This document shows positions 1 through 64,000 of a DNA stretch of 64,000 nucleotides, piece by piece. This stretch comes from Rummeliibacillus pycnus (GTDB taxonomy: Bacteria; Bacillota; Bacilli; Bacillales_A; Planococcaceae): the NCBI RefSeq assembly GCF_002884495.1, contig NZ_KZ614145.1:2432423-2496422 (forward strand), in the 5' to 3' direction. Position numbers and translations under genes: made by a program. Within the stretch, counting starts at the first letter, position 1, and each line of letters begins with the position of its first letter. The notes beneath the pieces are model-generated. The model was not told where the DNA came from, searched no databases, and saw only the letters and a program-made list of their open reading frames with translations.

Positions 1-325
1 CAATAGATCCTTGCACGTTATTTTCGTAATATAGTAGTGGATTTTCAACTGATTCACCAACTGCCTTTAATCCAGCAAAGTGTATAACACCATCAATTTG
101 ATAATCCGTAAAAAGTTGATTTAGTATCTGCTGATCCCGAATATCACCTTTTACAAATGGAAAATCTTTTCCTGTTATCTCTTTTACTCGTTGAAGTGCA
201 GTCTCACTACTATTATGCAAATTATCGAGTGCCACTATTTTATACCCGGCTTCTAACAACTCTACACATGTATGTGATCCAATAAACCCTGCTGCTCCTG
301 TTACTAAAATGCTTTTAGCCTTCAA
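1..325 (-). CDS. galE: UDP-glucose 4-epimerase, N-terminal part (gene runs off the window)
   Basis: Partial gene whose 3' part lies beyond base 1; about 108 N-terminal residues are visible. It opens with the Rossmann NAD-binding motif [10 protein letters not shown] and continues through DNLHNSS, GDIRD and [12 protein letters not shown], all typical of extended short-chain dehydrogenase epimerases of the GalE type, which interconvert UDP-glucose and UDP-galactose (or the N-acetyl forms). The start is a TTG at 325 preceded by a GAGGG ribosome site about 8 nt upstream; no ATG fits. Its place beside teichoic acid genes suggests supply of sugar nucleotides for wall polymers. The family is clear, but exact substrate preference cannot be read from this part. 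Confidence 0.85.
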
Positions 326-392
326 AATGTTTTCCCTCGCTTTTTTAATGAGCATCAGCATCACTTCAATCTACATAAATCAATTTAGGATC

Positions 393-2588
393 TTATATGA
401 GAGATTCGTCTTTTAGGTGACTTTGGTGCTCTTTTGGTTTTGATGATTTTTTGAATACTTCATGCACTATTTTTTCTGTTGCATTTCCTGTTTCCCAACA
501 ACAAATTTGATCGTAAAAATTATTGTATTTGTCTTTATATTGAGCATTGATTTGATCAATATTCTGTATCGCATCAATCATTTCATCTGTTGTCTTTACG
601 ATTGGTCCCGGCATTTGATTTTCATAATCTAAATAAAAGCCACGTAGCTTATCACGATAATTTTCTAGGTCATATGCGTAGAAAAGAATCGGTCTTCGTA
701 AATTTGAATAGTCAAAGAATACAGAAGAGTAATCCGTTATAAGCATATCTGAGATTAAGTAAAGATCTGCTATATCATCATATTTTGATAAATTATAGAT
801 AAAACCTTCATATCCATCAATATTCAAGTTGTCAGCAATAAAATAATGCATCCGTAAAATAATGATATAGTCATTCCCTAGTTTTTCGCGGAGCTTTTGT
901 AGATCAAATTTTAAATCGAATTTATATTTACCCGCTTCGTAAAATTCATCATCTCTCCAAGTTGGTGCATATAAAATGACCTTTTTATCTAATGGTATAT
1001 CGAGTGATTTCTTTACTTTGGTAATATACTCTTCATTATTATTTTTGTATAATGTATCATTACGCGGATATCCATATTCTAGCATTTTCTTCTCAAATTT
1101 AAACGCCGATCTGAATATTTTTGATGAATAAGGATTTGCTGCAATAAGATAGTCCCAAAGTCTTGACTGTTGGTAGAAGTTCTTTTTATATTTTGGATTT
1201 GCTGAATAAACTTCATCCATATCAAAAACAAGTCTTTTTAATGGTGTTCCATGCCATGTTTCCAAGAAAATATTTCCTTCTCTTTTTTTCAGATGGAGGG
1301 GTTGTCGCATATTGCTGACCCAATATTTTGCAGTGGCTAAATGATAATAATACGCAAGACTTAACCTTTTAACCTGTTTTGCATTGCCTGGTAACTTTCT
1401 ACCTGTTTCGTTGAAAATCCAAACAAATTCATATTCTGGGTAATGCTCGACCATATATTCATAGATTGCCTTTGGGCTATCCGCATATTGTTTTCCTAGA
1501 AAACTGGCAAAAACGATTTTGTTTTCTTTTAACGGTAACTTCATAAAAACATCACGATAAATTTGACGATAAAATTTGTTAAGACTTTTTAGGGATTTCT
1601 TTGTATCTCTACCAAAATGATGGAGTTTTAACACACGAAGATACTTCTTCAATTGTTTATTTTGTAATGCACGAAGTTCTCCACGTATTACGACGTTTTG
1701 TTTCTTCACACGTTCCTTTGAAACTAACTTCATACTGCTAGAAAGTAAATGAAAAGCAGGTTCAATTTTATCCTCTTCTTTCATCAGTAAGATGAATTTT
1801 GAACGATATAGTTGAATAAGCTGCTTATCTAAATATTTGTTCACTTCTTCGTCATTTGCGTAGTGGTTTTTTAGACGAATATAAACATCTACAAAGTCTT
1901 GTAGCAATTCATCACGATTACGTTGATTGAGAGATGGATTGGTAATCGGATCGTTGCGATCGCGTCGGAAATAACAAGCGGATTTCACTCTTACCATTTT
2001 ATATTGCATATAAAATGGCATCATAAACGCGATTTCAGAATAACTATCAACTTTTTCATCAAATGTTAAGTTTAATGATTGAATAAGATGTGTTGGGAAT
2101 AAAGTATTTACTACAATCATATCCTTAAAAAATTCATAATGATGAAGCGTTTTTGCACGGAATAGTTCTTGCTCTTCCTGCTTTTCTTGTTCTTCAAGTG
2201 ATGCTTCTATGCTATCTTTTTTCGTGATTTTCACGATGCGACCTGTATAAATAGTTTCGGGTTGGGCTTCTTGAAGAAGTTTTTCGATTGCTTGTTCATG
2301 AAGTAGATCATCGCTATCTACAAAGTATATGTATTCACCTGTTGCTCTTTGCATGGCTAGATTTCGCGAAAAACCTACACCCATTCTTTTATTATTTTCT
2401 ATTACTTCAATCCTTTGATCTTGAGCAGTGAATTGATCGATAATTTTCGTGGATTGGTCTGTTGAAGCATCGTTTACAACGATGATTTGAAGATTTTTGT
2501 ATGTTTGTTTAACAATTGACCGTAAACAATCTTCTAAAAACTCCTCTGTATTATATACGGGTATAATTACACTTACACATTGTTCCAT
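393..2588 (-). CDS. Bifunctional glycosyltransferase family 2 / CDP-glycerol glycerophosphotransferase
   Basis: The 731-residue protein fuses two enzymes. Residues about 5-110 are a GT-A fold family 2 glycosyltransferase (VSVIIPVYN, VNDASTD, and the metal-binding DSDD at 91-94). Residues about 350-715 are a TagF/TagB-type polyglycerolphosphate transferase, with WHGTPLKRL from 445, LYAPTWRDDEF, ITDYSSVFFDYSNL and the late PGPIV segment. Between them is a lysine-rich helical linker. The likely role is transfer of a sugar and of glycerol-phosphate units from CDP-glycerol onto a teichoic acid or related surface polymer at the inner membrane face. An AGAGGTG ribosome site precedes the ATG. Fused enzymes of this kind are known in Firmicutes; the exact polymer is not predictable. 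Confidence 0.88.
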   Translation of the reverse strand: MEQCVSVIIPVYNTEEFLEDCLRSIVKQTYKNLQIIVVNDASTDQSTKIIDQFTAQDQRIEVIENNKRMGVGFSRNLAMQRATGEYIYFVDSDDLLHEQAIEKLLQEAQPETIYTGRIVKITKKDSIEASLEEQEKQEEQELFRAKTLHHYEFFKDMIVVNTLFPTHLIQSLNLTFDEKVDSYSEIAFMMPFYMQYKMVRVKSACYFRRDRNDPITNPSLNQRNRDELLQDFVDVYIRLKNHYANDEEVNKYLDKQLIQLYRSKFILLMKEEDKIEPAFHLLSSSMKLVSKERVKKQNVVIRGELRALQNKQLKKYLRVLKLHHFGRDTKKSLKSLNKFYRQIYRDVFMKLPLKENKIVFASFLGKQYADSPKAIYEYMVEHYPEYEFVWIFNETGRKLPGNAKQVKRLSLAYYYHLATAKYWVSNMRQPLHLKKREGNIFLETWHGTPLKRLVFDMDEVYSANPKYKKNFYQQSRLWDYLIAANPYSSKIFRSAFKFEKKMLEYGYPRNDTLYKNNNEEYITKVKKSLDIPLDKKVILYAPTWRDDEFYEAGKYKFDLKFDLQKLREKLGNDYIIILRMHYFIADNLNIDGYEGFIYNLSKYDDIADLYLISDMLITDYSSVFFDYSNLRRPILFYAYDLENYRDKLRGFYLDYENQMPGPIVKTTDEMIDAIQNIDQINAQYKDKYNNFYDQICCWETGNATEKIVHEVFKKSSKPKEHQSHLKDESLI

Positions 2589-2814
2589 TTAAGGCACCTC
2601 TTTTTATCTATAAATTCTTCAAATTTGAAATTCTATAATTTTATACCAATTAAAACGAAAGAACATTTACTCTAAGTTTTGGTCTTCGTCTTTTTTAAGT
2701 CTCAATAACTTGATAAAATTTATCTTTGTTGGGTATAAATAATGTAATTATTAGAAGAACTCATTTCTAAATACAATTAAATCCATTTTTTTAAAAACGA
2801 ACACGATCTGCTAG

Positions 2815-3000
2815 ATGGCACTTTTACTGGTTTGGCTTCAATCTCCTCGGGTTAACACGATGTTGACTCTGAAGCCATTGCTACAGGGATACGGTTGGTT
2901 TTAGGGTTTGACCTTTAAACGTTCCTGTGGGGCTTTCAACTCAAGCTGTTTCCATCGGACTTTGAATTAGCTTCCTTGGATTAACTCTGCACGAAGAAAA
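2815..3000 (-). mobile_element. Possible remnant of an IS605-type (tnpB) element right end / omega-RNA scaffold
   Basis: This part of the 733-bp gap between the two teichoic acid genes is less AT-rich than its surroundings and strongly structured. A 7-bp stem GGCTTCA/TGAAGCC (about 2836-2879) encloses AACATCGTGTT, itself a small hairpin. Read on the minus strand, the order of motifs (GATGGAAACAGC, GAAAGCCCCACAGG, GGTCAAACCC, then the structured end) reminds me of the 3' region of Bacillales tnpB genes, where the guide RNA scaffold is encoded. No tnpB zinc-finger coding sequence or left end is visible, so at best it is a decayed fragment. The assignment rests on recall and is tentative. Confidence 0.35.
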
Positions 3001-3321
3001 TAGGAATGCTTTTTTTGAGGACTCGTCATCTTCAGCTTCACCATAATCAAAAATTGATAGTATTACATGAATGTTCGTTATTTTGCATAATGATTAATTA
3101 AGCATTTGCTTTATTAAAATTATCTCATCTAAAAATTAGAATTTGATGAGAAAAAATGATATTTACCCAACATTTTCTGCAGGTATAAAGGATCTAATTT
3201 TTTCAAATAAAATCCTTTTGTTATTTGGAATTTAATACATTCCATATCTTTTAAAAACATGTAACGCGAAATATGATATAATCTGTAACTATAGATAAGA
3301 ATTTCTAGATTGGGTGACTGA

Positions 3322-4476
3322 ATGAAAAAAGAATGGTTAATTGAACTGTTTCTGTTTATAAATAGATGCTTTTTTTCTGTGTTCAATTTATTTCCTTTGA
3401 AGAAAAAAATCGTGTTACTTTGTGATTTTGGCGATAATGCTCGATTTGTTGTAAATGAACTTGCGACTCGTGACTTTAAAGATATTGTGATTTTACGTAC
3501 TGATAAATGTAAAGAACGTTTTAATCGATCTGGTGCTCGAACAGTCCTGTCATTTAACTTAACAAAATTTCCTGATTATATCCAGGGATTGTATCATTTA
3601 GCAACAGCTGAAACCATTTTAATTGATAATTATTTTGCAATTCTAAGTGTGATGAATTTCCGTCCAAATGTAGAATGTATTCAATTATGGCATGCAGCAG
3701 GTGCGGTAAAAAAATTTGGATTACAAGATCCAAGTGTTTTATTCCGTTCCCCTGCTGCTGTTCGACGTTTTAAGCGTGTATATAGCCGTATGAATAAAGT
3801 AATTGTGGGGTCAGATGAAATGGTCCCTATTTTCAAAGCTGCATTTGGTATGAAAGATCATCAGGTTTTACGTTTAGGGATCCCACGTACGGATTTCTTT
3901 TATACTCCATCTGCGGTTGAATCGGCAAGAAATGAGATACTGACAAAATATCCACTATTAAATGGCAAGAAAGTTATATTGTATGCTCCAACTTTCCGTG
4001 ATCAGCAACTTGATGTACAAAGTATTCCAATAAATTTTCAGGATATAATGGAGCAACTTGGTGAAAACTACGTTATGATGATCAAGCTACATCCAGCTGT
4101 AGCACAAAATATGGGAGATATTAATCATCCGTTCATTATCTCCGTTGAAAATGAAGTAGCTGTAAATAAACTACTATGTGTGACAGATTATATAATTACC
4201 GACTACTCTTCGATTCCGTTTGAATTTTCTTTATTAGGTAAACCACAAATTTTTTATCCATATGATTTAGAAAAGTATGAGATGGAACGTGGTTTTTGGA
4301 CAGATTATAACGAATTAGTTCCTGGACCTGTAGTATCAACAGATGATGAGCTTGTATACGTGTTGCAAAAGGATGAGTTTGATATGGAACAAATCAAGGC
4401 ATTTTCTAAAGCGTGGAATATGTTCTCAGATGGTCATGCAAGTAGCAAATTAGTCGACTATTTACTAAAAAAGTAA
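3322..4476 (+). CDS. tagB: Teichoic acid glycerol-phosphate primase-like CDP-glycerol glycerophosphotransferase
   Basis: The 384-residue protein matches B. subtilis TagB (381 aa) in length and motifs: an amphipathic N-terminus (1-25), ILIDNYFAI, LWHAAGAVKKFG from 122, a VGSDEM segment, PRTDFFY, LYAPTFRD, KLHPAV, ITDYSSIPFEFSLLGKP and PGPVVSTDDE. TagB adds the first glycerol-3-phosphate from CDP-glycerol to the ManNAc-GlcNAc-PP-undecaprenol linkage unit at the cytoplasmic membrane. The gene lies just upstream of tagD, which makes CDP-glycerol, in the same orientation. A TATAAT-like -10 lies near 3277, but I see no good -35. Membership of the CDP-glycerol transferase family is secure; the primase role is inferred from close resemblance to TagB. 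Confidence 0.88.
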   Translation: MKKEWLIELFLFINRCFFSVFNLFPLKKKIVLLCDFGDNARFVVNELATRDFKDIVILRTDKCKERFNRSGARTVLSFNLTKFPDYIQGLYHLATAETILIDNYFAILSVMNFRPNVECIQLWHAAGAVKKFGLQDPSVLFRSPAAVRRFKRVYSRMNKVIVGSDEMVPIFKAAFGMKDHQVLRLGIPRTDFFYTPSAVESARNEILTKYPLLNGKKVILYAPTFRDQQLDVQSIPINFQDIMEQLGENYVMMIKLHPAVAQNMGDINHPFIISVENEVAVNKLLCVTDYIITDYSSIPFEFSLLGKPQIFYPYDLEKYEMERGFWTDYNELVPGPVVSTDDELVYVLQKDEFDMEQIKAFSKAWNMFSDGHASSKLVDYLLKK

Positions 4477-4560
4477 AAAAGAATGAACAATCTTGGAGAT
4501 TCTTTCATTTTTCAATAAAGTATAATATAATACGCAATAGTATATCTATGGAGGCACATT

Positions 4561-4965
4561 ATGAAAAGAGTAATTACGTATGGTACGTTTGATTTATTAC
4601 ATGTTGGTCATGTTAATATACTACGCCGTGCCAAAGCACTTGGCGATTACCTAGTTGTTGCAATTTCTAGTGACGAATTCAATGCATTAAAAGGTAAAAA
4701 AGCTTACTACAGCTATGAAGATCGCAAAACCATTCTTGAAGCTATCAAATATGTGGATGAAGTTATTCCTGAAAACACTTGGGAACAAAAAATCCAAGAC
4801 GTAAAGGATCACAATATTGATATTTTCGTAATGGGACATGACTGGGAAGGAAAGTTTGACTTCTTGAAAGATTACTGTGAAGTTATTTACCTTCCACGTA
4901 CTGAAGGCATCTCAACAACAAAGATTAAAAAAGATTTAAACGCAGCAGCAACTACTGTGAAATAA
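4561..4965 (+). CDS. tagD: Glycerol-3-phosphate cytidylyltransferase
   Basis: The 134-residue enzyme makes CDP-glycerol from CTP and sn-glycerol-3-phosphate, the donor for the TagB/TagF-type transferases encoded alongside. The nucleotidyltransferase signature is intact: TYGTFDLLHVGH with the catalytic HxGH histidines at 14 and 17, and RTEGISTTK at 113-121. Length and sequence follow B. subtilis TagD (129 aa) closely, including the stretch from YVDEVIPE to DWEGKFDFL. A GGAGG site sits 7 nt before the ATG. The 84-bp gap after tagB holds a weak hairpin and AT-rich promoter-like sequence, so tagD may have its own promoter. Two terminators follow. Confidence 0.96.
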   Translation: MKRVITYGTFDLLHVGHVNILRRAKALGDYLVVAISSDEFNALKGKKAYYSYEDRKTILEAIKYVDEVIPENTWEQKIQDVKDHNIDIFVMGHDWEGKFDFLKDYCEVIYLPRTEGISTTKIKKDLNAAATTVK

Positions 4966-4981
4966 TATATTGTTATAGCAT

Positions 4982-5016
4982 AACCCCCAACCACTTATGT
5001 AGAGTGATTGGGGGTT
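4982..5016 (+). terminator. tagD terminator hairpin
   Basis: AACCCCCAA...TTGGGGGTT stem (with an extended CACT/AGTG part) directly after tagD; the T-run behind it is short, so it may work together with the next hairpin. Confidence 0.75.
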
Positions 5017-5030
5017 ATTTAATGTATGTA

Positions 5031-5057
5031 AAAAGGCTACCAATTGGTAGCCTTTTT
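5031..5057. terminator. Bidirectional terminator between tagD and patA
   Basis: AAAAGGCTACC and GGTAGCCTTTTT form a near-perfect palindrome with A- and T-runs on both sides, placed between converging tagD (+) and patA (-). Confidence 0.85.
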
Positions 5058-5094
5058 GAATAATCGTAAGACATTTTAAAACTAAAAATTACTT

Positions 5095-6255
5095 TTAGAG
5101 TGTTTCCACAAACGCTTCGAGACGATCCATACCTTCTTTTAGTTCTTCATCTGAATAGGCATAGGTGATACGCAAATAACCTTCCCCGTATGGTGTAAAA
5201 ACAGAGCCTGGGATTACCCCAACACCACCCTCTTTTCGTTTCATTAAACGGAGTGCAAATTCTTCAGATGTTAGGCCAAATTTTTTGATAGATGGGAAAA
5301 TGTAGAATGCACCGTTTGGTTTTTTCACTTCAATCCCCATTTTCACTAGACGATCATAGACATAATCGCGACGCTTAATATAGCTTTTATTCATCTCTTG
5401 TGGTGTATCCTTACAATTGGTTAATGCTTCGATGGCTGCATATTGACTAGGCAGTGCTGCACAGATTGCATTGAATGAATGAATTTTGGCAACTTCACCT
5501 ATTAATCTTGCATCAGCCATTAAGAAGCCTATACGCCAGCCAGTCATTGAATGAGATTTTGATAAACCATGAATTAAGAATAATTTATCTTTTAACTCTG
5601 TGTATGAACCAAATGAGCGATGTTCTCCAACAAATGTATTTTCACTGTAAATTTCATCTGAAATGACATAAATATCATGTTTTTTCAACACTTCTGCAAG
5701 TGCATCCATTTGTTCATGAGAAATAGTAGCACCAGTTGGGTTAGACGGGAAGTTAAATAATACCGCTTTTGTTTTTGGTGTGATTAATTTTTCTAAACGC
5801 TCAGCAGATGGTTGGAAATCTGTATCTGTTGTATCTAAGTAAACTGATTTAGCACCACAGTACGTAATAATTGGTTCATATCCTGAATAGATCGGTGCTG
5901 GTAAGATGATTTCGTCCCCTACTTCTAAGATCGTACGGAAAACAGAGTCAATCGCTTGTGTTGCTCCATTCGTTACTAGAATCTCATTTTCAGGTTTGTA
6001 GTGACAATTATATTTTTCTTCGAAGAAGGCGGCCACTGCTTTACGTAATTCGATTAAACCTGGATTAGCTGAGTACGTTGTTAAATTATTTTCAATCGCT
6101 CGAATCCCTGCTTGTTTTACTGCTTCAGGAGTTGGGAAATCTGGTTGACCGATTGTTAGGTTAATCGCATCTGGATAATTGACTAACTGATTTGAAAATT
6201 TACGAATACCTGGCAAGCCTAGTTTATCCATATGTGGGTTCATTGATAAAGACAT
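5095..6255 (-). CDS. patA: Aminotransferase class I/II, PatA-type (N-acetyl-LL-diaminopimelate aminotransferase)
   Basis: The 386-residue PLP-dependent fold-type I aminotransferase resembles B. subtilis PatA throughout (GIRKFSN, LTIGQPDFPTP, TNGATQAIDSVFRTIL, FPSNPTGAT, SDEIYSE). The PLP lysine is K233 in GLSKSHSMTGWRIGF, and the C-terminal GAFYIFPSIKKFGL and GEGYLRI segments are conserved. PatA converts N-acetyl-L,L-2,6-diaminopimelate semialdehyde intermediates in lysine and meso-DAP synthesis; related enzymes act on other amino acids, so the substrate is inferred. It is transcribed alone, away from the DnaA-box region, and ends at a bidirectional terminator shared with tagD. Confidence 0.88.
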   Translation of the reverse strand: MSLSMNPHMDKLGLPGIRKFSNQLVNYPDAINLTIGQPDFPTPEAVKQAGIRAIENNLTTYSANPGLIELRKAVAAFFEEKYNCHYKPENEILVTNGATQAIDSVFRTILEVGDEIILPAPIYSGYEPIITYCGAKSVYLDTTDTDFQPSAERLEKLITPKTKAVLFNFPSNPTGATISHEQMDALAEVLKKHDIYVISDEIYSENTFVGEHRSFGSYTELKDKLFLIHGLSKSHSMTGWRIGFLMADARLIGEVAKIHSFNAICAALPSQYAAIEALTNCKDTPQEMNKSYIKRRDYVYDRLVKMGIEVKKPNGAFYIFPSIKKFGLTSEEFALRLMKRKEGGVGVIPGSVFTPYGEGYLRITYAYSDEELKEGMDRLEAFVETL

Positions 6256-6395
6256 TGGAAAAATCCTTCTTTCGTTATTTTAGATTTAAAGTCATTGTAT
6301 ATATTATACTCATAAATCTGAAAAATTAAATATTTTAATCCTTTTTTTAGAAGATTTTTGGATAAATGAATTATTTGAAAGATAAGTGTATGTGT

Positions 6396-6645
6396 TGTGG
6401 ATAATCGGATTTTTATATTGAATGTTCAGAAATAAACCTTTTTTATATTTTTTTGAGTCTATTATGTTCGGAAATCGCCCAAAATTACAAATGAAAGCGA
6501 TATTTTCATAAAAATGTTTCGACAAATTTCAGCAATTCAACAAGTTGTGGATAAGTTTATACACAATTTCCACACCATTTTATAGAGTATTTCACATTTA
6601 TCCACACATGTTAATCACAATTTATCCACCGTTTCCTGTGGATAA
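6396..6645. promoter_or_regulatory. DnaA-box cluster upstream of sda
   Basis: Four perfect DnaA boxes TTATCCACA lie at 6396-6404 (-), 6546-6554 (-), 6598-6606 (+) and 6637-6645 (-). A consensus TTATACACA sits at 6557-6565 (+), and two one-mismatch boxes at 6611-6619 and 6622-6630 (+). Six of the seven sit within 100 bp. The cluster lies 124-373 bp before the sda start, in the 513-bp gap after patA. In B. subtilis, DnaA acts through boxes in the sda promoter, so the arrangement is functionally coherent. Confidence 0.9.
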
Positions 6646-6768
6646 ATGGCTGGTTGTCTTGTATAAAACTATTTGATAAATTAAATGTACATCTTAGCAA
6701 CTATTAATATATTCTTTCACTTTATATATTAGAACCGTGCTATTTTTTTCTTGGAGGTGAAAAATTCA

Positions 6769-6981
6769 ATGGAAACACTATCAGATGAATTATTAATCAA
6801 GGCCTACACTGACGCGAAAACTCATAATTTGAATTTAGATTTTATACATTTACTAGAAAATGAAATTCTACGGCGTATTTTGGTAAAGATGTTATCCGAA
6901 TCTAAATTAGAGGACATTTCAACTATTAAATCTTTTCCAATAGATTTTGATATAGTCAATGAATATTTTAACCTTGCATGA
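6769..6981 (+). CDS. sda: Sda-type sporulation checkpoint protein with C-terminal extension
   Basis: The 70-residue product starts METLSDELLIKAY and continues NLNLDFIHLLENEILRRIL, matching B. subtilis Sda (46 aa; LSDELL, LNRDFIELIENEIKRRSL) along its helical hairpin. Sda binds the DHp domain of sporulation kinases KinA/KinB and blocks Spo0F phosphorylation when replication initiation is disturbed or DNA is damaged. About 25 extra residues (KSFPIDFDIVNEYF region) extend beyond the usual end. The ATG at 6769 is chosen because GGAGGTG lies 8 nt upstream; an in-frame TTG at 6751 overlaps the ribosome site. The DnaA-box cluster upstream supports the identity. The function of the extension is unknown. 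Confidence 0.85.
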   Translation: METLSDELLIKAYTDAKTHNLNLDFIHLLENEILRRILVKMLSESKLEDISTIKSFPIDFDIVNEYFNLA

Positions 6982-7171
6982 TATTTCTCTGATTGTAATA
7001 TGATTCGGTATTTAGTGATAAAAAATTTTTTAACTTTTCTTTATTAAAGAGATAGATTTTTTTCCTTTGCTGGTAGTTTATGATCACAATCCGAAATGTC
7101 AGCATAATCTAATTTATAGGTTCTTTTCACTCAGGTGATCACTAGCATATTAATTAGAGGGAGGATGTAAA

Positions 7172-7852
7172 TTGTATCCTTTTTTAAGTGGACACACCTC
7201 ATATTCTTTAGGGCAGATGTATCGTCAACCATACGCCCAATACACTGCTCCCGTTCGTTTTTTTCTTCAACAACCACCATCTATATATGATAACCGCTGT
7301 AAATCTAAAGCTGAAGTTGATTTTCTAAATATGAATCGTCTCCTCTGGATGGAGCATGTGAACTGGACTCGGATGGTCATTACAAGTATCGTTTTCAACT
7401 TACCAGATATCCAATTTGTTGAAGAACGACTTTTAAGAAATGCAACAGACTTAGGAAATTGTCTCCGTCCGTTCTACGGAGATCAATTAGCAGATCGATA
7501 TGCATCACTTATCCATGATCATTTAACAATTGCAGCAGAACTAGTAACAGCAGCTGTTAAAGGTGATACCGCTAAAGCAGCTACTAAAGAGAAAGAATGG
7601 TATAAAAACGCAGATGATATTGCATTGTTTTTAAGTAGTATGAATCCATATTTAAACCAATCAGAAGTGAAAAAAATGTTCTACACCCATTTAAGCCTGA
7701 CGAAACAAGAAGCTGTCAGCATGATTCAGAAAAAATATAAAGACGATATTACGGTATTTGACCAAATCGTTATGGAAGCATTGCAAATGTCAGATATGAT
7801 TGCTAACGGTATCGTCAAACAGTTTTATCCATTATTTTATAGTCCGTATTAA
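7172..7852 (+). CDS. Conserved helical protein of unknown function
   Basis: 226 residues with a TTG start after a GGGAGGA ribosome site. After a short Tyr/Gln/Pro-rich N-terminus, the protein is predicted mostly helical, with LLWMEHVNWTRMVITSIVF, LRNATDLGNCLRPFYG and a repeat-like segment HDHLTIAAELVTAAVKGD. The H..W pattern and paired long helices recall four-helix-bundle metal proteins, but I see no proven metal site. Similar Bacillales proteins exist and are sometimes named as enzymes without support. It stands alone between sda and a convergent DUF2071 gene, and a terminator follows at once. Function is not assigned. Confidence 0.8.
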   Translation: MYPFLSGHTSYSLGQMYRQPYAQYTAPVRFFLQQPPSIYDNRCKSKAEVDFLNMNRLLWMEHVNWTRMVITSIVFNLPDIQFVEERLLRNATDLGNCLRPFYGDQLADRYASLIHDHLTIAAELVTAAVKGDTAKAATKEKEWYKNADDIALFLSSMNPYLNQSEVKKMFYTHLSLTKQEAVSMIQKKYKDDITVFDQIVMEALQMSDMIANGIVKQFYPLFYSPY

Positions 7853-7858
7853 ATATAA

Positions 7859-8554
7859 TTAGCTTTCTTTTACTGGTAAGTAGAGGAAAGCTTTTTTATA
7901 TTTTGAAAAGTGGGCCATGGGTTTATTTTCTTTTCCATTGCTTATGATCATTGGCGCCATCGAGTTTTCATGAACAGTACAATGTACTCGTTGCAAAATC
8001 CAAGGCGAATGGCCGTTATATTGTCGTATAAGTTTCCCCATCACTTTGGTCCATAAATAATGGCGCTCCGTTAGCCAATAGTCTAATTGCGTTCGTTGGA
8101 TGGGCTCAGAAATCACTTCAACAGATGCAATGAATACCTCCAGCGATTCCCCCATAGACTCCCATCTGTTTTGAAAAGTTACTACGTTACGATCAATCTT
8201 CGATGTCATATTCGCATAACGAAATGGCAGAAAACCACCAAATCTCCCTAGCTGAGCAACAATTTTGTGATTTACATCTAAGCTAAAAAAATAAACTCCT
8301 GATTTCCCTTTATGCTTCACATATGTTCGTACATTTAATTCTAAAAATGTATGAATTCCCGGAATAGGTGGCATCAACCTGCCTCTAAAATTCTTCATCG
8401 TGAAAAATATCATACTAATCCAAGCTTGATCTTCAAATGTATCAATCTCCAGATCTAATGGAACATATTGACGTATCTCTTCTGGCGAAACTGGCCAATG
8501 AAGAAAATATACATCATGCCATTCTTGCGTCATTACCCAAGGTATCCTACTCAT
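7859..8554 (-). CDS. YqjF-like DUF2071 protein
   Basis: The 231-residue protein has the DUF2071 pattern: WVMTQEWHDVYFLHWPV at the N-terminus, then QAWISMIFFTM, FLELNVRTYV and GVYFFSLDVNH. B. subtilis YqjF belongs to the same family; its biochemical role is not established, and the fold resembles acetoacetate decarboxylase-like proteins. An AGAGGGGGG ribosome site lies 6-7 nt before the ATG. Its 3' end converges on the preceding gene with only a few bases between them, so its last codons lie in that gene's terminator. The repeat cluster begins about 90 bp upstream of its start. Confidence 0.85.
   Translation of the reverse strand: MSRIPWVMTQEWHDVYFLHWPVSPEEIRQYVPLDLEIDTFEDQAWISMIFFTMKNFRGRLMPPIPGIHTFLELNVRTYVKHKGKSGVYFFSLDVNHKIVAQLGRFGGFLPFRYANMTSKIDRNVVTFQNRWESMGESLEVFIASVEVISEPIQRTQLDYWLTERHYLWTKVMGKLIRQYNGHSPWILQRVHCTVHENSMAPMIISNGKENKPMAHFSKYKKAFLYLPVKES
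7861..7892 (+). terminator. Terminator of the 7172-7852 gene, overlapping the DUF2071 3' end
   Basis: AGCTTTC...GAAAGCT stem with inner TACT/AGTA pairing, followed by TTTTTT; the stem encodes the last residues of the convergent gene. Confidence 0.75.
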
Positions 8555-8645
8555 CCAATCCCCCCTCTTAAAAGTACATGAAGTAAGTATTTACTTTGTT
8601 GATGGGTTTCAAACTGAGTTGGCGTTTTTATTAGCTACAGTTTGA

Positions 8646-9128
8646 TTTGATGACGTCAATTGAATTACTTGCAAACACAACTTGTGAATTCGCGAGTATT
8701 TTTGTCAAGAACGTGAGTATTTGATGGGAGAACGTGAGTATTTCTCTGCAGTACGCGAGTAAAATGGGATTTCTCCTGTCGTGGGTATAAGCTGATCCGA
8801 GATTTGCTGTTATTGTTTCGCGGATGATTAGAGTGTTCTTTTTTCCCCTGATTCGGTGACGTAAATTGAACTATTTGCAAATACAATTCGCGAATCCGTG
8901 AGTATTTGATGGGAGAACGTGAGTATTTCTCTTCAGAACGCGAGTAAAATGGGATTTCTCCTGTCTCGGGTATAAGCCTGATCCGGGATTTGCTGTTATT
9001 GTTTCACAGATGATTAGAGTGTTCTTTTTTCTGATTCGGTGACGTAAATTGAACTATTTGCAAATACAATTCGCGAATCCGCGAGTATTTTTGTCGAGAA
9101 CTTGAGTATTTCTCTAATCGTGAGTAAA
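8646..9128 (+). repeat. Long repeat family, cluster A (about 2.5 copies)
   Basis: Three successive copies begin with GAT(T)NGGTGACGTNAATTGAA-type sequence near 8646, 8850 and 9033. Each copy contains the phased (G)YGAGTATTT sub-repeats, then GGGATTTCTCC, CTGATCCGNGATTTGCTG and GGATGATTAGAGT blocks. The first period is about 205 bp; the second is about 182 bp because one 21-bp sub-repeat is missing; the third copy is cut short. The gap from 8555 to the NERD gene start otherwise holds only AT-rich promoter-like DNA (9130-9333). Confidence 0.9.
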
Positions 9129-9333
9129 CGTTCTATTTAAAAAAATAAAAAAACGTATGAAATTAAATTTCAAACACAAAAAATAATTTCTATATCCCGC
9201 CATGAAGCGATTTTAAAATTTTGAAAATCAATTTCACACCTCAAATTTAGTTTAATTTTATGTTTTGTATTTTTGTGTAAAAAAGAATTCCACACTATAC
9301 TTGGGGTAATATTCACAGTTGGAGGGAGATTTA

Positions 9334-10290
9334 TTGATTGCTAAGCCATATTCAACACCCCATTATCTAGATGCATTATTTCGATTAATCCAAAGGCTTT
9401 CATTGACAAATTCGAAACGGCAGGATTTAGAAAATGAATATATGCGGATCAAGGCAGGAGATCTTGGAGAAAAAGTTGTAATGGATTCACTCGAACAACT
9501 TCAGTTGCCGTACAATTTTTATATCTTTCATAATCTTAACCTATTGATAGAGTCCAGAATTCAAATTGATGTATTTTTATTAACTCCATACTATATGATC
9601 ATTTTTGAAGTAAAAAATATAAAAGGTGCAATCGAATTAAGGCAAAACCCAAGGCAACTTGTTCGAACATTGCAAGACGGTGAAGTACATGCTTTTAATA
9701 GTCCCGAACCACAATTGCAAGAATATGTTCATCAATTGATAAGATTTTTTGACGAATATGGGATTCATATTCCTATTTACGGAGCAATTGTTTTTCCTTT
9801 TTCATCTAGTTTTATCAAACAAACTTCTACCAATTCAACCATCTTATTAAGAAATGAGATTAAACCATTTCTACGAAAAATACCTACAAATATAGAGTAT
9901 TTTACTACTAAAGAACTTGCGTATTGGAAAAACTTTTTTATTAGAAAACACAAAGAGTTTGATCCATATCCATTAATGAAGCACTATAATATCCCACGAG
10001 TAAACATTATGAATGGTGTTTTTTGCAGAGATTGCGGAAAAATAGGAATGCAAAGAATTGCTTATTATTGGTTTTGCCCACATTGCCATGGTAAAAGTTC
10101 TAACGGACATGAAACCGCAATTTATGAGTATTTAAAAATAATAAACAGCTATATTACTAATGCAGAATGCAGAGATTTTCTAAGGTTAAAAGATATAAAT
10201 AAAAGCTATAGAATTCTTAAAAGTATGAATTTGAAAAAAGTAGGGAGTTATAAAAATGCTAAATATACACTGCCTGAAAATCGGCATTGA
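9334..10290 (+). CDS. NERD-domain nuclease-related protein with zinc ribbon
   Basis: The 318-residue protein carries a NERD (nuclease-related) domain at about 40-160. The PD-(D/E)XK-like core is visible as E46 in GDLGEKVV, D79 in RIQIDVF, and E92-V-K94 in IIFEVKNIKG, so the nuclease residues appear intact. A C-terminal zinc ribbon has cysteines at 231, 234, 248 and 251 (CRDC...CPHC), followed by a helical tail. NERD proteins are thought to act on DNA, but activity is rarely shown. The TTG at 9334 is chosen because GGAGGGAGA lies 5 nt before it. The gene stands alone and is flanked on both sides by same-orientation clusters of the long repeat. Confidence 0.88.
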   Translation: MIAKPYSTPHYLDALFRLIQRLSLTNSKRQDLENEYMRIKAGDLGEKVVMDSLEQLQLPYNFYIFHNLNLLIESRIQIDVFLLTPYYMIIFEVKNIKGAIELRQNPRQLVRTLQDGEVHAFNSPEPQLQEYVHQLIRFFDEYGIHIPIYGAIVFPFSSSFIKQTSTNSTILLRNEIKPFLRKIPTNIEYFTTKELAYWKNFFIRKHKEFDPYPLMKHYNIPRVNIMNGVFCRDCGKIGMQRIAYYWFCPHCHGKSSNGHETAIYEYLKIINSYITNAECRDFLRLKDINKSYRILKSMNLKKVGSYKNAKYTLPENRH

Positions 10291-10357
10291 TATTAGTCTA
10301 CGAAGTAAATACTCGCTTTGCGAAACAACATATTAGGGTTTTTCCCTCTTTTCCCCT

Positions 10358-11098
10358 GATTCGATGACGTAAATTGAACTACTTGCGAATACAATTCGTA
10401 TATCCGCGAGTATTTTTGCCGAGAACGTGAGTATTTACCGGGCGAACGCGAGTATTTCTCTACAGATCGTGAGTAAATTGGATTTCCCCGGTCGTGGTCG
10501 ATTAGCTGATCCAGGATTTGCTATTATTATTCGCGGATGATTGGAGTATTCTTTTTTGTCCTGATTCAGTAACGTCAATTGAATTATTTTCAAATACAAT
10601 TCGTATATCCGCGAGTATTTTTGCCGAGAACGTGAGTATTTACCGGGCGAACGCGAGTATTTCTCTACAGATCGTGAGTAAATTGGATTTCCCCGGTCGT
10701 GGTCGATTAGCTGATCCAGGATTTGCTGTTATTGGTTCGCGGATGATTGGAGTATTCTTTTTTTCTTGATTCGATGACGTAAATTGAACTATTTTCAAAT
10801 ACAATTCGTGAATCCGCGAGTATTTTTGCCGAGAACGTGAGTATTTACCGGGCGAACGCGAGTATTTCTCTACAGATCGTGAGTAAATTGGATTTCCCCG
10901 GTCGTGATCGATTAGCTGATCCAGGATTTGCTATTATTATTCGCGGATGATTGGAGTATTCTTTTTTCCTTGATTTGATGACGTAAATTGAACTACTTGC
11001 GAATACAATTCGTGAATCCGCGAGTATTTTTGCCGAGAACGTGAGTATTTACCGGGCGAACGCGAGTATTTTCCTACAAAACGCGAGTATTTTAGTTG
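10358..11098 (+). repeat. Long repeat family, cluster B (four tandem copies)
   Basis: Copies begin with GATTCGATGACGT-like sequence at 10358, 10563, 10768 and 10972, giving periods of 205, 205 and 204 bp; the fourth copy stops after its sub-repeats. Each copy holds four YGAGTATTT/YGAGTAAAT elements exactly 21 bp apart, then GATTTCCCCGGTCGTG, GCTGATCCAGGATTTGCT and GCGGATGATTGGAGTATTC blocks. Copies here are nearly identical, which implies recent amplification or gene conversion. A single inverted element (AAATACTCGC) lies just before the cluster at about 10305. No credible gene lies in 10291-11159. Confidence 0.93.
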
Positions 11099-11114
11099 AC
11101 CTCAAAACAGAATC

Positions 11115-11155
11115 AAAAAAGAAAACTCCCCCAAACCAAGTGATCTAGAGGAGTT
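11115..11155 (-). terminator. Terminator of the thi-tatD operon
   Basis: On the minus strand, AACTCC...GGAGTT (11124-11155) is followed by TTTTCTTTTTTG, directly after the tatD stop codon. Confidence 0.8.
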
Positions 11156-11159
11156 CCTT

Positions 11160-11927
11160 CTATATAATTTGATAAAATCTTTTCGTGTTTTCATGAAGAA
11201 CGGTAGTTACTTGGTCAAAAGGTTGTTGTTTTAGTTTTGCTATTTTTTCAATACTTGCTTGGATCATTTTTGGGGTGGTCATTTGTCCAACGAAGGGTCC
11301 TGCAAATGGCCAGGGTCCATCTGTTTCAACCATCATTTGTTCGAGTGGATATTGTTGAACAAGGCTTTGGATTTCTTCTTCATAGAGAACGTCCGGTGTA
11401 ATGGAAATAAAGTATCCATTAGCAATCATTCGATCTACGGTTTGTATGTCTCCTTTGAACCAATGAAAATGTGCGGCTGATACCCGATGTTTTTCTAATA
11501 AGTCACAAGCTATTTTGGCATCTTCATGGACTGCATGTAACACGATCGGCTTTTTGAGCTCTGCAGCTAGGATGATGAATTTTTCGAGTAAGTCAATATA
11601 CGGTTGATAGTGAATACTGTTTTCTTGATTTAAATAATAAGGTAATCCTACTTCCCCTATAGCAATCATCTGCTCATGATTATCTTTCATCCATTGGAAA
11701 AGCTGCTTCTCCTCTATTTCTTCAAGTAATGACTGTTCTGGATGAAAGCCGAACGCCGATAAAATACGGTTGTCGTTTTTCGAAAGAGCTAAATTGGCTT
11801 TGCATGATGGGAGATCCGTCGAAACAGCAATGAGATGCGACACTTCATTTTGGTGCATTTCTTTTAAAACTAACGCTTGCTGTTCCTTTGTGTACTGATC
11901 AAAGTGAATATGTGCATCAATTATCAT
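11160..11927 (-). CDS. TatD-family metal-dependent hydrolase
   Basis: 255 residues of the TatD amidohydrolase family (TIM-barrel, divalent-metal DNase or related hydrolase). Metal-site motifs are seen in order: DAHIHFD (H6, H8), the GEVGLPYY glutamate, VLHAVHEDA, AHFHWFKG and VETDGPW. It is the last gene of the thiamine-precursor transporter operon and its ATG overlaps the ATPase stop by 4 bp, so it is co-translated and would fall under TPP control. Genes of this family are seen next to thi transporters elsewhere, but whether it acts in thiamine salvage or is a passenger cannot be read from sequence. Confidence 0.88.
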   Translation of the reverse strand: MIIDAHIHFDQYTKEQQALVLKEMHQNEVSHLIAVSTDLPSCKANLALSKNDNRILSAFGFHPEQSLLEEIEEKQLFQWMKDNHEQMIAIGEVGLPYYLNQENSIHYQPYIDLLEKFIILAAELKKPIVLHAVHEDAKIACDLLEKHRVSAAHFHWFKGDIQTVDRMIANGYFISITPDVLYEEEIQSLVQQYPLEQMMVETDGPWPFAGPFVGQMTTPKMIQASIEKIAKLKQQPFDQVTTVLHENTKRFYQII

Positions 11928-12676
11928 TTTTCCAATCCCTCATTTAATTCATCTTTTAATAAGCCAAAAATCTTCTGTTTCAGATGAAAGAATTCTTCAC
12001 TGTTAAAGAGACTCTCATCTCTCGGTCTTGCAAAAGGTACTTTCAATTCTTCTTTCACCATCGTTGGGCGCTTTGTTAAAATATAGATTCGATCTGCCAA
12101 AAACAACGCTTCTTCAATACTGTGCGTGACAAATAATATGGATTTTCGATTTTCTTCCCAAACAGATAATAGCCATTTTTGCATATTGATTCTTGTAAAC
12201 TCATCTAAAGCAGAGAATGGTTCATCAAGACATAATAGATTTTGTTTACTCAACATGGCTCTGATAAAAGCAACTCGTTGTTTCATCCCACCTGAAAGTT
12301 CAATTGGATAGGCATTTTCAAATTCTTCGAGCCCTACTTTTTTTAGCCACTCTTTTGCCTCTTGAATGTTAGGCTTTCCTGATAATTCTTGGACAAGCAC
12401 TACATTTTCAAGAACGGTTCTCCATGGAAATAGTGAAGGCTGTTGTGGCATATAGCCGATCAATCCCCGCTCTCCATGAATCATTTTGTTATTCAAAGAA
12501 ATAATGCCTTGATCTGGTTCAATGATTCCACCGATTAAGTTGAAGATTGTACTTTTTCCGCTTCCCGATGGACCAAGAAGTGCAACAAATTCCCCTTCTT
12601 CTACATGAAGTGAGATATCCCGTAAGACTCCTGTTTCAGCAAACTGTTTCTTCACATGTTCAATATTTAATAGCAT
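11924..12676 (-). CDS. ABC transporter ATP-binding protein, thiamine-precursor (HMP) uptake
   Basis: The 250-residue ATPase is of the nitrate/sulfonate/taurine (SsuB/ThiZ) subgroup: Walker A GPSGSGKS, Q-loop YMPQQPSLFPW, signature ELSGGMKQR, Walker B LLCLDEPFSALD, and a switch histidine in FVTHSIEEAL. It would power uptake of the hydroxymethylpyrimidine-type substrate captured by the lipoprotein encoded at the operon start. A GAGGGG ribosome site precedes the ATG. It follows the permease gene by 5 bp and overlaps tatD by 4 bp. Substrate assignment comes from the TPP riboswitch and the NMT1-type binding protein. Confidence 0.9.
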   Translation of the reverse strand: MLLNIEHVKKQFAETGVLRDISLHVEEGEFVALLGPSGSGKSTIFNLIGGIIEPDQGIISLNNKMIHGERGLIGYMPQQPSLFPWRTVLENVVLVQELSGKPNIQEAKEWLKKVGLEEFENAYPIELSGGMKQRVAFIRAMLSKQNLLCLDEPFSALDEFTRINMQKWLLSVWEENRKSILFVTHSIEEALFLADRIYILTKRPTMVKEELKVPFARPRDESLFNSEEFFHLKQKIFGLLKDELNEGLEK

Positions 12677-12681
12677 TTTTC

Positions 12682-13434
12682 CTACCCCTCTTGCTTACCT
12701 TTTATGAATAGCTTTTCAAATACACGGATGAGGCCAAATAAGAGCACACTTAAAAACATGATTGTAAAGATGGCCACAAATACATGATCCGTGCGAAAAG
12801 AGGCTTGGGATAATGTCATATAAACGCCAATGCCTTGTTTTGCACCTAACCATTCTGAAATAACTGCGCCCATAACACTGTAAGTTGCTGAAATTTTAAG
12901 TCCTGAAAATAAAGATGGAAGTGCATTCGGCAGTTCTAATTTCCAAAACATCTGCGTTTTCGAAGCCCCTGCCATTTGCATATAGTATTTTAGCTCAGGT
13001 GGCGTGTTTTTGAAGCCATCTAATGCTGCAACAACAACTGGGAAAAAGCATACGAGCCCAATGACAATAAGCTTTGGCATCATGCCAAATCCAAACCAAA
13101 TGATTAATAGTGGTGCTAAAACGATGATTGGGATGTTTTGTGATAGGATGAGCAATGGATACGTTATCTTTTGTACAATCGGTAATATATGTAGAATAAC
13201 TGCTAATGCAAACCCTACTGCACTCCCAATGAACAGGCCAAGTAGAGATAATTTTGTTGTAGCCAAAATATCCACAGAGAAGCTAGGAATCGCTTTCAAT
13301 CCTTCTGAAAAGATTTGTGATGGTGCTGGCAAAAGCCACGCTGGCGTATCAGTGATTCGTACAATTAGTTCCCATAGACCTAAAAGAAAGAGGAGGAGAA
13401 CAATCGCCCCTCCATTGTTTCTTAACCATTTCAT
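12682..13434 (-). CDS. ABC transporter permease, thiamine-precursor (HMP) uptake
   Basis: A 250-residue BPD-type inner-membrane permease with about six membrane segments, starting MKWLRNNGGAIVLLLFLLGLWEL. The cytoplasmic coupling loop is visible as DGFKNTPPELKYYMQMAGASK followed by FWKLELPNALPSLFSGLK, the EAA-type motif of SsuC/ThiX permeases. The ATG at 13434 is preferred over a start 28 codons earlier because it forms an ATGA overlap with the preceding gene, giving translational coupling, and matches family N-termini. It acts with the adjacent ATPase and lipoprotein. Confidence 0.9.
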   Translation of the reverse strand: MKWLRNNGGAIVLLLFLLGLWELIVRITDTPAWLLPAPSQIFSEGLKAIPSFSVDILATTKLSLLGLFIGSAVGFALAVILHILPIVQKITYPLLILSQNIPIIVLAPLLIIWFGFGMMPKLIVIGLVCFFPVVVAALDGFKNTPPELKYYMQMAGASKTQMFWKLELPNALPSLFSGLKISATYSVMGAVISEWLGAKQGIGVYMTLSQASFRTDHVFVAIFTIMFLSVLLFGLIRVFEKLFIKGKQEG

Positions 13435-13724
13435 GATCGGTATTTCTCCGTTAAGGTATCCATTGTAATACCTGATGGTTGGTAAAGAATTTTCACTTGT
13501 GTAATGACATTGACACATCCTAGTTCAACCATTTTTTCATTCATCTTCGTAATGATATTCATCAGCTCAGAGATTTCGCCTTCCATTGTTGTTTCAAGAG
13601 GATGTACTTCGTATTTTACCCCTGATTCATCAATCACTTTAATCGCAGCATCTACAAAAGGAATCACATCTTCGTATTTTTCTGTTTTTGGTATGATTTG
13701 AACACTGATTAAAGAATTAGCCAT
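13431..13724 (-). CDS. Thiamine-binding protein (DUF77/MTH1187 family)
   Basis: A 97-residue small ferredoxin-like protein of the DUF77 group. The pattern ISVQIIPKT, FVDAAIKVIDESGVKYEVHPLETTMEGE and QVKILYQP is typical of members shown or proposed to bind thiamine or related pyrimidines in the cytoplasm. It lies between the lipoprotein and permease genes of a TPP-riboswitch operon, which supports a role in thiamine precursor handling. It overlaps the permease by 4 bp. GGAGG lies before the ATG. Confidence 0.88.
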   Translation of the reverse strand: MANSLISVQIIPKTEKYEDVIPFVDAAIKVIDESGVKYEVHPLETTMEGEISELMNIITKMNEKMVELGCVNVITQVKILYQPSGITMDTLTEKYRS

Positions 13725-13736
13725 TTTGATTTCCTC

Positions 13737-14729
13737 CTATTGTGGCAAAAATTCGTTTGTGAATGCTTTTTTCGCATCGAATTTGCCTTCTAATAATTTA
13801 TTGTCGCTCATCCAATTTGCATAGTTTTGCCAAATTTCAAGTTTTTGCTCGCCCCATTGTTTTGCATCATCTTGATATTTATCCGCAAGCCATTGTTGAC
13901 TTTTCTTCACAAGTTTTGCATTTAAATCTGGTGCAGCTTTAATTAAGATATCTGCTGCTTGGTCAGGATTTTTTATAGCATATTGATAGCCTTGAGAAGC
14001 CGCTTTCACAAAAGCCTTCACTGTTTCAGGATCGTTTTGGATCATTTTTTCATTTGTTGTTAAAACAGGTGTGTAGTAATCAAGCTTTTTACTATAGTCT
14101 GTTAAATAAATCATGTTCAATTTTTCTCCGCGAAGTTCCGCTTCTAGACCTGTCCATCCATAGTAAATCCATGCAAAATCTACATTTTTTTTGACCATTG
14201 TGAAGTAGTCAGCGTCTCCAGCATTAATAATACTTACTTTATTTACATCCGCATGTTCTTTTTTCATCAATGAATCAATGACAGCTTTTTCAACTGGTGA
14301 TCCCCATCCGCCATAAGTTTTACCTTCAAAGTCTTTTGGAGTTTTAATGTTTTTAGCAATTGGTGAAGCAAATCCGGATGTATTATGCTGAATAATCGCC
14401 GCAATGGATACAAGTGGAACCCCTTGCACTCTTGCTTGTGTTAAAGATTCTTGAGCACTGACACCAAATTCTGCTTTTCCAGATGCAACCAGTTGATCTG
14501 CTCCCGTACTACCTGGTTGGATAATGTCTACATCTAAACCTTGTTCTTTAAAAAAGCCTTTTTCTTTTGCAACATACAAGCCAGTGTGGTTTGTATTAGG
14601 TGTCCAGTCTAAGACAAGTGTTACTTTTTTCAGCTCTTTCTTGCCTGTCGCCTTTTCTTTTTTATCCTTTGACTGGCAACCTGCTAATGCGAGAATCGCA
14701 ACTAACAGAAACACAAATAACTTTTTCAT
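13737..14729 (-). CDS. thiY: ThiY-type substrate-binding lipoprotein of the HMP ABC transporter
   Basis: The 330-residue lipoprotein has signal MKKLFVFLLVAILALAGC (lipobox LAGC, C18) and a charged linker, then an NMT1/THI5-like periplasmic-binding domain: LVLDWTPNTNHTGLYVAKEKGFF, GSTGADQLVASGKAEFGVSAQ and GGWGSPVEKAVIDSLM. ThiY-type proteins bind formylaminopyrimidine or hydroxymethylpyrimidine salvage products outside the membrane. It is the first gene after a TPP riboswitch and terminator, which confirms a thiamine role. The binding ligand among thiamine pyrimidine precursors is inferred. Confidence 0.92.
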   Translation of the reverse strand: MKKLFVFLLVAILALAGCQSKDKKEKATGKKELKKVTLVLDWTPNTNHTGLYVAKEKGFFKEQGLDVDIIQPGSTGADQLVASGKAEFGVSAQESLTQARVQGVPLVSIAAIIQHNTSGFASPIAKNIKTPKDFEGKTYGGWGSPVEKAVIDSLMKKEHADVNKVSIINAGDADYFTMVKKNVDFAWIYYGWTGLEAELRGEKLNMIYLTDYSKKLDYYTPVLTTNEKMIQNDPETVKAFVKAASQGYQYAIKNPDQAADILIKAAPDLNAKLVKKSQQWLADKYQDDAKQWGEQKLEIWQNYANWMSDNKLLEGKFDAKKAFTNEFLPQ

Positions 14730-14788
14730 CTTACTTTCTCCAATCTATGTTATTTAACAAGTTCTATGTAAAAAAAGAGAAAAAGAAA

Positions 14789-14813
14789 AACGTCCGAAAC
14801 CCCTCCGGACGTT
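14789..14813 (-). terminator. Riboswitch-controlled terminator before thiY
   Basis: On the minus strand, AACGTCCG...CGGACGTT is followed by TTTTCTTTTTC. It lies 50 nt downstream of the TPP aptamer and 60 nt before thiY, the layout of transcription attenuation. Confidence 0.85.
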
Positions 14814-14861
14814 AACATTCATTCTAAAAGATAGTCGGTTACTATTCATATTATTATCTTT

Positions 14862-14957
14862 AGCTGATGTTCCCTCCGCTGGTGTTACCCAGTTCAGGTT
14901 CTAAGGGTCAGTATCTATCCGGATACATTCTCAGCTGGCATTACCAGCCCCCCTACA
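14862..14957 (-). promoter_or_regulatory. TPP (THI-box) riboswitch
   Basis: Read on the minus strand, the aptamer carries the hallmark segments GCCAGCTGAGAAT, GACCCTTAGAACCTGAACT, GGGTAACACCAGCGGAGGGAA. These give the CUGAGA pyrimidine-sensing helix, the ACCUGA core and the GGAGGGAA end. With the downstream terminator it should switch off the thiY operon when thiamine pyrophosphate is high. Confidence 0.95.
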
Positions 14958-14986
14958 TTCTTCATACATATGAACTTTTCACATTC

Positions 14987-15015
14987 ATTATAACAAAAAT
15001 ATGGAATAAGCAAAG
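14987..15015 (-). promoter_or_regulatory. Probable sigma-A promoter of the thiY operon
   Basis: TATAAT at 14987-14992 (minus strand) lies about 30 nt before the aptamer; the -35 (CTTTGC or TTTGCT near 15009-15015, spacer 16-17) is weak. Confidence 0.55.
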
Positions 15016-15117
15016 AAAGAAGTTTGGGAATAGGCGTATATAGCGGGGGTTTCAATGATTTTGTTAGATTATTATATGGAGTCTTTTTCATGAAATTTTG
15101 GCTTTAGGTAAAAAAGA

Positions 15118-15507
15118 ATGCGTCAGTCAGCCACGAGAAACAATAACAGCAAATCACGGATCAGCTATTCGATCACGACCGGAGAAATCTTATTTACTCA
15201 CGTTCTGTAGAGGAATACTCGCGTTCTCCCCGTAAATACTCACACTCTCGGCAAAAATACTCGCGGATTCGTGAATTGTATTTGCAAGTAATTCAATTTA
15301 CGTCGCCGAATCTACTCCACCGAACAATAACAGCAAATCACGGATCAGCTATTCGACCACGACCGGAGAAATCTTATTTACTCACGTTCTGTAGAGGAAT
15401 ACTCGCGTTCTCCCCGTAAATACTCACACTCTCGGCAAAAATACTCGCGGATTCGTGAATTGTATTTGCAAGTAATTCAATACGTCGCCGAATCTACTCC
15501 AATCATT
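15118..15507 (-). repeat. Long repeat family, cluster C (two inverted copies)
   Basis: Two copies with a period of 184 bp, in the opposite orientation to clusters A and B (CAATAACAGC landmarks at 15141 and 15325). Read on the minus strand, each has GCGAGTATTTTTGCCGAGAG, then further YGAGTATT elements at 21-bp steps, then the GATTTCTCCGGTCGTG and GCTGATCCGTGATTTGCTG blocks. The cluster ends within a few bases of the stop codon of the 15509-16264 gene. Confidence 0.92.
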
Positions 15508-15508
15508 A

Positions 15509-16264
15509 TTACGTTGGCCTCAATTTACTTAATATTTCATGCTTCAATTCCAGCATTTTTTCTTTAGAAGGATATGGATTTGTAAACGTTAATGCCATAT
15601 CAATCGAAGTAAGTGCGTGATTTATTTCACCTGTTTTCAGAAGAGCTTCCGCTAAATAATACCAATAATATGGAAAGCTATTTTGCTGCAGCAATTGTTT
15701 ATAATAGACAGCCACTTTTTTAAAATAGTATGGATACACATCTCTGGCAACCGTAAGATTGGTTCCATTGTAGCGGTAAACCTCTACTTTATAAGCTTCC
15801 CCAGTGTCATGCAACCAAATGGCCAATTCAAACTGACCATCTTTGCCGTACTTTCCGGGCATATCTTCCACAAATAATTTGCTATATACAACATACTTTG
15901 TGAGTAAATTAATAAATCCATAAATTTTCCACTGCAATAAAACTAGTTGTGACCATATATCGCCTATTTGCCAACCAACGACTAATGAGTTTACACCTCT
16001 AGCGGTGAGTGGGACAGCCATTAAATCTGTAATTGCATATCCCTTCCCTTTTATTTCAATCATCGGATACCAGAGATTATAAGACTTTTTCAATAGTAGC
16101 AAATAATTTTCGCCCAGGTATTCATAGGCAACGATTAATTCCTTTAATCGATCTCCATCAATGTCTGCCAATAAAATGGCTGGTCTATTGTTTGAATTTT
16201 GTAATTTTAAAATAGTGGCTGATGGTGGTAATATGCTCTCCAATAGTTGTTCAAATTCATCCAT
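15509..16264 (-). CDS. Hypothetical protein with FG-GAP-like N-terminus and TPR-like C-terminus
   Basis: 251 residues, no signal peptide or membrane segment. The N-terminal half has an integrin-like calcium-loop pattern (ILLADIDGDRLKELIVAYEY) and beta-rich repeats (VNSLVVGWQIG). The C-terminus has a tetratricopeptide-like helix pair, YYLAEALLKTGEINHALTSIDMALTF. Similar Bacillales proteins are uncharacterised. The start ATG has an AAGGGTGG site upstream. Its stop codon lies at the edge of repeat cluster C, so the last two codons may derive from insertion or amplification of the repeat. Confidence 0.78.
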   Translation of the reverse strand: MDEFEQLLESILPPSATILKLQNSNNRPAILLADIDGDRLKELIVAYEYLGENYLLLLKKSYNLWYPMIEIKGKGYAITDLMAVPLTARGVNSLVVGWQIGDIWSQLVLLQWKIYGFINLLTKYVVYSKLFVEDMPGKYGKDGQFELAIWLHDTGEAYKVEVYRYNGTNLTVARDVYPYYFKKVAVYYKQLLQQNSFPYYWYYLAEALLKTGEINHALTSIDMALTFTNPYPSKEKMLELKHEILSKLRPT

Positions 16265-16477
16265 TATCTATCCACCCTTTCATGGTAGTGTATGCCGTAA
16301 ATTAAGAGAAGAGATGGGAGATAGTTGATGTAAATGAATCAATTTCATAAATATATTTCTAATTAAAGAACACGAAGATTAATGTCCATTCAGTACCGCC
16401 AAAGGGGAACATTCATCCTTATGACATAAAAGCTCTTCCTTTCAAATACTTTTATTCGAAATATAACCATCCTAAAA

Positions 16478-16516
16478 AACCCATTAAGTTAGACTTTTTG
16501 TCCAACTTAATGGGTT
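16478..16516 (-). terminator. Strong terminator downstream of AEC gene and protease remnant
   Basis: On the minus strand, a 13-bp arm AACCCATTAAGTT pairs with AACTTAATGGGTT around GGACAAAAAGTCT, followed by TTTTT. Confidence 0.85.
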
Positions 16517-16520
16517 CGGA

Positions 16521-16691
16521 AGAAATATCCGGTTTAATTTCATTGCATGTTGAGGGACCATGGAGTGAAAAACTTGCTACTTTGTTGTTTCTATCAATTG
16601 CACCTGTTGCAGAACTTTCAGGATAATTTGCAGGTGCTGCAACAAATCCAGCTCCACCTGGATTTGTTAATGTTGTGTTTCCTGCAGAAAA
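16521..16691 (-). pseudogene. Remnant of an S8 (subtilisin-like) protease gene
   Basis: Minus-strand translation gives 57 codons without a stop: FSAGNTTLTNPGG..., PANYPES, ATGAID, NNKVASFSL, GPS, EIKPDIS. These match residues 377-433 of the intact protease encoded at 19009-20640 almost position by position. There is no start codon, no catalytic Ser and no pro-region. The fragment begins 4 nt after the AEC transporter stop codon and runs into the terminator, so it is a deletion relic of a second, related protease gene. Confidence 0.85.
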
Positions 16692-16695
16692 CTAA

Positions 16696-17658
16696 TTATA
16701 AGTCAACATACATCAAAATTATTGATAGCGAAATAACTGAAATGAAAATAGATACCAAAATAGCCATAAGTGTTTGATTCATCATTTTTTCGTATTTTTG
16801 AGCAAATACAAACACACCTGCACCAACTGGCAAAGCTGACATAATTAAGGAAACTACTGCCCATAGTGGTTCAATATCGAAAACATACATGAATAGTATG
16901 AAAGTAATAAATGGTTGAAATATTAGTTTTAAAGATACTATGACGCCAATTTCTATTTTATTAAATTCACTTTCTTTGATTAAAGTCATTTGACCTACTA
17001 ACCCTAAACCGATGGCAAATAAGGCTGTTGAACCAGATGCATTTGCTAATAAATCTGAAAAAGTCCAAACTGCAGTTGGTAGGGGAATCTTAGCAATGGC
17101 CACTATTATTCCTGCTATAACTGATATTGTTAATGGACTTGTAACAACAGGTTTTATTATTTGCCATAAAATATTTAATTTTTTTTCTTGTTTATTATTA
17201 TTAATTACTAAAGCTGACTCACAGACCAATAATACTATTGAGATAACAGGTATGTTATGAATTAATGTTGCTAAGGCTGCTGGGAGTGCTGCTTCACTTC
17301 CAAAAGCAGCAATAACTAAAGGAATTCCCATATAACCTGTTGTACCATAAGAAGTATTCATGCCATAAAGCGATGCAGATGAAATATCTTTTTTAAAAAC
17401 CCATTTAGAAATTAAAACAGCGAGAATGAAACTTGCTAATATTCCCCCTAAATTAATCGCTATAAACTGCCAATTTACCAATTGTTCAATAGGTGCAGCA
17501 GCAGTAGCTTTGAATAATAAGGCAGGTAAAGCAATATAGAAAACAAAATTATTTAAGGTTTTGGCTCCAGATTTAGGTACCATTCCAGATGATCCGGCAA
17601 TATATCCGACTGCAATTATTGCAAAAATAGGTAAGATGACATTAACAATTATGATCAT
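16696..17658 (-). CDS. AEC (auxin efflux carrier) family transporter
   Basis: The 320-residue membrane protein has about ten hydrophobic segments in the two-times-five arrangement of the AEC family (PF03547): VNVILPIFAIIAVGYIAG, NNFVFYIALPALLFKA, and the conserved GYMGIPLVIAAFG crossover. Members export or import small carboxylates such as malate or malonate. Its ATG overlaps, by ATGA, a short upstream reading frame that looks like a lyase remnant. A LysR regulator is divergently encoded just upstream and is the likely controller. Substrate is unknown; a carboxylate is an inference from the family and from the lyase remnant. Confidence 0.9.
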   Translation of the reverse strand: MIIIVNVILPIFAIIAVGYIAGSSGMVPKSGAKTLNNFVFYIALPALLFKATAAAPIEQLVNWQFIAINLGGILASFILAVLISKWVFKKDISSASLYGMNTSYGTTGYMGIPLVIAAFGSEAALPAALATLIHNIPVISIVLLVCESALVINNNKQEKKLNILWQIIKPVVTSPLTISVIAGIIVAIAKIPLPTAVWTFSDLLANASGSTALFAIGLGLVGQMTLIKESEFNKIEIGVIVSLKLIFQPFITFILFMYVFDIEPLWAVVSLIMSALPVGAGVFVFAQKYEKMMNQTLMAILVSIFISVISLSIILMYVDL

Positions 17659-17834
17659 AATAAGTTACTTTCAAATGCAAGATTTTGAGAAATTTCAATC
17701 AATCGATACTTTTCATTTTCCTCTACTGTAAATAAGCAGCGTTCAGCACCTTCACGTAATGTTTCATCTAAATACCCTTTTAATTCAAAATTTCCATACC
17801 GCATTCTATGATCGATAGGATAAGTCATAACCAT
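17655..17834 (-). pseudogene. Truncated N-terminus of an HMGL-like (isopropylmalate/homocitrate synthase-type) enzyme
   Basis: A 59-residue frame with GGAG 8 nt before its ATG (17834). The centre, YLDETLREGAERCLFTVEENEKYRLIEI, resembles the N-terminal barrel strand of HMGL-like acyltransferases and lyases (D-TLR-G followed by a phenylalanine and an EEKL helix). Family members run to 300 or more residues, so this is only the first strand and helix. The stop codon overlaps the AEC start as ATGA. It may now serve as a translated leader for the transporter. Family assignment is tentative. Confidence 0.5.
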
Positions 17835-17964
17835 GTCCTTCACTCCATTTCTGAATTTTTATAATTTTCATTCTATTTCATCGGCATTATCATGTAAAAT
17901 GAAGAAAAGAGATTGCATCTATCACTTTTTTTGATTTCTAAACTATATATGATGGAGGATTTCA

Positions 17965-18840
17965 ATGGATATAAAGGACTTGGAATTATTTAGATCTATC
18001 ACTAATCACATGAATTTAACAAAAGCTGCAAGGGAATTAAACTATGTGCAATCCAATGTAACAAGTAGACTAGCAAAAATCGAAAAGGAAATAGGTAAAA
18101 AATTATTAACCCGTACAAACAGAGGGGTATATCTAACAACAGAGGGGAAATTATTTTCTGAATATGTAATTCGTATGATTCAGTTATATAACGAAATGAT
18201 AAATACAATGCAAAACCCTGATTTGATTTCAGGTCAATTGAGTATTGGATCTACTGATATAACAACAGCATCGAGGTTGCCTTGTGTACTCGCAACATTT
18301 TTAGAGGAATCCCCTAAAGTTGAGTTTTCTTTAGTTAATGGTTCTTCGGAGGACCTCATTCAAGATGTTATGAAATATCGAATAGATGGCGCTTTTATCA
18401 CAGATACAATAGACGAACCGAAATTTATTCAAGAAAAGCTAATAGAAGAAGAAGTAGTGTTGATTTCTAATAAAAGTCATCCACCAATATACTCTTTACG
18501 TGAATTAACAAAAAGTAAAATATTGGTGTTTAATTCTGGCTGCACCTATAGACGTAAAATTGAAGAATGGGTTGCTAAAGAAGGAGTAATTGTTCAAAAA
18601 GTAGTTTTTGGTACGATAGAAGGCATGATAGGGTGTGTGAAAGCGGGATTTGGAGTTGCACTAGTTTCAAAATTAATGGCAGAACAAATAAATAAGGATG
18701 CGCAACTGCAAATTCATAAAGTGCCCGAAGAATATCGTTATGTAACAACTGTGTTTATTCGTAGAAAGGACATACCAATCACAAATACGCTTGATCAATT
18801 CTTGAATATCACTCGCGACAAATTTAATCAATGCTATTAA
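17965..18840 (+). CDS. LysR-family transcriptional regulator
   Basis: 291 residues with an N-terminal winged helix-turn-helix (MDIKDLELFRSITNHMNLTKAARELNYVQSNVTSRLAKIEKEIG, about 1-60) and a C-terminal LysR substrate-binding domain (GQLSIGSTDITTASRLP onward). It is divergent from the lyase-remnant/AEC unit; the 130-bp spacer is the expected operator region. LysR proteins commonly sense a small metabolite and activate the divergent operon, so a carboxylate effector is plausible. GGAGG lies before the ATG at 17965, and a terminator follows. Confidence 0.92.
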   Translation: MDIKDLELFRSITNHMNLTKAARELNYVQSNVTSRLAKIEKEIGKKLLTRTNRGVYLTTEGKLFSEYVIRMIQLYNEMINTMQNPDLISGQLSIGSTDITTASRLPCVLATFLEESPKVEFSLVNGSSEDLIQDVMKYRIDGAFITDTIDEPKFIQEKLIEEEVVLISNKSHPPIYSLRELTKSKILVFNSGCTYRRKIEEWVAKEGVIVQKVVFGTIEGMIGCVKAGFGVALVSKLMAEQINKDAQLQIHKVPEEYRYVTTVFIRRKDIPITNTLDQFLNITRDKFNQCY

Positions 18841-18917
18841 TAAATTCTTGACTTTACTTTTCTTCCTACTTCTGAGGTAAAGGATCTTTACTATTTTTAA
18901 TTTTCATTTCAGAGAAG

Positions 18918-18949
18918 GAGCTTATTTGTAAAAGGTTATAAATAAGCTC
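18918..18949 (+). terminator. Terminator of the LysR gene
   Basis: GAGCTTATTT...AAATAAGCTC stem followed by TTTCT, 78 nt after the stop. Confidence 0.75.
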
Positions 18950-18971
18950 TTTCTAATTTTCAATTGTTCAC

Positions 18972-19001
18972 AAAAACCCCTGATATAAATCAGAGGTTTT
19001 T
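18972..19001 (-). terminator. Terminator of the protease gene
   Basis: On the minus strand, AAAAACCTCTGATTTATATCAGGGGTTTTTG; A- and T-runs on both sides let it act in both directions. Confidence 0.85.
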
Positions 19002-19008
19002 ATACTTT

Positions 19009-20640
19009 TTAATTATTAACTAAAACTTTTTTACTTTTTTCTTTTGTTTGTACTTGATTTGCTAGTGTACCAAGACCCGAATTTACAGAAGTGATAGCCT
19101 TATAGGCATCTACTAGCCCATATCCATACCCATTATTGGGTGTTTGCGGATAAGTTGAATCCGTCAAAGGTGTCGCTGTAGTTATTAAAATTTGTTCCAT
19201 TTCATCAACACTTAAATTTGGATTTGCTTGTTTAAGAAGTGCCGCGACACCTGATACAGCTGGTCCTGCCATTGATGTTCCGTTCCATCCACCTTCATAA
19301 ACACCACCTGGTACTGATGAACGAATGTTCACACCAGGGGCTGAGATGTCAGGCTTGATTTCACCATATGGTGATGGGCCACGAAGAGAAAAGCTCGCAA
19401 CTTTGTTATTGCTATCAATTGCTCCTGTTGCAAAACTTTCTGGATAGTTTGCAGGAGTTGCTACTGATCCTGGTCCACCTGGATTAGATGTGGTTGTATT
19501 TCCTGCAGAAAACTCAGGGAAAATATCTGCTGCGCGCCAATTGATCACTACGTCTCGATACCATTCGTCTAGTCCTGGTCCACCTCCCCAAGAGTTATTT
19601 ACAATGTCTGGGGCCATATCAACTCGTGCATTTCCTTTTGAATCAGTTGGCGCTAATATCCACTGTGCAGCTTTTAAAAGAGCAGTATCTGATCCTCCAT
19701 TTCTAGTAAAAGCTTTAACAGCGATAAATTTAGCACCCGGAGCAACACCTATTTGGTTTGTTCCGTTAGACTCACTTCCTACCATTGTTCCCATTACATG
19801 AGTCCCATGATCAACATCATCATATGGTGTTGCTTTTCCAGCTTTTGTTGCATCATACCAATTGTAACTATGTGATACAGCTCCTGTTGATGCATTATAG
19901 CCACGATATTTTGCTTTTAATGCAGGATGATCCCATTGAACACCTGTATCAATTGTTGCAACAACTATCCCTGAACCATTAATTCCTACATTCCAAGCTT
20001 CTGGGGCTTTTACTCGTTCCACATTCCACTCGATATTCGTAGCTTGAACTTGTCCATCAGGTGCCTTTTTCGTATTACTAGTTAAAGGTAACTGAAGTAA
20101 CTTGCCATTCGTTAATTGGGTATTTGTCTTTGTTGTATAAAGCTGCCGCGTTTCATCTGGTAGTACACTTTCTACTTCATCAAAATTTGCCACTTTTTCA
20201 GCCACTTCTTTAGTAGCTGTAACAGCTATTCCATTGACGATAAAGAATGATTCAATATCTGTGACATTTCCTTTCTTTTCTTCTTCTTTAAGATATTGTT
20301 TGACCTTCTCCTGTGAATCATGAGAAGTTGCCTTTAAATCTGATACCACTGCTGAACGTTGTGCTATTTCCGTTTTCTTTGCTGAAAACTTATTTTCTTT
20401 TGCTATTTTCCTAGCTTCCGCAGCTACCTTTTTTGAAGCAGATTTTTCTTTGAACTTAATCAGAAATGTTATTTTTTCATCATCTTGAAATTCTTTCAGT
20501 AATCGACTACTCACTTTCTCTTTTGAAGTCTGAAGGTTAGATGTTGCTGCACTAGTTGTATTTGGACTAATAAATGCAAGTGCAAGGAGCATAGATGTTG
20601 CTAGACTAATTGCTTTAACTGAACTACTTTTCTTTTTCAA
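19009..20640 (-). CDS. Secreted subtilisin-like serine protease, bacillopeptidase F-like
   Basis: The 543-residue preproprotein has a signal peptide at 1-31 (LALAFISPNTTSA), an inhibitor-like pro-region at about 50-165 (FLIKFKEK, FFIVNGIAVTATKEVAEKV, FDEVESVLPDE) resembling that of B. subtilis Bpr, and an S8 catalytic domain with D231 (TIDTGVQ), H278 (DHGTHVMGT) and S456 (NGTSMAGP). It is far shorter than Bpr (about 1430 aa), ending soon after the catalytic domain. It should be exported and digest extracellular protein. Start is TTG at 20640 after AAGGGAGGAAT. A structured 5' leader precedes it, and a relic of a similar gene lies 2.3 kb away. Confidence 0.93.
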   Translation of the reverse strand: MKKKSSSVKAISLATSMLLALAFISPNTTSAATSNLQTSKEKVSSRLLKEFQDDEKITFLIKFKEKSASKKVAAEARKIAKENKFSAKKTEIAQRSAVVSDLKATSHDSQEKVKQYLKEEEKKGNVTDIESFFIVNGIAVTATKEVAEKVANFDEVESVLPDETRQLYTTKTNTQLTNGKLLQLPLTSNTKKAPDGQVQATNIEWNVERVKAPEAWNVGINGSGIVVATIDTGVQWDHPALKAKYRGYNASTGAVSHSYNWYDATKAGKATPYDDVDHGTHVMGTMVGSESNGTNQIGVAPGAKFIAVKAFTRNGGSDTALLKAAQWILAPTDSKGNARVDMAPDIVNNSWGGGPGLDEWYRDVVINWRAADIFPEFSAGNTTTSNPGGPGSVATPANYPESFATGAIDSNNKVASFSLRGPSPYGEIKPDISAPGVNIRSSVPGGVYEGGWNGTSMAGPAVSGVAALLKQANPNLSVDEMEQILITTATPLTDSTYPQTPNNGYGYGLVDAYKAITSVNSGLGTLANQVQTKEKSKKVLVNN

Positions 20641-20714
20641 ATAGTATTCCTCCCTTTTTAATATGGTGATAATTACTGTTAGAAGCTAGAAGATTGAATA
20701 ATTTCCTTTCAAAC

Positions 20715-20769
20715 AAAGAAAAACACCTTGCCTCCTTTCCTAAAAGCTAGGTAAACAGATTCAAAGGTG
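20715..20769 (-). promoter_or_regulatory. Structured 5' leader element of the protease gene (unassigned RNA)
   Basis: On the minus strand, CACCTT pairs with AAGGTG (20724-20769), enclosing TGAATCTGTTTACC, the small hairpin CCTAGCTTTTAGG, and GAAAGGAGGC. It ends in TTTTTCTTTGTTT, like a terminator. It begins about 130 nt before the TTG start, so it may be an attenuator or riboswitch-like element. I do not recognise a known class. The rest of the 20641-21167 gap is AT-rich with no further feature seen. Confidence 0.5.
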
Positions 20770-21167
20770 CTAAAATTTTCTAGATGTAATACATATTATA
20801 AATTATAAATGATTGAATTTTTTTACTAATAATGTAGAATTTTATCGATAATTTCAAATTAGTATTATTATCCTGAATAATTATCAAAATTAAATAACAG
20901 ATTATAAATTTAAAAACGTTTAAACCATTGATATTATTAAGATCGTAATTAACTCGAATAATTCAGATAAAAACTAGATAATACATCATATGTAAAAACA
21001 GATATTTTCACCTATACCATGTGGTCGAACTTTGTAGTTTAAGTATTGTTGCGAGAAAATTTCTATTTAAATAGAAGTAAACTAGAATAACAAACATATT
21101 TCTAAATTTCATGTCAAAAAAGTTTAAGTATGCATATTTTGGTTAAAACTGAATATGGAGGATGATG

Positions 21168-21302
21168 ATGAGAAGTTTCTGTATGAGAAGTCTCTGGAAG
21201 CGAATGAGATTGGACTTTTTTGATGCAGTGATATGGATTTATGGGAGTTGTCTTGCATTATTGTTTATTGTTCTATTTTCGTTTTTCTGGAGTGGTATTT
21301 AG
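21168..21302 (+). CDS. Possible 44-residue single-span membrane protein
   Basis: A short frame begins ATG at 21168 with GGAGG 6 nt upstream. It has a basic N-terminus (MRSFCMRSLWKRMRLDFFD) followed by one hydrophobic span (AVIWIYGSCLALLFIVLF) and ends SFFWSGI. The charge pattern fits an N-in membrane peptide. A hairpin terminator follows at 21448. There is no family recognition. It is supported only by the ribosome site and the amphipathic layout. Confidence 0.45.
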   Translation: MRSFCMRSLWKRMRLDFFDAVIWIYGSCLALLFIVLFSFFWSGI

Positions 21303-21447
21303 ATTTTCAATGATTGTGTATTTAGTATTATTTTTTTATTTTTAGTGATAAATTGTTTTATGCTGAGCATATTATTTTTATTGTGTGAATAAGAATTTCG
21401 AAAAAGTGTGAGTAAAAACAATACTGCTACTTGAGTATGGATATGCC

Positions 21448-21487
21448 GAAAGCACCTAGTCATTTACAAAGATGAATAGGTGCTTTC
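21448..21487. terminator. Bidirectional terminator
   Basis: GAAAGCACCTA...TAGGTGCTTTC stem between the small plus-strand frame and the minus-strand IDEAL-domain gene. Confidence 0.75.
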
Positions 21488-21499
21488 TATAGGTATTGC

Positions 21500-21967
21500 T
21501 TATTCAACTTTTGGATCCTCCATAGATTTTAACTCTTTTGCTAATCTGTAAAATAATTCTTCGTCACGTGCAGCTAATGCTTGATCAATTAACCGTAAGC
21601 GATTGCAATCTTCAAGTTCTTCAATTAGTAAATCGATGTCTGATGGTGCACTCAATAACTGTTCTCCTCGCTTCAATTCAAGTTCATCTAAGATGAGTTC
21701 GAGATGATCATGAATATTTGAAACTAGTAGCAATTGATATAATGGTAAACGAATAAAACGGCTGCCTTTTTGGAAAACAAACACTTCGGATAAATTTTCA
21801 ATTTGTAATGAAGTTAAATTAATCACAATTTCTTTTCCTTCTACAGGGATGAAATGGAATAGTTCTTCGTCCTTTATAATAGAGAAGTATTGATAGGCAA
21901 AAACCATTTTTAGTCGCGCTCCATCTCGTTTCGTGTAGAATGGTTCCATTCTTTTTACTTCTAACAT
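21500..21967 (-). CDS. IDEAL-domain protein
   Basis: 155 residues. The C-terminal segment LIEELEDCNRLRLIDQALAARDEELFYRLAKEL is the IDEAL domain, named for such a motif and found in Bacillales proteins that modulate regulators such as ComK-related factors. The N-terminal two thirds are beta-rich and not recognised. No membrane or secretion signals. A strong AGGAGGGGG site precedes the ATG. It is divergent from ywqB-ywqA. Function is not assigned. Confidence 0.85.
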   Translation of the reverse strand: MLEVKRMEPFYTKRDGARLKMVFAYQYFSIIKDEELFHFIPVEGKEIVINLTSLQIENLSEVFVFQKGSRFIRLPLYQLLLVSNIHDHLELILDELELKRGEQLLSAPSDIDLLIEELEDCNRLRLIDQALAARDEELFYRLAKELKSMEDPKVE

Positions 21968-22192
21968 GAAAGCCCCCTCCTTTGAAGGAATATTCTGATT
22001 ATTAATATAATATCACGGAATACCGTTTATTGACACAAAAATATTTGTCGTCTTTTCTGAACTCTTCCCTAATTTTCATCAAATTAGCACAATGTAAAAA
22101 GGCTTTCTAGTGAAATATTTCCTTTTACATTTACGGATAGCATCAAAAAGTTTTATAATGAAAGGAAAGTTTTTTTTGCAGGAGCGAATGGT

Positions 22193-23764
22193 ATGAATAC
22201 GAATATTTCTGATATCGCCAAAAGTTACGAGGATTTTATTCGTAATCAAATGGCTCAAATTGGTTTAAATCTTCATGCTTCAAATCCTGAAGATGAAGAA
22301 CTAGTGCGACGTGCTGCATTTTTAGCTCGCCATAACTATGTGAAAATAAGTGCTTATAGTGAAGAACGAAATGTTATTTCTTTCGTGGTACAAGATGCGT
22401 CTCCTACGAATGTTATATTCCATATTAATGCTGGCAATCTTACGTGTGATTGCCCAAAGGAAAATTGGTGCCGTCATAAACTGGCGGCTTTGTTTGTTCT
22501 ATATCAATATATTGATTCTTTAGCTACATGGCTTGAAAATTTCCGTTCGAAAAAGGCTACTCAAATGAGCTTGATAAAAGAAGAGAGATCCCCCGAAACA
22601 TGGTTGCGTCTTGTGCAAAATGTCTACAAAGTCAATTTATATAGCCAACCTGTGCTGAATCCTTATTTAGTTGAGAGTATTTTTGCGGATATGCAACGAC
22701 AAGTTTTCCAACATACACCTCTTGAACGTGAATGGCAAAGTTTGTATAAACTATTTACTCATATGGCTCTGTTATCTCATACTTGGAAGCATTTAAATCC
22801 AACCTCAGAGTCTTATAAAACCTATTTTAATAATTTTATCGAACACGAAGCTGAGAAAGTAAAAGAACATATTCGATTAACTTCTTCAAAATCACGTCTC
22901 TTTGCGACAGATCCTTTTTATGATACATTGCAAAAAATTGTTAATTATTTTCTGTTACACCAAACTGGGTACTTTGAACAACGGTTATATATTTATACTT
23001 TATTCTGGGAATCAATGTTCAATGAAAAATCTCGCCGTGAATCAGAATTAGCATTTATCAAAAATGACCGTCATATTGAAGAAGATGTTAAAATTGCGAG
23101 TATTGAATCCATGTTCTTTATTATGTTAAAAAAGTATGATGAGCTTGAACAAGAATTAGCAAGTATGAATGAAGCGGATATGCTAGTCTGGATGGATTTA
23201 GCACGTTTCGCTGATCGAAATGAAGATCACAAAGCTCTTTCAATGATTATCCGTGCAATGCTACCTTGTTTAGATTCTTTTATTAATACATGGTTATCTA
23301 CTCGGTATCGATCAGCCTTTGTGAACGCTTTCAATAAACTATGTTCGAAAATTGATCTTCATGACGAGGAAGCTGAAGTTTTATTTTCAGCATCTGGGAT
23401 GTATGGAATGCAGCCTTATTCACTATTTTTAATTGAGCGAGGACGCTATTTGGAATGGACTGCTCTCCATCATCGCTTTCCCTCTTCACTTGCCTATTTA
23501 GAATTATGTGGGTTAAAAACTGTTCTAGAAGAAAAACCCGAAGCTCTTTTACCGTTATATCACGCACTTGCTATGTCTGAACTTGCCCAAAAATCAAGAC
23601 AACACTATAAACAAGCTGTACGTGTTTGGAAAAAAATGAAATCTGCTGCTAAAAAGAGTGGGAAAAACGAATTTTGGAATAATTATGTTGATCAAACTAG
23701 ACAACAGTATAAGCGTCTCCGTGCATTACAAGAAGAAATTGAGAAAGGAAACTTGAAGCTATGA
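22193..23764 (+). CDS. ywqB: SWIM zinc-finger protein, YwqB-like
   Basis: 523 residues with a SWIM zinc finger at about 80-105 (LTCDCPKENWCRHKLAALFVLY, C-x-C...C-x-H), predicted to bind DNA or protein. The remainder is long and helical without recognised catalytic motifs. Its stop overlaps the SNF2-type helicase start as ATGA, so the two are co-translated. The same pair (ywqB-ywqA) occurs in B. subtilis, and SWIM proteins are commonly coupled to SNF2 ATPases in bacteria. This suggests a DNA-remodelling complex whose target is unknown. Confidence 0.9.
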   Translation: MNTNISDIAKSYEDFIRNQMAQIGLNLHASNPEDEELVRRAAFLARHNYVKISAYSEERNVISFVVQDASPTNVIFHINAGNLTCDCPKENWCRHKLAALFVLYQYIDSLATWLENFRSKKATQMSLIKEERSPETWLRLVQNVYKVNLYSQPVLNPYLVESIFADMQRQVFQHTPLEREWQSLYKLFTHMALLSHTWKHLNPTSESYKTYFNNFIEHEAEKVKEHIRLTSSKSRLFATDPFYDTLQKIVNYFLLHQTGYFEQRLYIYTLFWESMFNEKSRRESELAFIKNDRHIEEDVKIASIESMFFIMLKKYDELEQELASMNEADMLVWMDLARFADRNEDHKALSMIIRAMLPCLDSFINTWLSTRYRSAFVNAFNKLCSKIDLHDEEAEVLFSASGMYGMQPYSLFLIERGRYLEWTALHHRFPSSLAYLELCGLKTVLEEKPEALLPLYHALAMSELAQKSRQHYKQAVRVWKKMKSAAKKSGKNEFWNNYVDQTRQQYKRLRALQEEIEKGNLKL

Positions 23765-26535
23765 CAATCAATGCAAAAGTACCCGACACCTTTTTGAAGT
23801 CCATTCAACTCGACATTGAAACTGAAACGGGACAATCTTTTTCTTTGCAAGCTCACGAGCAAAATGGTGAGCCCATGCTTGTGAATGAATGGCTCTCTTT
23901 TCTTTTCTTTCAATATGAGCCAGCCTTTTATGGTTTAACGGCAAATCATTCGTCACACCATATTTCTCTAACACCACTCGAAATGGTCGAGTTGTTTTCA
24001 AAAGAACAAAAGCATCCATTTATTAATTATGTGGGGATAGATGAAAATTCAAGCAATTGGCTAGAAGCCGCTACAACTGCTTCTACATATTGGTATAGTA
24101 AAGATTTATGGAATCATATTAAGATGAGCAAAGAAAATTTTACGATAGAATTACCAATCGATGATTTAACAAAAAAACTAATGCAAATGGCTTTAACACA
24201 GAAATTGATAGAAGCAGGCCTAACCTTTAATGATCTTCCTACTTTACTACCTTTCTTCCGTAATGGCGGTTGGCCTATTCAATCAAAAACTGTAGATGAT
24301 GAGATTTATGTTGGATTACGTCTTCGAGAACCAATGGAAAATCAAGATGAATGGATTCTTGAAACAGTGATTCGAAGTAAAAAGAGTGTTAATTTTTGGG
24401 CTCCTCCTATGAGAAAACGTACACTACAAATTGAACATGCACTTCCTGATAAATGGAAGCACCATGCAACGGGCATTCAACAATTACAACAACAAATGGT
24501 TGAATTATTGCGTACACAAGATTATATGCAAAATATCGATCCAAATAACTTTCTTTCTCTACATTTAAAGGATCCTGATGTACGTGAATTTTTGCGTTCG
24601 GATTTTATACGTTTACAAGCACTAGGTTTTGAAATTGTCCTTCCGGCATGGCTAAGGGATCTAAAAGATTCTCGTGTTAAAGTTCGCGCTAGCGCAAGTA
24701 CAGCATCCAATTATAAATCTGCTGCTGGTCTACAGGAAATTTTAACATTTGATTGGAAGCTTTCTTTAAATGGACAAGATATATCCATTGAAGAATTTCA
24801 ACAAATGGTGAATGATAATCGTGAATTCATCCGAGCAGGTACTGAGTGGGTTCGTGTCGATGTTGCATGGATGCAAGAAATCCGTAAATTAATGGAAAAA
24901 GCGGAAAATGAAAATTGGACAGTTCGTGATCTATTATTCCAAGAATTGCCGGAAGAATTTATCATTCCTGACGAAGAAGAGGATGACGAAAATCATGATG
25001 ATCCTATCTTCCAATTTGAAATGCAAAAGTCATTACGTGACTATGTACAAAAATTGATCGATAAAAAAGGACTACCATCTGTGCAGGCTTCTGATCGATT
25101 ACAAGCTACTTTGCGCCCTTATCAACAAGAGGGATTTGAATGGCTTGTTTTTATGCGTGAACAACGTTTTGGTGCTTGTCTAGCTGATGATATGGGTCTT
25201 GGAAAAACTGTTCAGCTAATCTCATATCTATTACATGTTTATGATCAGGATATAGATGCACCACCTACATTAATCATTTGCCCAACTTCTGTACTTGGGA
25301 ACTGGCAAAAGGAACTAGAACGATTTGCACCATCTTTGAAAGTTTATTTGCACTATGGCTCTAATCGTTTAAAAAACGAAGCATTCGATGCTTATATTGA
25401 TAAGGAAAAACCACAAATTGTGCTATCTACTTATGGAACCATTACGCAAGATGTAGAAATGCTTGAACATCATAAATGGGCAAATATTACGCTTGATGAA
25501 GCTCAAAATATCAAGAATATGCATACAAAACAATCAAAGGCAATCCGTAAATTACATGGTGGGCACCATATTGCCTTAACCGGTACTCCCGTAGAAAACC
25601 GGTTATCTGAGTTGTGGGCAATTTTCGACTTTATCTATAGAGGCTATCTTGGTAGTTTCTCACGTTTCCAAGAAGAATATATAGCACCGATTGAACGCGA
25701 TGAATCAGAAAACCATAAAAATCGTTTACGTAAGAAAATTCAACCGTTCTTATTACGACGTACAAAACAAGATCCTGCTCTTATGCTCAATCTTCCAGAT
25801 AAACTTGAACAACGTGAATACTGCCCACTAACAGAAGAACAAGCAGTTCTATATGAAAGTTTTATCCAAGAAACCATGCACAGATTAGAAACATTATCAG
25901 GCTTTGAGCGAAAAGGTCTTATTTTGAAAATGCTTAATAAGTTAAAACAACTATGTAATCATCCTGCTCTATATTTAAAGGAACCGTTTGAGAATGCTGA
26001 AGATATGTTAAGCCGTTCTGAAAAACTAGATCGTATCGTAACACTTGCTGCTGATATTGCGAATAATCAGGAACAATGCCTAATCTTCACACAATATATT
26101 GGCATGGGTCACCTTTTACAACACTGTCTCTCTGAGTTATATGATATTGATGTACCGTTTTTAACAGGTAGTATGCCAAAACAACAGCGTGACTATTTCG
26201 TGGAGTCCTTTCAAAATGGAGAATTTCCAATTTTCATCCTGTCTCTAAAAGCAGGTGGAACAGGTTTGAATTTAACGGCGGCTAATCATGTTCTTCATGC
26301 TGATCGTTGGTGGAATCCAGCTGTTGAAAATCAAGCTACAGACCGAGCATATCGAATCGGTCAAACACAATTTGTACATGTTCATAAATTCATCACAACA
26401 GGTACTGTAGAAGAGAAAATTGATGCTTTACTTACAGAAAAGCAAGCATTATCTGAAGAACTCATTCAGTCTAGCCAATGGATTACTGAATTAAAAGACG
26501 AAGAAATTATGGATTTATTATCTTTTAGTTTTTAG
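23761..26535 (+). CDS. ywqA: SNF2-family DNA-dependent ATPase/helicase, YwqA-like
   Basis: 924 residues. The C-terminal half (about 450-920) is a Swi2/Snf2 ATPase: motif I ADDMGLGKT, motif Ia ICPTSVLGNW, motif II DEAQNIKN, motif III LTGTPVENRLSELW, and late motifs SLKAGGTGLNLT and ATDRAYRIGQ. The N-terminal part has the bacterial SNF2 domain with an acidic loop (DEEEDDENHDD). Such enzymes translocate on double-stranded DNA and remodel protein-DNA complexes. It overlaps ywqB by 4 bp. The intact motifs suggest an active ATPase. Confidence 0.95.
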   Translation: MTINAKVPDTFLKSIQLDIETETGQSFSLQAHEQNGEPMLVNEWLSFLFFQYEPAFYGLTANHSSHHISLTPLEMVELFSKEQKHPFINYVGIDENSSNWLEAATTASTYWYSKDLWNHIKMSKENFTIELPIDDLTKKLMQMALTQKLIEAGLTFNDLPTLLPFFRNGGWPIQSKTVDDEIYVGLRLREPMENQDEWILETVIRSKKSVNFWAPPMRKRTLQIEHALPDKWKHHATGIQQLQQQMVELLRTQDYMQNIDPNNFLSLHLKDPDVREFLRSDFIRLQALGFEIVLPAWLRDLKDSRVKVRASASTASNYKSAAGLQEILTFDWKLSLNGQDISIEEFQQMVNDNREFIRAGTEWVRVDVAWMQEIRKLMEKAENENWTVRDLLFQELPEEFIIPDEEEDDENHDDPIFQFEMQKSLRDYVQKLIDKKGLPSVQASDRLQATLRPYQQEGFEWLVFMREQRFGACLADDMGLGKTVQLISYLLHVYDQDIDAPPTLIICPTSVLGNWQKELERFAPSLKVYLHYGSNRLKNEAFDAYIDKEKPQIVLSTYGTITQDVEMLEHHKWANITLDEAQNIKNMHTKQSKAIRKLHGGHHIALTGTPVENRLSELWAIFDFIYRGYLGSFSRFQEEYIAPIERDESENHKNRLRKKIQPFLLRRTKQDPALMLNLPDKLEQREYCPLTEEQAVLYESFIQETMHRLETLSGFERKGLILKMLNKLKQLCNHPALYLKEPFENAEDMLSRSEKLDRIVTLAADIANNQEQCLIFTQYIGMGHLLQHCLSELYDIDVPFLTGSMPKQQRDYFVESFQNGEFPIFILSLKAGGTGLNLTAANHVLHADRWWNPAVENQATDRAYRIGQTQFVHVHKFITTGTVEEKIDALLTEKQALSEELIQSSQWITELKDEEIMDLLSFSF

Positions 26536-26558
26536 TTAGTATATATATGCTATTGAAT

Positions 26559-26623
26559 GAAGTGGAATTTGAATGAACTTCGATGAATGAACCTTTTCGA
26601 GGATTCTACGCTAATTCCACTTC
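26559..26623. repeat. Inverted repeat element downstream of ywqA
   Basis: GAAGTGGAATT (26559-26569) and AATTCCACTTC (26613-26623) are perfect 11-bp inverted ends. The neighbourhood (GTATATATAT, GCTAT, TGAAGTGGAAT, CTTTTCGAGGATT) resembles a second site at 47285-47450. Confidence 0.6.
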
Positions 26624-26728
26624 AACTAAGATGCCCAAAAGTTTTGCTTTTTTGCTTTTTCAGTGGTCACACGTAAATCCCAGAGGAGCACCCAAAACGT
26701 AGATTAACTTTTTCTAAAGTTTAAAGAA

Positions 26729-26765
26729 AAATTGCTCTCCTTGAAATTGGGAAGAGCAATTTTTT
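26729..26765 (+). terminator. Terminator downstream of ywqA
   Basis: AAATTGCTCT...AGAGCAATTTTTT stem and T-run. Confidence 0.8.
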
Positions 26766-26849
26766 AACCAATTAAATAACTACTTTTCTTATTAAATCAT
26801 ACTTATTGGACAACCTCTTTAATCTATTGTCAATATTCCATTCTTTTTA

Positions 26850-27220
26850 GTGGATACTATATGTACAGATAAAGCCATGCTTCGATGACTTCATCCGCTG
26901 TCTTCCCCATAGACAGTTTTAAAACACGCTTTTCAACTTTTTTACTTCCCCAAGAATTTCTATTCCCTTTTACAAATTATACAGCCTTCCCCATTTAATT
27001 GTTTTATTCGTTATGTACGCTGTACACAACGAATTATTAACAGCGATTCTGAATTGTTCCACTGGATGATCCTGGTTTATTTTATTTGGACCAATTCATC
27101 AAACCTATTGGTGCGGTCTTTCCAATAGGACAGCTGTTCGGTATAATTGCAACCTTGCAACCGATATTCCATTTGAACCTTGTAGTCAGTCTACCAGAGG
27201 CTTTACCTTTTTCCACTGAT
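26850..27220 (-). pseudogene. Possible decayed coding region of unknown family
   Basis: Minus-strand frames here look protein-like but are broken. One frame ends KRVLKLSMGKTADEVIEAWL and stops. Just upstream a second frame reads QFRIAVNNSLCTAYITNK before its own stop, displaced by one base. No start codon with ribosome site is visible. The rest of the 26536-27227 gap holds the repeat and terminator listed above. I do not recognise the family. Confidence 0.3.
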
Positions 27221-27227
27221 AAAAAAG

Positions 27228-27689
27228 TTATACCATAGGTAATCCTTCTGCCTCTTCTTTTGGTAGAACAAAGCCTGCCGGCACTTCTTGAGCTTGCTCA
27301 GAGGTTGTTTGTAACATTGTTGAATTTTTTTGTTCGGATGGTTGCACCTGTTTTGATGTTTTTTCTTCGCGTTCTTTTAATGCTAAGAAACGTACTTCAT
27401 CTGCAATTACTTCAACAACATAAACTCTTTTTCCATCATCACGTTGATAGGATCTTGATTGTAGTCGGCCACCAACCCCAATTAATGAACCTTTTCCACA
27501 ATATTTCACTACATTTGTAGCGAGTTTCCCCCATACAGAACATGAAACAAAATCAGCATCTATGTCACCATTGGCATTTTTGAAGTTTCGATTGATTGCA
27601 ATTATAAAATTTGTTTGTACCCTCCCTTCTGATAATTGACGTAATTCAGGATTCTTTGTAATCCTCCCGACAAGGGCAACTTGATTCAA
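27228..27689 (-). CDS. ssbB: Single-stranded DNA-binding protein, SsbB-like
   Basis: A 153-residue OB-fold SSB: NQVALVGRITKNPELRQLSEGR, FIIAINRNFKN, DFVSCSVWGKLATNVVKYCGKGSLIGVGGRLQSRSY. It resembles B. subtilis SsbB (YwpH), the competence-associated paralogue, more than SsbA. A Gln/Ser/Glu-rich tail follows and ends EEAEGLPMV rather than the usual acidic DDDLPF-like tip. The start is the TTG at 27689, placed 3-5 nt after GGAGGTGAT; an in-frame ATG at 27707 lies upstream of the ribosome site. It should coat single-stranded DNA, possibly during transformation. Confidence 0.9.
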   Translation of the reverse strand: MNQVALVGRITKNPELRQLSEGRVQTNFIIAINRNFKNANGDIDADFVSCSVWGKLATNVVKYCGKGSLIGVGGRLQSRSYQRDDGKRVYVVEVIADEVRFLALKEREEKTSKQVQPSEQKNSTMLQTTSEQAQEVPAGFVLPKEEAEGLPMV

Positions 27690-27940
27690 TCCATCACCTC
27701 CTTCCATTTGAATTATCTATATCATAATTACCTTTAAAATTTTATGCAAAACAGAGAAATGGAGGTTTTAAGCATGTTTGTATATACAAAATTTATTTTT
27801 GAAAACAGCCTATTTTGGATAAATTGCGTCGTATAGGTATTTCCTTATTTTTCAAAATCATGCGAAATGTTTTTTTAGCTGTTTTTTAATATGTTATAAT
27901 TACCGTACGAAATTCGTCGAAAGATAGGTGATAAATTTAC

Positions 27941-28393
27941 GTGAAGACTTTTAAAATGTTGTCGTTAGAACTATTAAAAGATGAACAATTAATATCCTAT
28001 CCACTTACAGATGGAATTATTATTAACCAAGAGAACAGCCATAAATCTTGGATTTTAGAAATGTATATGGATCGACAATACGCTTCAGATTTTGCTCCAT
28101 ATTTAGGAACTGATACGATATTAAATGTTCGTGCAGTAATTTCTTATCCAGACAATGAACCTGCTTCTTTCAGGGCTGTAGTGCAAGACATTGTTGAAAT
28201 GTCTGAAGAAAATCATGTATCGGTATTATTAAAAGGCACATTAAATTCTATTCGTCGTCAATATGCAGAACAATTGTTATTAGAACTCGTTGAAGAAGGA
28301 TTTACTGGAGATGCACTGCTTGAAAAATTCAAAGAAGATATGCGTACTAGACCAAGCTTAAAAAACGCTGTCAATCAGAATCATTCTATTTAG
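27941..28393 (+). CDS. ywpF: YwpF-family protein
   Basis: 150 residues, GTG start after AGGTGAT. It matches B. subtilis YwpF in layout: KTFKMLSLELL, DGIIINQENSHKSWILEMYM, VISYPDNEPASFRAVVQDI, VSVLLKGTL, and a C-terminal helix with LLLELVEEGFTGDALLEKFKEDM. Function is not known. The gene is divergent from ssbB, as ywpF and ywpH are near neighbours in B. subtilis. A TATAAT near 27893 is the probable -10. Confidence 0.9.
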   Translation: MKTFKMLSLELLKDEQLISYPLTDGIIINQENSHKSWILEMYMDRQYASDFAPYLGTDTILNVRAVISYPDNEPASFRAVVQDIVEMSEENHVSVLLKGTLNSIRRQYAEQLLLELVEEGFTGDALLEKFKEDMRTRPSLKNAVNQNHSI

Positions 28394-28405
28394 ATTTCCA
28401 TTCAG

Positions 28406-28440
28406 CAAAAAAAAAAACGGCATACCCTCCTGGATATGCC
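28406..28440 (-). terminator. Terminator of the lipoprotein gene
   Basis: On the minus strand, CGGCATA...TATGCCG is followed by a run of about 12 T; it may also stop ywpF transcripts. Confidence 0.85.
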
Positions 28441-28448
28441 GAGCTTTA

Positions 28449-28832
28449 TTATTTATTGTCATCTCTATCGTGAGGAATATAATGTCCATTTCCTACAGTA
28501 TTATCAATGACAGTGTTATCAGTTGTTCTTTTGCTAGTTCCTGGTGTCATGTTATTGACACCCTCTTCGACAGTCCCAGTAACATCATTAACGCCACGTT
28601 CTACAGCATTAACGCCTTTGTTTACACCTCTTTCAACATCTGTAACACCGTTATTGACGGCATTATTGACACCATCATTTGTAATGCCATCGTCCGTAGC
28701 ACCGGTATTGACATGTCTATTCACGTCCTCCATTGGTGTTTCCGTACGAGTTGGCTCAATTGCCTTATTGGTATTACACCCAACTAATACAAGTGCTGAA
28801 AAAAGTAAGATAGCAGCTGACTGCTTCCACAT
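28449..28832 (-). CDS. Small lipoprotein with VERGVN-type repeats
   Basis: 127 residues. The signal peptide ends in LVLVGC (lipobox, C19), then the chain is hydrophilic. Its centre is an imperfect 10-14 residue repeat (GVNNAVNNGVTDVERGVNKG, then NAVERGVNDVTGTVEEGVNN), predicted amphipathic helix rich in Asn and Val. Similar Bacillales lipoproteins exist without known function. It should be anchored on the outer face of the membrane. GGAGG lies upstream of the ATG. Confidence 0.8.
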   Translation of the reverse strand: MWKQSAAILLFSALVLVGCNTNKAIEPTRTETPMEDVNRHVNTGATDDGITNDGVNNAVNNGVTDVERGVNKGVNAVERGVNDVTGTVEEGVNNMTPGTSKRTTDNTVIDNTVGNGHYIPHDRDDNK

Positions 28833-28974
28833 TTTTGTTTCCTCCTTCCACCTTTAATTTGACCATCACACTGTGTGCGATTTAAAAGTAGCATGTGCTG
28901 AAAAAGTGAAACTATCCTTTGAATAAAAAACCAGCCTGATTGATCGAATGGTTTCTACAGTTGTGGAAATAATA

Positions 28975-29007
28975 AAAGAGCACTCCAATGAATTGAAGTG
29001 CTCTTTC
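28975..29007 (-). terminator. Terminator of fabZ
   Basis: AAAGAGCACT...AGTGCTCTTT stem 13 nt after the fabZ stop, with a T-rich tail on the minus strand. Confidence 0.85.
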
Positions 29008-29019
29008 AAATTTCGTTAA

Positions 29020-29466
29020 TTAGTTGTCTTCATTTTGTTGATTTGGCCCGATCGCAAATAGGATATCAGCCTCACTTACAAGTTCTCCATCAACTGTGAC
29101 TTTGCCATGTCCTTTTCCCATTACGCCACGAAGTTTTACAAATTCTACTTCGATGTTAAGTTGGTCGCCAGGAATTACTTGACGTTTAAAACGAGCATTA
29201 TCAACACCTGTTAGGAACGCTAAGTGTCCTTTGAATTTTTCAGATTTTAAGAGTGCTACGCCACCTACTTGTGCCATTGCTTCAATAATTAGCACGCCTG
29301 GCATTACAGGATAGCCTGGAAAATGACCTGTGAAGAATGGTTCGTTAATCGTAACATTCTTTATCCCTACAGCACGTTTTCCCTCTTCTACCTCCGTAAT
29401 ACGATCCACTAAAAGAAATGGATAGCGATGTGGTAATATTTGTTGAATTTGATCTGCGGTTAACAT
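29020..29466 (-). CDS. fabZ: 3-hydroxyacyl-[acyl-carrier-protein] dehydratase FabZ
   Basis: The 148-residue hot-dog fold dehydratase of type II fatty acid synthesis removes water from 3-hydroxyacyl-ACP. The catalytic histidine and glutamate lie in [21 protein letters not shown], and the N-terminal [11 protein letters not shown] is conserved. Length is close to B. subtilis FabZ (141 aa). It follows the EpuA-domain gene and flhP as in B. subtilis (ywpB). AGGAGG lies 6 nt before the ATG. Confidence 0.96.
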
Positions 29467-29496
29467 ACTATATCCTCCTATTGTAAATTGAAAACC

Positions 29497-29796
29497 CTAG
29501 TTGTTCTGTACTCCATTCATAATATCTAATACATGATTCCATGTTGCTGGATTTAGAACGTTAAACGGATTTCCATTGCCCATTACACCGTACCCAATCA
29601 TAGAGCCTGTGATTGCAGCTATGACAAGTAAAACAACAACAATGATGATTCTGAGTCCGATTGAAAATTCACCTGTTGACATCCACTTTCTTCCCAAGCG
29701 ATCATCTGCTGCTTCTCTATTTTGTTTTACTTCCTTACGAGTACGTCGCTGTGGAGTCGAGTTATCAGTTTTCGGATCAGTTGTGTTATTTGTCAT
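29497..29796 (-). CDS. EpuA-domain small membrane protein (annotated DNA-directed RNA polymerase subunit beta)
   Basis: 99 residues with an Arg/Lys-rich cytoplasmic N-terminus (RRTRKEVKQNREAADDRLG), one membrane span (IGLRIIIVVVLLVIAAITG) and the EpuA signature MIGYGVMGNGNPFNVLNPATWNHVLDI. The family is often labelled an RNA polymerase subunit, but that name has little support; the gene is conserved next to flagellar or mbl genes in Bacillales. It lies between flhP and fabZ, likely in the same transcript. Role unknown. Confidence 0.88.
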   Translation of the reverse strand: MTNNTTDPKTDNSTPQRRTRKEVKQNREAADDRLGRKWMSTGEFSIGLRIIIVVVLLVIAAITGSMIGYGVMGNGNPFNVLNPATWNHVLDIMNGVQNN

Positions 29797-29823
29797 TACT
29801 TGTTCTCCTCTATTAACAATTAC

Positions 29824-30663
29824 TTATCTTATACCATTAATTAGTCCCATCATTTGATCGGCTAACGTTATTGTTCTTGAATTAAATTGATAGGAACGTT
29901 GTGTGTTAATAAGATCTGTCATTTCTTTTGAAATATCAACATTCGATAATTCAAGGCCACCATTTTGCATTGCTACTTGATTTCTGTTTGCACCTTGTAA
30001 GTTTTGTAACACTGTTCCTTGTGCTACACCTAGTTGATTAAAATTGTTCGGTAAACCAATATACGTATCTGAAATATGCTCCATTAATTGTGGCTTTTGG
30101 ATCTCAGTAACACCTATTTCAATTTTAGCGTTTGTATTATCATTATACTTAACATTTAATGTTCCGTCTGCTGTCACGGCAAAGTCTTTTGCACCATCTT
30201 TTAATATAATAGCATTACCATTGGCATCTGCAACTGGATATCCATCTGAATTTACGAGCATTGTATTACCGTTTTTAAGTGGTGATAAGTAGAAATCTCC
30301 TTGGCGGGTAAACACTGTTTTTGTACCGTTTTTGCCATCTGGCATTAAAATATTAAAATACTGTTTTGCTTTTGTGAATGTGAAATCAAGTGAGCGGTTT
30401 GTTTGTTGAATGCTACCTTGTTTCCAATTTGTCTGTGCTTGCGCAAGACGAGCACCTACCCCAATACGAATTCCAAGTGGTGATTGACGTTTCACTTTAT
30501 CTAATTTGTCATTTTCAAATTGTTGATAGAGTAATTCGTTGAACTGGGTTTCTTTAGCTTTGAAGCCATGTGTATTACTATTCGCCATGTTATTACCAAT
30601 TACATCTAACTGTTCTTGAAGTTGAGACATTGTATTTGCTGCAGAAATCATGGTTCGTAACAT
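29824..30663 (-). CDS. flhP: Flagellar hook-basal body protein FlhP
   Basis: 279 residues of the FlgG/FlgE rod-hook family. The N-terminal signature LRTMISAANTMSQLQEQLDVIGNNMANSNTHGFKA and the C-terminal VDISKEMTDLINTQRSYQFNSRTITLADQMM are the paired coiled ends used for axial assembly. It is secreted through the flagellar export apparatus to the rod or hook. With flhO upstream it repeats the mbl-flhO-flhP order of B. subtilis. A 233-bp gap separates it from flhO, with no gene visible in it. Confidence 0.94.
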   Translation of the reverse strand: MLRTMISAANTMSQLQEQLDVIGNNMANSNTHGFKAKETQFNELLYQQFENDKLDKVKRQSPLGIRIGVGARLAQAQTNWKQGSIQQTNRSLDFTFTKAKQYFNILMPDGKNGTKTVFTRQGDFYLSPLKNGNTMLVNSDGYPVADANGNAIILKDGAKDFAVTADGTLNVKYNDNTNAKIEIGVTEIQKPQLMEHISDTYIGLPNNFNQLGVAQGTVLQNLQGANRNQVAMQNGGLELSNVDISKEMTDLINTQRSYQFNSRTITLADQMMGLINGIR

Positions 30664-30896
30664 CTAGTATACCTCCTAAGTATCCCAAAAATACTAATAT
30701 CAATCTCCCTCAGCTCAATTGCTTCCATATATTGAATTTGTGCATACATCATTCAATATATGTAACAATGACTGTTCGGAGTTAATAACTTCTTTCAAAA
30801 AGTGTCAACACACATGATGAAAGTTAGCAAAATTAATTATATTCATCTCTTTTAAGCTAAAGAAGAAGAAAACAAAAACTTACATGCTATTAGACT

Positions 30897-31736
30897 CTAT
30901 ACTTTTCCAATTTCATTTACGGCTTTGTCCATGCTTCTATCATATGCTTGAAGTATTTTTTGATTGGCTTCGAAAGCTCTGTAAGCAGTCATCATATCTG
31001 TCATTGTTTTAGCTGCATCCACGTTCGAACGTTCAATATATCCTTGCTTTGTTGAAAAACTAACATTGTTTATACCGTAAGCTGACGGGAGGTTTTTTCC
31101 ATCACTTGTGTAAAACAGGCCAGTATCACGTTTTGCTAATGTATCAGGTTGTGCAGAATAAGATACACCAATTTTTGCTATTTGTTTGTCATTTTCCATA
31201 ATGGAACCGTCTTCAGTAACTTGGAAATCATCATTTTTCAATGTAATTTTCTTCCCTTGATCTGAGAGAACATAAAATCCTTGTGCATTAACTAAATTAC
31301 CAGCTGCATCTAATGTAAAATTCCCATTACGAGTGTACGCTTCTCCACCTGCTGGATTTTGTAGACGATAGAAAATTGCTCCTGCTTTCCCCGTTTCCTT
31401 ATTGATTGGTAGATTACCATTTACTAAGGCAAGGTCTGTAGGTAATTCTGTTGCCGTAAGTTGGCCTTGGGAATAATCAGGTAATGTTTCTTGCATATAA
31501 ACACCTGTGCCAAGTGCTCCTATTTGCTTTACTGAACTTCCTTCAAAACCACTTTCAAGATTTGCAGGACCGCTTTTTGTAATACGGGATAAAAGCATAT
31601 TTGGAAATGATCGAATTGTCGATTGATCTGCTTTATATCCTGGTGTATTTGCATTTGCAATATTGTTCGATAAAAGTTCTGTGCGACGTTGTTCAGTTAT
31701 CATACCGGAAGCAACCGTATAAAATCCACGAAACAT
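30897..31736 (-). CDS. flhO: Flagellar hook-basal body protein FlhO
   Basis: 279 residues of the FlgF/FlgG rod-protein family. N-terminal MFRGFYTVASGMITEQRRTELLSNNIANANTPGYKA and C-terminal SNVDAAKTMTDMMTAYRAFEANQKILQAYD carry the conserved flagellar rod ends, with beta-rich middle domains. It would form the distal rod of the basal body. It lies 111 bp downstream of mbl. A poor SD (AAGGGTG) precedes the ATG. Confidence 0.94.
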   Translation of the reverse strand: MFRGFYTVASGMITEQRRTELLSNNIANANTPGYKADQSTIRSFPNMLLSRITKSGPANLESGFEGSSVKQIGALGTGVYMQETLPDYSQGQLTATELPTDLALVNGNLPINKETGKAGAIFYRLQNPAGGEAYTRNGNFTLDAAGNLVNAQGFYVLSDQGKKITLKNDDFQVTEDGSIMENDKQIAKIGVSYSAQPDTLAKRDTGLFYTSDGKNLPSAYGINNVSFSTKQGYIERSNVDAAKTMTDMMTAYRAFEANQKILQAYDRSMDKAVNEIGKV

Positions 31737-31847
31737 CCTTTACACCCTTTCAATTATAAAAATAAACAGTAGCTTTTTATGCATTTCGATCGTTAAAAAA
31801 GGAAAACAAAAATCTATTAAAAATTGTTCATCCTTCTATTATTTCGG

Positions 31848-32849
31848 CTATAATTTACGACGTTTTGGTGCTTTATCAATATTTTCTAACATAATGCCTG
31901 TCCCTTCGGCTACACAGTTCATAGGATTATCTGCGATAAAGACAGGTACTCTTAATTCATTTGTTAGTAAATGATCTAAACCATGTAATAATGCACCTCC
32001 GCCAGTGACCATTACACCACGATCAATGATGTCTGCTGATAGCTCTGGTGGTGTTTTTTCAAGTACATTTTTAGCAGATTGTACGATTAAAGCAATTGAT
32101 TCACGTAATGCCTTTTCAATTTCATGAGAATGAATTTCAATCGTTCTTGGTAAACCTGTAACTAAATCTCGACCACGAATCTCCATTTTCTCATCTCGTT
32201 CTTCTGGATAAACAGTACCAATTGTTATTTTAATATTTTCCGCAGTACGTTCCCCAATTAATAGCTTGTACTGTTTTTTAATGTATTGAAGGATATCATT
32301 ATCAAATACATCTCCAGCAATTTTAATGGATTCTGATGTTACAATGTCACCCATTGATAGTACAGCAACATCTGTTGTTCCACCACCGATATCAATAACC
32401 ATATTACCGCTTGGTTGGAAAATATCCATGCCTGCTCCTATAGCTGCTACTTTCGGTTCTTCTTCTAGGTATACATTACGACCACCGGATTTTTCGGCTG
32501 CTTCACGAATTGCTTTTTGTTCTACACTTGTAATATTTGTAGGGCAACAAATTAAAATACGTGGCTTAGACATAAAGCCTGAAATATTTAACTTATTGAT
32601 AAAATATCTAAGCATTGATTCAGTTACGTCAAAGTCAGCAATTACTCCATCTTTTAAAGGGCGGATCGCAACAATATTTCCTGGCGTTCTACCTACCATT
32701 TTGCGAGCTTCTTCACCAACTGCTAATACCTTACTTGTATTTTTATCAATAGCAACAACAGATGGTTCATTCAGTACGATACCTTTACCTTTTAAATGAA
32801 TTAGAACATTTGCTGTTCCTAAATCAATTCCTATGTCTTTAGAAAACAT
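31848..32849 (-). CDS. mbl: MreB-like actin homologue Mbl
   Basis: The 333-residue bacterial actin guides lateral wall synthesis and cell width, forming membrane-associated filaments with the elongasome. ATPase-fold signatures are visible: GIDLGTANVLIHLKGKGIV (phosphate 1), DIGGGTTDVAVLSMG (phosphate 2) and GGGALLHGLDHLL (adenosine). The sequence FSKDIGIDLGTANVLI and the location between spoIIID and flhO identify Mbl rather than MreB or MreBH. Confidence 0.97.
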   Translation of the reverse strand: MFSKDIGIDLGTANVLIHLKGKGIVLNEPSVVAIDKNTSKVLAVGEEARKMVGRTPGNIVAIRPLKDGVIADFDVTESMLRYFINKLNISGFMSKPRILICCPTNITSVEQKAIREAAEKSGGRNVYLEEEPKVAAIGAGMDIFQPSGNMVIDIGGGTTDVAVLSMGDIVTSESIKIAGDVFDNDILQYIKKQYKLLIGERTAENIKITIGTVYPEERDEKMEIRGRDLVTGLPRTIEIHSHEIEKALRESIALIVQSAKNVLEKTPPELSADIIDRGVMVTGGGALLHGLDHLLTNELRVPVFIADNPMNCVAEGTGIMLENIDKAPKRRKL

Positions 32850-33284
32850 ATCTGTTTTCCCCTTTCTTCATACCTCAATAATCATCATAAAATATATATG
32901 TATCTAGAATATTTTAACATAGCAAAGAGTTAATTACATCTAATTATTTCAACGATTCCTAGGCAATTTAGGTTATAAAAAGAGACTTTTTACACAATAC
33001 TTTTATCATTATTCCATAAAATTTACTCTTTTAAACTTAACATTGTTAATCTGTTGATTTTCTATCAATTACACTACAATTTCACACAACTGTGTTCTGC
33101 TGACACTCACATTCGATCTCTTATTTCGTTACCATCAAGACTATAAATGAACTTGAATGAACATAGTACGAAAGAAATACCAAGTTTTTCGAAGCTTTAT
33201 CACTATTCTAAAAAAACAACAATATATCCATTAGTAATCTTTATATTTATTCTTTTAAAATAAAAGATAGAAAAAACACCCTCG
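32850..33284. other. Gap between mbl and spoIIID
   Basis: 435 bp of AT-rich DNA that must hold the mbl promoter and carries the spoIIID terminator at its left end (high side). No gene or further repeat is seen. Confidence 0.6.
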
Positions 33285-33305
33285 CTAATCATTATGCGAA
33301 GGTGT
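33276..33305 (-). terminator. spoIIID terminator overlapping its last codons
   Basis: On the minus strand, ACACC...GGTGT with TCGC/GCGA pairing is followed by TTTTTTC. The spoIIID stop codon (33285-33287) lies in its downstream arm/loop and its last residues are encoded by the stem. Confidence 0.85.
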
Positions 33306-33566
33306 CTTTTTTTCTGCATTACGTGTTAGCCATTTTTGGCGTGTTGCTTCTCCACCCCTAATATGACGGATGGATTTGTGATAAGCTAAAATTTCGCTTA
33401 CCTCTTTCGCTAATTCCTCGTTTACCTGAGATAACCTCTCGGTGAGATCCTTATGAATGGTACTCTTAGAGTAACCGGTTTTTTGCGCTAAGGCTCTCAC
33501 AGTTTGTTGCGATTCTTTAAGCATAAAACCAAGTTTTAGACATCGATTTCGAATATGTTCGTGCAC
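33285..33566 (-). CDS. spoIIID: Stage III sporulation transcription factor SpoIIID
   Basis: The 93-residue helix-turn-helix protein acts in the mother cell, activating and repressing sigma-E genes and switching to sigK. The core TVRALAQKTGYSKSTIHKDLTERLSQVN and the basic second element YHKSIRHIRGGEATRQKW match B. subtilis SpoIIID. The GTG start at 33566 follows AAGGAAGAG closely. Sporulation-specific sigma-E control is expected from the family; I did not identify its promoter. Confidence 0.96.
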   Translation of the reverse strand: MHEHIRNRCLKLGFMLKESQQTVRALAQKTGYSKSTIHKDLTERLSQVNEELAKEVSEILAYHKSIRHIRGGEATRQKWLTRNAEKKTPSHND

Positions 33567-33649
33567 ATTCTCTTCCTTTCCACAATGTACGAACGTTTCT
33601 TCACCTTATGTCTAAAACCGTTTACTTAGAACCAACAGCAAGGAATTAT

Positions 33650-34312
33650 CTAAAATGCCAGTAAACTTTTTGGGTTGATGTGTTTACCTTCTTGCATTAC
33701 TTCAAAATAAAGATGCGTACCAGCAGTTGGATTAAATTCATTTGAGATCGCTTTTCCAAGTTTTTGTCCTTGGTCTACTTTATCCCCTTTTTTAACATCA
33801 ATTTCACCGACTGAGCTGTATTTTGTAGTCATACCATTAGGATGAGATATAGTAATCTCGTTCCCTATGAATGGGTCATTCTTTACTTCTTCAACTGTTC
33901 CACTAAGGGCAGCAAGAACATCGAAGCTTTCTCCTTTTACTGCAATGGAAATACCATCACTTGTAGTAAAGGTTTGGTTAAATACGAGTAATGCTCCTTC
34001 TCTTGCTTCTTCACTTGCTTCAACATCATAGTAGTCCTGTAATACTTTTGCATCTTTTAAGAGTGCTTCTTTAAATGGGTACTTCATGGATTCGGCAGTT
34101 GCGTTTGTTTCAACAGTGGCACTATCAGTATTATTACTAGCTGTTAAATTACTAGTACCTGTCTCTTTAGGAGAGTTCGTTAATGCTGAGTATCCCCAAA
34201 CACCTGCAACTAAAAGAATTGAAAAACTTGCGTAAATTACTGGCCAGAACCAGCGTTGTTTTGTAACATTTGATTTTTGTGGAGTAGGTTTTTGCTTATT
34301 TTCCTCTCTCAT
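33650..34312 (-). CDS. spoIIQ: Stage II sporulation protein SpoIIQ (degenerate M23 peptidase)
   Basis: 220 residues: a short cytoplasmic N-terminus, one membrane span (about 20-40, FWPVIYASFSILLVAGVWGY), an Asn/Thr-rich linker, and a LytM/M23 domain. Most metal ligands of active LytM enzymes appear replaced (HLYFE instead of HLHFE, YSSV where a histidine is usual, no HxGxD), consistent with SpoIIQ as a structural forespore partner of SpoIIIAH rather than an endopeptidase. The ATG at 34312 (MREENKQ) fits the B. subtilis start and a GAGGTG site 6 nt upstream. It follows spoIID by 10 nt. Confidence 0.9.
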   Translation of the reverse strand: MREENKQKPTPQKSNVTKQRWFWPVIYASFSILLVAGVWGYSALTNSPKETGTSNLTASNNTDSATVETNATAESMKYPFKEALLKDAKVLQDYYDVEASEEAREGALLVFNQTFTTSDGISIAVKGESFDVLAALSGTVEEVKNDPFIGNEITISHPNGMTTKYSSVGEIDVKKGDKVDQGQKLGKAISNEFNPTAGTHLYFEVMQEGKHINPKSLLAF

Positions 34313-34322
34313 TTTCATCACC

Positions 34323-35330
34323 TCATTTGCTATTGTTGTCAATAGCTTGAGAGTTTAAACATAGAGAAGAAGATTTTTTTAGTTTTTCTATTTTTACTTG
34401 TTGATAGAAATGATGTAAGATCTCTTTTGCATTAGCCCCCTTTTCTGCAAGTGCCTTGGCACCGTATTGGCTCATTCCTACACCATGACCATATCCTGTT
34501 GTTGTTACTTGAATCATTTTCTTATTTGCATTCCATTTAATAATGAAATCAGTAGATGCTAGTTGCAGTTTTTCTCGCACTTCTCTACCTGACCATTTGT
34601 AGTCTCCTGTTTTAATTGTTTCGACCCTACCAGAATTATTGCGATAAATTTTCACATTTTGTATCTGTTCTTTCGTCCATTGTTCGTTGAATATTGAATT
34701 CCACTGTTGTAACGTAAAACTATAATTTGTGTGGTATCTTGGTGATTCTTTTTCATTTGATGGGACGGAAACTGATTGTAAGTAAGGGATAGATTGTCCA
34801 CTATAACTTTTTGCACTTTCAGTATGTCCATTACTTGTTGAGAAGAACATAGCTGTAATTAGTTCATCCTTATAAACTAATACTTGTCCTTTTGTTCCTT
34901 GTACAGCTTTACGAATTTTCTTTTCGTTTTTCTCAAAGCTTGTCCCCCAATCTTTTCTTCTTTGATCTTCATCTGCAAAGGCTTGAGCAGAAACATTAGG
35001 TTCTATGGCATTTTCACCAAAATTCGTTCGTTTTAAGGCGAACGTGCGCGAAGCGATAGCTTGTGCTTTAAGAGCTTCTAAATTGAAGGAAGCGGGCATT
35101 TCTGCTGCTACAACGCCAACAAGATACTCTTCAAGCGAATACTTTTTACCTTTTCCTTGAATTGATATTTGAATATCACATTCTTCATCATTTGTCTTTG
35201 TTTCCTCTGAATTTTTTGCTGCAATACTTGAAGTTGGTACTGCTTTTGATTCTTTGTACTTCGTGACTACTGTTGGCAATATGAATAAGACGACAATAAT
35301 AAGTAGAATATATAGATGTATTTTTTTCAT
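34323..35330 (-). CDS. spoIID: Stage II sporulation protein SpoIID (lytic transglycosylase)
   Basis: 335 residues with an N-terminal membrane anchor (IHLYILLIIVVLFILPTVV) and the SpoIID domain: SLEEYLVGVVAAEMPASFNLEALKAQAIASRTFAL, SNGHTESA, and the terminal HGVGMSQYGAKALAEKG. It cuts septal glycan during engulfment with SpoIIM and SpoIIP. The catalytic glutamate lies in the VAAEMPA segment. ATG 35330 is chosen; a TTG lies two codons upstream and neither has a clear ribosome site. It is transcribed ahead of spoIIQ, probably as one unit. Confidence 0.93.
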   Translation of the reverse strand: MKKIHLYILLIIVVLFILPTVVTKYKESKAVPTSSIAAKNSEETKTNDEECDIQISIQGKGKKYSLEEYLVGVVAAEMPASFNLEALKAQAIASRTFALKRTNFGENAIEPNVSAQAFADEDQRRKDWGTSFEKNEKKIRKAVQGTKGQVLVYKDELITAMFFSTSNGHTESAKSYSGQSIPYLQSVSVPSNEKESPRYHTNYSFTLQQWNSIFNEQWTKEQIQNVKIYRNNSGRVETIKTGDYKWSGREVREKLQLASTDFIIKWNANKKMIQVTTTGYGHGVGMSQYGAKALAEKGANAKEILHHFYQQVKIEKLKKSSSLCLNSQAIDNNSK

Positions 35331-35515
35331 ATTCAAGAATATGTACAGAAATAAGTAAATATGCTATATCATAACCTTAAATATTTTTAACTAATTGAAT
35401 CAAATCTGACTTTGTTAAATAGGAATTATCTAATGTTCATGGCGCCTTCCACATCTTCTTGTCACTCCTGTGGGACTAAAACTATAGGATAAATATATAA
35501 ATTTTTGCACATAAA

Positions 35516-35547
35516 AACCCACTGCATACATAAGTATGTAATGGGTT
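35516..35547 (-). terminator. murAA terminator
   Basis: On the minus strand, AACCCATTACATAC...GTATGCAGTGGGTT, followed by TTTTAT. Confidence 0.8.
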
Positions 35548-35577
35548 AAAAGTTTCGTTTACTTTTCGTTAGCACAA

Positions 35578-36876
35578 TTAGTTTGTTTGAAGCTCTTTTT
35601 CGAAAACTTCTTCAGAAGAAATACGTTCGATATCAGCACCTAGAGCTGCCAGTTTCTTATGGAAATCGACATAACCTCTGTCTAGATGTCGAAGCTCAGA
35701 AACACGTGTAACTCCTTCTGCGACTAATCCAGCAAGAATTAATGCTGCTGCTGCACGTAAATCAGTTGCAGCAACTTCTGCACCTTGTAATTTACATGGA
35801 CCATCTACAATTACGGAACGTCCGTCAATTTTAGCATTAGCATTCATACGACGAAATTCTTCTACATGCATAAACCGATTCTCGAACACGGTTTCCGTAA
35901 TCACACTTGCACCTTGAGCTACAAGCATTAAAGACATCATTTGGGATTGCATATCAGTTGGGAAACCAGGATGTGGCATTGTTTTTACATCTACTGCTTT
36001 TAATGGATGCATTGCACGAACACGTAAACCTGCATTTTCTTCTTCAATCTCAACGCCCATTTCGCGCATTTTAGCAATAAGAGCTGTCATATGTTCTGGT
36101 ACCGCATTTTCAATTAAGACATCTCCACCTGTAATTGCTGCTGCAACCATAAATGTACCTGCTTCAATTCGATCAGGAATAATTGAATGTGTTGTGCCAT
36201 ATAATTTCTCAACACCTTCTACTCGAATGGTATCTGTGCCGGCACCTACCACTTTGCCGCCCATTTCATTTATAAAGTTTGCTAAATCAACAATTTCAGG
36301 TTCCTTTGCCGCATTTTCAATAATTGTTGTACCTTCCGCAAGGGCAGCTCCTGTAAGGATGTTTTCTGTAGCACCTACACTTGGGAAATCTAGATAAATT
36401 TTAGCACCTTTCAATCGACCTTCAGTTGATGCTTCTACATAACCATGTCCTGTAGAAATTTTCGCCCCCATTAACTCAAAGCCTTTTAAATGTTGGTCAA
36501 TTGGTCGAGATCCAATTGCACAGCCACCTGGCATAGCAACACGTGCATAACCATTACGTGCTAAAAGTGGTCCCATAACTAAAATGGAAGCACGCATTTT
36601 ACGTACATATTCAAATTGAGCTTCAGAAGATAATTGTCCTGATGCATCAATTTCCACTATATTTTCTTTAGAGGAGAATGTTAAATGTACATTTAAACTT
36701 TTTAACACCTCATCAATGGTATATACATCCGCCAAGTTCGGCACATTTTTTATTATATTTTTTCCTTCAGATGCTAATAATGATGCTGCAAGAACTGGTA
36801 GAACTGCATTTTTTGCTCCTTCTACTTTTACATTTCCGTGTAAAACCTTGCCGCCTTTTACAACAATTTTCTCCAC
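35578..36876 (-). CDS. murAA: UDP-N-acetylglucosamine 1-carboxyvinyltransferase MurAA
   Basis: The 432-residue enolpyruvyl transferase performs the first committed step of peptidoglycan synthesis, adding phosphoenolpyruvate to UDP-GlcNAc, and is the fosfomycin target. It carries [17 protein letters not shown], the catalytic cysteine in [16 protein letters not shown], and the C-terminal [16 protein letters not shown]. The neighbours (atp operon, ywzB and spoIID) identify it as the main paralogue, MurAA; the second copy lies at 60990. GTG start with GGAGGGAC upstream. Confidence 0.96.
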
Positions 36877-37349
36877 AATATGTCCCTCCGAACTTATTCT
36901 AAATAAAATCTTTTATATTTCAGTCCATAAAATTCAATGTGTTTATTTATTTAATACCAATAATTAGTAACAAAGCAACTTACATAATACCTTTTTTTCA
37001 TGATGTTGACAAGAACCGATTACACTATTTTAGTTTTCTACGAATAAATAACTATAGTAATACTATATTACGTCAAAATGCTAGAAATGTGTTATAAAAT
37101 TTCCATTTCTATTGTCATCATAGGTCCCCAAGCTTTTTGAAAAATAAACAAGTTTCAACAAATTATTTCCTGGGTAATGGTTACTCTATATGCAAAAGGA
37201 ATAATGTCGAACCTTCAATACATATGTTTTTTGAAATGGTTAAAATCACATATCTCTATTGTAATATAAATCGTACCTGAGTACTGAACAATATAATAAG
37301 GTTTGTACACTAAGTTTGTGCCATTATTTCTTTTGCATACAGAATACAT
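36877..37349. other. Gap between murAA and ywzB
   Basis: 473 bp of AT-rich DNA with no supportable gene. In B. subtilis the ywmB gene lies here; no equivalent is seen in this window. Confidence 0.6.
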
Positions 37350-37595
37350 TTAATTAAATAAAAATGGTAATTGTCTTGACCATGTTGTAAAAGTAATGAA
37401 AAAATTTGATACTGTTGATCCAATTGCAATACTTAATAGTATAAATAAAAGCTGAATTTGAAAAACATGATTTTTCTTAAAAACTTTTTCATACATTAAA
37501 GCTTGTAATGCATAAAATGTTATCCCTATGAAGAAAATATGAGACACAATACCAATTAGTGCATTCTGTCCAATTAAAGATGATACGGAATCCAT
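37350..37595 (-). CDS. ywzB: DUF1146 membrane protein YwzB
   Basis: 81 residues with two membrane segments (IGIVSHIFFIGITFYALQAL and IQLLFILLSIAIGSTVSNFF) and the ALMYEKVFKKNH loop of the DUF1146/YwzB family. It follows the ATP synthase operon, as in B. subtilis, but the operon terminator lies between them. Function unknown. GGGAGG lies before the ATG. Confidence 0.88.
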   Translation of the reverse strand: MDSVSSLIGQNALIGIVSHIFFIGITFYALQALMYEKVFKKNHVFQIQLLFILLSIAIGSTVSNFFITFTTWSRQLPFLFN

Positions 37596-37618
37596 CCTTT
37601 CCCTCCATTTCCATTTTT

Positions 37619-37653
37619 AAAAAGCGAGCAGAAAAGTCATTCTGCTCGCTTTA
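37619..37653 (-). terminator. ATP synthase operon terminator
   Basis: On the minus strand, AAAGCGAGCAGAA...TTCTGCTCGCTTT and a T-run, 19 nt after atpC. Confidence 0.9.
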
Positions 37654-37671
37654 AAATTAACAACCTATTAC

Positions 37672-38094
<423 letters not shown>

Positions 38095-38100
38095 CTAGTA

Positions 38101-39531
<1,431 letters not shown>

Positions 39532-39566
39532 CTATCAAACTAATTACGGAAAGGTTGAGGAGTGGC

Positions 39567-40442
<876 letters not shown>

Positions 40443-40480
40443 TTACCGTTTTATTTTAAATTCACAAAACCTATGCAAAC

Positions 40481-42013
<1,533 letters not shown>

Positions 42014-42029
42014 TCAAATAATTATTGGA

Positions 42030-42566
42030 TTAACCGATTAATTCACGTTCTAAGCAAGCAAGTTTTGTTGCAACAGAATTATCGTAAATTTGGTTTCCGA
42101 TTTGAACTCGAATTCCACCAATTAGTGATGCATCGATTTCGTTAGTAATATGAAGCGCACTTTTTCCTACTTTTTGAGCAAATGCAGTAGAAATGCGTTG
42201 TTTGTCTTCATCAGTAAGTGTATGAGTTGAGAATACAACTGCATCTGCAACACCTTGAGCATCGTTAGCTTGAGCTACGAACGCATCAATTACACTCACC
42301 ACTTCGTGAATGCGTTTTTTATCAACTAATAGTTTTAATGCATTCACGATGATAGGTTGTACTGAAGCAAATAACTCAGAAAGCATAGCTTTCTTTTTGT
42401 CACTATCAATTTTGGGAGAATCAAGTAATTGGAATAAATTATTGTTTTCTTCCAAAACGATTTTTACTTCGCGTAAATCTTCTGTTACTTCATTTAGAAG
42501 ATTTTGTTCTTGTGCTAATTGAAACAATGCTTTAGCATAGCGATTCGCTGCAGTCGATTGACTCAT
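42030..42566 (-). CDS. atpH: F1Fo ATP synthase subunit delta
   Basis: 178 residues of the OSCP/delta family: [15 protein letters not shown] at the N-terminus and the conserved C-terminal [22 protein letters not shown]. It joins the peripheral stalk (b subunits) to the top of F1. Its start overlaps the atpF stop (ATGA), so translation is coupled, and atpA follows 28 nt later. Confidence 0.96.
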
Positions 42567-43090
42567 CGAGTTTCCCCTGCCTTCGCAATCGTTTCTTCGA
42601 TTAGAGAACGATTATCTTCTTCTGAGACTTCTTTGTTAAGCACTTTAGAAGCTGCAAGGACAGATAGTGAAACCACTTCTTCGCGAACAGCGGCAATTGC
42701 TTTTTCTTTTTCAGTCTCGATTTCACGTTTAGCAGATTCTTGTAAACGTGCAGCTTCGTTACGAGCTGCTGAAACAATTTCTTCTTTTTGAAGATCAGCT
42801 TGTTTCTTAGCGTTTTCAACAATCGCTTGCGCTTCTGTACGAGCTTCTTTAAGAAGGCTACGTTGTTCTTCTAATAATTTTTTAGTTTCTTGACGGCTTT
42901 TTTCAGCTGCTTCTAAGTCACCAGCAACCTGTTCTTCACGTTGTTGCATAATTCCCATCAAAGGACCCCATGCGAACTTTTTCAAAAGAAGCATTAGGAC
43001 GATGAAAACGATTAGAGTAACAAGGATATCTCCCCAGTTCACTCCAGTGACGTGAGCTGCTTCACCTAGTAGTAGATAGTCTAAAAACAC
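42563..43090 (-). CDS. atpF: F1Fo ATP synthase subunit b
   Basis: 175 residues: a single N-terminal membrane span ([21 protein letters not shown]) followed by a long charged coiled coil that forms the peripheral stalk. GTG start after GGGAG. A 171-nt space separates it from atpE; an AT-rich stretch with no clear terminator. Confidence 0.96.
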
Positions 43091-43261
43091 GATTGTTTCA
43101 CTCCCTTCAAGAGCTTAGAGTTCAAATCATTTATGATTGGAATCTTAGTAAGATATAAATTCTAAAGGACTTTTGCCCTTAATTTTAAGGACATAAAGGA
43201 ATGGCGAAGGATTCCTGAGATGAAATTTTCTTCGCCATCTTTCTAAAACAATTAAAGACGA

Positions 43262-43489
<228 letters not shown>

Positions 43490-43565
43490 TTAGAAATTGT
43501 AATTTTTTGTATGGTTGTCAGCTGTCTTGCATAATAAGATTATAATATACTAGACATATTTATAC

Positions 43566-44291
<726 letters not shown>

Positions 44292-44297
44292 TCACTT

Positions 44298-44678
44298 TCA
44301 AATGTGCTTATTGGTTTTTACATGAAATACAATCCTGTCTACTACAAGCAGAACGTACGGAATCATTAGCCCAATGACCACACTCACTAAGTGAAAATAT
44401 TCTGGCCATGTAATTGCTACTATTGCAGCGGCAATACCGGATGCAAAGCGTAGTCCCATACCAAGTGACGGCGCTTTCTTCCCTTCACTTAATGCTCGAT
44501 CAAAACGTTCCATTCTTCGGACGAGAATCCAAAAGTTATATTGACCAAAAAGCACACCTACTGCGAGACCAGCAAATACTGTTTTAAGGGGTGTAAATCC
44601 CCAGCCTAACGCAAAAAATGCGAGCAAAAAAAATAGGACTTTCTTTTGCTTAGCAAAAATCTGATGCAATTCTAACAT
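44298..44678 (-). CDS. atpI: ATP synthase protein I (AtpI)
   Basis: 126 residues with four hydrophobic segments (VLFFLLAFFALGWGF, TVFAGLAVGVLFGQYNFWIL, FASGIAAAIVAITWPEYF, VVIGLMIPYVLLVVDRIVF). AtpI-type proteins help c-ring assembly or Mg/Ca supply and are not part of the final enzyme. First gene of the operon. A long leader (about 210 nt) precedes it. Confidence 0.92.
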   Translation of the reverse strand: MLELHQIFAKQKKVLFFLLAFFALGWGFTPLKTVFAGLAVGVLFGQYNFWILVRRMERFDRALSEGKKAPSLGMGLRFASGIAAAIVAITWPEYFHLVSVVIGLMIPYVLLVVDRIVFHVKTNKHI

Positions 44679-45126
44679 TGGTCTTAATTCTCCTGAATCT
44701 TATTTTCGAATGATGGAAGTAATTGCTGACCACCGAATGGATGTCGAATAAGTAGTATAATACTACATGCGGGGTGGGAGCCGTTTAACTCACATTTGAG
44801 TTGAATCGGATCCAAATGGTGAGAGATAAGCCTTAATAATAATCCACCGCCTCATATGGACATCAAATAGACGTACATAAACCGCTAAAATTTTACAAGA
44901 ATTGACATTCATTGCAAAATTAGTAGAAACTTGGTATCTAAAGAGTTTCCATTATGATTTTGAGCCATGAAACCCTTATCATTCTTACCCTTTGTAAGCA
45001 TACAATAGTGAATATTTCATGTCAATTGGTTAGAGTGAAAAACTTCACAAGTGGTAATAGTTTGTCAAATTGTAGACAAATTTTGAACAAATTTTTTTCG
45101 ATTGACACAATTTTGTTGAAAATACT
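44679..45126 (-). promoter_or_regulatory. ATP synthase operon promoter and long leader region
   Basis: On the minus strand, a plausible promoter is TTGCAA (44912-44917), spacer 16, TAAAAT (44890-44895), giving a leader of about 205 nt. The leader holds the palindromes GTAGTATTATACTAC (about 44754-44768) and AACTC...GAGTT (about 44788-44803). No gene is supported in this 500-bp gap. Confidence 0.45.
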
Positions 45127-45175
45127 TAAAAAACTACTCCACATTTTCTTAATTAAATATGTAAAGTAGTTTTTT
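45127..45175 (-). terminator. mnaA terminator
   Basis: AAAAAACTACT...AGTAGTTTTTT arms with extra pairing inside, directly after the mnaA stop; U-run on the minus strand. Confidence 0.75.
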
Positions 45176-45179
45176 ATTT

Positions 45180-46298
45180 TTATATTTTTGCTAGAAATTC
45201 GAGTAACGACTCTACTATTCTTTCAGAAGCATGACCATCTCCATATGGATTAGAAGCGTGTGCCATTTTTTTATAAGCGTTTTCATCTACTAATAATTCT
45301 TTGGCAAGTTTGTAAATTTTATCCTCGTTTGTACCTGCTAATTTTAGTGTGCCCGCTTCAATGCCTTCTGGTCTTTCTGTTGTATCTCGTAAGACAAGTA
45401 CAGGTTTCCCAAGAGAAGGTGCCTCCTCTTGTACACCACCCGAATCTGTCAAAATCATGTATGATTTTGAAGCGAAATTATGGAAATCAAATACTTCAAG
45501 AGGTTCGATTAAGTGAACCTTTTTTTCTCCTCCAAGAATTTCACTCGCAATTTCTCGTACCACTGGATTTAAATGGATTGGATAAACAACTTGAACATCA
45601 TCAAATTCTGATAGTAAGCGCTTAATAGCTTTGAACATATGGCGCATCGGTTCGCCTAAATTTTCACGTCGATGCGCTGTTAGTAGAATCATTCGGTCAT
45701 CACCGATTTGGTTTAAAACAGGATGTTCATAATTGTTAGTTACAGTTGTTTTCAACGCATCTATTGCCGTATTACCAGTGACAACGATATTCTTCTCCGC
45801 CTTATTTTCACGAAGCAGATTTTGTTTAGCTTGTTCAGTAGGTGCAAAATGGATGTCTGCCATAATCCCTGTAAGTTGGCGGTTCATTTCTTCTGGATAA
45901 GGAGAATACTTATTACCAGTTCTTAGCCCCGCTTCCACATGACCAATGGCAATTTGGTTGTAAAATGCAGCTAAGCTTGCAACAAAGGTTGTGGTCGTAT
46001 CACCATGAACAAGGACAATGTCAGGTTTTGCTTCTTTTAAGACAGCATCTAATCCTTCAAGTCCTCTTGTCGTAACATCAATTAGTGTTTGACGATTCTT
46101 CATAATGTTCAAATCAAAGTCGGGTGTAATTTGAAATGTTTCGAGCACTTGGTCTAACATTTGTCGATGTTGAGCTGTAACTGTAACGATTGTTTCGATT
46201 TTCTCAGGATGCTTTTTAAGTTCTAATACAAGTGGAGCCATTTTAATAGCTTCAGGTCGAGTTCCGAAAACCGTCATTACTTTCCACTTTTTAGACAT
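45180..46298 (-). CDS. mnaA: UDP-N-acetylglucosamine 2-epimerase (non-hydrolysing)
   Basis: The 372-residue GT-B-like epimerase interconverts UDP-GlcNAc and UDP-ManNAc, needed for the teichoic acid linkage unit that the tagB product extends. Motifs: VMTVFGTRPEAIKMAPLVLEL, VHGDTTTTF, HVEAGLRTGNKYSPYPEEMNR, TAHRRENLG, ILTDSGGVQEEAPSLGKPVLVLR, TERPEG. Length and neighbours (upp, atp operon) match B. subtilis mnaA (yvyH)/wecB genes. Confidence 0.95.
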   Translation of the reverse strand: MSKKWKVMTVFGTRPEAIKMAPLVLELKKHPEKIETIVTVTAQHRQMLDQVLETFQITPDFDLNIMKNRQTLIDVTTRGLEGLDAVLKEAKPDIVLVHGDTTTTFVASLAAFYNQIAIGHVEAGLRTGNKYSPYPEEMNRQLTGIMADIHFAPTEQAKQNLLRENKAEKNIVVTGNTAIDALKTTVTNNYEHPVLNQIGDDRMILLTAHRRENLGEPMRHMFKAIKRLLSEFDDVQVVYPIHLNPVVREIASEILGGEKKVHLIEPLEVFDFHNFASKSYMILTDSGGVQEEAPSLGKPVLVLRDTTERPEGIEAGTLKLAGTNEDKIYKLAKELLVDENAYKKMAHASNPYGDGHASERIVESLLEFLAKI

Positions 46299-46322
46299 TT
46301 CTATGCACCACCTATGATTATA

Positions 46323-46952
46323 TTATTTTGTTCCAAATAAACGGTCACCAGCATCGCCAAGTCCTGGAACAATATAACCATGATCATTTAGTTTTTCATC
46401 TAAAGATGCGATGTAAATATCGATATCAGGATGTTCTTGTTGAATGGCTTTAACGCCTTCTGGAGCAGCAATCAAGCACATAAATTTAATATTTTTTGCT
46501 CCACGTTTTTTAAGTGAGTTGATCGCTTCAATTGCTGAACCACCAGTTGCCAGCATTGGATCAACAATGATAAAGTCACGTTCTTCTAAATCCGCTGGGA
46601 ATTTTGCATAATATTCTACTGGTTTTAATGTTTCTGGATCACGGTATAAACCGATATGAGCTACTTTTGCAGCTGGAATTAATTTTAATACTCCGTCTAC
46701 CATCCCTAAACCAGCACGAAGAATTGGTACAATTGCAATCTTCTTACCACTTAATACTTTTGTTTTTGTTGTTGTAACAGGTGTTTCAATTTCAATCTCT
46801 TCAGTTGGTAAATCACGAGTGATTTCAAATGCCATAAGTGTTGCTACTTCGTCTACTAGTTCGCGAAATTCTTTTGTACCTGTGCTTTTATCGCGGATAT
46901 ATGTTAGTTTGTGTTGAATTAATGGATGGTCGAATACGTATACTTTACCCAA
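46323..46952 (-). CDS. upp: Uracil phosphoribosyltransferase
   Basis: 209 residues. It salvages uracil with PRPP to UMP. PRPP-binding motif [16 protein letters not shown], plus [14 protein letters not shown] and the C-terminal [17 protein letters not shown] uracil loop. TTG start after GGGAGAG. It lies just upstream of mnaA (24 nt), so they likely share a transcript. Confidence 0.97.
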
Positions 46953-47567
46953 GGTGATCTCTCCCTATTAAATATTTATCTTGCTTATTATAACAGAAAA
47001 AAATCAGACTTATGTAAAATGATTTTGCTTTTTTTAATTTAATCAAGTTCACAAATCCATTTTTGGTTTTTAAATACAAACATTTTAATATTCAGTTTCA
47101 GATGTTCGGCTACAAGTGGCACTTTACATGAAATTTACTTTAATCTCCCAGAGTACTATAAAGTGTTTTAGTGCAATATTAATAGTTTCATTTACTTCTG
47201 TATGATGTGGAACTAGCTTCGTGGATGAGCGTTGAGCCTCATAGCTTTGAGGCGATTGAAAAAGTGAAGAAATACAAATATTTATAGTATATATATCTGC
47301 TATAGGGTGAAGTGGAATCAGAATCAACTCCGTTTTCTGTGGGCGAACTTATAAATTTTCATTGCATTCATTTTTTCAATGTCTTTACGAATAAGCTTCC
47401 TGAATCAACTCCGCAAGAGAGAAACTTTTCGAGGATTTGCCTCATCCACTCACAATCATCAAAAACGATATTATTAAACGTTCTTTATTTTAGATGAATT
47501 TCGCATCATACTATTGTTTTAGATTATCCTAATTTATTTTCTTTTTTCCATTGTTTTAAAATACAAA
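46953..47567. other. Gap between glyA and upp, with a degenerate repeat element
   Basis: About 615 bp without a supportable gene. A segment 47221-47449 has end motifs GTGGATGAG and CTCATCCAC, a hairpin GCCTCA/TGAGGC (47236-47253), and a part (GTATATATAT, TGAAGTGGAAT, CTTTTCGAGGATT) resembling the inverted repeat after ywqA. The upp promoter must also lie here. Confidence 0.5.
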
Positions 47568-47597
47568 AAGCTACCTTTGCCTATGCAAAGGTAGCTT
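47568..47597 (-). terminator. glyA terminator
   Basis: AAGCTACCTTTGC...GCAAAGGTAGCTT, 13-bp perfect arms, followed by TTTGTATTTT on the minus strand. Confidence 0.9.
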
Positions 47598-47608
47598 GTA
47601 TTTGGTAA

Positions 47609-48871
47609 TTATTTTGAATAAATTGGGTGATTATCTGTTAAAACTTTTACGCGTTTAATCGCATCTTGTTTTACCGCTTCGTCTTCTGGGTTTTTCAATA
47701 CAGAAGAAATGATTGCAGCAACTTCTTTCATGTCTTCTTCTTTAAAGCCACGAGAAGTAACAGCTGGTGTACCAACGCGAACACCTGAAGTGACAAATGG
47801 GCTTTCTGGATCAAACGGGATTGTGTTTTTATTTGCTGTAATATTTACATCATCTAATAGTTTTTCAGCAACTTTACCTGTTAAGCCTAGAGAACGTACA
47901 TCTAAAAGTAATAAATGGTTATCTGTACCACCTGATACAAGTTTAATCCCTTCTGCTTGCAATGCTTCACCGAATACTTTTGCATTTTTTACAACTTGCC
48001 CGATGTATTCTTTGTATTCAGGTTGTTGTGCTTCGCCAAATGCAACAGCTTTACCTGCGATGACATGCATCAAAGGACCACCTTGGATACCAGGGAAGAT
48101 CGATTTGTCGATTTTCTTACCCCATTCTTCTTTACAAAGAATTAGACCACCACGTGGACCACGTAATGTTTTGTGAGTAGTTGATGTCACAAAGTCTGCA
48201 TATGGTACAGGATTTGGGTGTTCTCCTGCAGCTACAAGACCAGCAATGTGTGCCATGTCTACCATGAAATAAGCACCTACTTCATCGGCGATTTCACGGA
48301 ATTTAGCAAAATCAATTTTACGTGGATATGCAGATGCGCCAGCAACAATTAGTTTTGGTTTATGTTCAAGAGCTTTTTGACGAACATCTTCATAGTCGAT
48401 TAAGTTTGTATCTTTCGTAACACCATATTCTACAAAGTTATATTGAACACCAGAAAAGTTAACTGGACTACCATGTGTTAAGTGTCCACCATGAGATAGG
48501 TTCATACCTAAAACTGTATCGCCTGGTTGTAGAATTGTGAAGTACACAGCCATATTTGCTTGAGCGCCTGAGTGTGGTTGTACGTTTGCATATTCAGCAC
48601 CAAAGATTTCTTTTAGACGATCACGTGCAATATTTTCTACAATATCTACATACTCGCAACCACCATAGTAGCGTTTACCAGGATAGCCTTCAGCGTATTT
48701 GTTAGTTAATACAGAGCCTTGCGCTTCTAATACCGCTTTAGAAACGATATTTTCAGATGCGATTAACTCAATATTTGATTGTTGTCGAGCAAATTCTTTT
48801 TCCATTGCTTCAAATACTGCTTCGTCTTGTGACGCAATGATTGACTTTTCTTGTGCTGCAAGATTTTCCAT
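47609..48871 (-). CDS. glyA: Serine hydroxymethyltransferase
   Basis: 420 residues, PLP enzyme making glycine and methylene-tetrahydrofolate from serine and tetrahydrofolate. The PLP lysine lies in [42 protein letters not shown] and [12 protein letters not shown] are typical. Slightly longer N-terminus than B. subtilis GlyA (415 aa). It follows ywlG by 20 nt. Confidence 0.97.
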
Positions 48872-48891
48872 TACACCTATTCCCCCTACTT

Positions 48892-49440
48892 TTACTCTTT
48901 GTTGTATACAGCTCTCTCGCCACCTATTAATTTTGGACGAGTTTTTGCAACTGTCACGACTGCATCTCCAATATGTGAGATTGAGGTACGGACAGGAACT
49001 GCCACTTTCTTCAAATGCATACCAATCAATGTTTGACCTATGTCAATGCCTGCATGCGCTGCAATTTCTTCAACCACTACTGGATCTTCAAATTGACTAT
49101 ACGCAAAAGTAGACATCGAGCCACCAGCATGTTGAATTGGAATGACAGAGACAGGCTCTAGTCGATATTGTTCTGCTGTAGCTCTTTCTATTGTTAAGGC
49201 CCGATTTAAATGTTCGCAGCCTTGAAACGCTAAATAAATTTCATGTTTATCGGCAAATGCTTTTAAAGGCTTATATAAAGCTTCAGCAATTTCTAAGCCG
49301 CCTTCTGTGCCAATCTTTTTGCCTTTTACTTCTGAAGTTGAGCAACCTACGACAAAGATTTGGCCATTACGAAAAGTAACTTGTTGTTCAAATTCTGATA
49401 GCAGCGTTTGTAGCTGTTTTTCAATTTGTTGTAAGTTCAT
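48892..49440 (-). CDS. ywlG: UPF0340/TIGR01440 protein YwlG
   Basis: 182 residues matching the YwlG family: [69 protein letters not shown] and [13 protein letters not shown]. Function not established. It lies in a row with rpiB and glyA, as in B. subtilis. Confidence 0.92.
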
Positions 49441-49464
49441 CGCTTAAGACCTCGAATCTAATCA

Positions 49465-49908
49465 TTATTCTTGTTCTTCTAAAGCTGTGATTTTGCTGAT
49501 TCGACGTTCATGACGTCCACCTTCAAAATCAGTTGATAGCCAAGTTTGAACGATTTCACGTGCTAACCCAGGACCGATTACTCTTTCACCCATTGCTAAC
49601 ACATTTGAATCATTATGACAACGTGTTGCTTTTGCACTGAATACATCATGTACTAGAGCACAACGGATGCCTTTTACTTTGTTGGCAGTAATAGACATAC
49701 CAATACCTGTGCCACAAATCAATATGCCACGGTCAAATTCGCCACTAGCAACTCTATTTGCAACTGGTAGTGCATAGTCTGGGTAATCTACTGAATCAGA
49801 TGATTTTGGACCGAAGTCTTCATAACTAATACCTAATTCTTCTAATAAAGTTATGATTTCTTTTCGTAAGTTGTTACCACCATGATCTGATGAAATTGCA
49901 ATTTTCAA
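49465..49908 (-). CDS. rpiB: Ribose 5-phosphate isomerase B
   Basis: 147 residues of the RpiB/LacAB family: KIAISSDHGGNNLRKEI, DYPDYA, GILICGTGIGMSITANKVKGIRCALVHD, NDSNVLAMGERVIGP. It interconverts ribose 5-phosphate and ribulose 5-phosphate. The TTG at 49908 is chosen because AGAGGG lies 6 nt before it; the longer frame from 49926 begins upstream of the ribosome site. Confidence 0.93.
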   Translation of the reverse strand: MKIAISSDHGGNNLRKEIITLLEELGISYEDFGPKSSDSVDYPDYALPVANRVASGEFDRGILICGTGIGMSITANKVKGIRCALVHDVFSAKATRCHNDSNVLAMGERVIGPGLAREIVQTWLSTDFEGGRHERRISKITALEEQE

Positions 49909-50288
49909 TGGGTTCCCTCTTTTCAATTGTTCTATTCATCATCAGTTTACCACTTCTATATGTATAATGACATATTTTTCACCTAATTGCGATAGGAAAG
50001 TTTTTAAAATACGAATATTTCGTAATTTTTCAGTCGTTTTTTGGGTTAAATCACACTAAAATACGAATATATATTTATTTTACTATAAATTAATTCGCTT
50101 TTTATGCATTTTAAAAAATCATTAAATGATTCGTATTTAAAACCAAAATTAGATGGATGAAATCAGTTATTTAGTATCTACATACAAAAAGGAATTGTCC
50201 AGAAAGAAAAATCAAATCATCATCAAAACAATACTTTTCTGCTATTCAGTCGGACGCTTTTACGCAGGATTCGTAGCCTCTAAATAAA
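49909..50288. promoter_or_regulatory. rpiB operon upstream region with repeated TACGAAT motif
   Basis: TACGAA-TAT-TTCGTA (50010-50024) is a perfect 6-bp inverted repeat with a 3-nt centre. AAATACGAAT recurs at about 50058-50067, and ATTCGTATTT lies at 50129-50138. This looks like a set of sites for one regulator in front of the rpiB-ywlG-glyA unit. No gene is supported here. Confidence 0.45.
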
Positions 50289-50322
50289 AATCTGCTTACT
50301 TCCTCTATAGAAATAAGCAGAT
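50289..50322 (-). terminator. Terminator downstream of the MCP gene
   Basis: AATCTGCTTA...TAAGCAGATT with T-runs on both strands. Confidence 0.85.
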
Positions 50323-50383
50323 TTTTTATATTTTCTCTATTATCTTCTTTGAACAAAAATTATTTTTTAGATAGCTTTTTTAC

Positions 50384-51676
50384 TTACCGTTCAAATTGTT
50401 GAATCATTTGGTATAGATCTTCTGACTGTTTCTTTAGTATTTGTGAAAGTTGATCGATTTGTTCGATTGACCGAACCTGTTCATCGGTTGCACTTTGGAC
50501 TTCTAAAGCACCTGCAGAAGTCTGTTCAGCAATTGCTGCCACTTCTTGAGATTGATGTGCGGTTTTTTCAATGTTATGTAATTGCTTACCCACAAATTCA
50601 GAGATTTCTACGATTGAGTCTGCCATTTTGCCAACCATTGATGCCATACCATCAACTGCAGATGTTGTTTCGGAAATACGAGCTACTTCTCCTTCTGCAA
50701 ATTCAACTTGTTCTGTCATCTTACCAACTACTGTTTGAACATCTAATTGAATAGTTTGAATCAGTTGTGTAATGCCTTTTACAGCTTCTGCACTTTCATC
50801 TGCAAGCTTGCGGACCTCTTCAGCAACTACTGCAAAACCTTTTCCATGTTCTCCCGCTCTTGCTGCTTCTATTGAAGCGTTTAGAGCAAGTAAATTTGTT
50901 TGTTCAGCGATATCTCCGACAAGCTGAATAATTTGCTCTACTTTTAATGCATTTTGTTCAAGTTGATGTATATCTTTTAGTGCTAATTGGTTTCCTGTTG
51001 TAATTTTTTCAATGCCTTCTACTAGTTGATTTATAGCATTTGTTGTGAGTTTTAGTTCTGACATCATTTGTGCAGATTGATTTGAAGATGTCAAGGCACG
51101 TTGATTTACTTCTTCTGCTAATAATCGGACATCTTCGAGTGCTTCCGCCGTTTCTTGAATAGCGATTGCTGAACTAGATGCCCCTTCAGATATATTTGAA
51201 ATTGTTTCAGCAATTGATTCTGTTTGTTTTGATGCTTGCCCTGTTTCTTCTGATAAATTTAAAACAGTTTTGTTTGTTGTTTGAAAGTTTTGGTTAATAC
51301 TTGAAACCATTTGTCGTAAGCTCACAAGCATTGTTTGAAATGCTTCGGATAGTGAACGGATTTCATCTGAACTGTTAGGCATTTCTATATCTTTTCCAAT
51401 TTTCCCTTCAGCCGCTTCTTTTGCAACATTTTCTAGTTTTTGTAACGGTTTAACCAATAAAGAACTAAAGATTCCAGCTAATATACCAGACCATATAATC
51501 CCTAAAACATATGTAATGATTTCAAATACTGATTTTTTAACATTTGGGAAAATTTGGGGTTGTAAATACTCAATAAAGAAGAAACTTACGCTATATGTAA
51601 TGACTGCTAATACCGCTACAAACAGAATGAGTTTCTTTTTTAACCCAAAAGAATGTTGCTCGTTTTTTTGTGCCAT
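50384..51676 (-). CDS. Methyl-accepting chemotaxis-type receptor without a large external sensor
   Basis: 430 residues. Two membrane segments at about 14-32 ([19 protein letters not shown]) and 50-72 ([24 protein letters not shown]) are separated by under 20 residues, so no periplasmic sensor fits. A HAMP segment ([17 protein letters not shown]) and a full methyl-accepting signalling domain with the hairpin tip [38 protein letters not shown] follow. The ATG at 51676 sits 8 nt after GGAGG and 2 nt after the ywlE stop. Confidence 0.93.
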
Positions 51677-51678
51677 AG

Positions 51679-52119
51679 TCAATCCTCCATTAAGTTCTTT
51701 TCAAGTGCATCCATTAATTTACTAAGTTCTTTGAAAGTTTCACGATATGTTGAAATATCTCCTCCGAACGGATCAAATACATCCAGATCATCATTTCCCT
51801 TTACATATTCTTTAAATGTGAACGTTTTATCTGCCATTTGAGGGAATTTTTGTAATAACGATTCTTTATGCCCAGATGTCATTGTTAATATTAAATTAGC
51901 CCATTGCAAATCTTCTAGATTAACTGTTTGAGCAGTATGATTATAGTCAATATTCTGCTCATTTAAAACCGATTTTGTATTCTGTGAAATAGGACTTCCT
52001 GGCATAGCAAATAATCCTGCAGATTTCACTTCGATCTCTTTGAGATTTCTAGATTTTAATATGGCTTCTGCCATCGGACTTCTACAAGTATTTCCTGTAC
52101 ATACAAAATAAATATTCAT
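51679..52119 (-). CDS. ywlE: Protein-arginine phosphatase YwlE
   Basis: 146 residues of the low-molecular-weight phosphatase fold. The P-loop is CTGNTCRSP with catalytic C7 and T11; the threonine is the residue that selects phospho-arginine over phospho-tyrosine. The general-acid DPFGG loop is present. It would reverse McsB arginine phosphorylation in the stress response. Position next to tsaC/mntP agrees with B. subtilis. Confidence 0.95.
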
Positions 52120-52165
52120 CGTACTCCCTCACCATCATTATATATTAAAATACAGTAAAAATGTT

Positions 52166-52672
52166 CTATTTTTTTAAAAAATCAAATGAAAAAATACCCA
52201 TCAAAAGTAACGAAATCCCGGCAATTATTTGTAAACAAATACCTATTCTTATTGGTATTTTTTTATTTAATATTAATGCTATATATGAAAATAGAAAAGC
52301 AAATACTCCCATACTACAAATTAGTAATAATTCTTGTAATTGAAGCATACCAAAAGATACACTCACTGAAAAGGTATCTAAACTTGTGGTTACAGCTAAT
52401 AATATGACTGGTATTTGCGCAGGTTTACTGTCCCTGGCTGCTAATAATAGTTGTACACCAATCATACTTAATAATAAACCTGAAATATTTTGAGCAAGGT
52501 TTGATATATATCCAGCTAACCATTCCCCTACATGAAACCCAATTAAAGGAAAAATCATGTGAAGAGCACCTGTCCATAACGAAAGCCAAAAACGATATTT
52601 TATATGAGGCAATAGTAAATAAATTGTCAAAACATCCATCGCCGTGATAATAGCTGCAATAATTTCTGGCAC
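52166..52672 (-). CDS. MntP-family manganese efflux pump (YwlD)
   Basis: 168 residues with six hydrophobic segments. The aspartates of the MntP family are seen in ITAMDVLTIYL and TTSLDTFSVSVSFGM, two inverted halves. It would export Mn(II). GTG start after GGAGGGA. Shorter than E. coli MntP (188 aa) but typical of Bacillales YwlD. The substrate is inferred from the family. Confidence 0.82.
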   Translation of the reverse strand: MPEIIAAIITAMDVLTIYLLLPHIKYRFWLSLWTGALHMIFPLIGFHVGEWLAGYISNLAQNISGLLLSMIGVQLLLAARDSKPAQIPVILLAVTTSLDTFSVSVSFGMLQLQELLLICSMGVFAFLFSYIALILNKKIPIRIGICLQIIAGISLLLMGIFSFDFLKK

Positions 52673-53086
52673 AATATCCCTCCGTTCTTTAGGAATCTCT
52701 TTAACTAGCCATTAGTGAAGATGGAGAAAATCCACTGATAGAAGTTTCACTTTATCCTATGTATTGAAGTTCAACCGTAATACCGTAAAAACACGTAATT
52801 AATTGATTCTCTAAATGCATACCTTTTACAAAGTTAGTCTAAAAATAGGAAATAAAAAATTTTCTAATGTATTTTTTACCTATTCTTTAAACCTACATAT
52901 ACAATTCTTATTAATAGAAAAAGCTCCTTTATGATTTTTCATAAAGAAGCTTTTTAATGATATTGTTTTATCCTGCATTTTAACGGTCAGTAAAGCCTAA
53001 GTTTGAGAGAGACAAAAGAAGATAGTTGAGGGTTAACTACCCTTAAAAGCACAATTGATGAAACGTTTATTTTAAAATAAAGAACA
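52673..53086. other. Gap between mntP and tsaC
   Basis: 414 bp of AT-rich DNA that contains the tsaC terminator and a small AGGGT-TAACT-ACCCT hairpin at about 53030-53045. No gene seen. Confidence 0.5.
52917..52955 (-). terminator. tsaC terminator
   Basis: AAAAAGCTNCTTTATGA...TCATAAAG-AGCTTTTT, long arms with T-run on the minus strand. Confidence 0.85.
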
Positions 53087-54127
53087 TTATTGTTTTTGGT
53101 AATCCTTTGAATACCATTTGCCACCTGCAGATTTTTCAAGGCGATTCATAATAGCTGCACCGACGCCGTCCGTTGATGTAACAGTTGCTAACACAATATC
53201 TGCTGCAGTTGAATCACAAGCCCGTAATGCATGGAAAAGATTTGCAGCCATTTCTTCCTTTGAATCTCCCAATGTAAAGAACCAATTCGAAACTAGATGT
53301 GCAAAGCGTTGTGGTCCAAGTAACGCTACTTTGTGCCCTTGTTGTTGTAACTCTTTAATAGCTCGCGAAACCTGTTGTTCATTTTGTTCGATTAAGTATA
53401 CAGGCGCATTTGGTGCGTAATGTGTATACTTCATCCCAGGAGCGCGAGGTGCACCTGCTTTTTGTTCGATATGAGTGGGTTGTTCAACTGGACCAATAAC
53501 TTTTTCAAACATTTCTTTTGTAATAGCACCTGGACGTAGAATGACAGGTGTTTCTAATGTAAGATCTATGACAGTGGATTCAACACCGATACCAGTTGCT
53601 CCTCCATCTAAGATCATTGGAATTTCCCCTGCTAAGTCTTGTTCAACATGAATTCCTTCTGTTGGACTAGGTTTTCCACTACGATTGGCACTTGGAGCAG
53701 CTACCGGCTTTCCGAGTTTTTGTAGAAGTCTTATTGCAACTGGATGGTTAGGCATTCGAATACCAACTGTATCAAGACCTGCAGTCACACTCGGTGCAAG
53801 GATATTTGGTTTTACTTTGAAAATAATCGTTAATGGCCCTGGCCAAAATGCCTCCATGCACTTTCTCGCTTTATCTGAAATATAATCCACATATTTTTCA
53901 AGTTCAGCAAAAGTACCTATATGGACAATCAGAGGATTATCTGAAGGTCTTCCTTTTGCGGCATAGATTTTTTTAACTGCTGATTCATTTGTTGCTACAG
54001 CCCCAAGGCCATAAACCGTCTCTGTCGGAAAAGCAACTAGCTCTCCATTATTTAACAAATCCACAGCTTGTGAATAACTTTTTTCTGAATCCACATTGTT
54101 ATCCACAATGAAACGTTGTGTTTCCAT
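53087..54127 (-). CDS. ywlC: Threonylcarbamoyl-AMP synthase (Sua5/YwlC type)
   Basis: 346 residues. The N-terminal YrdC domain (about 15-205: VAFPTETVYGLGAVATNE, AAKGRPSDNPLIVHI, WPGPLTIIF, RMPNHPVA, APSANRSGKPSPTEG) makes threonylcarbamoyl-AMP for tRNA t6A. A Sua5 C-terminal domain (HYAPNAPVYLIE onward) follows. GGGAGG lies before the ATG. Its 5' end lies within a DnaA-box cluster. Confidence 0.96.
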   Translation of the reverse strand: METQRFIVDNNVDSEKSYSQAVDLLNNGELVAFPTETVYGLGAVATNESAVKKIYAAKGRPSDNPLIVHIGTFAELEKYVDYISDKARKCMEAFWPGPLTIIFKVKPNILAPSVTAGLDTVGIRMPNHPVAIRLLQKLGKPVAAPSANRSGKPSPTEGIHVEQDLAGEIPMILDGGATGIGVESTVIDLTLETPVILRPGAITKEMFEKVIGPVEQPTHIEQKAGAPRAPGMKYTHYAPNAPVYLIEQNEQQVSRAIKELQQQGHKVALLGPQRFAHLVSNWFFTLGDSKEEMAANLFHALRACDSTAADIVLATVTSTDGVGAAIMNRLEKSAGGKWYSKDYQKQ

Positions 54128-54226
54128 GTTATTTCCTCCCTATATATAAGAGTTTTCAGAAAGTTATGCACAATTTGTTGATAACATTGTAAAAATTGTG
54201 GACAATTTACCAAATATTGTGGGTAA
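54069..54226. promoter_or_regulatory. DnaA-box cluster at the tsaC-spoIIR junction
   Basis: Consensus boxes TTATTCACA (54069-54077, -), TTATCCACA (54099-54107, +) and TTATGCACA (54164-54172, +), with one-mismatch boxes at 54176-54184, 54197-54205 and 54218-54226 (all -). A further perfect box lies inside spoIIR at 54490-54498 (-). A DnaA-bound cluster at ywlC is known from B. subtilis. Confidence 0.85.
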
Positions 54227-54228
54227 CT

Positions 54229-54840
54229 CTAATCTTTAAAAAGACTCTTAAACCATTCAACTATAAAAAATTTCGGCTTTTCTTCTTCTTCTTCATTTTC
54301 TTTCTTGGAATCTTCCTCACGATAGCAAACTTTTGGAAATAAACCGCACCACCAATTATCTCCCTTGCCTGTTCCAATTGTCACGACGATTGCTTGATAT
54401 TTATCTTGTGCATACATTTTATAATCATTGCGTTTTGGTGGAAATAATGCTTTCGTAGTTGTGATGTTTATCTTCTCTTTTTCCATTTCTGTGGATAACT
54501 TACTTTTAATTTGGTTTTCAATTGTTGATAAGTTCAACTCTGTAGATGAATTTTGAATCGCATTTTCTAGGATTGGTTTTATTTTTTCTACCAGTTGATG
54601 CTTATATTGCTGATCTGCTGCAGAATTACTATTGGCAATGATACGAAATCTTGGTTGTTCTAATTCTGTACTATATTGTTGAGTTAAAATCCCCTGTATG
54701 ATCAGTAATACTAACTGTATAAGTAAAAGTGATGTTATAAATTGCAAAAGTATATTCACTTGTGATTGTTTTTTTGGTTGTTTAATAGTGTAGTAAGATA
54801 ATTCTTGTGGTTGTTTAATAGCATTATAATCTTCTATCAT
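54229..54840 (-). CDS. spoIIR: Stage II sporulation protein SpoIIR
   Basis: 203 residues. A cytoplasmic N-terminus and a membrane/signal segment (ILLQFITSLLLIQLVLLIIQGIL) are followed by the SpoIIR domain: RFRIIANSNSAADQQYKHQLVEKIK and TIGTGKGDNWWCGLFPKVCY. SpoIIR is made in the forespore and triggers SpoIIGA to process pro-sigma-E in the mother cell. Start ATG 54840 lies 6 nt after GGAGGGGGAG. The highly acidic C-terminal stretch (ENEEEEEKP) is notable. A perfect DnaA box lies within the gene. Confidence 0.9.
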   Translation of the reverse strand: MIEDYNAIKQPQELSYYTIKQPKKQSQVNILLQFITSLLLIQLVLLIIQGILTQQYSTELEQPRFRIIANSNSAADQQYKHQLVEKIKPILENAIQNSSTELNLSTIENQIKSKLSTEMEKEKINITTTKALFPPKRNDYKMYAQDKYQAIVVTIGTGKGDNWWCGLFPKVCYREEDSKKENEEEEEKPKFFIVEWFKSLFKD

Positions 54841-54887
54841 TTTGTACTCCCCCTCCATGACTCTATCATGGCCAAAGAGATTACTAT

Positions 54888-55754
54888 TTATTCACCTAAC
54901 TCACAAAAAACCATACGATTTTTTCCATTCATATCTTGTAAAATATCAATTTTCGCTTGTGGAAAACTTTCTTTAAACAGTTTAGCCACTGCTGGTCCCT
55001 GTGCATAACCTATCTCTACGCCTATAAAACTAGGTTTCGTCATCAATTTTGGTAGATTCTTTGCTAGTCTTTTATAAAGTGCTAGTCCATCCTCATCTGC
55101 AAAAAGTGCTGTGTGCGGTTCATGATCAAGTACAACTTCTGACATATCTTTTGCTTCGTCGTATGCAATATACGGTGGATTGGAAAGTATAACTTGCCAT
55201 TTCTGTTGTTCAATCGGTACTGTTAAATCTCCCTCTTCAAAATGAATATCTGCTCCAAGTATTTCTGCATTTTTCTTCGCTACGCTTAATGCATCCGGTG
55301 AAATATCAGTTGCAGTTACAAATAAAGAAGGTATCTCCTTTTTCATTGTGATCGCTATTGCACCACTCCCAGTACCAATATCAGCTAGTTGTATGGCAGG
55401 CTTATCTCCAAAAATACGTTTAATACGTTTAGTGGCTTCAACAATCAGCTCTTCTGTTTCAGGTCTTGGGATCAGTACAGACTCGTTAACTATAAATGTT
55501 CGTCCATAAAACTCTTCCTTGCCTATAATGTACTGAATAGGCATCCCACTTGCATGGAATTCAACCATTTTCCAAAATACCTGATTGTCATCCTCTGTCA
55601 TTTCATCATGCATGCTTGTTAGTAAACCAGTGTATGATTTTTTTAATACATGTTGTAAAAGTAATCTTGCCGCTACTTCTTCTCGACCATTATCCCGTAA
55701 AAAAGAAGAAGCCCCATTCAGGGCCTCATAAACAAATTTAAAGTGCTGTGTCAT
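54888..55754 (-). CDS. prmC: Peptide chain release factor N5-glutamine methyltransferase
   Basis: 288 residues. It methylates the GGQ glutamine of release factors, the substrate being the product of the overlapping upstream gene. SAM-binding [16 protein letters not shown] and the NPPY motif in [12 protein letters not shown] are intact; the N-terminal helical domain is present. Its start lies 17 nt inside prfA. Standard prfA-prmC pair. Confidence 0.95.
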
Positions 55755-56817
55755 TTAATGCATCCAATTTTTTGGCTTGTTCTTCTAATATCAACGCATC
55801 GATAATGTCATCTAATTTACCTTCAATGATTTGGTCGAGTTTTTGAATAGTTAAGCCAATGCGGTGATCTGTCACACGGTTTTGTGGATAGTTGTAAGTA
55901 CGAATACGTTCAGAACGATCCCCTGTACCAACAGCTGATTTACGCTCTGCATCGATTTCACTTTGTGCATCTTGTTGTAATTTATCGTAAACACGTGCAC
56001 GAAGGACTTTCATCGCTTTTTCACGGTTTTTCAATTGAGAACGTTCATCTTGCATGGCAACAACTATACCTGTTGGAATATGTGTCATACGAACAGCTGA
56101 TGCCGTTTTGTTGACGTGCTGACCGCCAGCACCTGATGAATGATAAATATCTACGCGGATATCTTTTTCTTGAAGGTCTAGCTCTACTTCCTCTGCTTCT
56201 GGCATTACAACAACCGTAGATGTTGATGTATGCACACGACCTTGTGATTCTGTTTCTGGTACACGTTGTACTCGGTGTGCACCACTTTCAAATTTAAATT
56301 TAGAATAAGCACCTTGGCCATTAATCATAAAGACAATTTCTTTATAACCACCAAGTTCTGTTGGGTTTGCGTTCATTATTTCAATCTTCCAGCCTTGTGT
56401 TTCAGCGTATTTGCTGTACATACGGAATAATGAGTTTGCGAATAATGCAGCTTCATCACCACCAGCAGCTCCTCGGATTTCCATAATAACGTTCTTGCTA
56501 TCATTCGGATCTTTTGGAATTAATAAGATGCGAAGGCGTTCTTCAAAATTAACGATTTGTTTTTCTAATTCGCTAACTTCTTCCTTCACCATTTCTTTCA
56601 TTTCCGGATCTAACTTATCTTCTAACATTTCTTTTGCATCTGCTAATTGTTCTTTTGCAGATTTATATTCACGATAAACCTCTACAGTTTCTTGAATATC
56701 AGATTGTTCTTTTGAATATTTCGCTAGTTTTTTGGAGTCAGATACAACATCTGGATCGCTTAGAAGTTCGTTTAACTTCTCATAACGATCTTCAACAGCT
56801 TGTAGGCGATCAAACAT
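55738..56817 (-). CDS. prfA: Peptide chain release factor 1
   Basis: 359 residues, reads UAA and UAG. GGQ motif in [17 protein letters not shown], and the anticodon-like segment near [12 protein letters not shown]. Start [15 protein letters not shown]. It heads the prfA-prmC-spoIIR-tsaC group. A terminator-like element is not seen between tdk and it. Confidence 0.97.
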
Positions 56818-57120
56818 TATTTTTCACCTGTACCTTTCTATCATCAATTTATTATTTGTATTTCTTATATGGGCTGACACGTGCTAATACTCACGTTCTA
56901 TTATTTCTAAACAGCTATTGTAAGCAGACCTCGTTTTATTTACCTAAATACGGAAAATATATTTCATAATGGTCTACAAATAGCATGTTTGGTTTGGATG
57001 AACTACTTTTGCTTTTATATGCTCCTTAAATAGTATAATGAAAAAAAGTTACTCTTGCTACTCTTTTAGAATATCAAGACTGTTATTTTGTAGTTTTCTT
57101 GATATTTTGCGTCTTATATT
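56818..57120. other. Gap upstream of prfA
   Basis: About 300 bp with no gene. It contains one stray 14-bp motif of the long repeat family, AGAACGTGAGTATT (56886-56899, minus strand), outside any cluster. Confidence 0.55.
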
Positions 57121-57155
57121 AAAAGAGGGGTAGCAATTTGCCACTCCTCTTTTTT
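57121..57155 (-). terminator. tdk terminator
   Basis: AAAAGAGGNGTNGC...GC-AC-CCTCTTTT with T-run, 5 nt after tdk. Confidence 0.85.
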
Positions 57156-57159
57156 TGTG

Positions 57160-57756
57160 TTATTTAACCATATCAGTTTGTCCAGCTGGAACTGCATGGT
57201 GATGGCGACAACGAGGTTCATAAGCTTCTGCAGCACCAACTAAGATTACAGGATCGTCTGCTTTTGCAGGTTGACCATTAATTAGTCTTTGGGTTCTACT
57301 TGCCGGTGAACCACAAACGCTACAAACAGCCTGAAGTTTAGTTACTTGCTCAGCAATTGCCATTAATTCTGGCATAGGCCCGAATGGTACACCTTTAAAA
57401 TCTTGATCTAGTCCAGCTAGTATTACACGATAGCCATGATTCGCTAGCTTTTGAACAGTTTCAATAATATCTTCACCAAAAAATTGGGCTTCATCAATTG
57501 CAACTACATCAAAATCATCTGTAAGATAATTCCACATTTCGGTAGATTGTTCAATTGGATGAGCAATTACTGTTGTTCCATTGTGACTAACAACCGCTTC
57601 TTCACTATAGCGATTATCAATTTTCGGCTTAAAAACAGCAATCTTTTGTTTTGCAAATTGGGCTCTGCGTACACGTCGAATCAATTCTTCGGATTTCCCC
57701 GAAAACATACTGCCGCAGATCACTTCAATCCAGCCATTTTGAGTCATAACGTACAT
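57160..57756 (-). CDS. tdk: Thymidine kinase
   Basis: 198 residues. Walker [13 protein letters not shown], Walker [11 protein letters not shown], zinc-binding [13 protein letters not shown] and the late CRHHH, all as in type II thymidine kinases. It salvages thymidine to dTMP. It lies between rpmE and prfA as in B. subtilis. Confidence 0.97.
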
Positions 57757-57911
57757 TGACTAGACTCCTTTCGAAACGTATATCAATCATCATACCGAAA
57801 AAGTGATAGGATTACCGCTCTTTTTTTTCGATAAATAATATGTTATGTGAGACGTATTTTTATTTAAAACAACGAGCTTTATACTACACGAAAATACGTT
57901 TTGTCGCAAGA

Positions 57912-57952
57912 AAAATACCTGCCTCGCAATTCTATGCTAGGCAGGTATTTTA
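57912..57952 (-). terminator. rpmE terminator
   Basis: AAATACCTGCCT...AGGCAGGTATTT, 12-bp arms, followed by TTC on the minus strand. Confidence 0.85.
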
Positions 57953-57966
57953 GTGTTCTAGATAAA

Positions 57967-58167
57967 TTATTTAAGACCGTATTTTTTGTTGAAACGATCC
58001 ACACGTCCATCAGCAGACGCGAATTTTTGACGGCCAGTATAGAATGGGTGGCATTCGCTGCAGAATTCTACAGTGATGTCTTCTTTTACTGAACCTGTTT
58101 TGAAAGAATTACCGCAAGAGCAAGTTACTGTTGCTTCTTTGTATTCTGGGTGAATTCCTGGTTTCAT
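57967..58167 (-). CDS. rpmE: 50S ribosomal protein L31 (zinc-binding form)
   Basis: 66 residues. The cysteines in TCSCGN and [14 protein letters not shown] mark the zinc-containing (C+) form, which cells use when zinc is sufficient; a zinc-free paralogue (YtiA type) probably lies elsewhere. GGAG lies before the ATG. Confidence 0.97.
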
Positions 58168-58504
58168 ATTTAGTATCTCCTCTCGCCCTGAACCATCCGG
58201 AACAGAGTATTATCGAACTGTTGCCTTACACGGCCCAGATTAGTTTGCCGCATATGCAACGCGTATGAAATGCATTATCCGTAGTATAACAAGAATTCTA
58301 AAAAGGCGCAACTACTAAATATTAAATATTGCATTTACAATCTTATGGATATTTTCTTTACGCATGTCATTTTGGTATATTGTACGATCACAAATTGCAG
58401 AATTAAATAGTTATTCTAAATTCTTCTCTGTTTCACAGATAATTTGTTAAATAAAAAATCTATTTTATAACATCTTTTAAAATTCTAGATATTGCATCTT
58501 TTTC
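58168..58504 (-). promoter_or_regulatory. rpmE promoter and leader
   Basis: A good sigma-A promoter lies on the minus strand: TTGCGC (58306-58311), spacer 17, TATACT (58283-58288). The leader of about 105 nt contains GC-rich hairpin sequence (GTTGCATATGCGGCAAAC and GCCGTGTAAGGC) that may be an L31-type autoregulatory leader (inference). The part 58313-58504 is AT-rich with no feature seen. Confidence 0.65.
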
Positions 58505-59794
58505 TTAAATTAATCCTTTACCATTTCGTGCAGCTTTCATATCAGTATTCAATGTTTCAAAGAACTCTTCATTTGTTTTTGTGTTACGCAATTTTTTTAG
58601 GAAGCGTTCTGCGAAATCAGGTGAATCTGAGAATGTTTTACGAATTGCCCAAAGTTTATCAAGTTGGTCTTTAGGAATTAATAGTTCTTCTTTACGAGTT
58701 CCCGAACGTCGAATATCAATTGCAGGGAAAATACGACGCTCTGCTAGACTACGATCTAGGTGTAATTCTAAGTTACCTGTACCTTTAAATTCCTCATAAA
58801 TCACTTCATCCATACGTGATCCAGTATCGATAAGAGCTGTAGCTAAAATTGTTAGGCTACCACCTTCTTCGATATTTCTTGCAGCACCAAAGAAACGTTT
58901 TGGTCTATGAAATGCTGCCGGATCAATACCACCTGATAGTGTACGACCACTTGGAGGGATTACTAGATTATATGCACGTGCAAGTCTTGTAATTGAATCC
59001 ATAAGTATAATAACATCGCGTTTATGTTCTACAAGTCTCATAGCTCTTTCTAAAACAAGTTCTGCGACTTTTACATGATTTTCAGGTAATTCGTCAAATG
59101 TCGAACTAACAACATCCGCTTTTACTGAACGCTCAATATCGGTTACTTCTTCGGGTCTTTCATCGATTAGTAAAACAATTAATTCAGATTCTGGATGCTT
59201 CTCTGTAATTGCATTTGCAATCTCTTTTAAAAGCAAAGTTTTACCTGCTTTTGGTGGTGCTACGATTAAACCACGTTGTCCAAAACCAACTGGAGCAACT
59301 AAATCCATAATACGTGTAGATAGTTTTGAAGGTGTTGTTTCCAGTTTGATTTGTCGATCTGGATATAGTGGTGTAAGTGCTGGGAAATGCACACGCTCTT
59401 TCGCTATTTCAGGATCTTCTCCATTTACTGCTTCTACATGTAAAAGTCCATAATAGCGTTCGTTTTCTTTTGGTGGACGTACTTTCCCTGTTACTTTGTC
59501 ACCATTTCGAAGACTAAAACGGCGAATTTGAGATGCTGAAATATAGATATCTTCTGAACTTGGTGAATAATTAATAGGACGTAAGAAGCCAAATCCTTCT
59601 TGTTGGATAATTTCTAAAACACCTTCCATGAAGAAATATCCTTCACTTTCAGCACGTGATTTTAGAATTGCAAAAATTAATTCTTTTTTAGTCAACTTTC
59701 CATAATATGAAATTTTATACTCTCGTGCAAGCGCATACAAGTCCTTTAATTTCATATCTTCTAGTTGAGAAATTGTCATTGTCGTCATAGGCAT
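58505..59794 (-). CDS. rho: Transcription termination factor Rho
   Basis: 429 residues, hexameric RNA helicase. N-terminal helical and cold-shock-like RNA-binding domains ([36 protein letters not shown]), Walker A APPKAGKT, Walker [18 protein letters not shown]-loop [12 protein letters not shown]. No obvious hairpin terminator follows its stop. The start shown is the upstream ATG; three closely spaced in-frame ATGs make the exact choice uncertain. Confidence 0.96.
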
Positions 59795-59886
59795 AACACC
59801 ACTCTTAATATAATATTGTTTTAGAAAAAATTCGAAAATATGGTATGTGAGTTTTGCGAGTTTTTGAATGGAATGAACATTAATAA

Positions 59887-59911
59887 GAAGAAGCCCGGCT
59901 GATGCCGGGCA
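59887..59911 (-). terminator. glpX terminator
   Basis: GCCCGGC-ATCA-GCCGGGC stem followed by TTCTTCTT on the minus strand. Confidence 0.85.
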
Positions 59912-59926
59912 AGTAAAAATTGAAGT

Positions 59927-60895
59927 TTAATCTTGCATAAATAGTTTTGGTTTTTTAGTCAAACTATGTCTGCCTTCGATAAAACGAACAGTTCCTGATT
60001 TTGCACGCATTACGACAGATTCTGTTGTACAGTGACCACCTTTGAATTGGACACCTTTCAATAATTCGCCATCTGTTACACCAGTTGCAGCGAAGATTGC
60101 GTCATCACCTTTAACTAAATCATCCATTTTCAACACTTTATTGACTTCGATGCCCATTTTATGGCAACGTTCAATTTCTTCATCATTTGAAGGAACAAGT
60201 CTACCTTGGAATTCTCCTCCAAGACATTTTAATGCTACAGCTGCAATTACACCCTCTGGTGCACCACCTGTACCAAATAGAATATCAACACCTGTTTCAT
60301 CAAATGCAGTGTTGATAGCTGCTGCTACGTCACCATCTGAGATAAATTTAATGCGAGCACCAGCTGCACGAATTTGATCAACGATTGGTTGGTGGCGTTC
60401 ACGATTTAGTAAAGTAGCTACAACGTCTTCGATATTTTTATTTTTTGCTTCTGCTACTGCACGTAAATTGTCAATAACAGGTGCATCAATATCAATTTTA
60501 CCTGCTGCTTCTGGACCTACTGCGATTTTTTCCATATACATATCAGGTGCATGGAGTAAGTTACCGCGATCGGCAATTGCCAATACTGTTAAAGCATTGC
60601 CACTTCCTGCTGCTACGATGTTAGTACCTTCTAGTGGATCAACTGCGATGTCAACTTGAGGACCATTTGGATCAGAGCCAAGTTTTTCACCGATATAAAG
60701 CATCGGTGCTTCATCCATTTCGCCTTCTCCAATTACAACAACTGCATCCATAGGAATTGAGTCAAATACTTGGCGCATTGCTGTAGTTGCTGCGTCATCT
60801 GCTTCCATTTTTAATCCACGGCCCATCCATCTTGCTGAGGCGATTGCTGCCGCTTCTGTTACACGTACTACTTCCATTGATAAACTGCGTTTCAT
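59927..60895 (-). CDS. glpX: Fructose-1,6-bisphosphatase class II
   Basis: 322 residues of the GlpX family: [30 protein letters not shown] (metal-binding), and [13 protein letters not shown]. It hydrolyses fructose 1,6-bisphosphate during gluconeogenesis. It lies with fbaA and fsa, other carbon-metabolism genes, in this group. Confidence 0.95.
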
Positions 60896-60989
60896 TTTTT
60901 ACTGTTCCTCCCGTTTTCCTGTCTTTTTGACTGGAATCGTTTCAAACTAAATCTATTATAGCACACAGAACTTTGTCTGCGGATTTTTT

Positions 60990-62282
60990 TCAGTTCGATC
61001 TATTCGTTACACTTTTTTTGGAGTCTGGTTCGATTGTCTCTTTATGAATATCTGCACCCAAAGCCTGTAATTTAGCAATAATATCGCTATAGCCACGCTC
61101 TATGTGATAGATATCATGAATTTCTGTTTCACCTTTTGCAAGTAAACCAGCAATGATTAATGCAGCTCCTGCACGTAAATCTGTTGCAGTAACTGTAGCA
61201 GCCTCTAACTTGCTAGGTCCTGTTATAATCGCTGAACGTCCTTCTACTTTTGCATTTGCGTTCATTCTGATAATTTCGTCGATGTGTTTGAAACGAGCAG
61301 AATAAATTGTATCTGTAACAATAGAAGAACCATTTGCTTGTGTTAATAGAACAGTAAAAGGTTGTTGTAAATCTGTTGGGAACCCTGGATATACCAATGT
61401 TTTAATATCAACTGATTTTAAAGCATTTGTTTTTGGAATAATAATGCGTTCTTCTTCTTCAATTATCTGTACGCCCATTTCACGTAATTTTGCAGTAACT
61501 GCTTCTAAGTGTAATGGGATTACATTATCAATAATCACACCATCACCTACGGCAGCTGCCATAATCATATAAGTTCCTGCTTCAATGCGATCTGGGATGA
61601 TTGTATGATTGGTGCCATGTAATTCTTCTACACCTTCGATACGAATCACATTTGTACCGGCTCCCTTAATCTTTGCACCCATATTCGTTAATAATGTGGC
61701 AACATCAATAATCTCAGGTTCTTTTGCGGCATTTTCAATGATTGTTTTCCCTTTTGCTAACACAGCTGCAAGCATAATATTAATCGTAGCACCTACGCTA
61801 CTCACATCTAAGTAAATTTTCGCACCATGTAATTCTTCTGCGCGTAAATATATAGCACCATGTTCATTTGTAACTTGTGCACCTAAAGCTTCAAAGCCTT
61901 TAATATGTTGGTCAATTGGACGTGGACCTAAATGGCATCCACCAGGTAGGCCAATTACTGCTTTTTTAAATCGACCTAACATTGCCCCCATCAAGTAATA
62001 GGAAGCACGAAGTTTTTTGACATTGCCATTTGGTAATGGCATATCAATCATTGGACGAGGATCTATTACCATGTGACCATCATTAAATTCAACTTCTCCA
62101 CCGATTTCTTCAAGTAAGGCCTTCAATGTCCAAACATCTAAAATTTCTGGCAATCCTTCAATAGTCACAGGAGAATTAGCCAAAATAGAAGCTGGGATTA
62201 AAGCAACTGCACTGTTTTTTGCGCCACTAACTTTAATTGTGCCTTTTAAATGTTTTTCTCCTGCAATTTTATATACGTCCAT
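60990..62282 (-). CDS. murAB: UDP-N-acetylglucosamine 1-carboxyvinyltransferase, second copy (MurAB)
   Basis: 430 residues, paralogue of the enzyme encoded at 35578. Catalytic cysteine in [35 protein letters not shown] and [17 protein letters not shown]. Low-GC Gram-positives keep two MurA enzymes, one here beside fsa and rho. The stop of the fsa gene lies 14 nt upstream, so the genes form one unit. Confidence 0.95.
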
Positions 62283-62296
62283 GAGAATCTCCTTAA

Positions 62297-62944
62297 TTAT
62301 TTATCTTTATTTGCCCAGTCTTTCATGAAACCTTCAATACCTTTATCAGTCAAAGGATGATTAAATAATTGTTTTAATACTTTATATGGTGTAGTTGCAA
62401 TGTGTGCACCTGCAAGAGCAGCCTCTGTAATATGTTGTGGATGACGGATTGAAGCGGCGATGATTTGAGTTGGAAGTTCATGAATTGCAAAGATTTCAGC
62501 AATTTCACGTACTAATTCTGTACCATCTTGACCGATATCGTCTAAACGACCTAAGAATGGAGAAACATAGGTTGCACCAGCACGTGCTGCAAGTAATGCT
62601 TGGTTTGCACTAAAGATTAATGTAACGTTAGTTTTAATACCTTCTTTAGAAAGTGTTGAACATGCTGTTAAACCTGCTGGAGTCATTGGAAGTTTAACTG
62701 TAATATTTGGGGCAATTTTAGCTAATTCATGACCTTCCTTAATCATGCCTTCAGCCTCTAATGAGATAACTTCTCCACTTACTGAGCCATCTACTAATTC
62801 AGCGATTTCTTTTAGACGATCATGAAATGAAATGTTTTTTTCTTTAGCTACTAAAGATGGATTTGTTGTAACACCTGAAATAATCCCCCAAGAGTGTGCT
62901 TCTTTAATTTCTTCAAAATTTGCTGTATCAATGAAAAACTTCAA
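62297..62944 (-). CDS. Transaldolase / fructose-6-phosphate aldolase-like
   Basis: 215 residues of the short transaldolase family (TalC/FSA, B. subtilis YwjH). Schiff-base lysine in [57 protein letters not shown]. It transfers dihydroxyacetone in the pentose phosphate pathway, or acts as fructose-6-phosphate aldolase; transaldolase is likelier in Bacillus relatives. Confidence 0.93.
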
Positions 62945-62973
62945 TTTATATTCCTCCTGTTTGATGGAAAAAT

Positions 62974-63008
62974 GGAGAAGATCCGACTTTACAATCGAAA
63001 TCTTCTCC
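62974..63008 (-). terminator. fbaA terminator
   Basis: GGAGAAGAT...ATCTTCTCC stem followed by ATTTTTCC on the minus strand. Confidence 0.85.
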
Positions 63009-63033
63009 CACTTCTCTCTATTAAAATATATGC

Positions 63034-63888
63034 TTAAGCTTTTTGTGAGCTACCGAATTCACGAATTTTACCAATGACTGTAGCTTTAATAGCTTCACGA
63101 GCTGGTCCTAAAAATTTACGTGGATCATAAACTTTTTTATCATTGTCTAAGAATTCACGAATCACTTTTGTAGCAGCGATTTGATTTTCTGTGTTCACAT
63201 TAATTTTCGCAGTACCTAAAGAAATAGCACGTTGAATATCTTTTGTAGGGATACCTGTACCACCATGAAGTACTAATGGAAGTCCTGCTAAGTTTGAGAT
63301 TTCTTCCATTTCTTTGAAACCTAAGTTAGGTTCACCTTGGTATGGTCCGTGAACTGAACCAAGAGCTGGCGCTAAGCAATCAATTGAAGTTGCTTCTACC
63401 ATTTTACGGCATTCTTCTGGATCTGCGTACATGATACCACCGATAACACCATCTTCGTTACCACCAACAGTACCAAGTTCTGCTTCAACAGAAACGCCAT
63501 GTGCATGTGCATATTCTACAACTTTTGAAGTGATTTCAATGTTTTCTTCAAAAGGATGATGAGAAGCGTCTATCATGACAGATGTAAAACCTGCATCTAC
63601 TGCTTCTTTACATTTTTCGAAGCTAGAACCATGATCTAAGTGAATCGCTACTGGAACTGTTGTTTTATAACTTTCCATTAGCCCTTTAACCATTTGAACT
63701 ACAGCTATAAAGCCACCCATATATTTACCAGCACCTTCAGATACCCCAAGAATAACTGGTGATTTTTCTTCTTCTGCTGCTTGTAGAATTGCTTGAGTCC
63801 ATTCAAGATTATTAATATTGAATTGACCAACAGCATATCCATTTTCTTTTGCTGTAATTAGCATTTCTTTCATTGAAACCAAAGCCAT
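63034..63888 (-). CDS. fbaA: Fructose-bisphosphate aldolase class II
   Basis: 284 residues, zinc aldolase of glycolysis/gluconeogenesis. Zinc-binding histidines in HLDHG and [20 protein letters not shown] and [12 protein letters not shown] are typical of FbaA. The ATG at 63888 is chosen: AAAGGAGGA lies 7 nt before it, while the longer frame begins in a non-conserved segment upstream. Confidence 0.96.
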
Positions 63889-63953
63889 TAGTAAATCCTC
63901 CTTTAGGATGTAGCACGGTATTAAATTGAATAATATCACTATCATAATAACAA

Positions 63954-63991
63954 AAAGAATAAGTATTGACCACCGTCTATACTTATTCTTT
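63954..63991 (-). terminator. Terminator of the gene upstream of fbaA (outside the window)
   Basis: AAAGAATAAGTA...TACTTATTCTTT arms with a T-run on the minus strand. In B. subtilis the gene before fbaA is spo0F; this hairpin would end it. Confidence 0.8.
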
Positions 63992-64000
63992 CAACAAATT

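Follow-up and report, generated by a model that had tools for sequence, protein, structure and literature searches.

The sda locus and its DnaA boxes

The window, by which we mean the whole stretch of 64,000 nucleotides analysed here, carries an sda gene on the plus strand (6769..6981) whose 70-aa product has a C-terminal extension. The original prediction had placed a gene for Sda directly after a cluster of DnaA boxes, and this assignment is borne out by a match to PF08970 (E 1.6e-15; 57 bits, above the curated cut-off of 22.6), from which inhibition of KinA/KinB by the product is predicted. Structure matches were obtained with 1pv0 (E 1.9e-8), 3fyr and 3d36, and a search of the protein against NCBIfam gave no match. 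The extension measures about 24 aa in the Sda of the window's genus (6895-6978 in the window; loci L025 and L038 are further examples) and ends in NLA in three of four species. A divergent gene resembling aminotransferase A lies on the minus strand (5095..6255), its best NCBIfam match, PRK07683, falling below the cut-off of that model. This neighbour was considered as the owner of the boxes and rejected, as the longest upstream ORF, which is what was compared between genera and is not always the nearest gene, changes from genus to genus and the module stays with sda.

A motif scan of the window located perfect TTATCCACA boxes at 6396 (-), 6546 (-), 6598 (+) and 6637 (-), and the variants TTATACACA at 6557 (+) and TTATCCACC at 6622 (+), the consensus TTATNCACA being that of PMC4447404 (this and the other papers are cited from excerpts). 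A further site, TTAATCACA at 6611-6619, has one mismatch to TTATNCACA and two to TTATCCACA. When it is counted there are six boxes in the 100 bp of 6546-6645 and seven in 6396-6645, directly upstream of sda; these are the numbers originally given, and they hold provided that TTAATCACA is scored against TTATNCACA. Two of the boxes had been described as having one mismatch, which is correct for TTATCCACC, while the second, probably TTAATCACA, qualifies against TTATNCACA but not against TTATCCACA. Counting only sites within one mismatch of TTATCCACA leaves five boxes per 100 bp and six per 250 bp. Dinucleotide shuffling of the window, repeated 200 times, gave at most three boxes per 100 bp and three per 250 bp.

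We refer to the boxes by letter. Box A (TTATCCACA, 6546..6554, -) and box B (TTATACACA, 6557..6565, +) have starts 11 bp apart. They are followed by box D (TTATCCACA, 6598..6606, +), which is present as TTATNCACA in three of four same-genus loci, by box E (TTAATCACA, 6611..6619, +) and by box F (TTATCCACC, 6622..6630, +), the last identified by the motif scan and in an alignment of eight loci. Box G (TTATCCACA, 6637..6645, -) lies 91 bp from A, directly before a putative promoter. Boxes A and G are invariant in the eight-sequence alignment, and the best-kept boxes are those at both array ends, A/B and F/G. The outlying box (TTATCCACA, 6396..6404, -) falls outside the conserved core of the control region (about 6517-6682) and has a counterpart at the same place in none of the three other same-genus loci. 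Box density at this locus is mostly inherited promoter design, with the box at 6396 alone seeming local.

The putative promoter consists of a -35 element, TTGTCT (6654..6659, +), and an extended -10 element, TGATAAATT (6674..6682, +), separated by a 17-bp spacer and both at conserved places. We call it from this conservation only. A generic promoter scan gave seven hits against 6.4 in shuffles, which is no excess, and the conserved sda promoter was absent from its output.

Distribution of DnaA boxes across the genome

The genome is a single contig of 3,851,193 bp with 79 TTATCCACA and 246 TTATNCACA sites, of which 235 (79+100+56) were placed, the 11 TTATKCACA sites beyond about 3.55 Mb being left out. 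Among the 235 placed boxes the sda group, with five TTATNCACA in 250 bp (four of them perfect), is the densest outside oriC and second only to the region upstream of dnaA, which has six; the third and fourth groups have four each. On these placed boxes its density is well above that of the rest of the genome. The genome-wide motif scan that the original prediction had asked for therefore places the sda group ahead of all other non-oriC groups, and the equal density in many intergenic regions that would have spoken against the prediction was not encountered on these 235 boxes. Family models confirmed the identity of both dnaA and dnaN. Perfect boxes gather near oriC, with 57 of the 79 lying within 500 kb against 20.5 expected; without the segment 2,911-2,916 kb the figure is 45 of 67.

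Other box groups are found at jag-trmE, htrA-rlmH, tsaD-ABC-F and tsaC. Presumably family names such as rlmH and tsaC pair with the B. subtilis gene names yydA, ywlC, gcp/ydiF and trmE/jag, and we take these four groups to match genes of the B. subtilis DnaA regions so named. The regions described in that species include trmE/jag, yydA, gcp/ydiF and ywlC (PMC4447404, excerpt). One such group lies within the window itself, at 54069-55008, with two perfect boxes plus variants; it spans the beginning of tsaC/ywlC (53087-54127, -) together with a SpoIIR-like gene (54229-54858, -) and corresponds to the B. subtilis ywlC DnaA region.

Conservation of the array among Bacilli

A related-locus search with Sda returned three loci only, and whole genomes were used in its place. 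We compared 141 sda-like loci, among the matches listed: all 72 listed places from a search of 151 genomes of the window's family, and 69 from a search of 398 genomes of the class, in which 163 genomes had an Sda match. The 69 comprise 29 newly fetched loci and 40 picked for family spread, most repeats of f3g44 and f22g40 being left out. The array was defined as two minus-strand boxes (at most one mismatch each), sought at spacings of 88-92 bp in the 450 bp that precede the gene. By this definition it is present in 102 of the 141 loci, the boxes being 90 bp apart in 57 loci, 91 bp in 31, 89 bp in 11 and 92 bp in three; one locus with 139 bp of upstream sequence only (L109) was scored as a miss. 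The loci are related by descent, so that these counts, and those for the Spo0A and LexA sites below, are not independent.

In the window's family the array is found in 56/72 loci and in 55 of the 58 genomes with an Sda match. The 16 family loci that lack it are divergent or second copies of Sda; none has a TTATNCACA or a GAACN4GTTC within 450 bp, and three have a core of the Spo0A box (at -447, -425 and -129). The 23 array-less loci of other families show other arrangements, with at least one TTATNCACA in 20, a Spo0A-box core in 14 and GAACN4GTTC in 11. Judged by its arrangement, the box cluster is the known sda control module, kept across many spore-forming bacilli.

A second DnaA array occurs about 260-275 bp further upstream in 9/16 array loci of genus g5 (L001, L002, L007, L008, L010, L014, L017, L019 and L021). 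These second arrays are accompanied by a Spo0A-box core in 6/9 cases and by a LexA site in 0/9. One locus of genus g3 (L061) also has a second box pair.

A candidate Spo0A box upstream of the array

At 6517..6526, on the minus strand, lies a candidate Spo0A box (0A box), TTTCGACAAA as read on the plus strand and TTTGTCGAAA on the minus; the window has no other copy of this 10-mer. The published core of the Spo0A site, TGTCGAA (PMC3485338, excerpt), is the reverse complement of TTCGACA, and its presence in the control region marks sda as a candidate Spo0A target. In the window the core begins 28 bp ahead of box A. Across the comparison set, 81/102 array loci, from 28 of 37 genera, have TTCGACA 26-29 bp upstream of box A, where a background rate taken from the same regions would predict 0.09 loci at those offsets. 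All 81 cores have one orientation, and 67 of them extend to the full 10-mer. Conservation drops around the box, apart from A/T tracts. We assign the site to sda because the longest upstream ORF varies by genus.

The exact core is absent from offsets 26-29 in the remaining 21 of 102 array loci; six of these, all in genus g3, have a core 16 bp before. In family f3 the core is missing from 7/7 array loci, and the array and the LexA site are kept.

Spo0A binds tandem boxes with a 10-bp period. A weaker half-site scored best at +10 of the 51 offsets examined, with a mean of 2.67 of 6 against 1.51 (s.d. 0.44). None of 299 permuted motifs reached 2.67; as the best of them came to 2.63, however, the half-site at +10 gives weak support.

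The genome carries spo0A, and the TTTCGACAAA 10-mer also precedes its AbrB gene (by 251 bp) and its SpoVT gene (by 14 bp). Of these, abrB is a classical Spo0A target. Binding of Spo0A to the abrB promoter is described in PMC3485338 (excerpt). An excess of the 10-mer over the whole genome was tried as a further line of support and failed, as the 10-mer occurs at 24 places and the reversed motif at 29; eight of the 24 lie within ORFs of at least 100 aa. The case for a Spo0A box is accordingly one of position and conservation. About 165 bp separate the candidate box from the putative start downstream of it, which is far for classical activation or repression. In the literature searched, which did not extend to Burkholder 2001, Molle 2003 and Okumura 2012, the regulators of sda encountered were DnaA and LexA, and Spo0A was not described at its promoter, though a prior report is possible.

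Among seven other DnaA groups examined, two have Spo0A-box cores within 300 bp. These cores lie by the rlmH and gcp/ydiF groups (L084, about 1955, and L087, about 2436, respectively), and chance could account for them. Elsewhere in the genome a perfect DnaA box and a TTTCGACAAA within an ORF have starts 34 bp apart (G000:C1:172048-172091). A short ORF (open frame 118 aa; G000:C1:525175-525447, L167) encodes a Spo0A C-terminal DNA-binding domain, the full spo0A being separate at 502056 (open frame 267 aa); the product of such an ORF could compete at 0A boxes.

Loss of the LexA operator

In 86/102 array loci a GAACN4GTTC operator overlaps the putative -35 element, its start lying 11-12 bp past that of box G. 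Its place in the window is occupied by a decayed sequence, GGCTGGTTGTCT (6648..6659), and no match to GAACN4GTTC with three or fewer mismatches is found in 6641-6700, so that the window has no recognisable SOS operator at the sda promoter. The operator is present in none of the four array loci of the window's genus (g1) and in none of the four of g6, read as Viridibacillus. It occurs in 48/56 array loci of the family, or 48/48 once these two genera are set aside, and in 38/46 of other families. Despite its decay, the -35-like TTGTCT and the extended -10 TGATAAATT are kept.

Altered LexA specificity was considered as the cause of the missing operator and is not favoured, since near-consensus boxes (CGAATGTTTGTTCG, CGAACACTTGTTTT and others) precede the genome's own lexA. 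Over the genome as a whole, GAACN4GTTC is found 29 times and the reversed motif 39 times, which is no excess. In B. subtilis sda is repressed by LexA (PMC11925247, excerpt). As the operator has decayed in this genus, sda here probably answers to replication state and not directly to SOS. Loss of the site in one lineage provides a natural experiment that separates the damage input from the replication input.

Proposed regulation of sda

Sites, their order, their spacing and their conservation are read from the DNA directly, with boxes A/B at one end of the array, F/G at the other, and the array adjoining the putative sigma-A promoter. We consider it likely that the region is an sda control module composed of the DnaA array, the promoter and Spo0A feedback, without LexA input. 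Within it, the most likely course of events is that ATP-DnaA activates sda and that Spo0A~P feeds back. On the model of B. subtilis, ATP-DnaA would load cooperatively along the array, box G would set DnaA beside RNA polymerase, and sda would be activated when initiation-competent DnaA is plentiful. Sda would then block the sporulation kinases and hence the phosphorylation of Spo0A; in B. subtilis Sda blocks the kinases that feed Spo0A (PMC5295017, excerpt). Spo0A~P, in turn, could bind the 0A box and affect either promoter output or the loading of DnaA; in the simplest case it would hinder DnaA from loading at boxes A/B. Rising Spo0A~P would in that case turn off its own inhibitor, and Sda and Spo0A~P, being mutually inhibitory, would form a switch by which the cell becomes committed as soon as Spo0A~P goes up. 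The conserved 0A box beside the array suggests such a direct feedback loop between Sda and Spo0A.

Extended beyond the window, we lean towards the view that in most array-bearing Bacilli genera (28/37) Spo0A~P regulates sda directly, by way of a 0A box at a fixed place ahead of the DnaA array. The promoter would then read DnaA, LexA and Spo0A~P and sustain a direct feedback loop between Sda and Spo0A~P, with the damage input lost in the window's genus and g6 and the other two kept. By what means a bacillus makes a sharp choice between a replication round and sporulation is still being worked out. If the proposal is true, the conserved Spo0A site would close the loop between a checkpoint protein and its target, and a Spo0A site at sda predicts bistability or pulsing.

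Three other accounts were weighed. It is possible, though rather unlikely, that only DnaA matters here, the locus being an ordinary B. subtilis-type sda promoter and TTTCGACAAA an inherited accessory of the array, such as a bend, a phasing element or the site of another protein. DnaA control is established in B. subtilis (PMC4447404, excerpt), 0A cores lie near two of the seven other DnaA groups as well, and the 10-mer shows no genome-wide excess. However, the site matches the published core TGTCGAA exactly (PMC3485338, excerpt), the identical 10-mer stands before abrB and spoVT, a weak second half-site follows 10 bp on, and the array loci of f3 are without the core (7/7), so the array does not need the box. 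The sign of the feedback has a serious rival in its own right: Spo0A~P may use the 0A box to activate sda, in which case the feedback would be negative, with pulses of Spo0A~P, and there would be no mutual inhibition. Replication-linked pulsing of Spo0A~P, with Sda among its controls, is reported for B. subtilis, yet deletion of sda leaves the pulsing running (both PMC5295017, excerpt). The location of the 0A site upstream of the putative promoter would suit activation, but the roughly 165 bp between it and the putative start are a long way for contact with RNA polymerase, and the sign of regulation is unreadable from sequence; we regard activation as unlikely.

A role mainly as a DnaA reservoir, with control of sda secondary, appears improbable to us. 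The original prediction had suggested that the region might serve as a reservoir in addition to controlling sda, and its rank as the second densest group among the 235 placed boxes agrees with this, as do the second upstream arrays in 9/16 array loci of g5, none of which has a LexA site. Clusters in B. subtilis restrain initiation, and removal of six non-oriC clusters there leads to early initiation (PMC5295017, PMC13220808, excerpts). Against a primary reservoir function, the array keeps a fixed geometry relative to the putative promoter and gene, and the group offers about seven boxes only, compared with 79 perfect boxes genome-wide. Roughly 10-fold overproduction of DnaA proceeds without over-initiation (PMC13220808, excerpt), and the excerpts of both PMC5295017 and PMC13220808 also carry statements against sequestration. 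The sda group nonetheless probably binds some DnaA away from oriC, as it is one of several groups kept at the genes that have them in B. subtilis, and sequestration by sda and its sister groups together is plausible. The preferred reading remains that of a promoter activated by ATP-DnaA with feedback from Spo0A~P. DnaA control of sda, as originally proposed, is upheld by the array geometry and the B. subtilis precedent, although a Spo0A box and the loss of the LexA operator had been overlooked.

Comparison with known systems

A DnaA-activated sda promoter is already known, and what sets the window apart is the conserved Spo0A box together with the lost LexA operator. The closest likeness is to the B. 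subtilis sda promoter, in array geometry, promoter layout and Sda family. A B. subtilis-type locus in the comparison set (G368) encodes an Sda identical to 1pv0 over 46/46 residues; its A and G boxes are 91 bp apart, exactly as in the window, its 0A core lies 29 bp upstream and its LexA site 11 bp past the start of box G. In B. subtilis itself sda is activated by DnaA (PMC4447404, excerpt). Since the geometry is common to the window and a locus whose Sda is identical to 1pv0, and given this activation, DnaA control of sda here is well supported by analogy.

The B. subtilis sda promoter has eight DnaA sites, prefers ATP-DnaA and needs particular box pairs: at the lowest DnaA concentration binding depends on boxes 4-7, at the highest boxes 1-2 or 6-7 are enough, and mutation of box 1 or 2 lowers sda expression. 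Recovery of sda promoter DNA was about 50-fold higher with ATP-DnaA than with ADP-DnaA at 55 nM (all PMC4447404, excerpt). By inference, we equate A/B and F/G with B. subtilis boxes 1-2 and 6-7. The window differs from B. subtilis in the decay of the LexA operator, in the C-terminal extension of its Sda, and in its divergent neighbour, an aminotransferase gene in place of the ORFs of most Bacillaceae-type loci, which we take to be yqeG-yqeH. It also differs in chromosomal position. Here sda (G000:C1:2438818) is 475 kb from oriC (about 2913400), or about 25% along the replication arm, so that after initiation the gene would be duplicated much sooner than in B. subtilis, where the gene is about 75% along (2,620,051 of about 4.2 Mb; PMC4447404, excerpt).

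The non-oriC clusters of B. subtilis are matched here by groups at sda, ywlC, gcp/ydiF, yydA (rlmH) and trmE/jag; in contrast, no group was recognised at an equivalent of ywcI/vpr among the groups examined. The E. coli datA locus is likewise a cluster of DnaA boxes away from oriC, and it negatively regulates initiation, yet it differs in working with IHF and in promoting DnaA-ATP hydrolysis (PMC5295017, excerpt).
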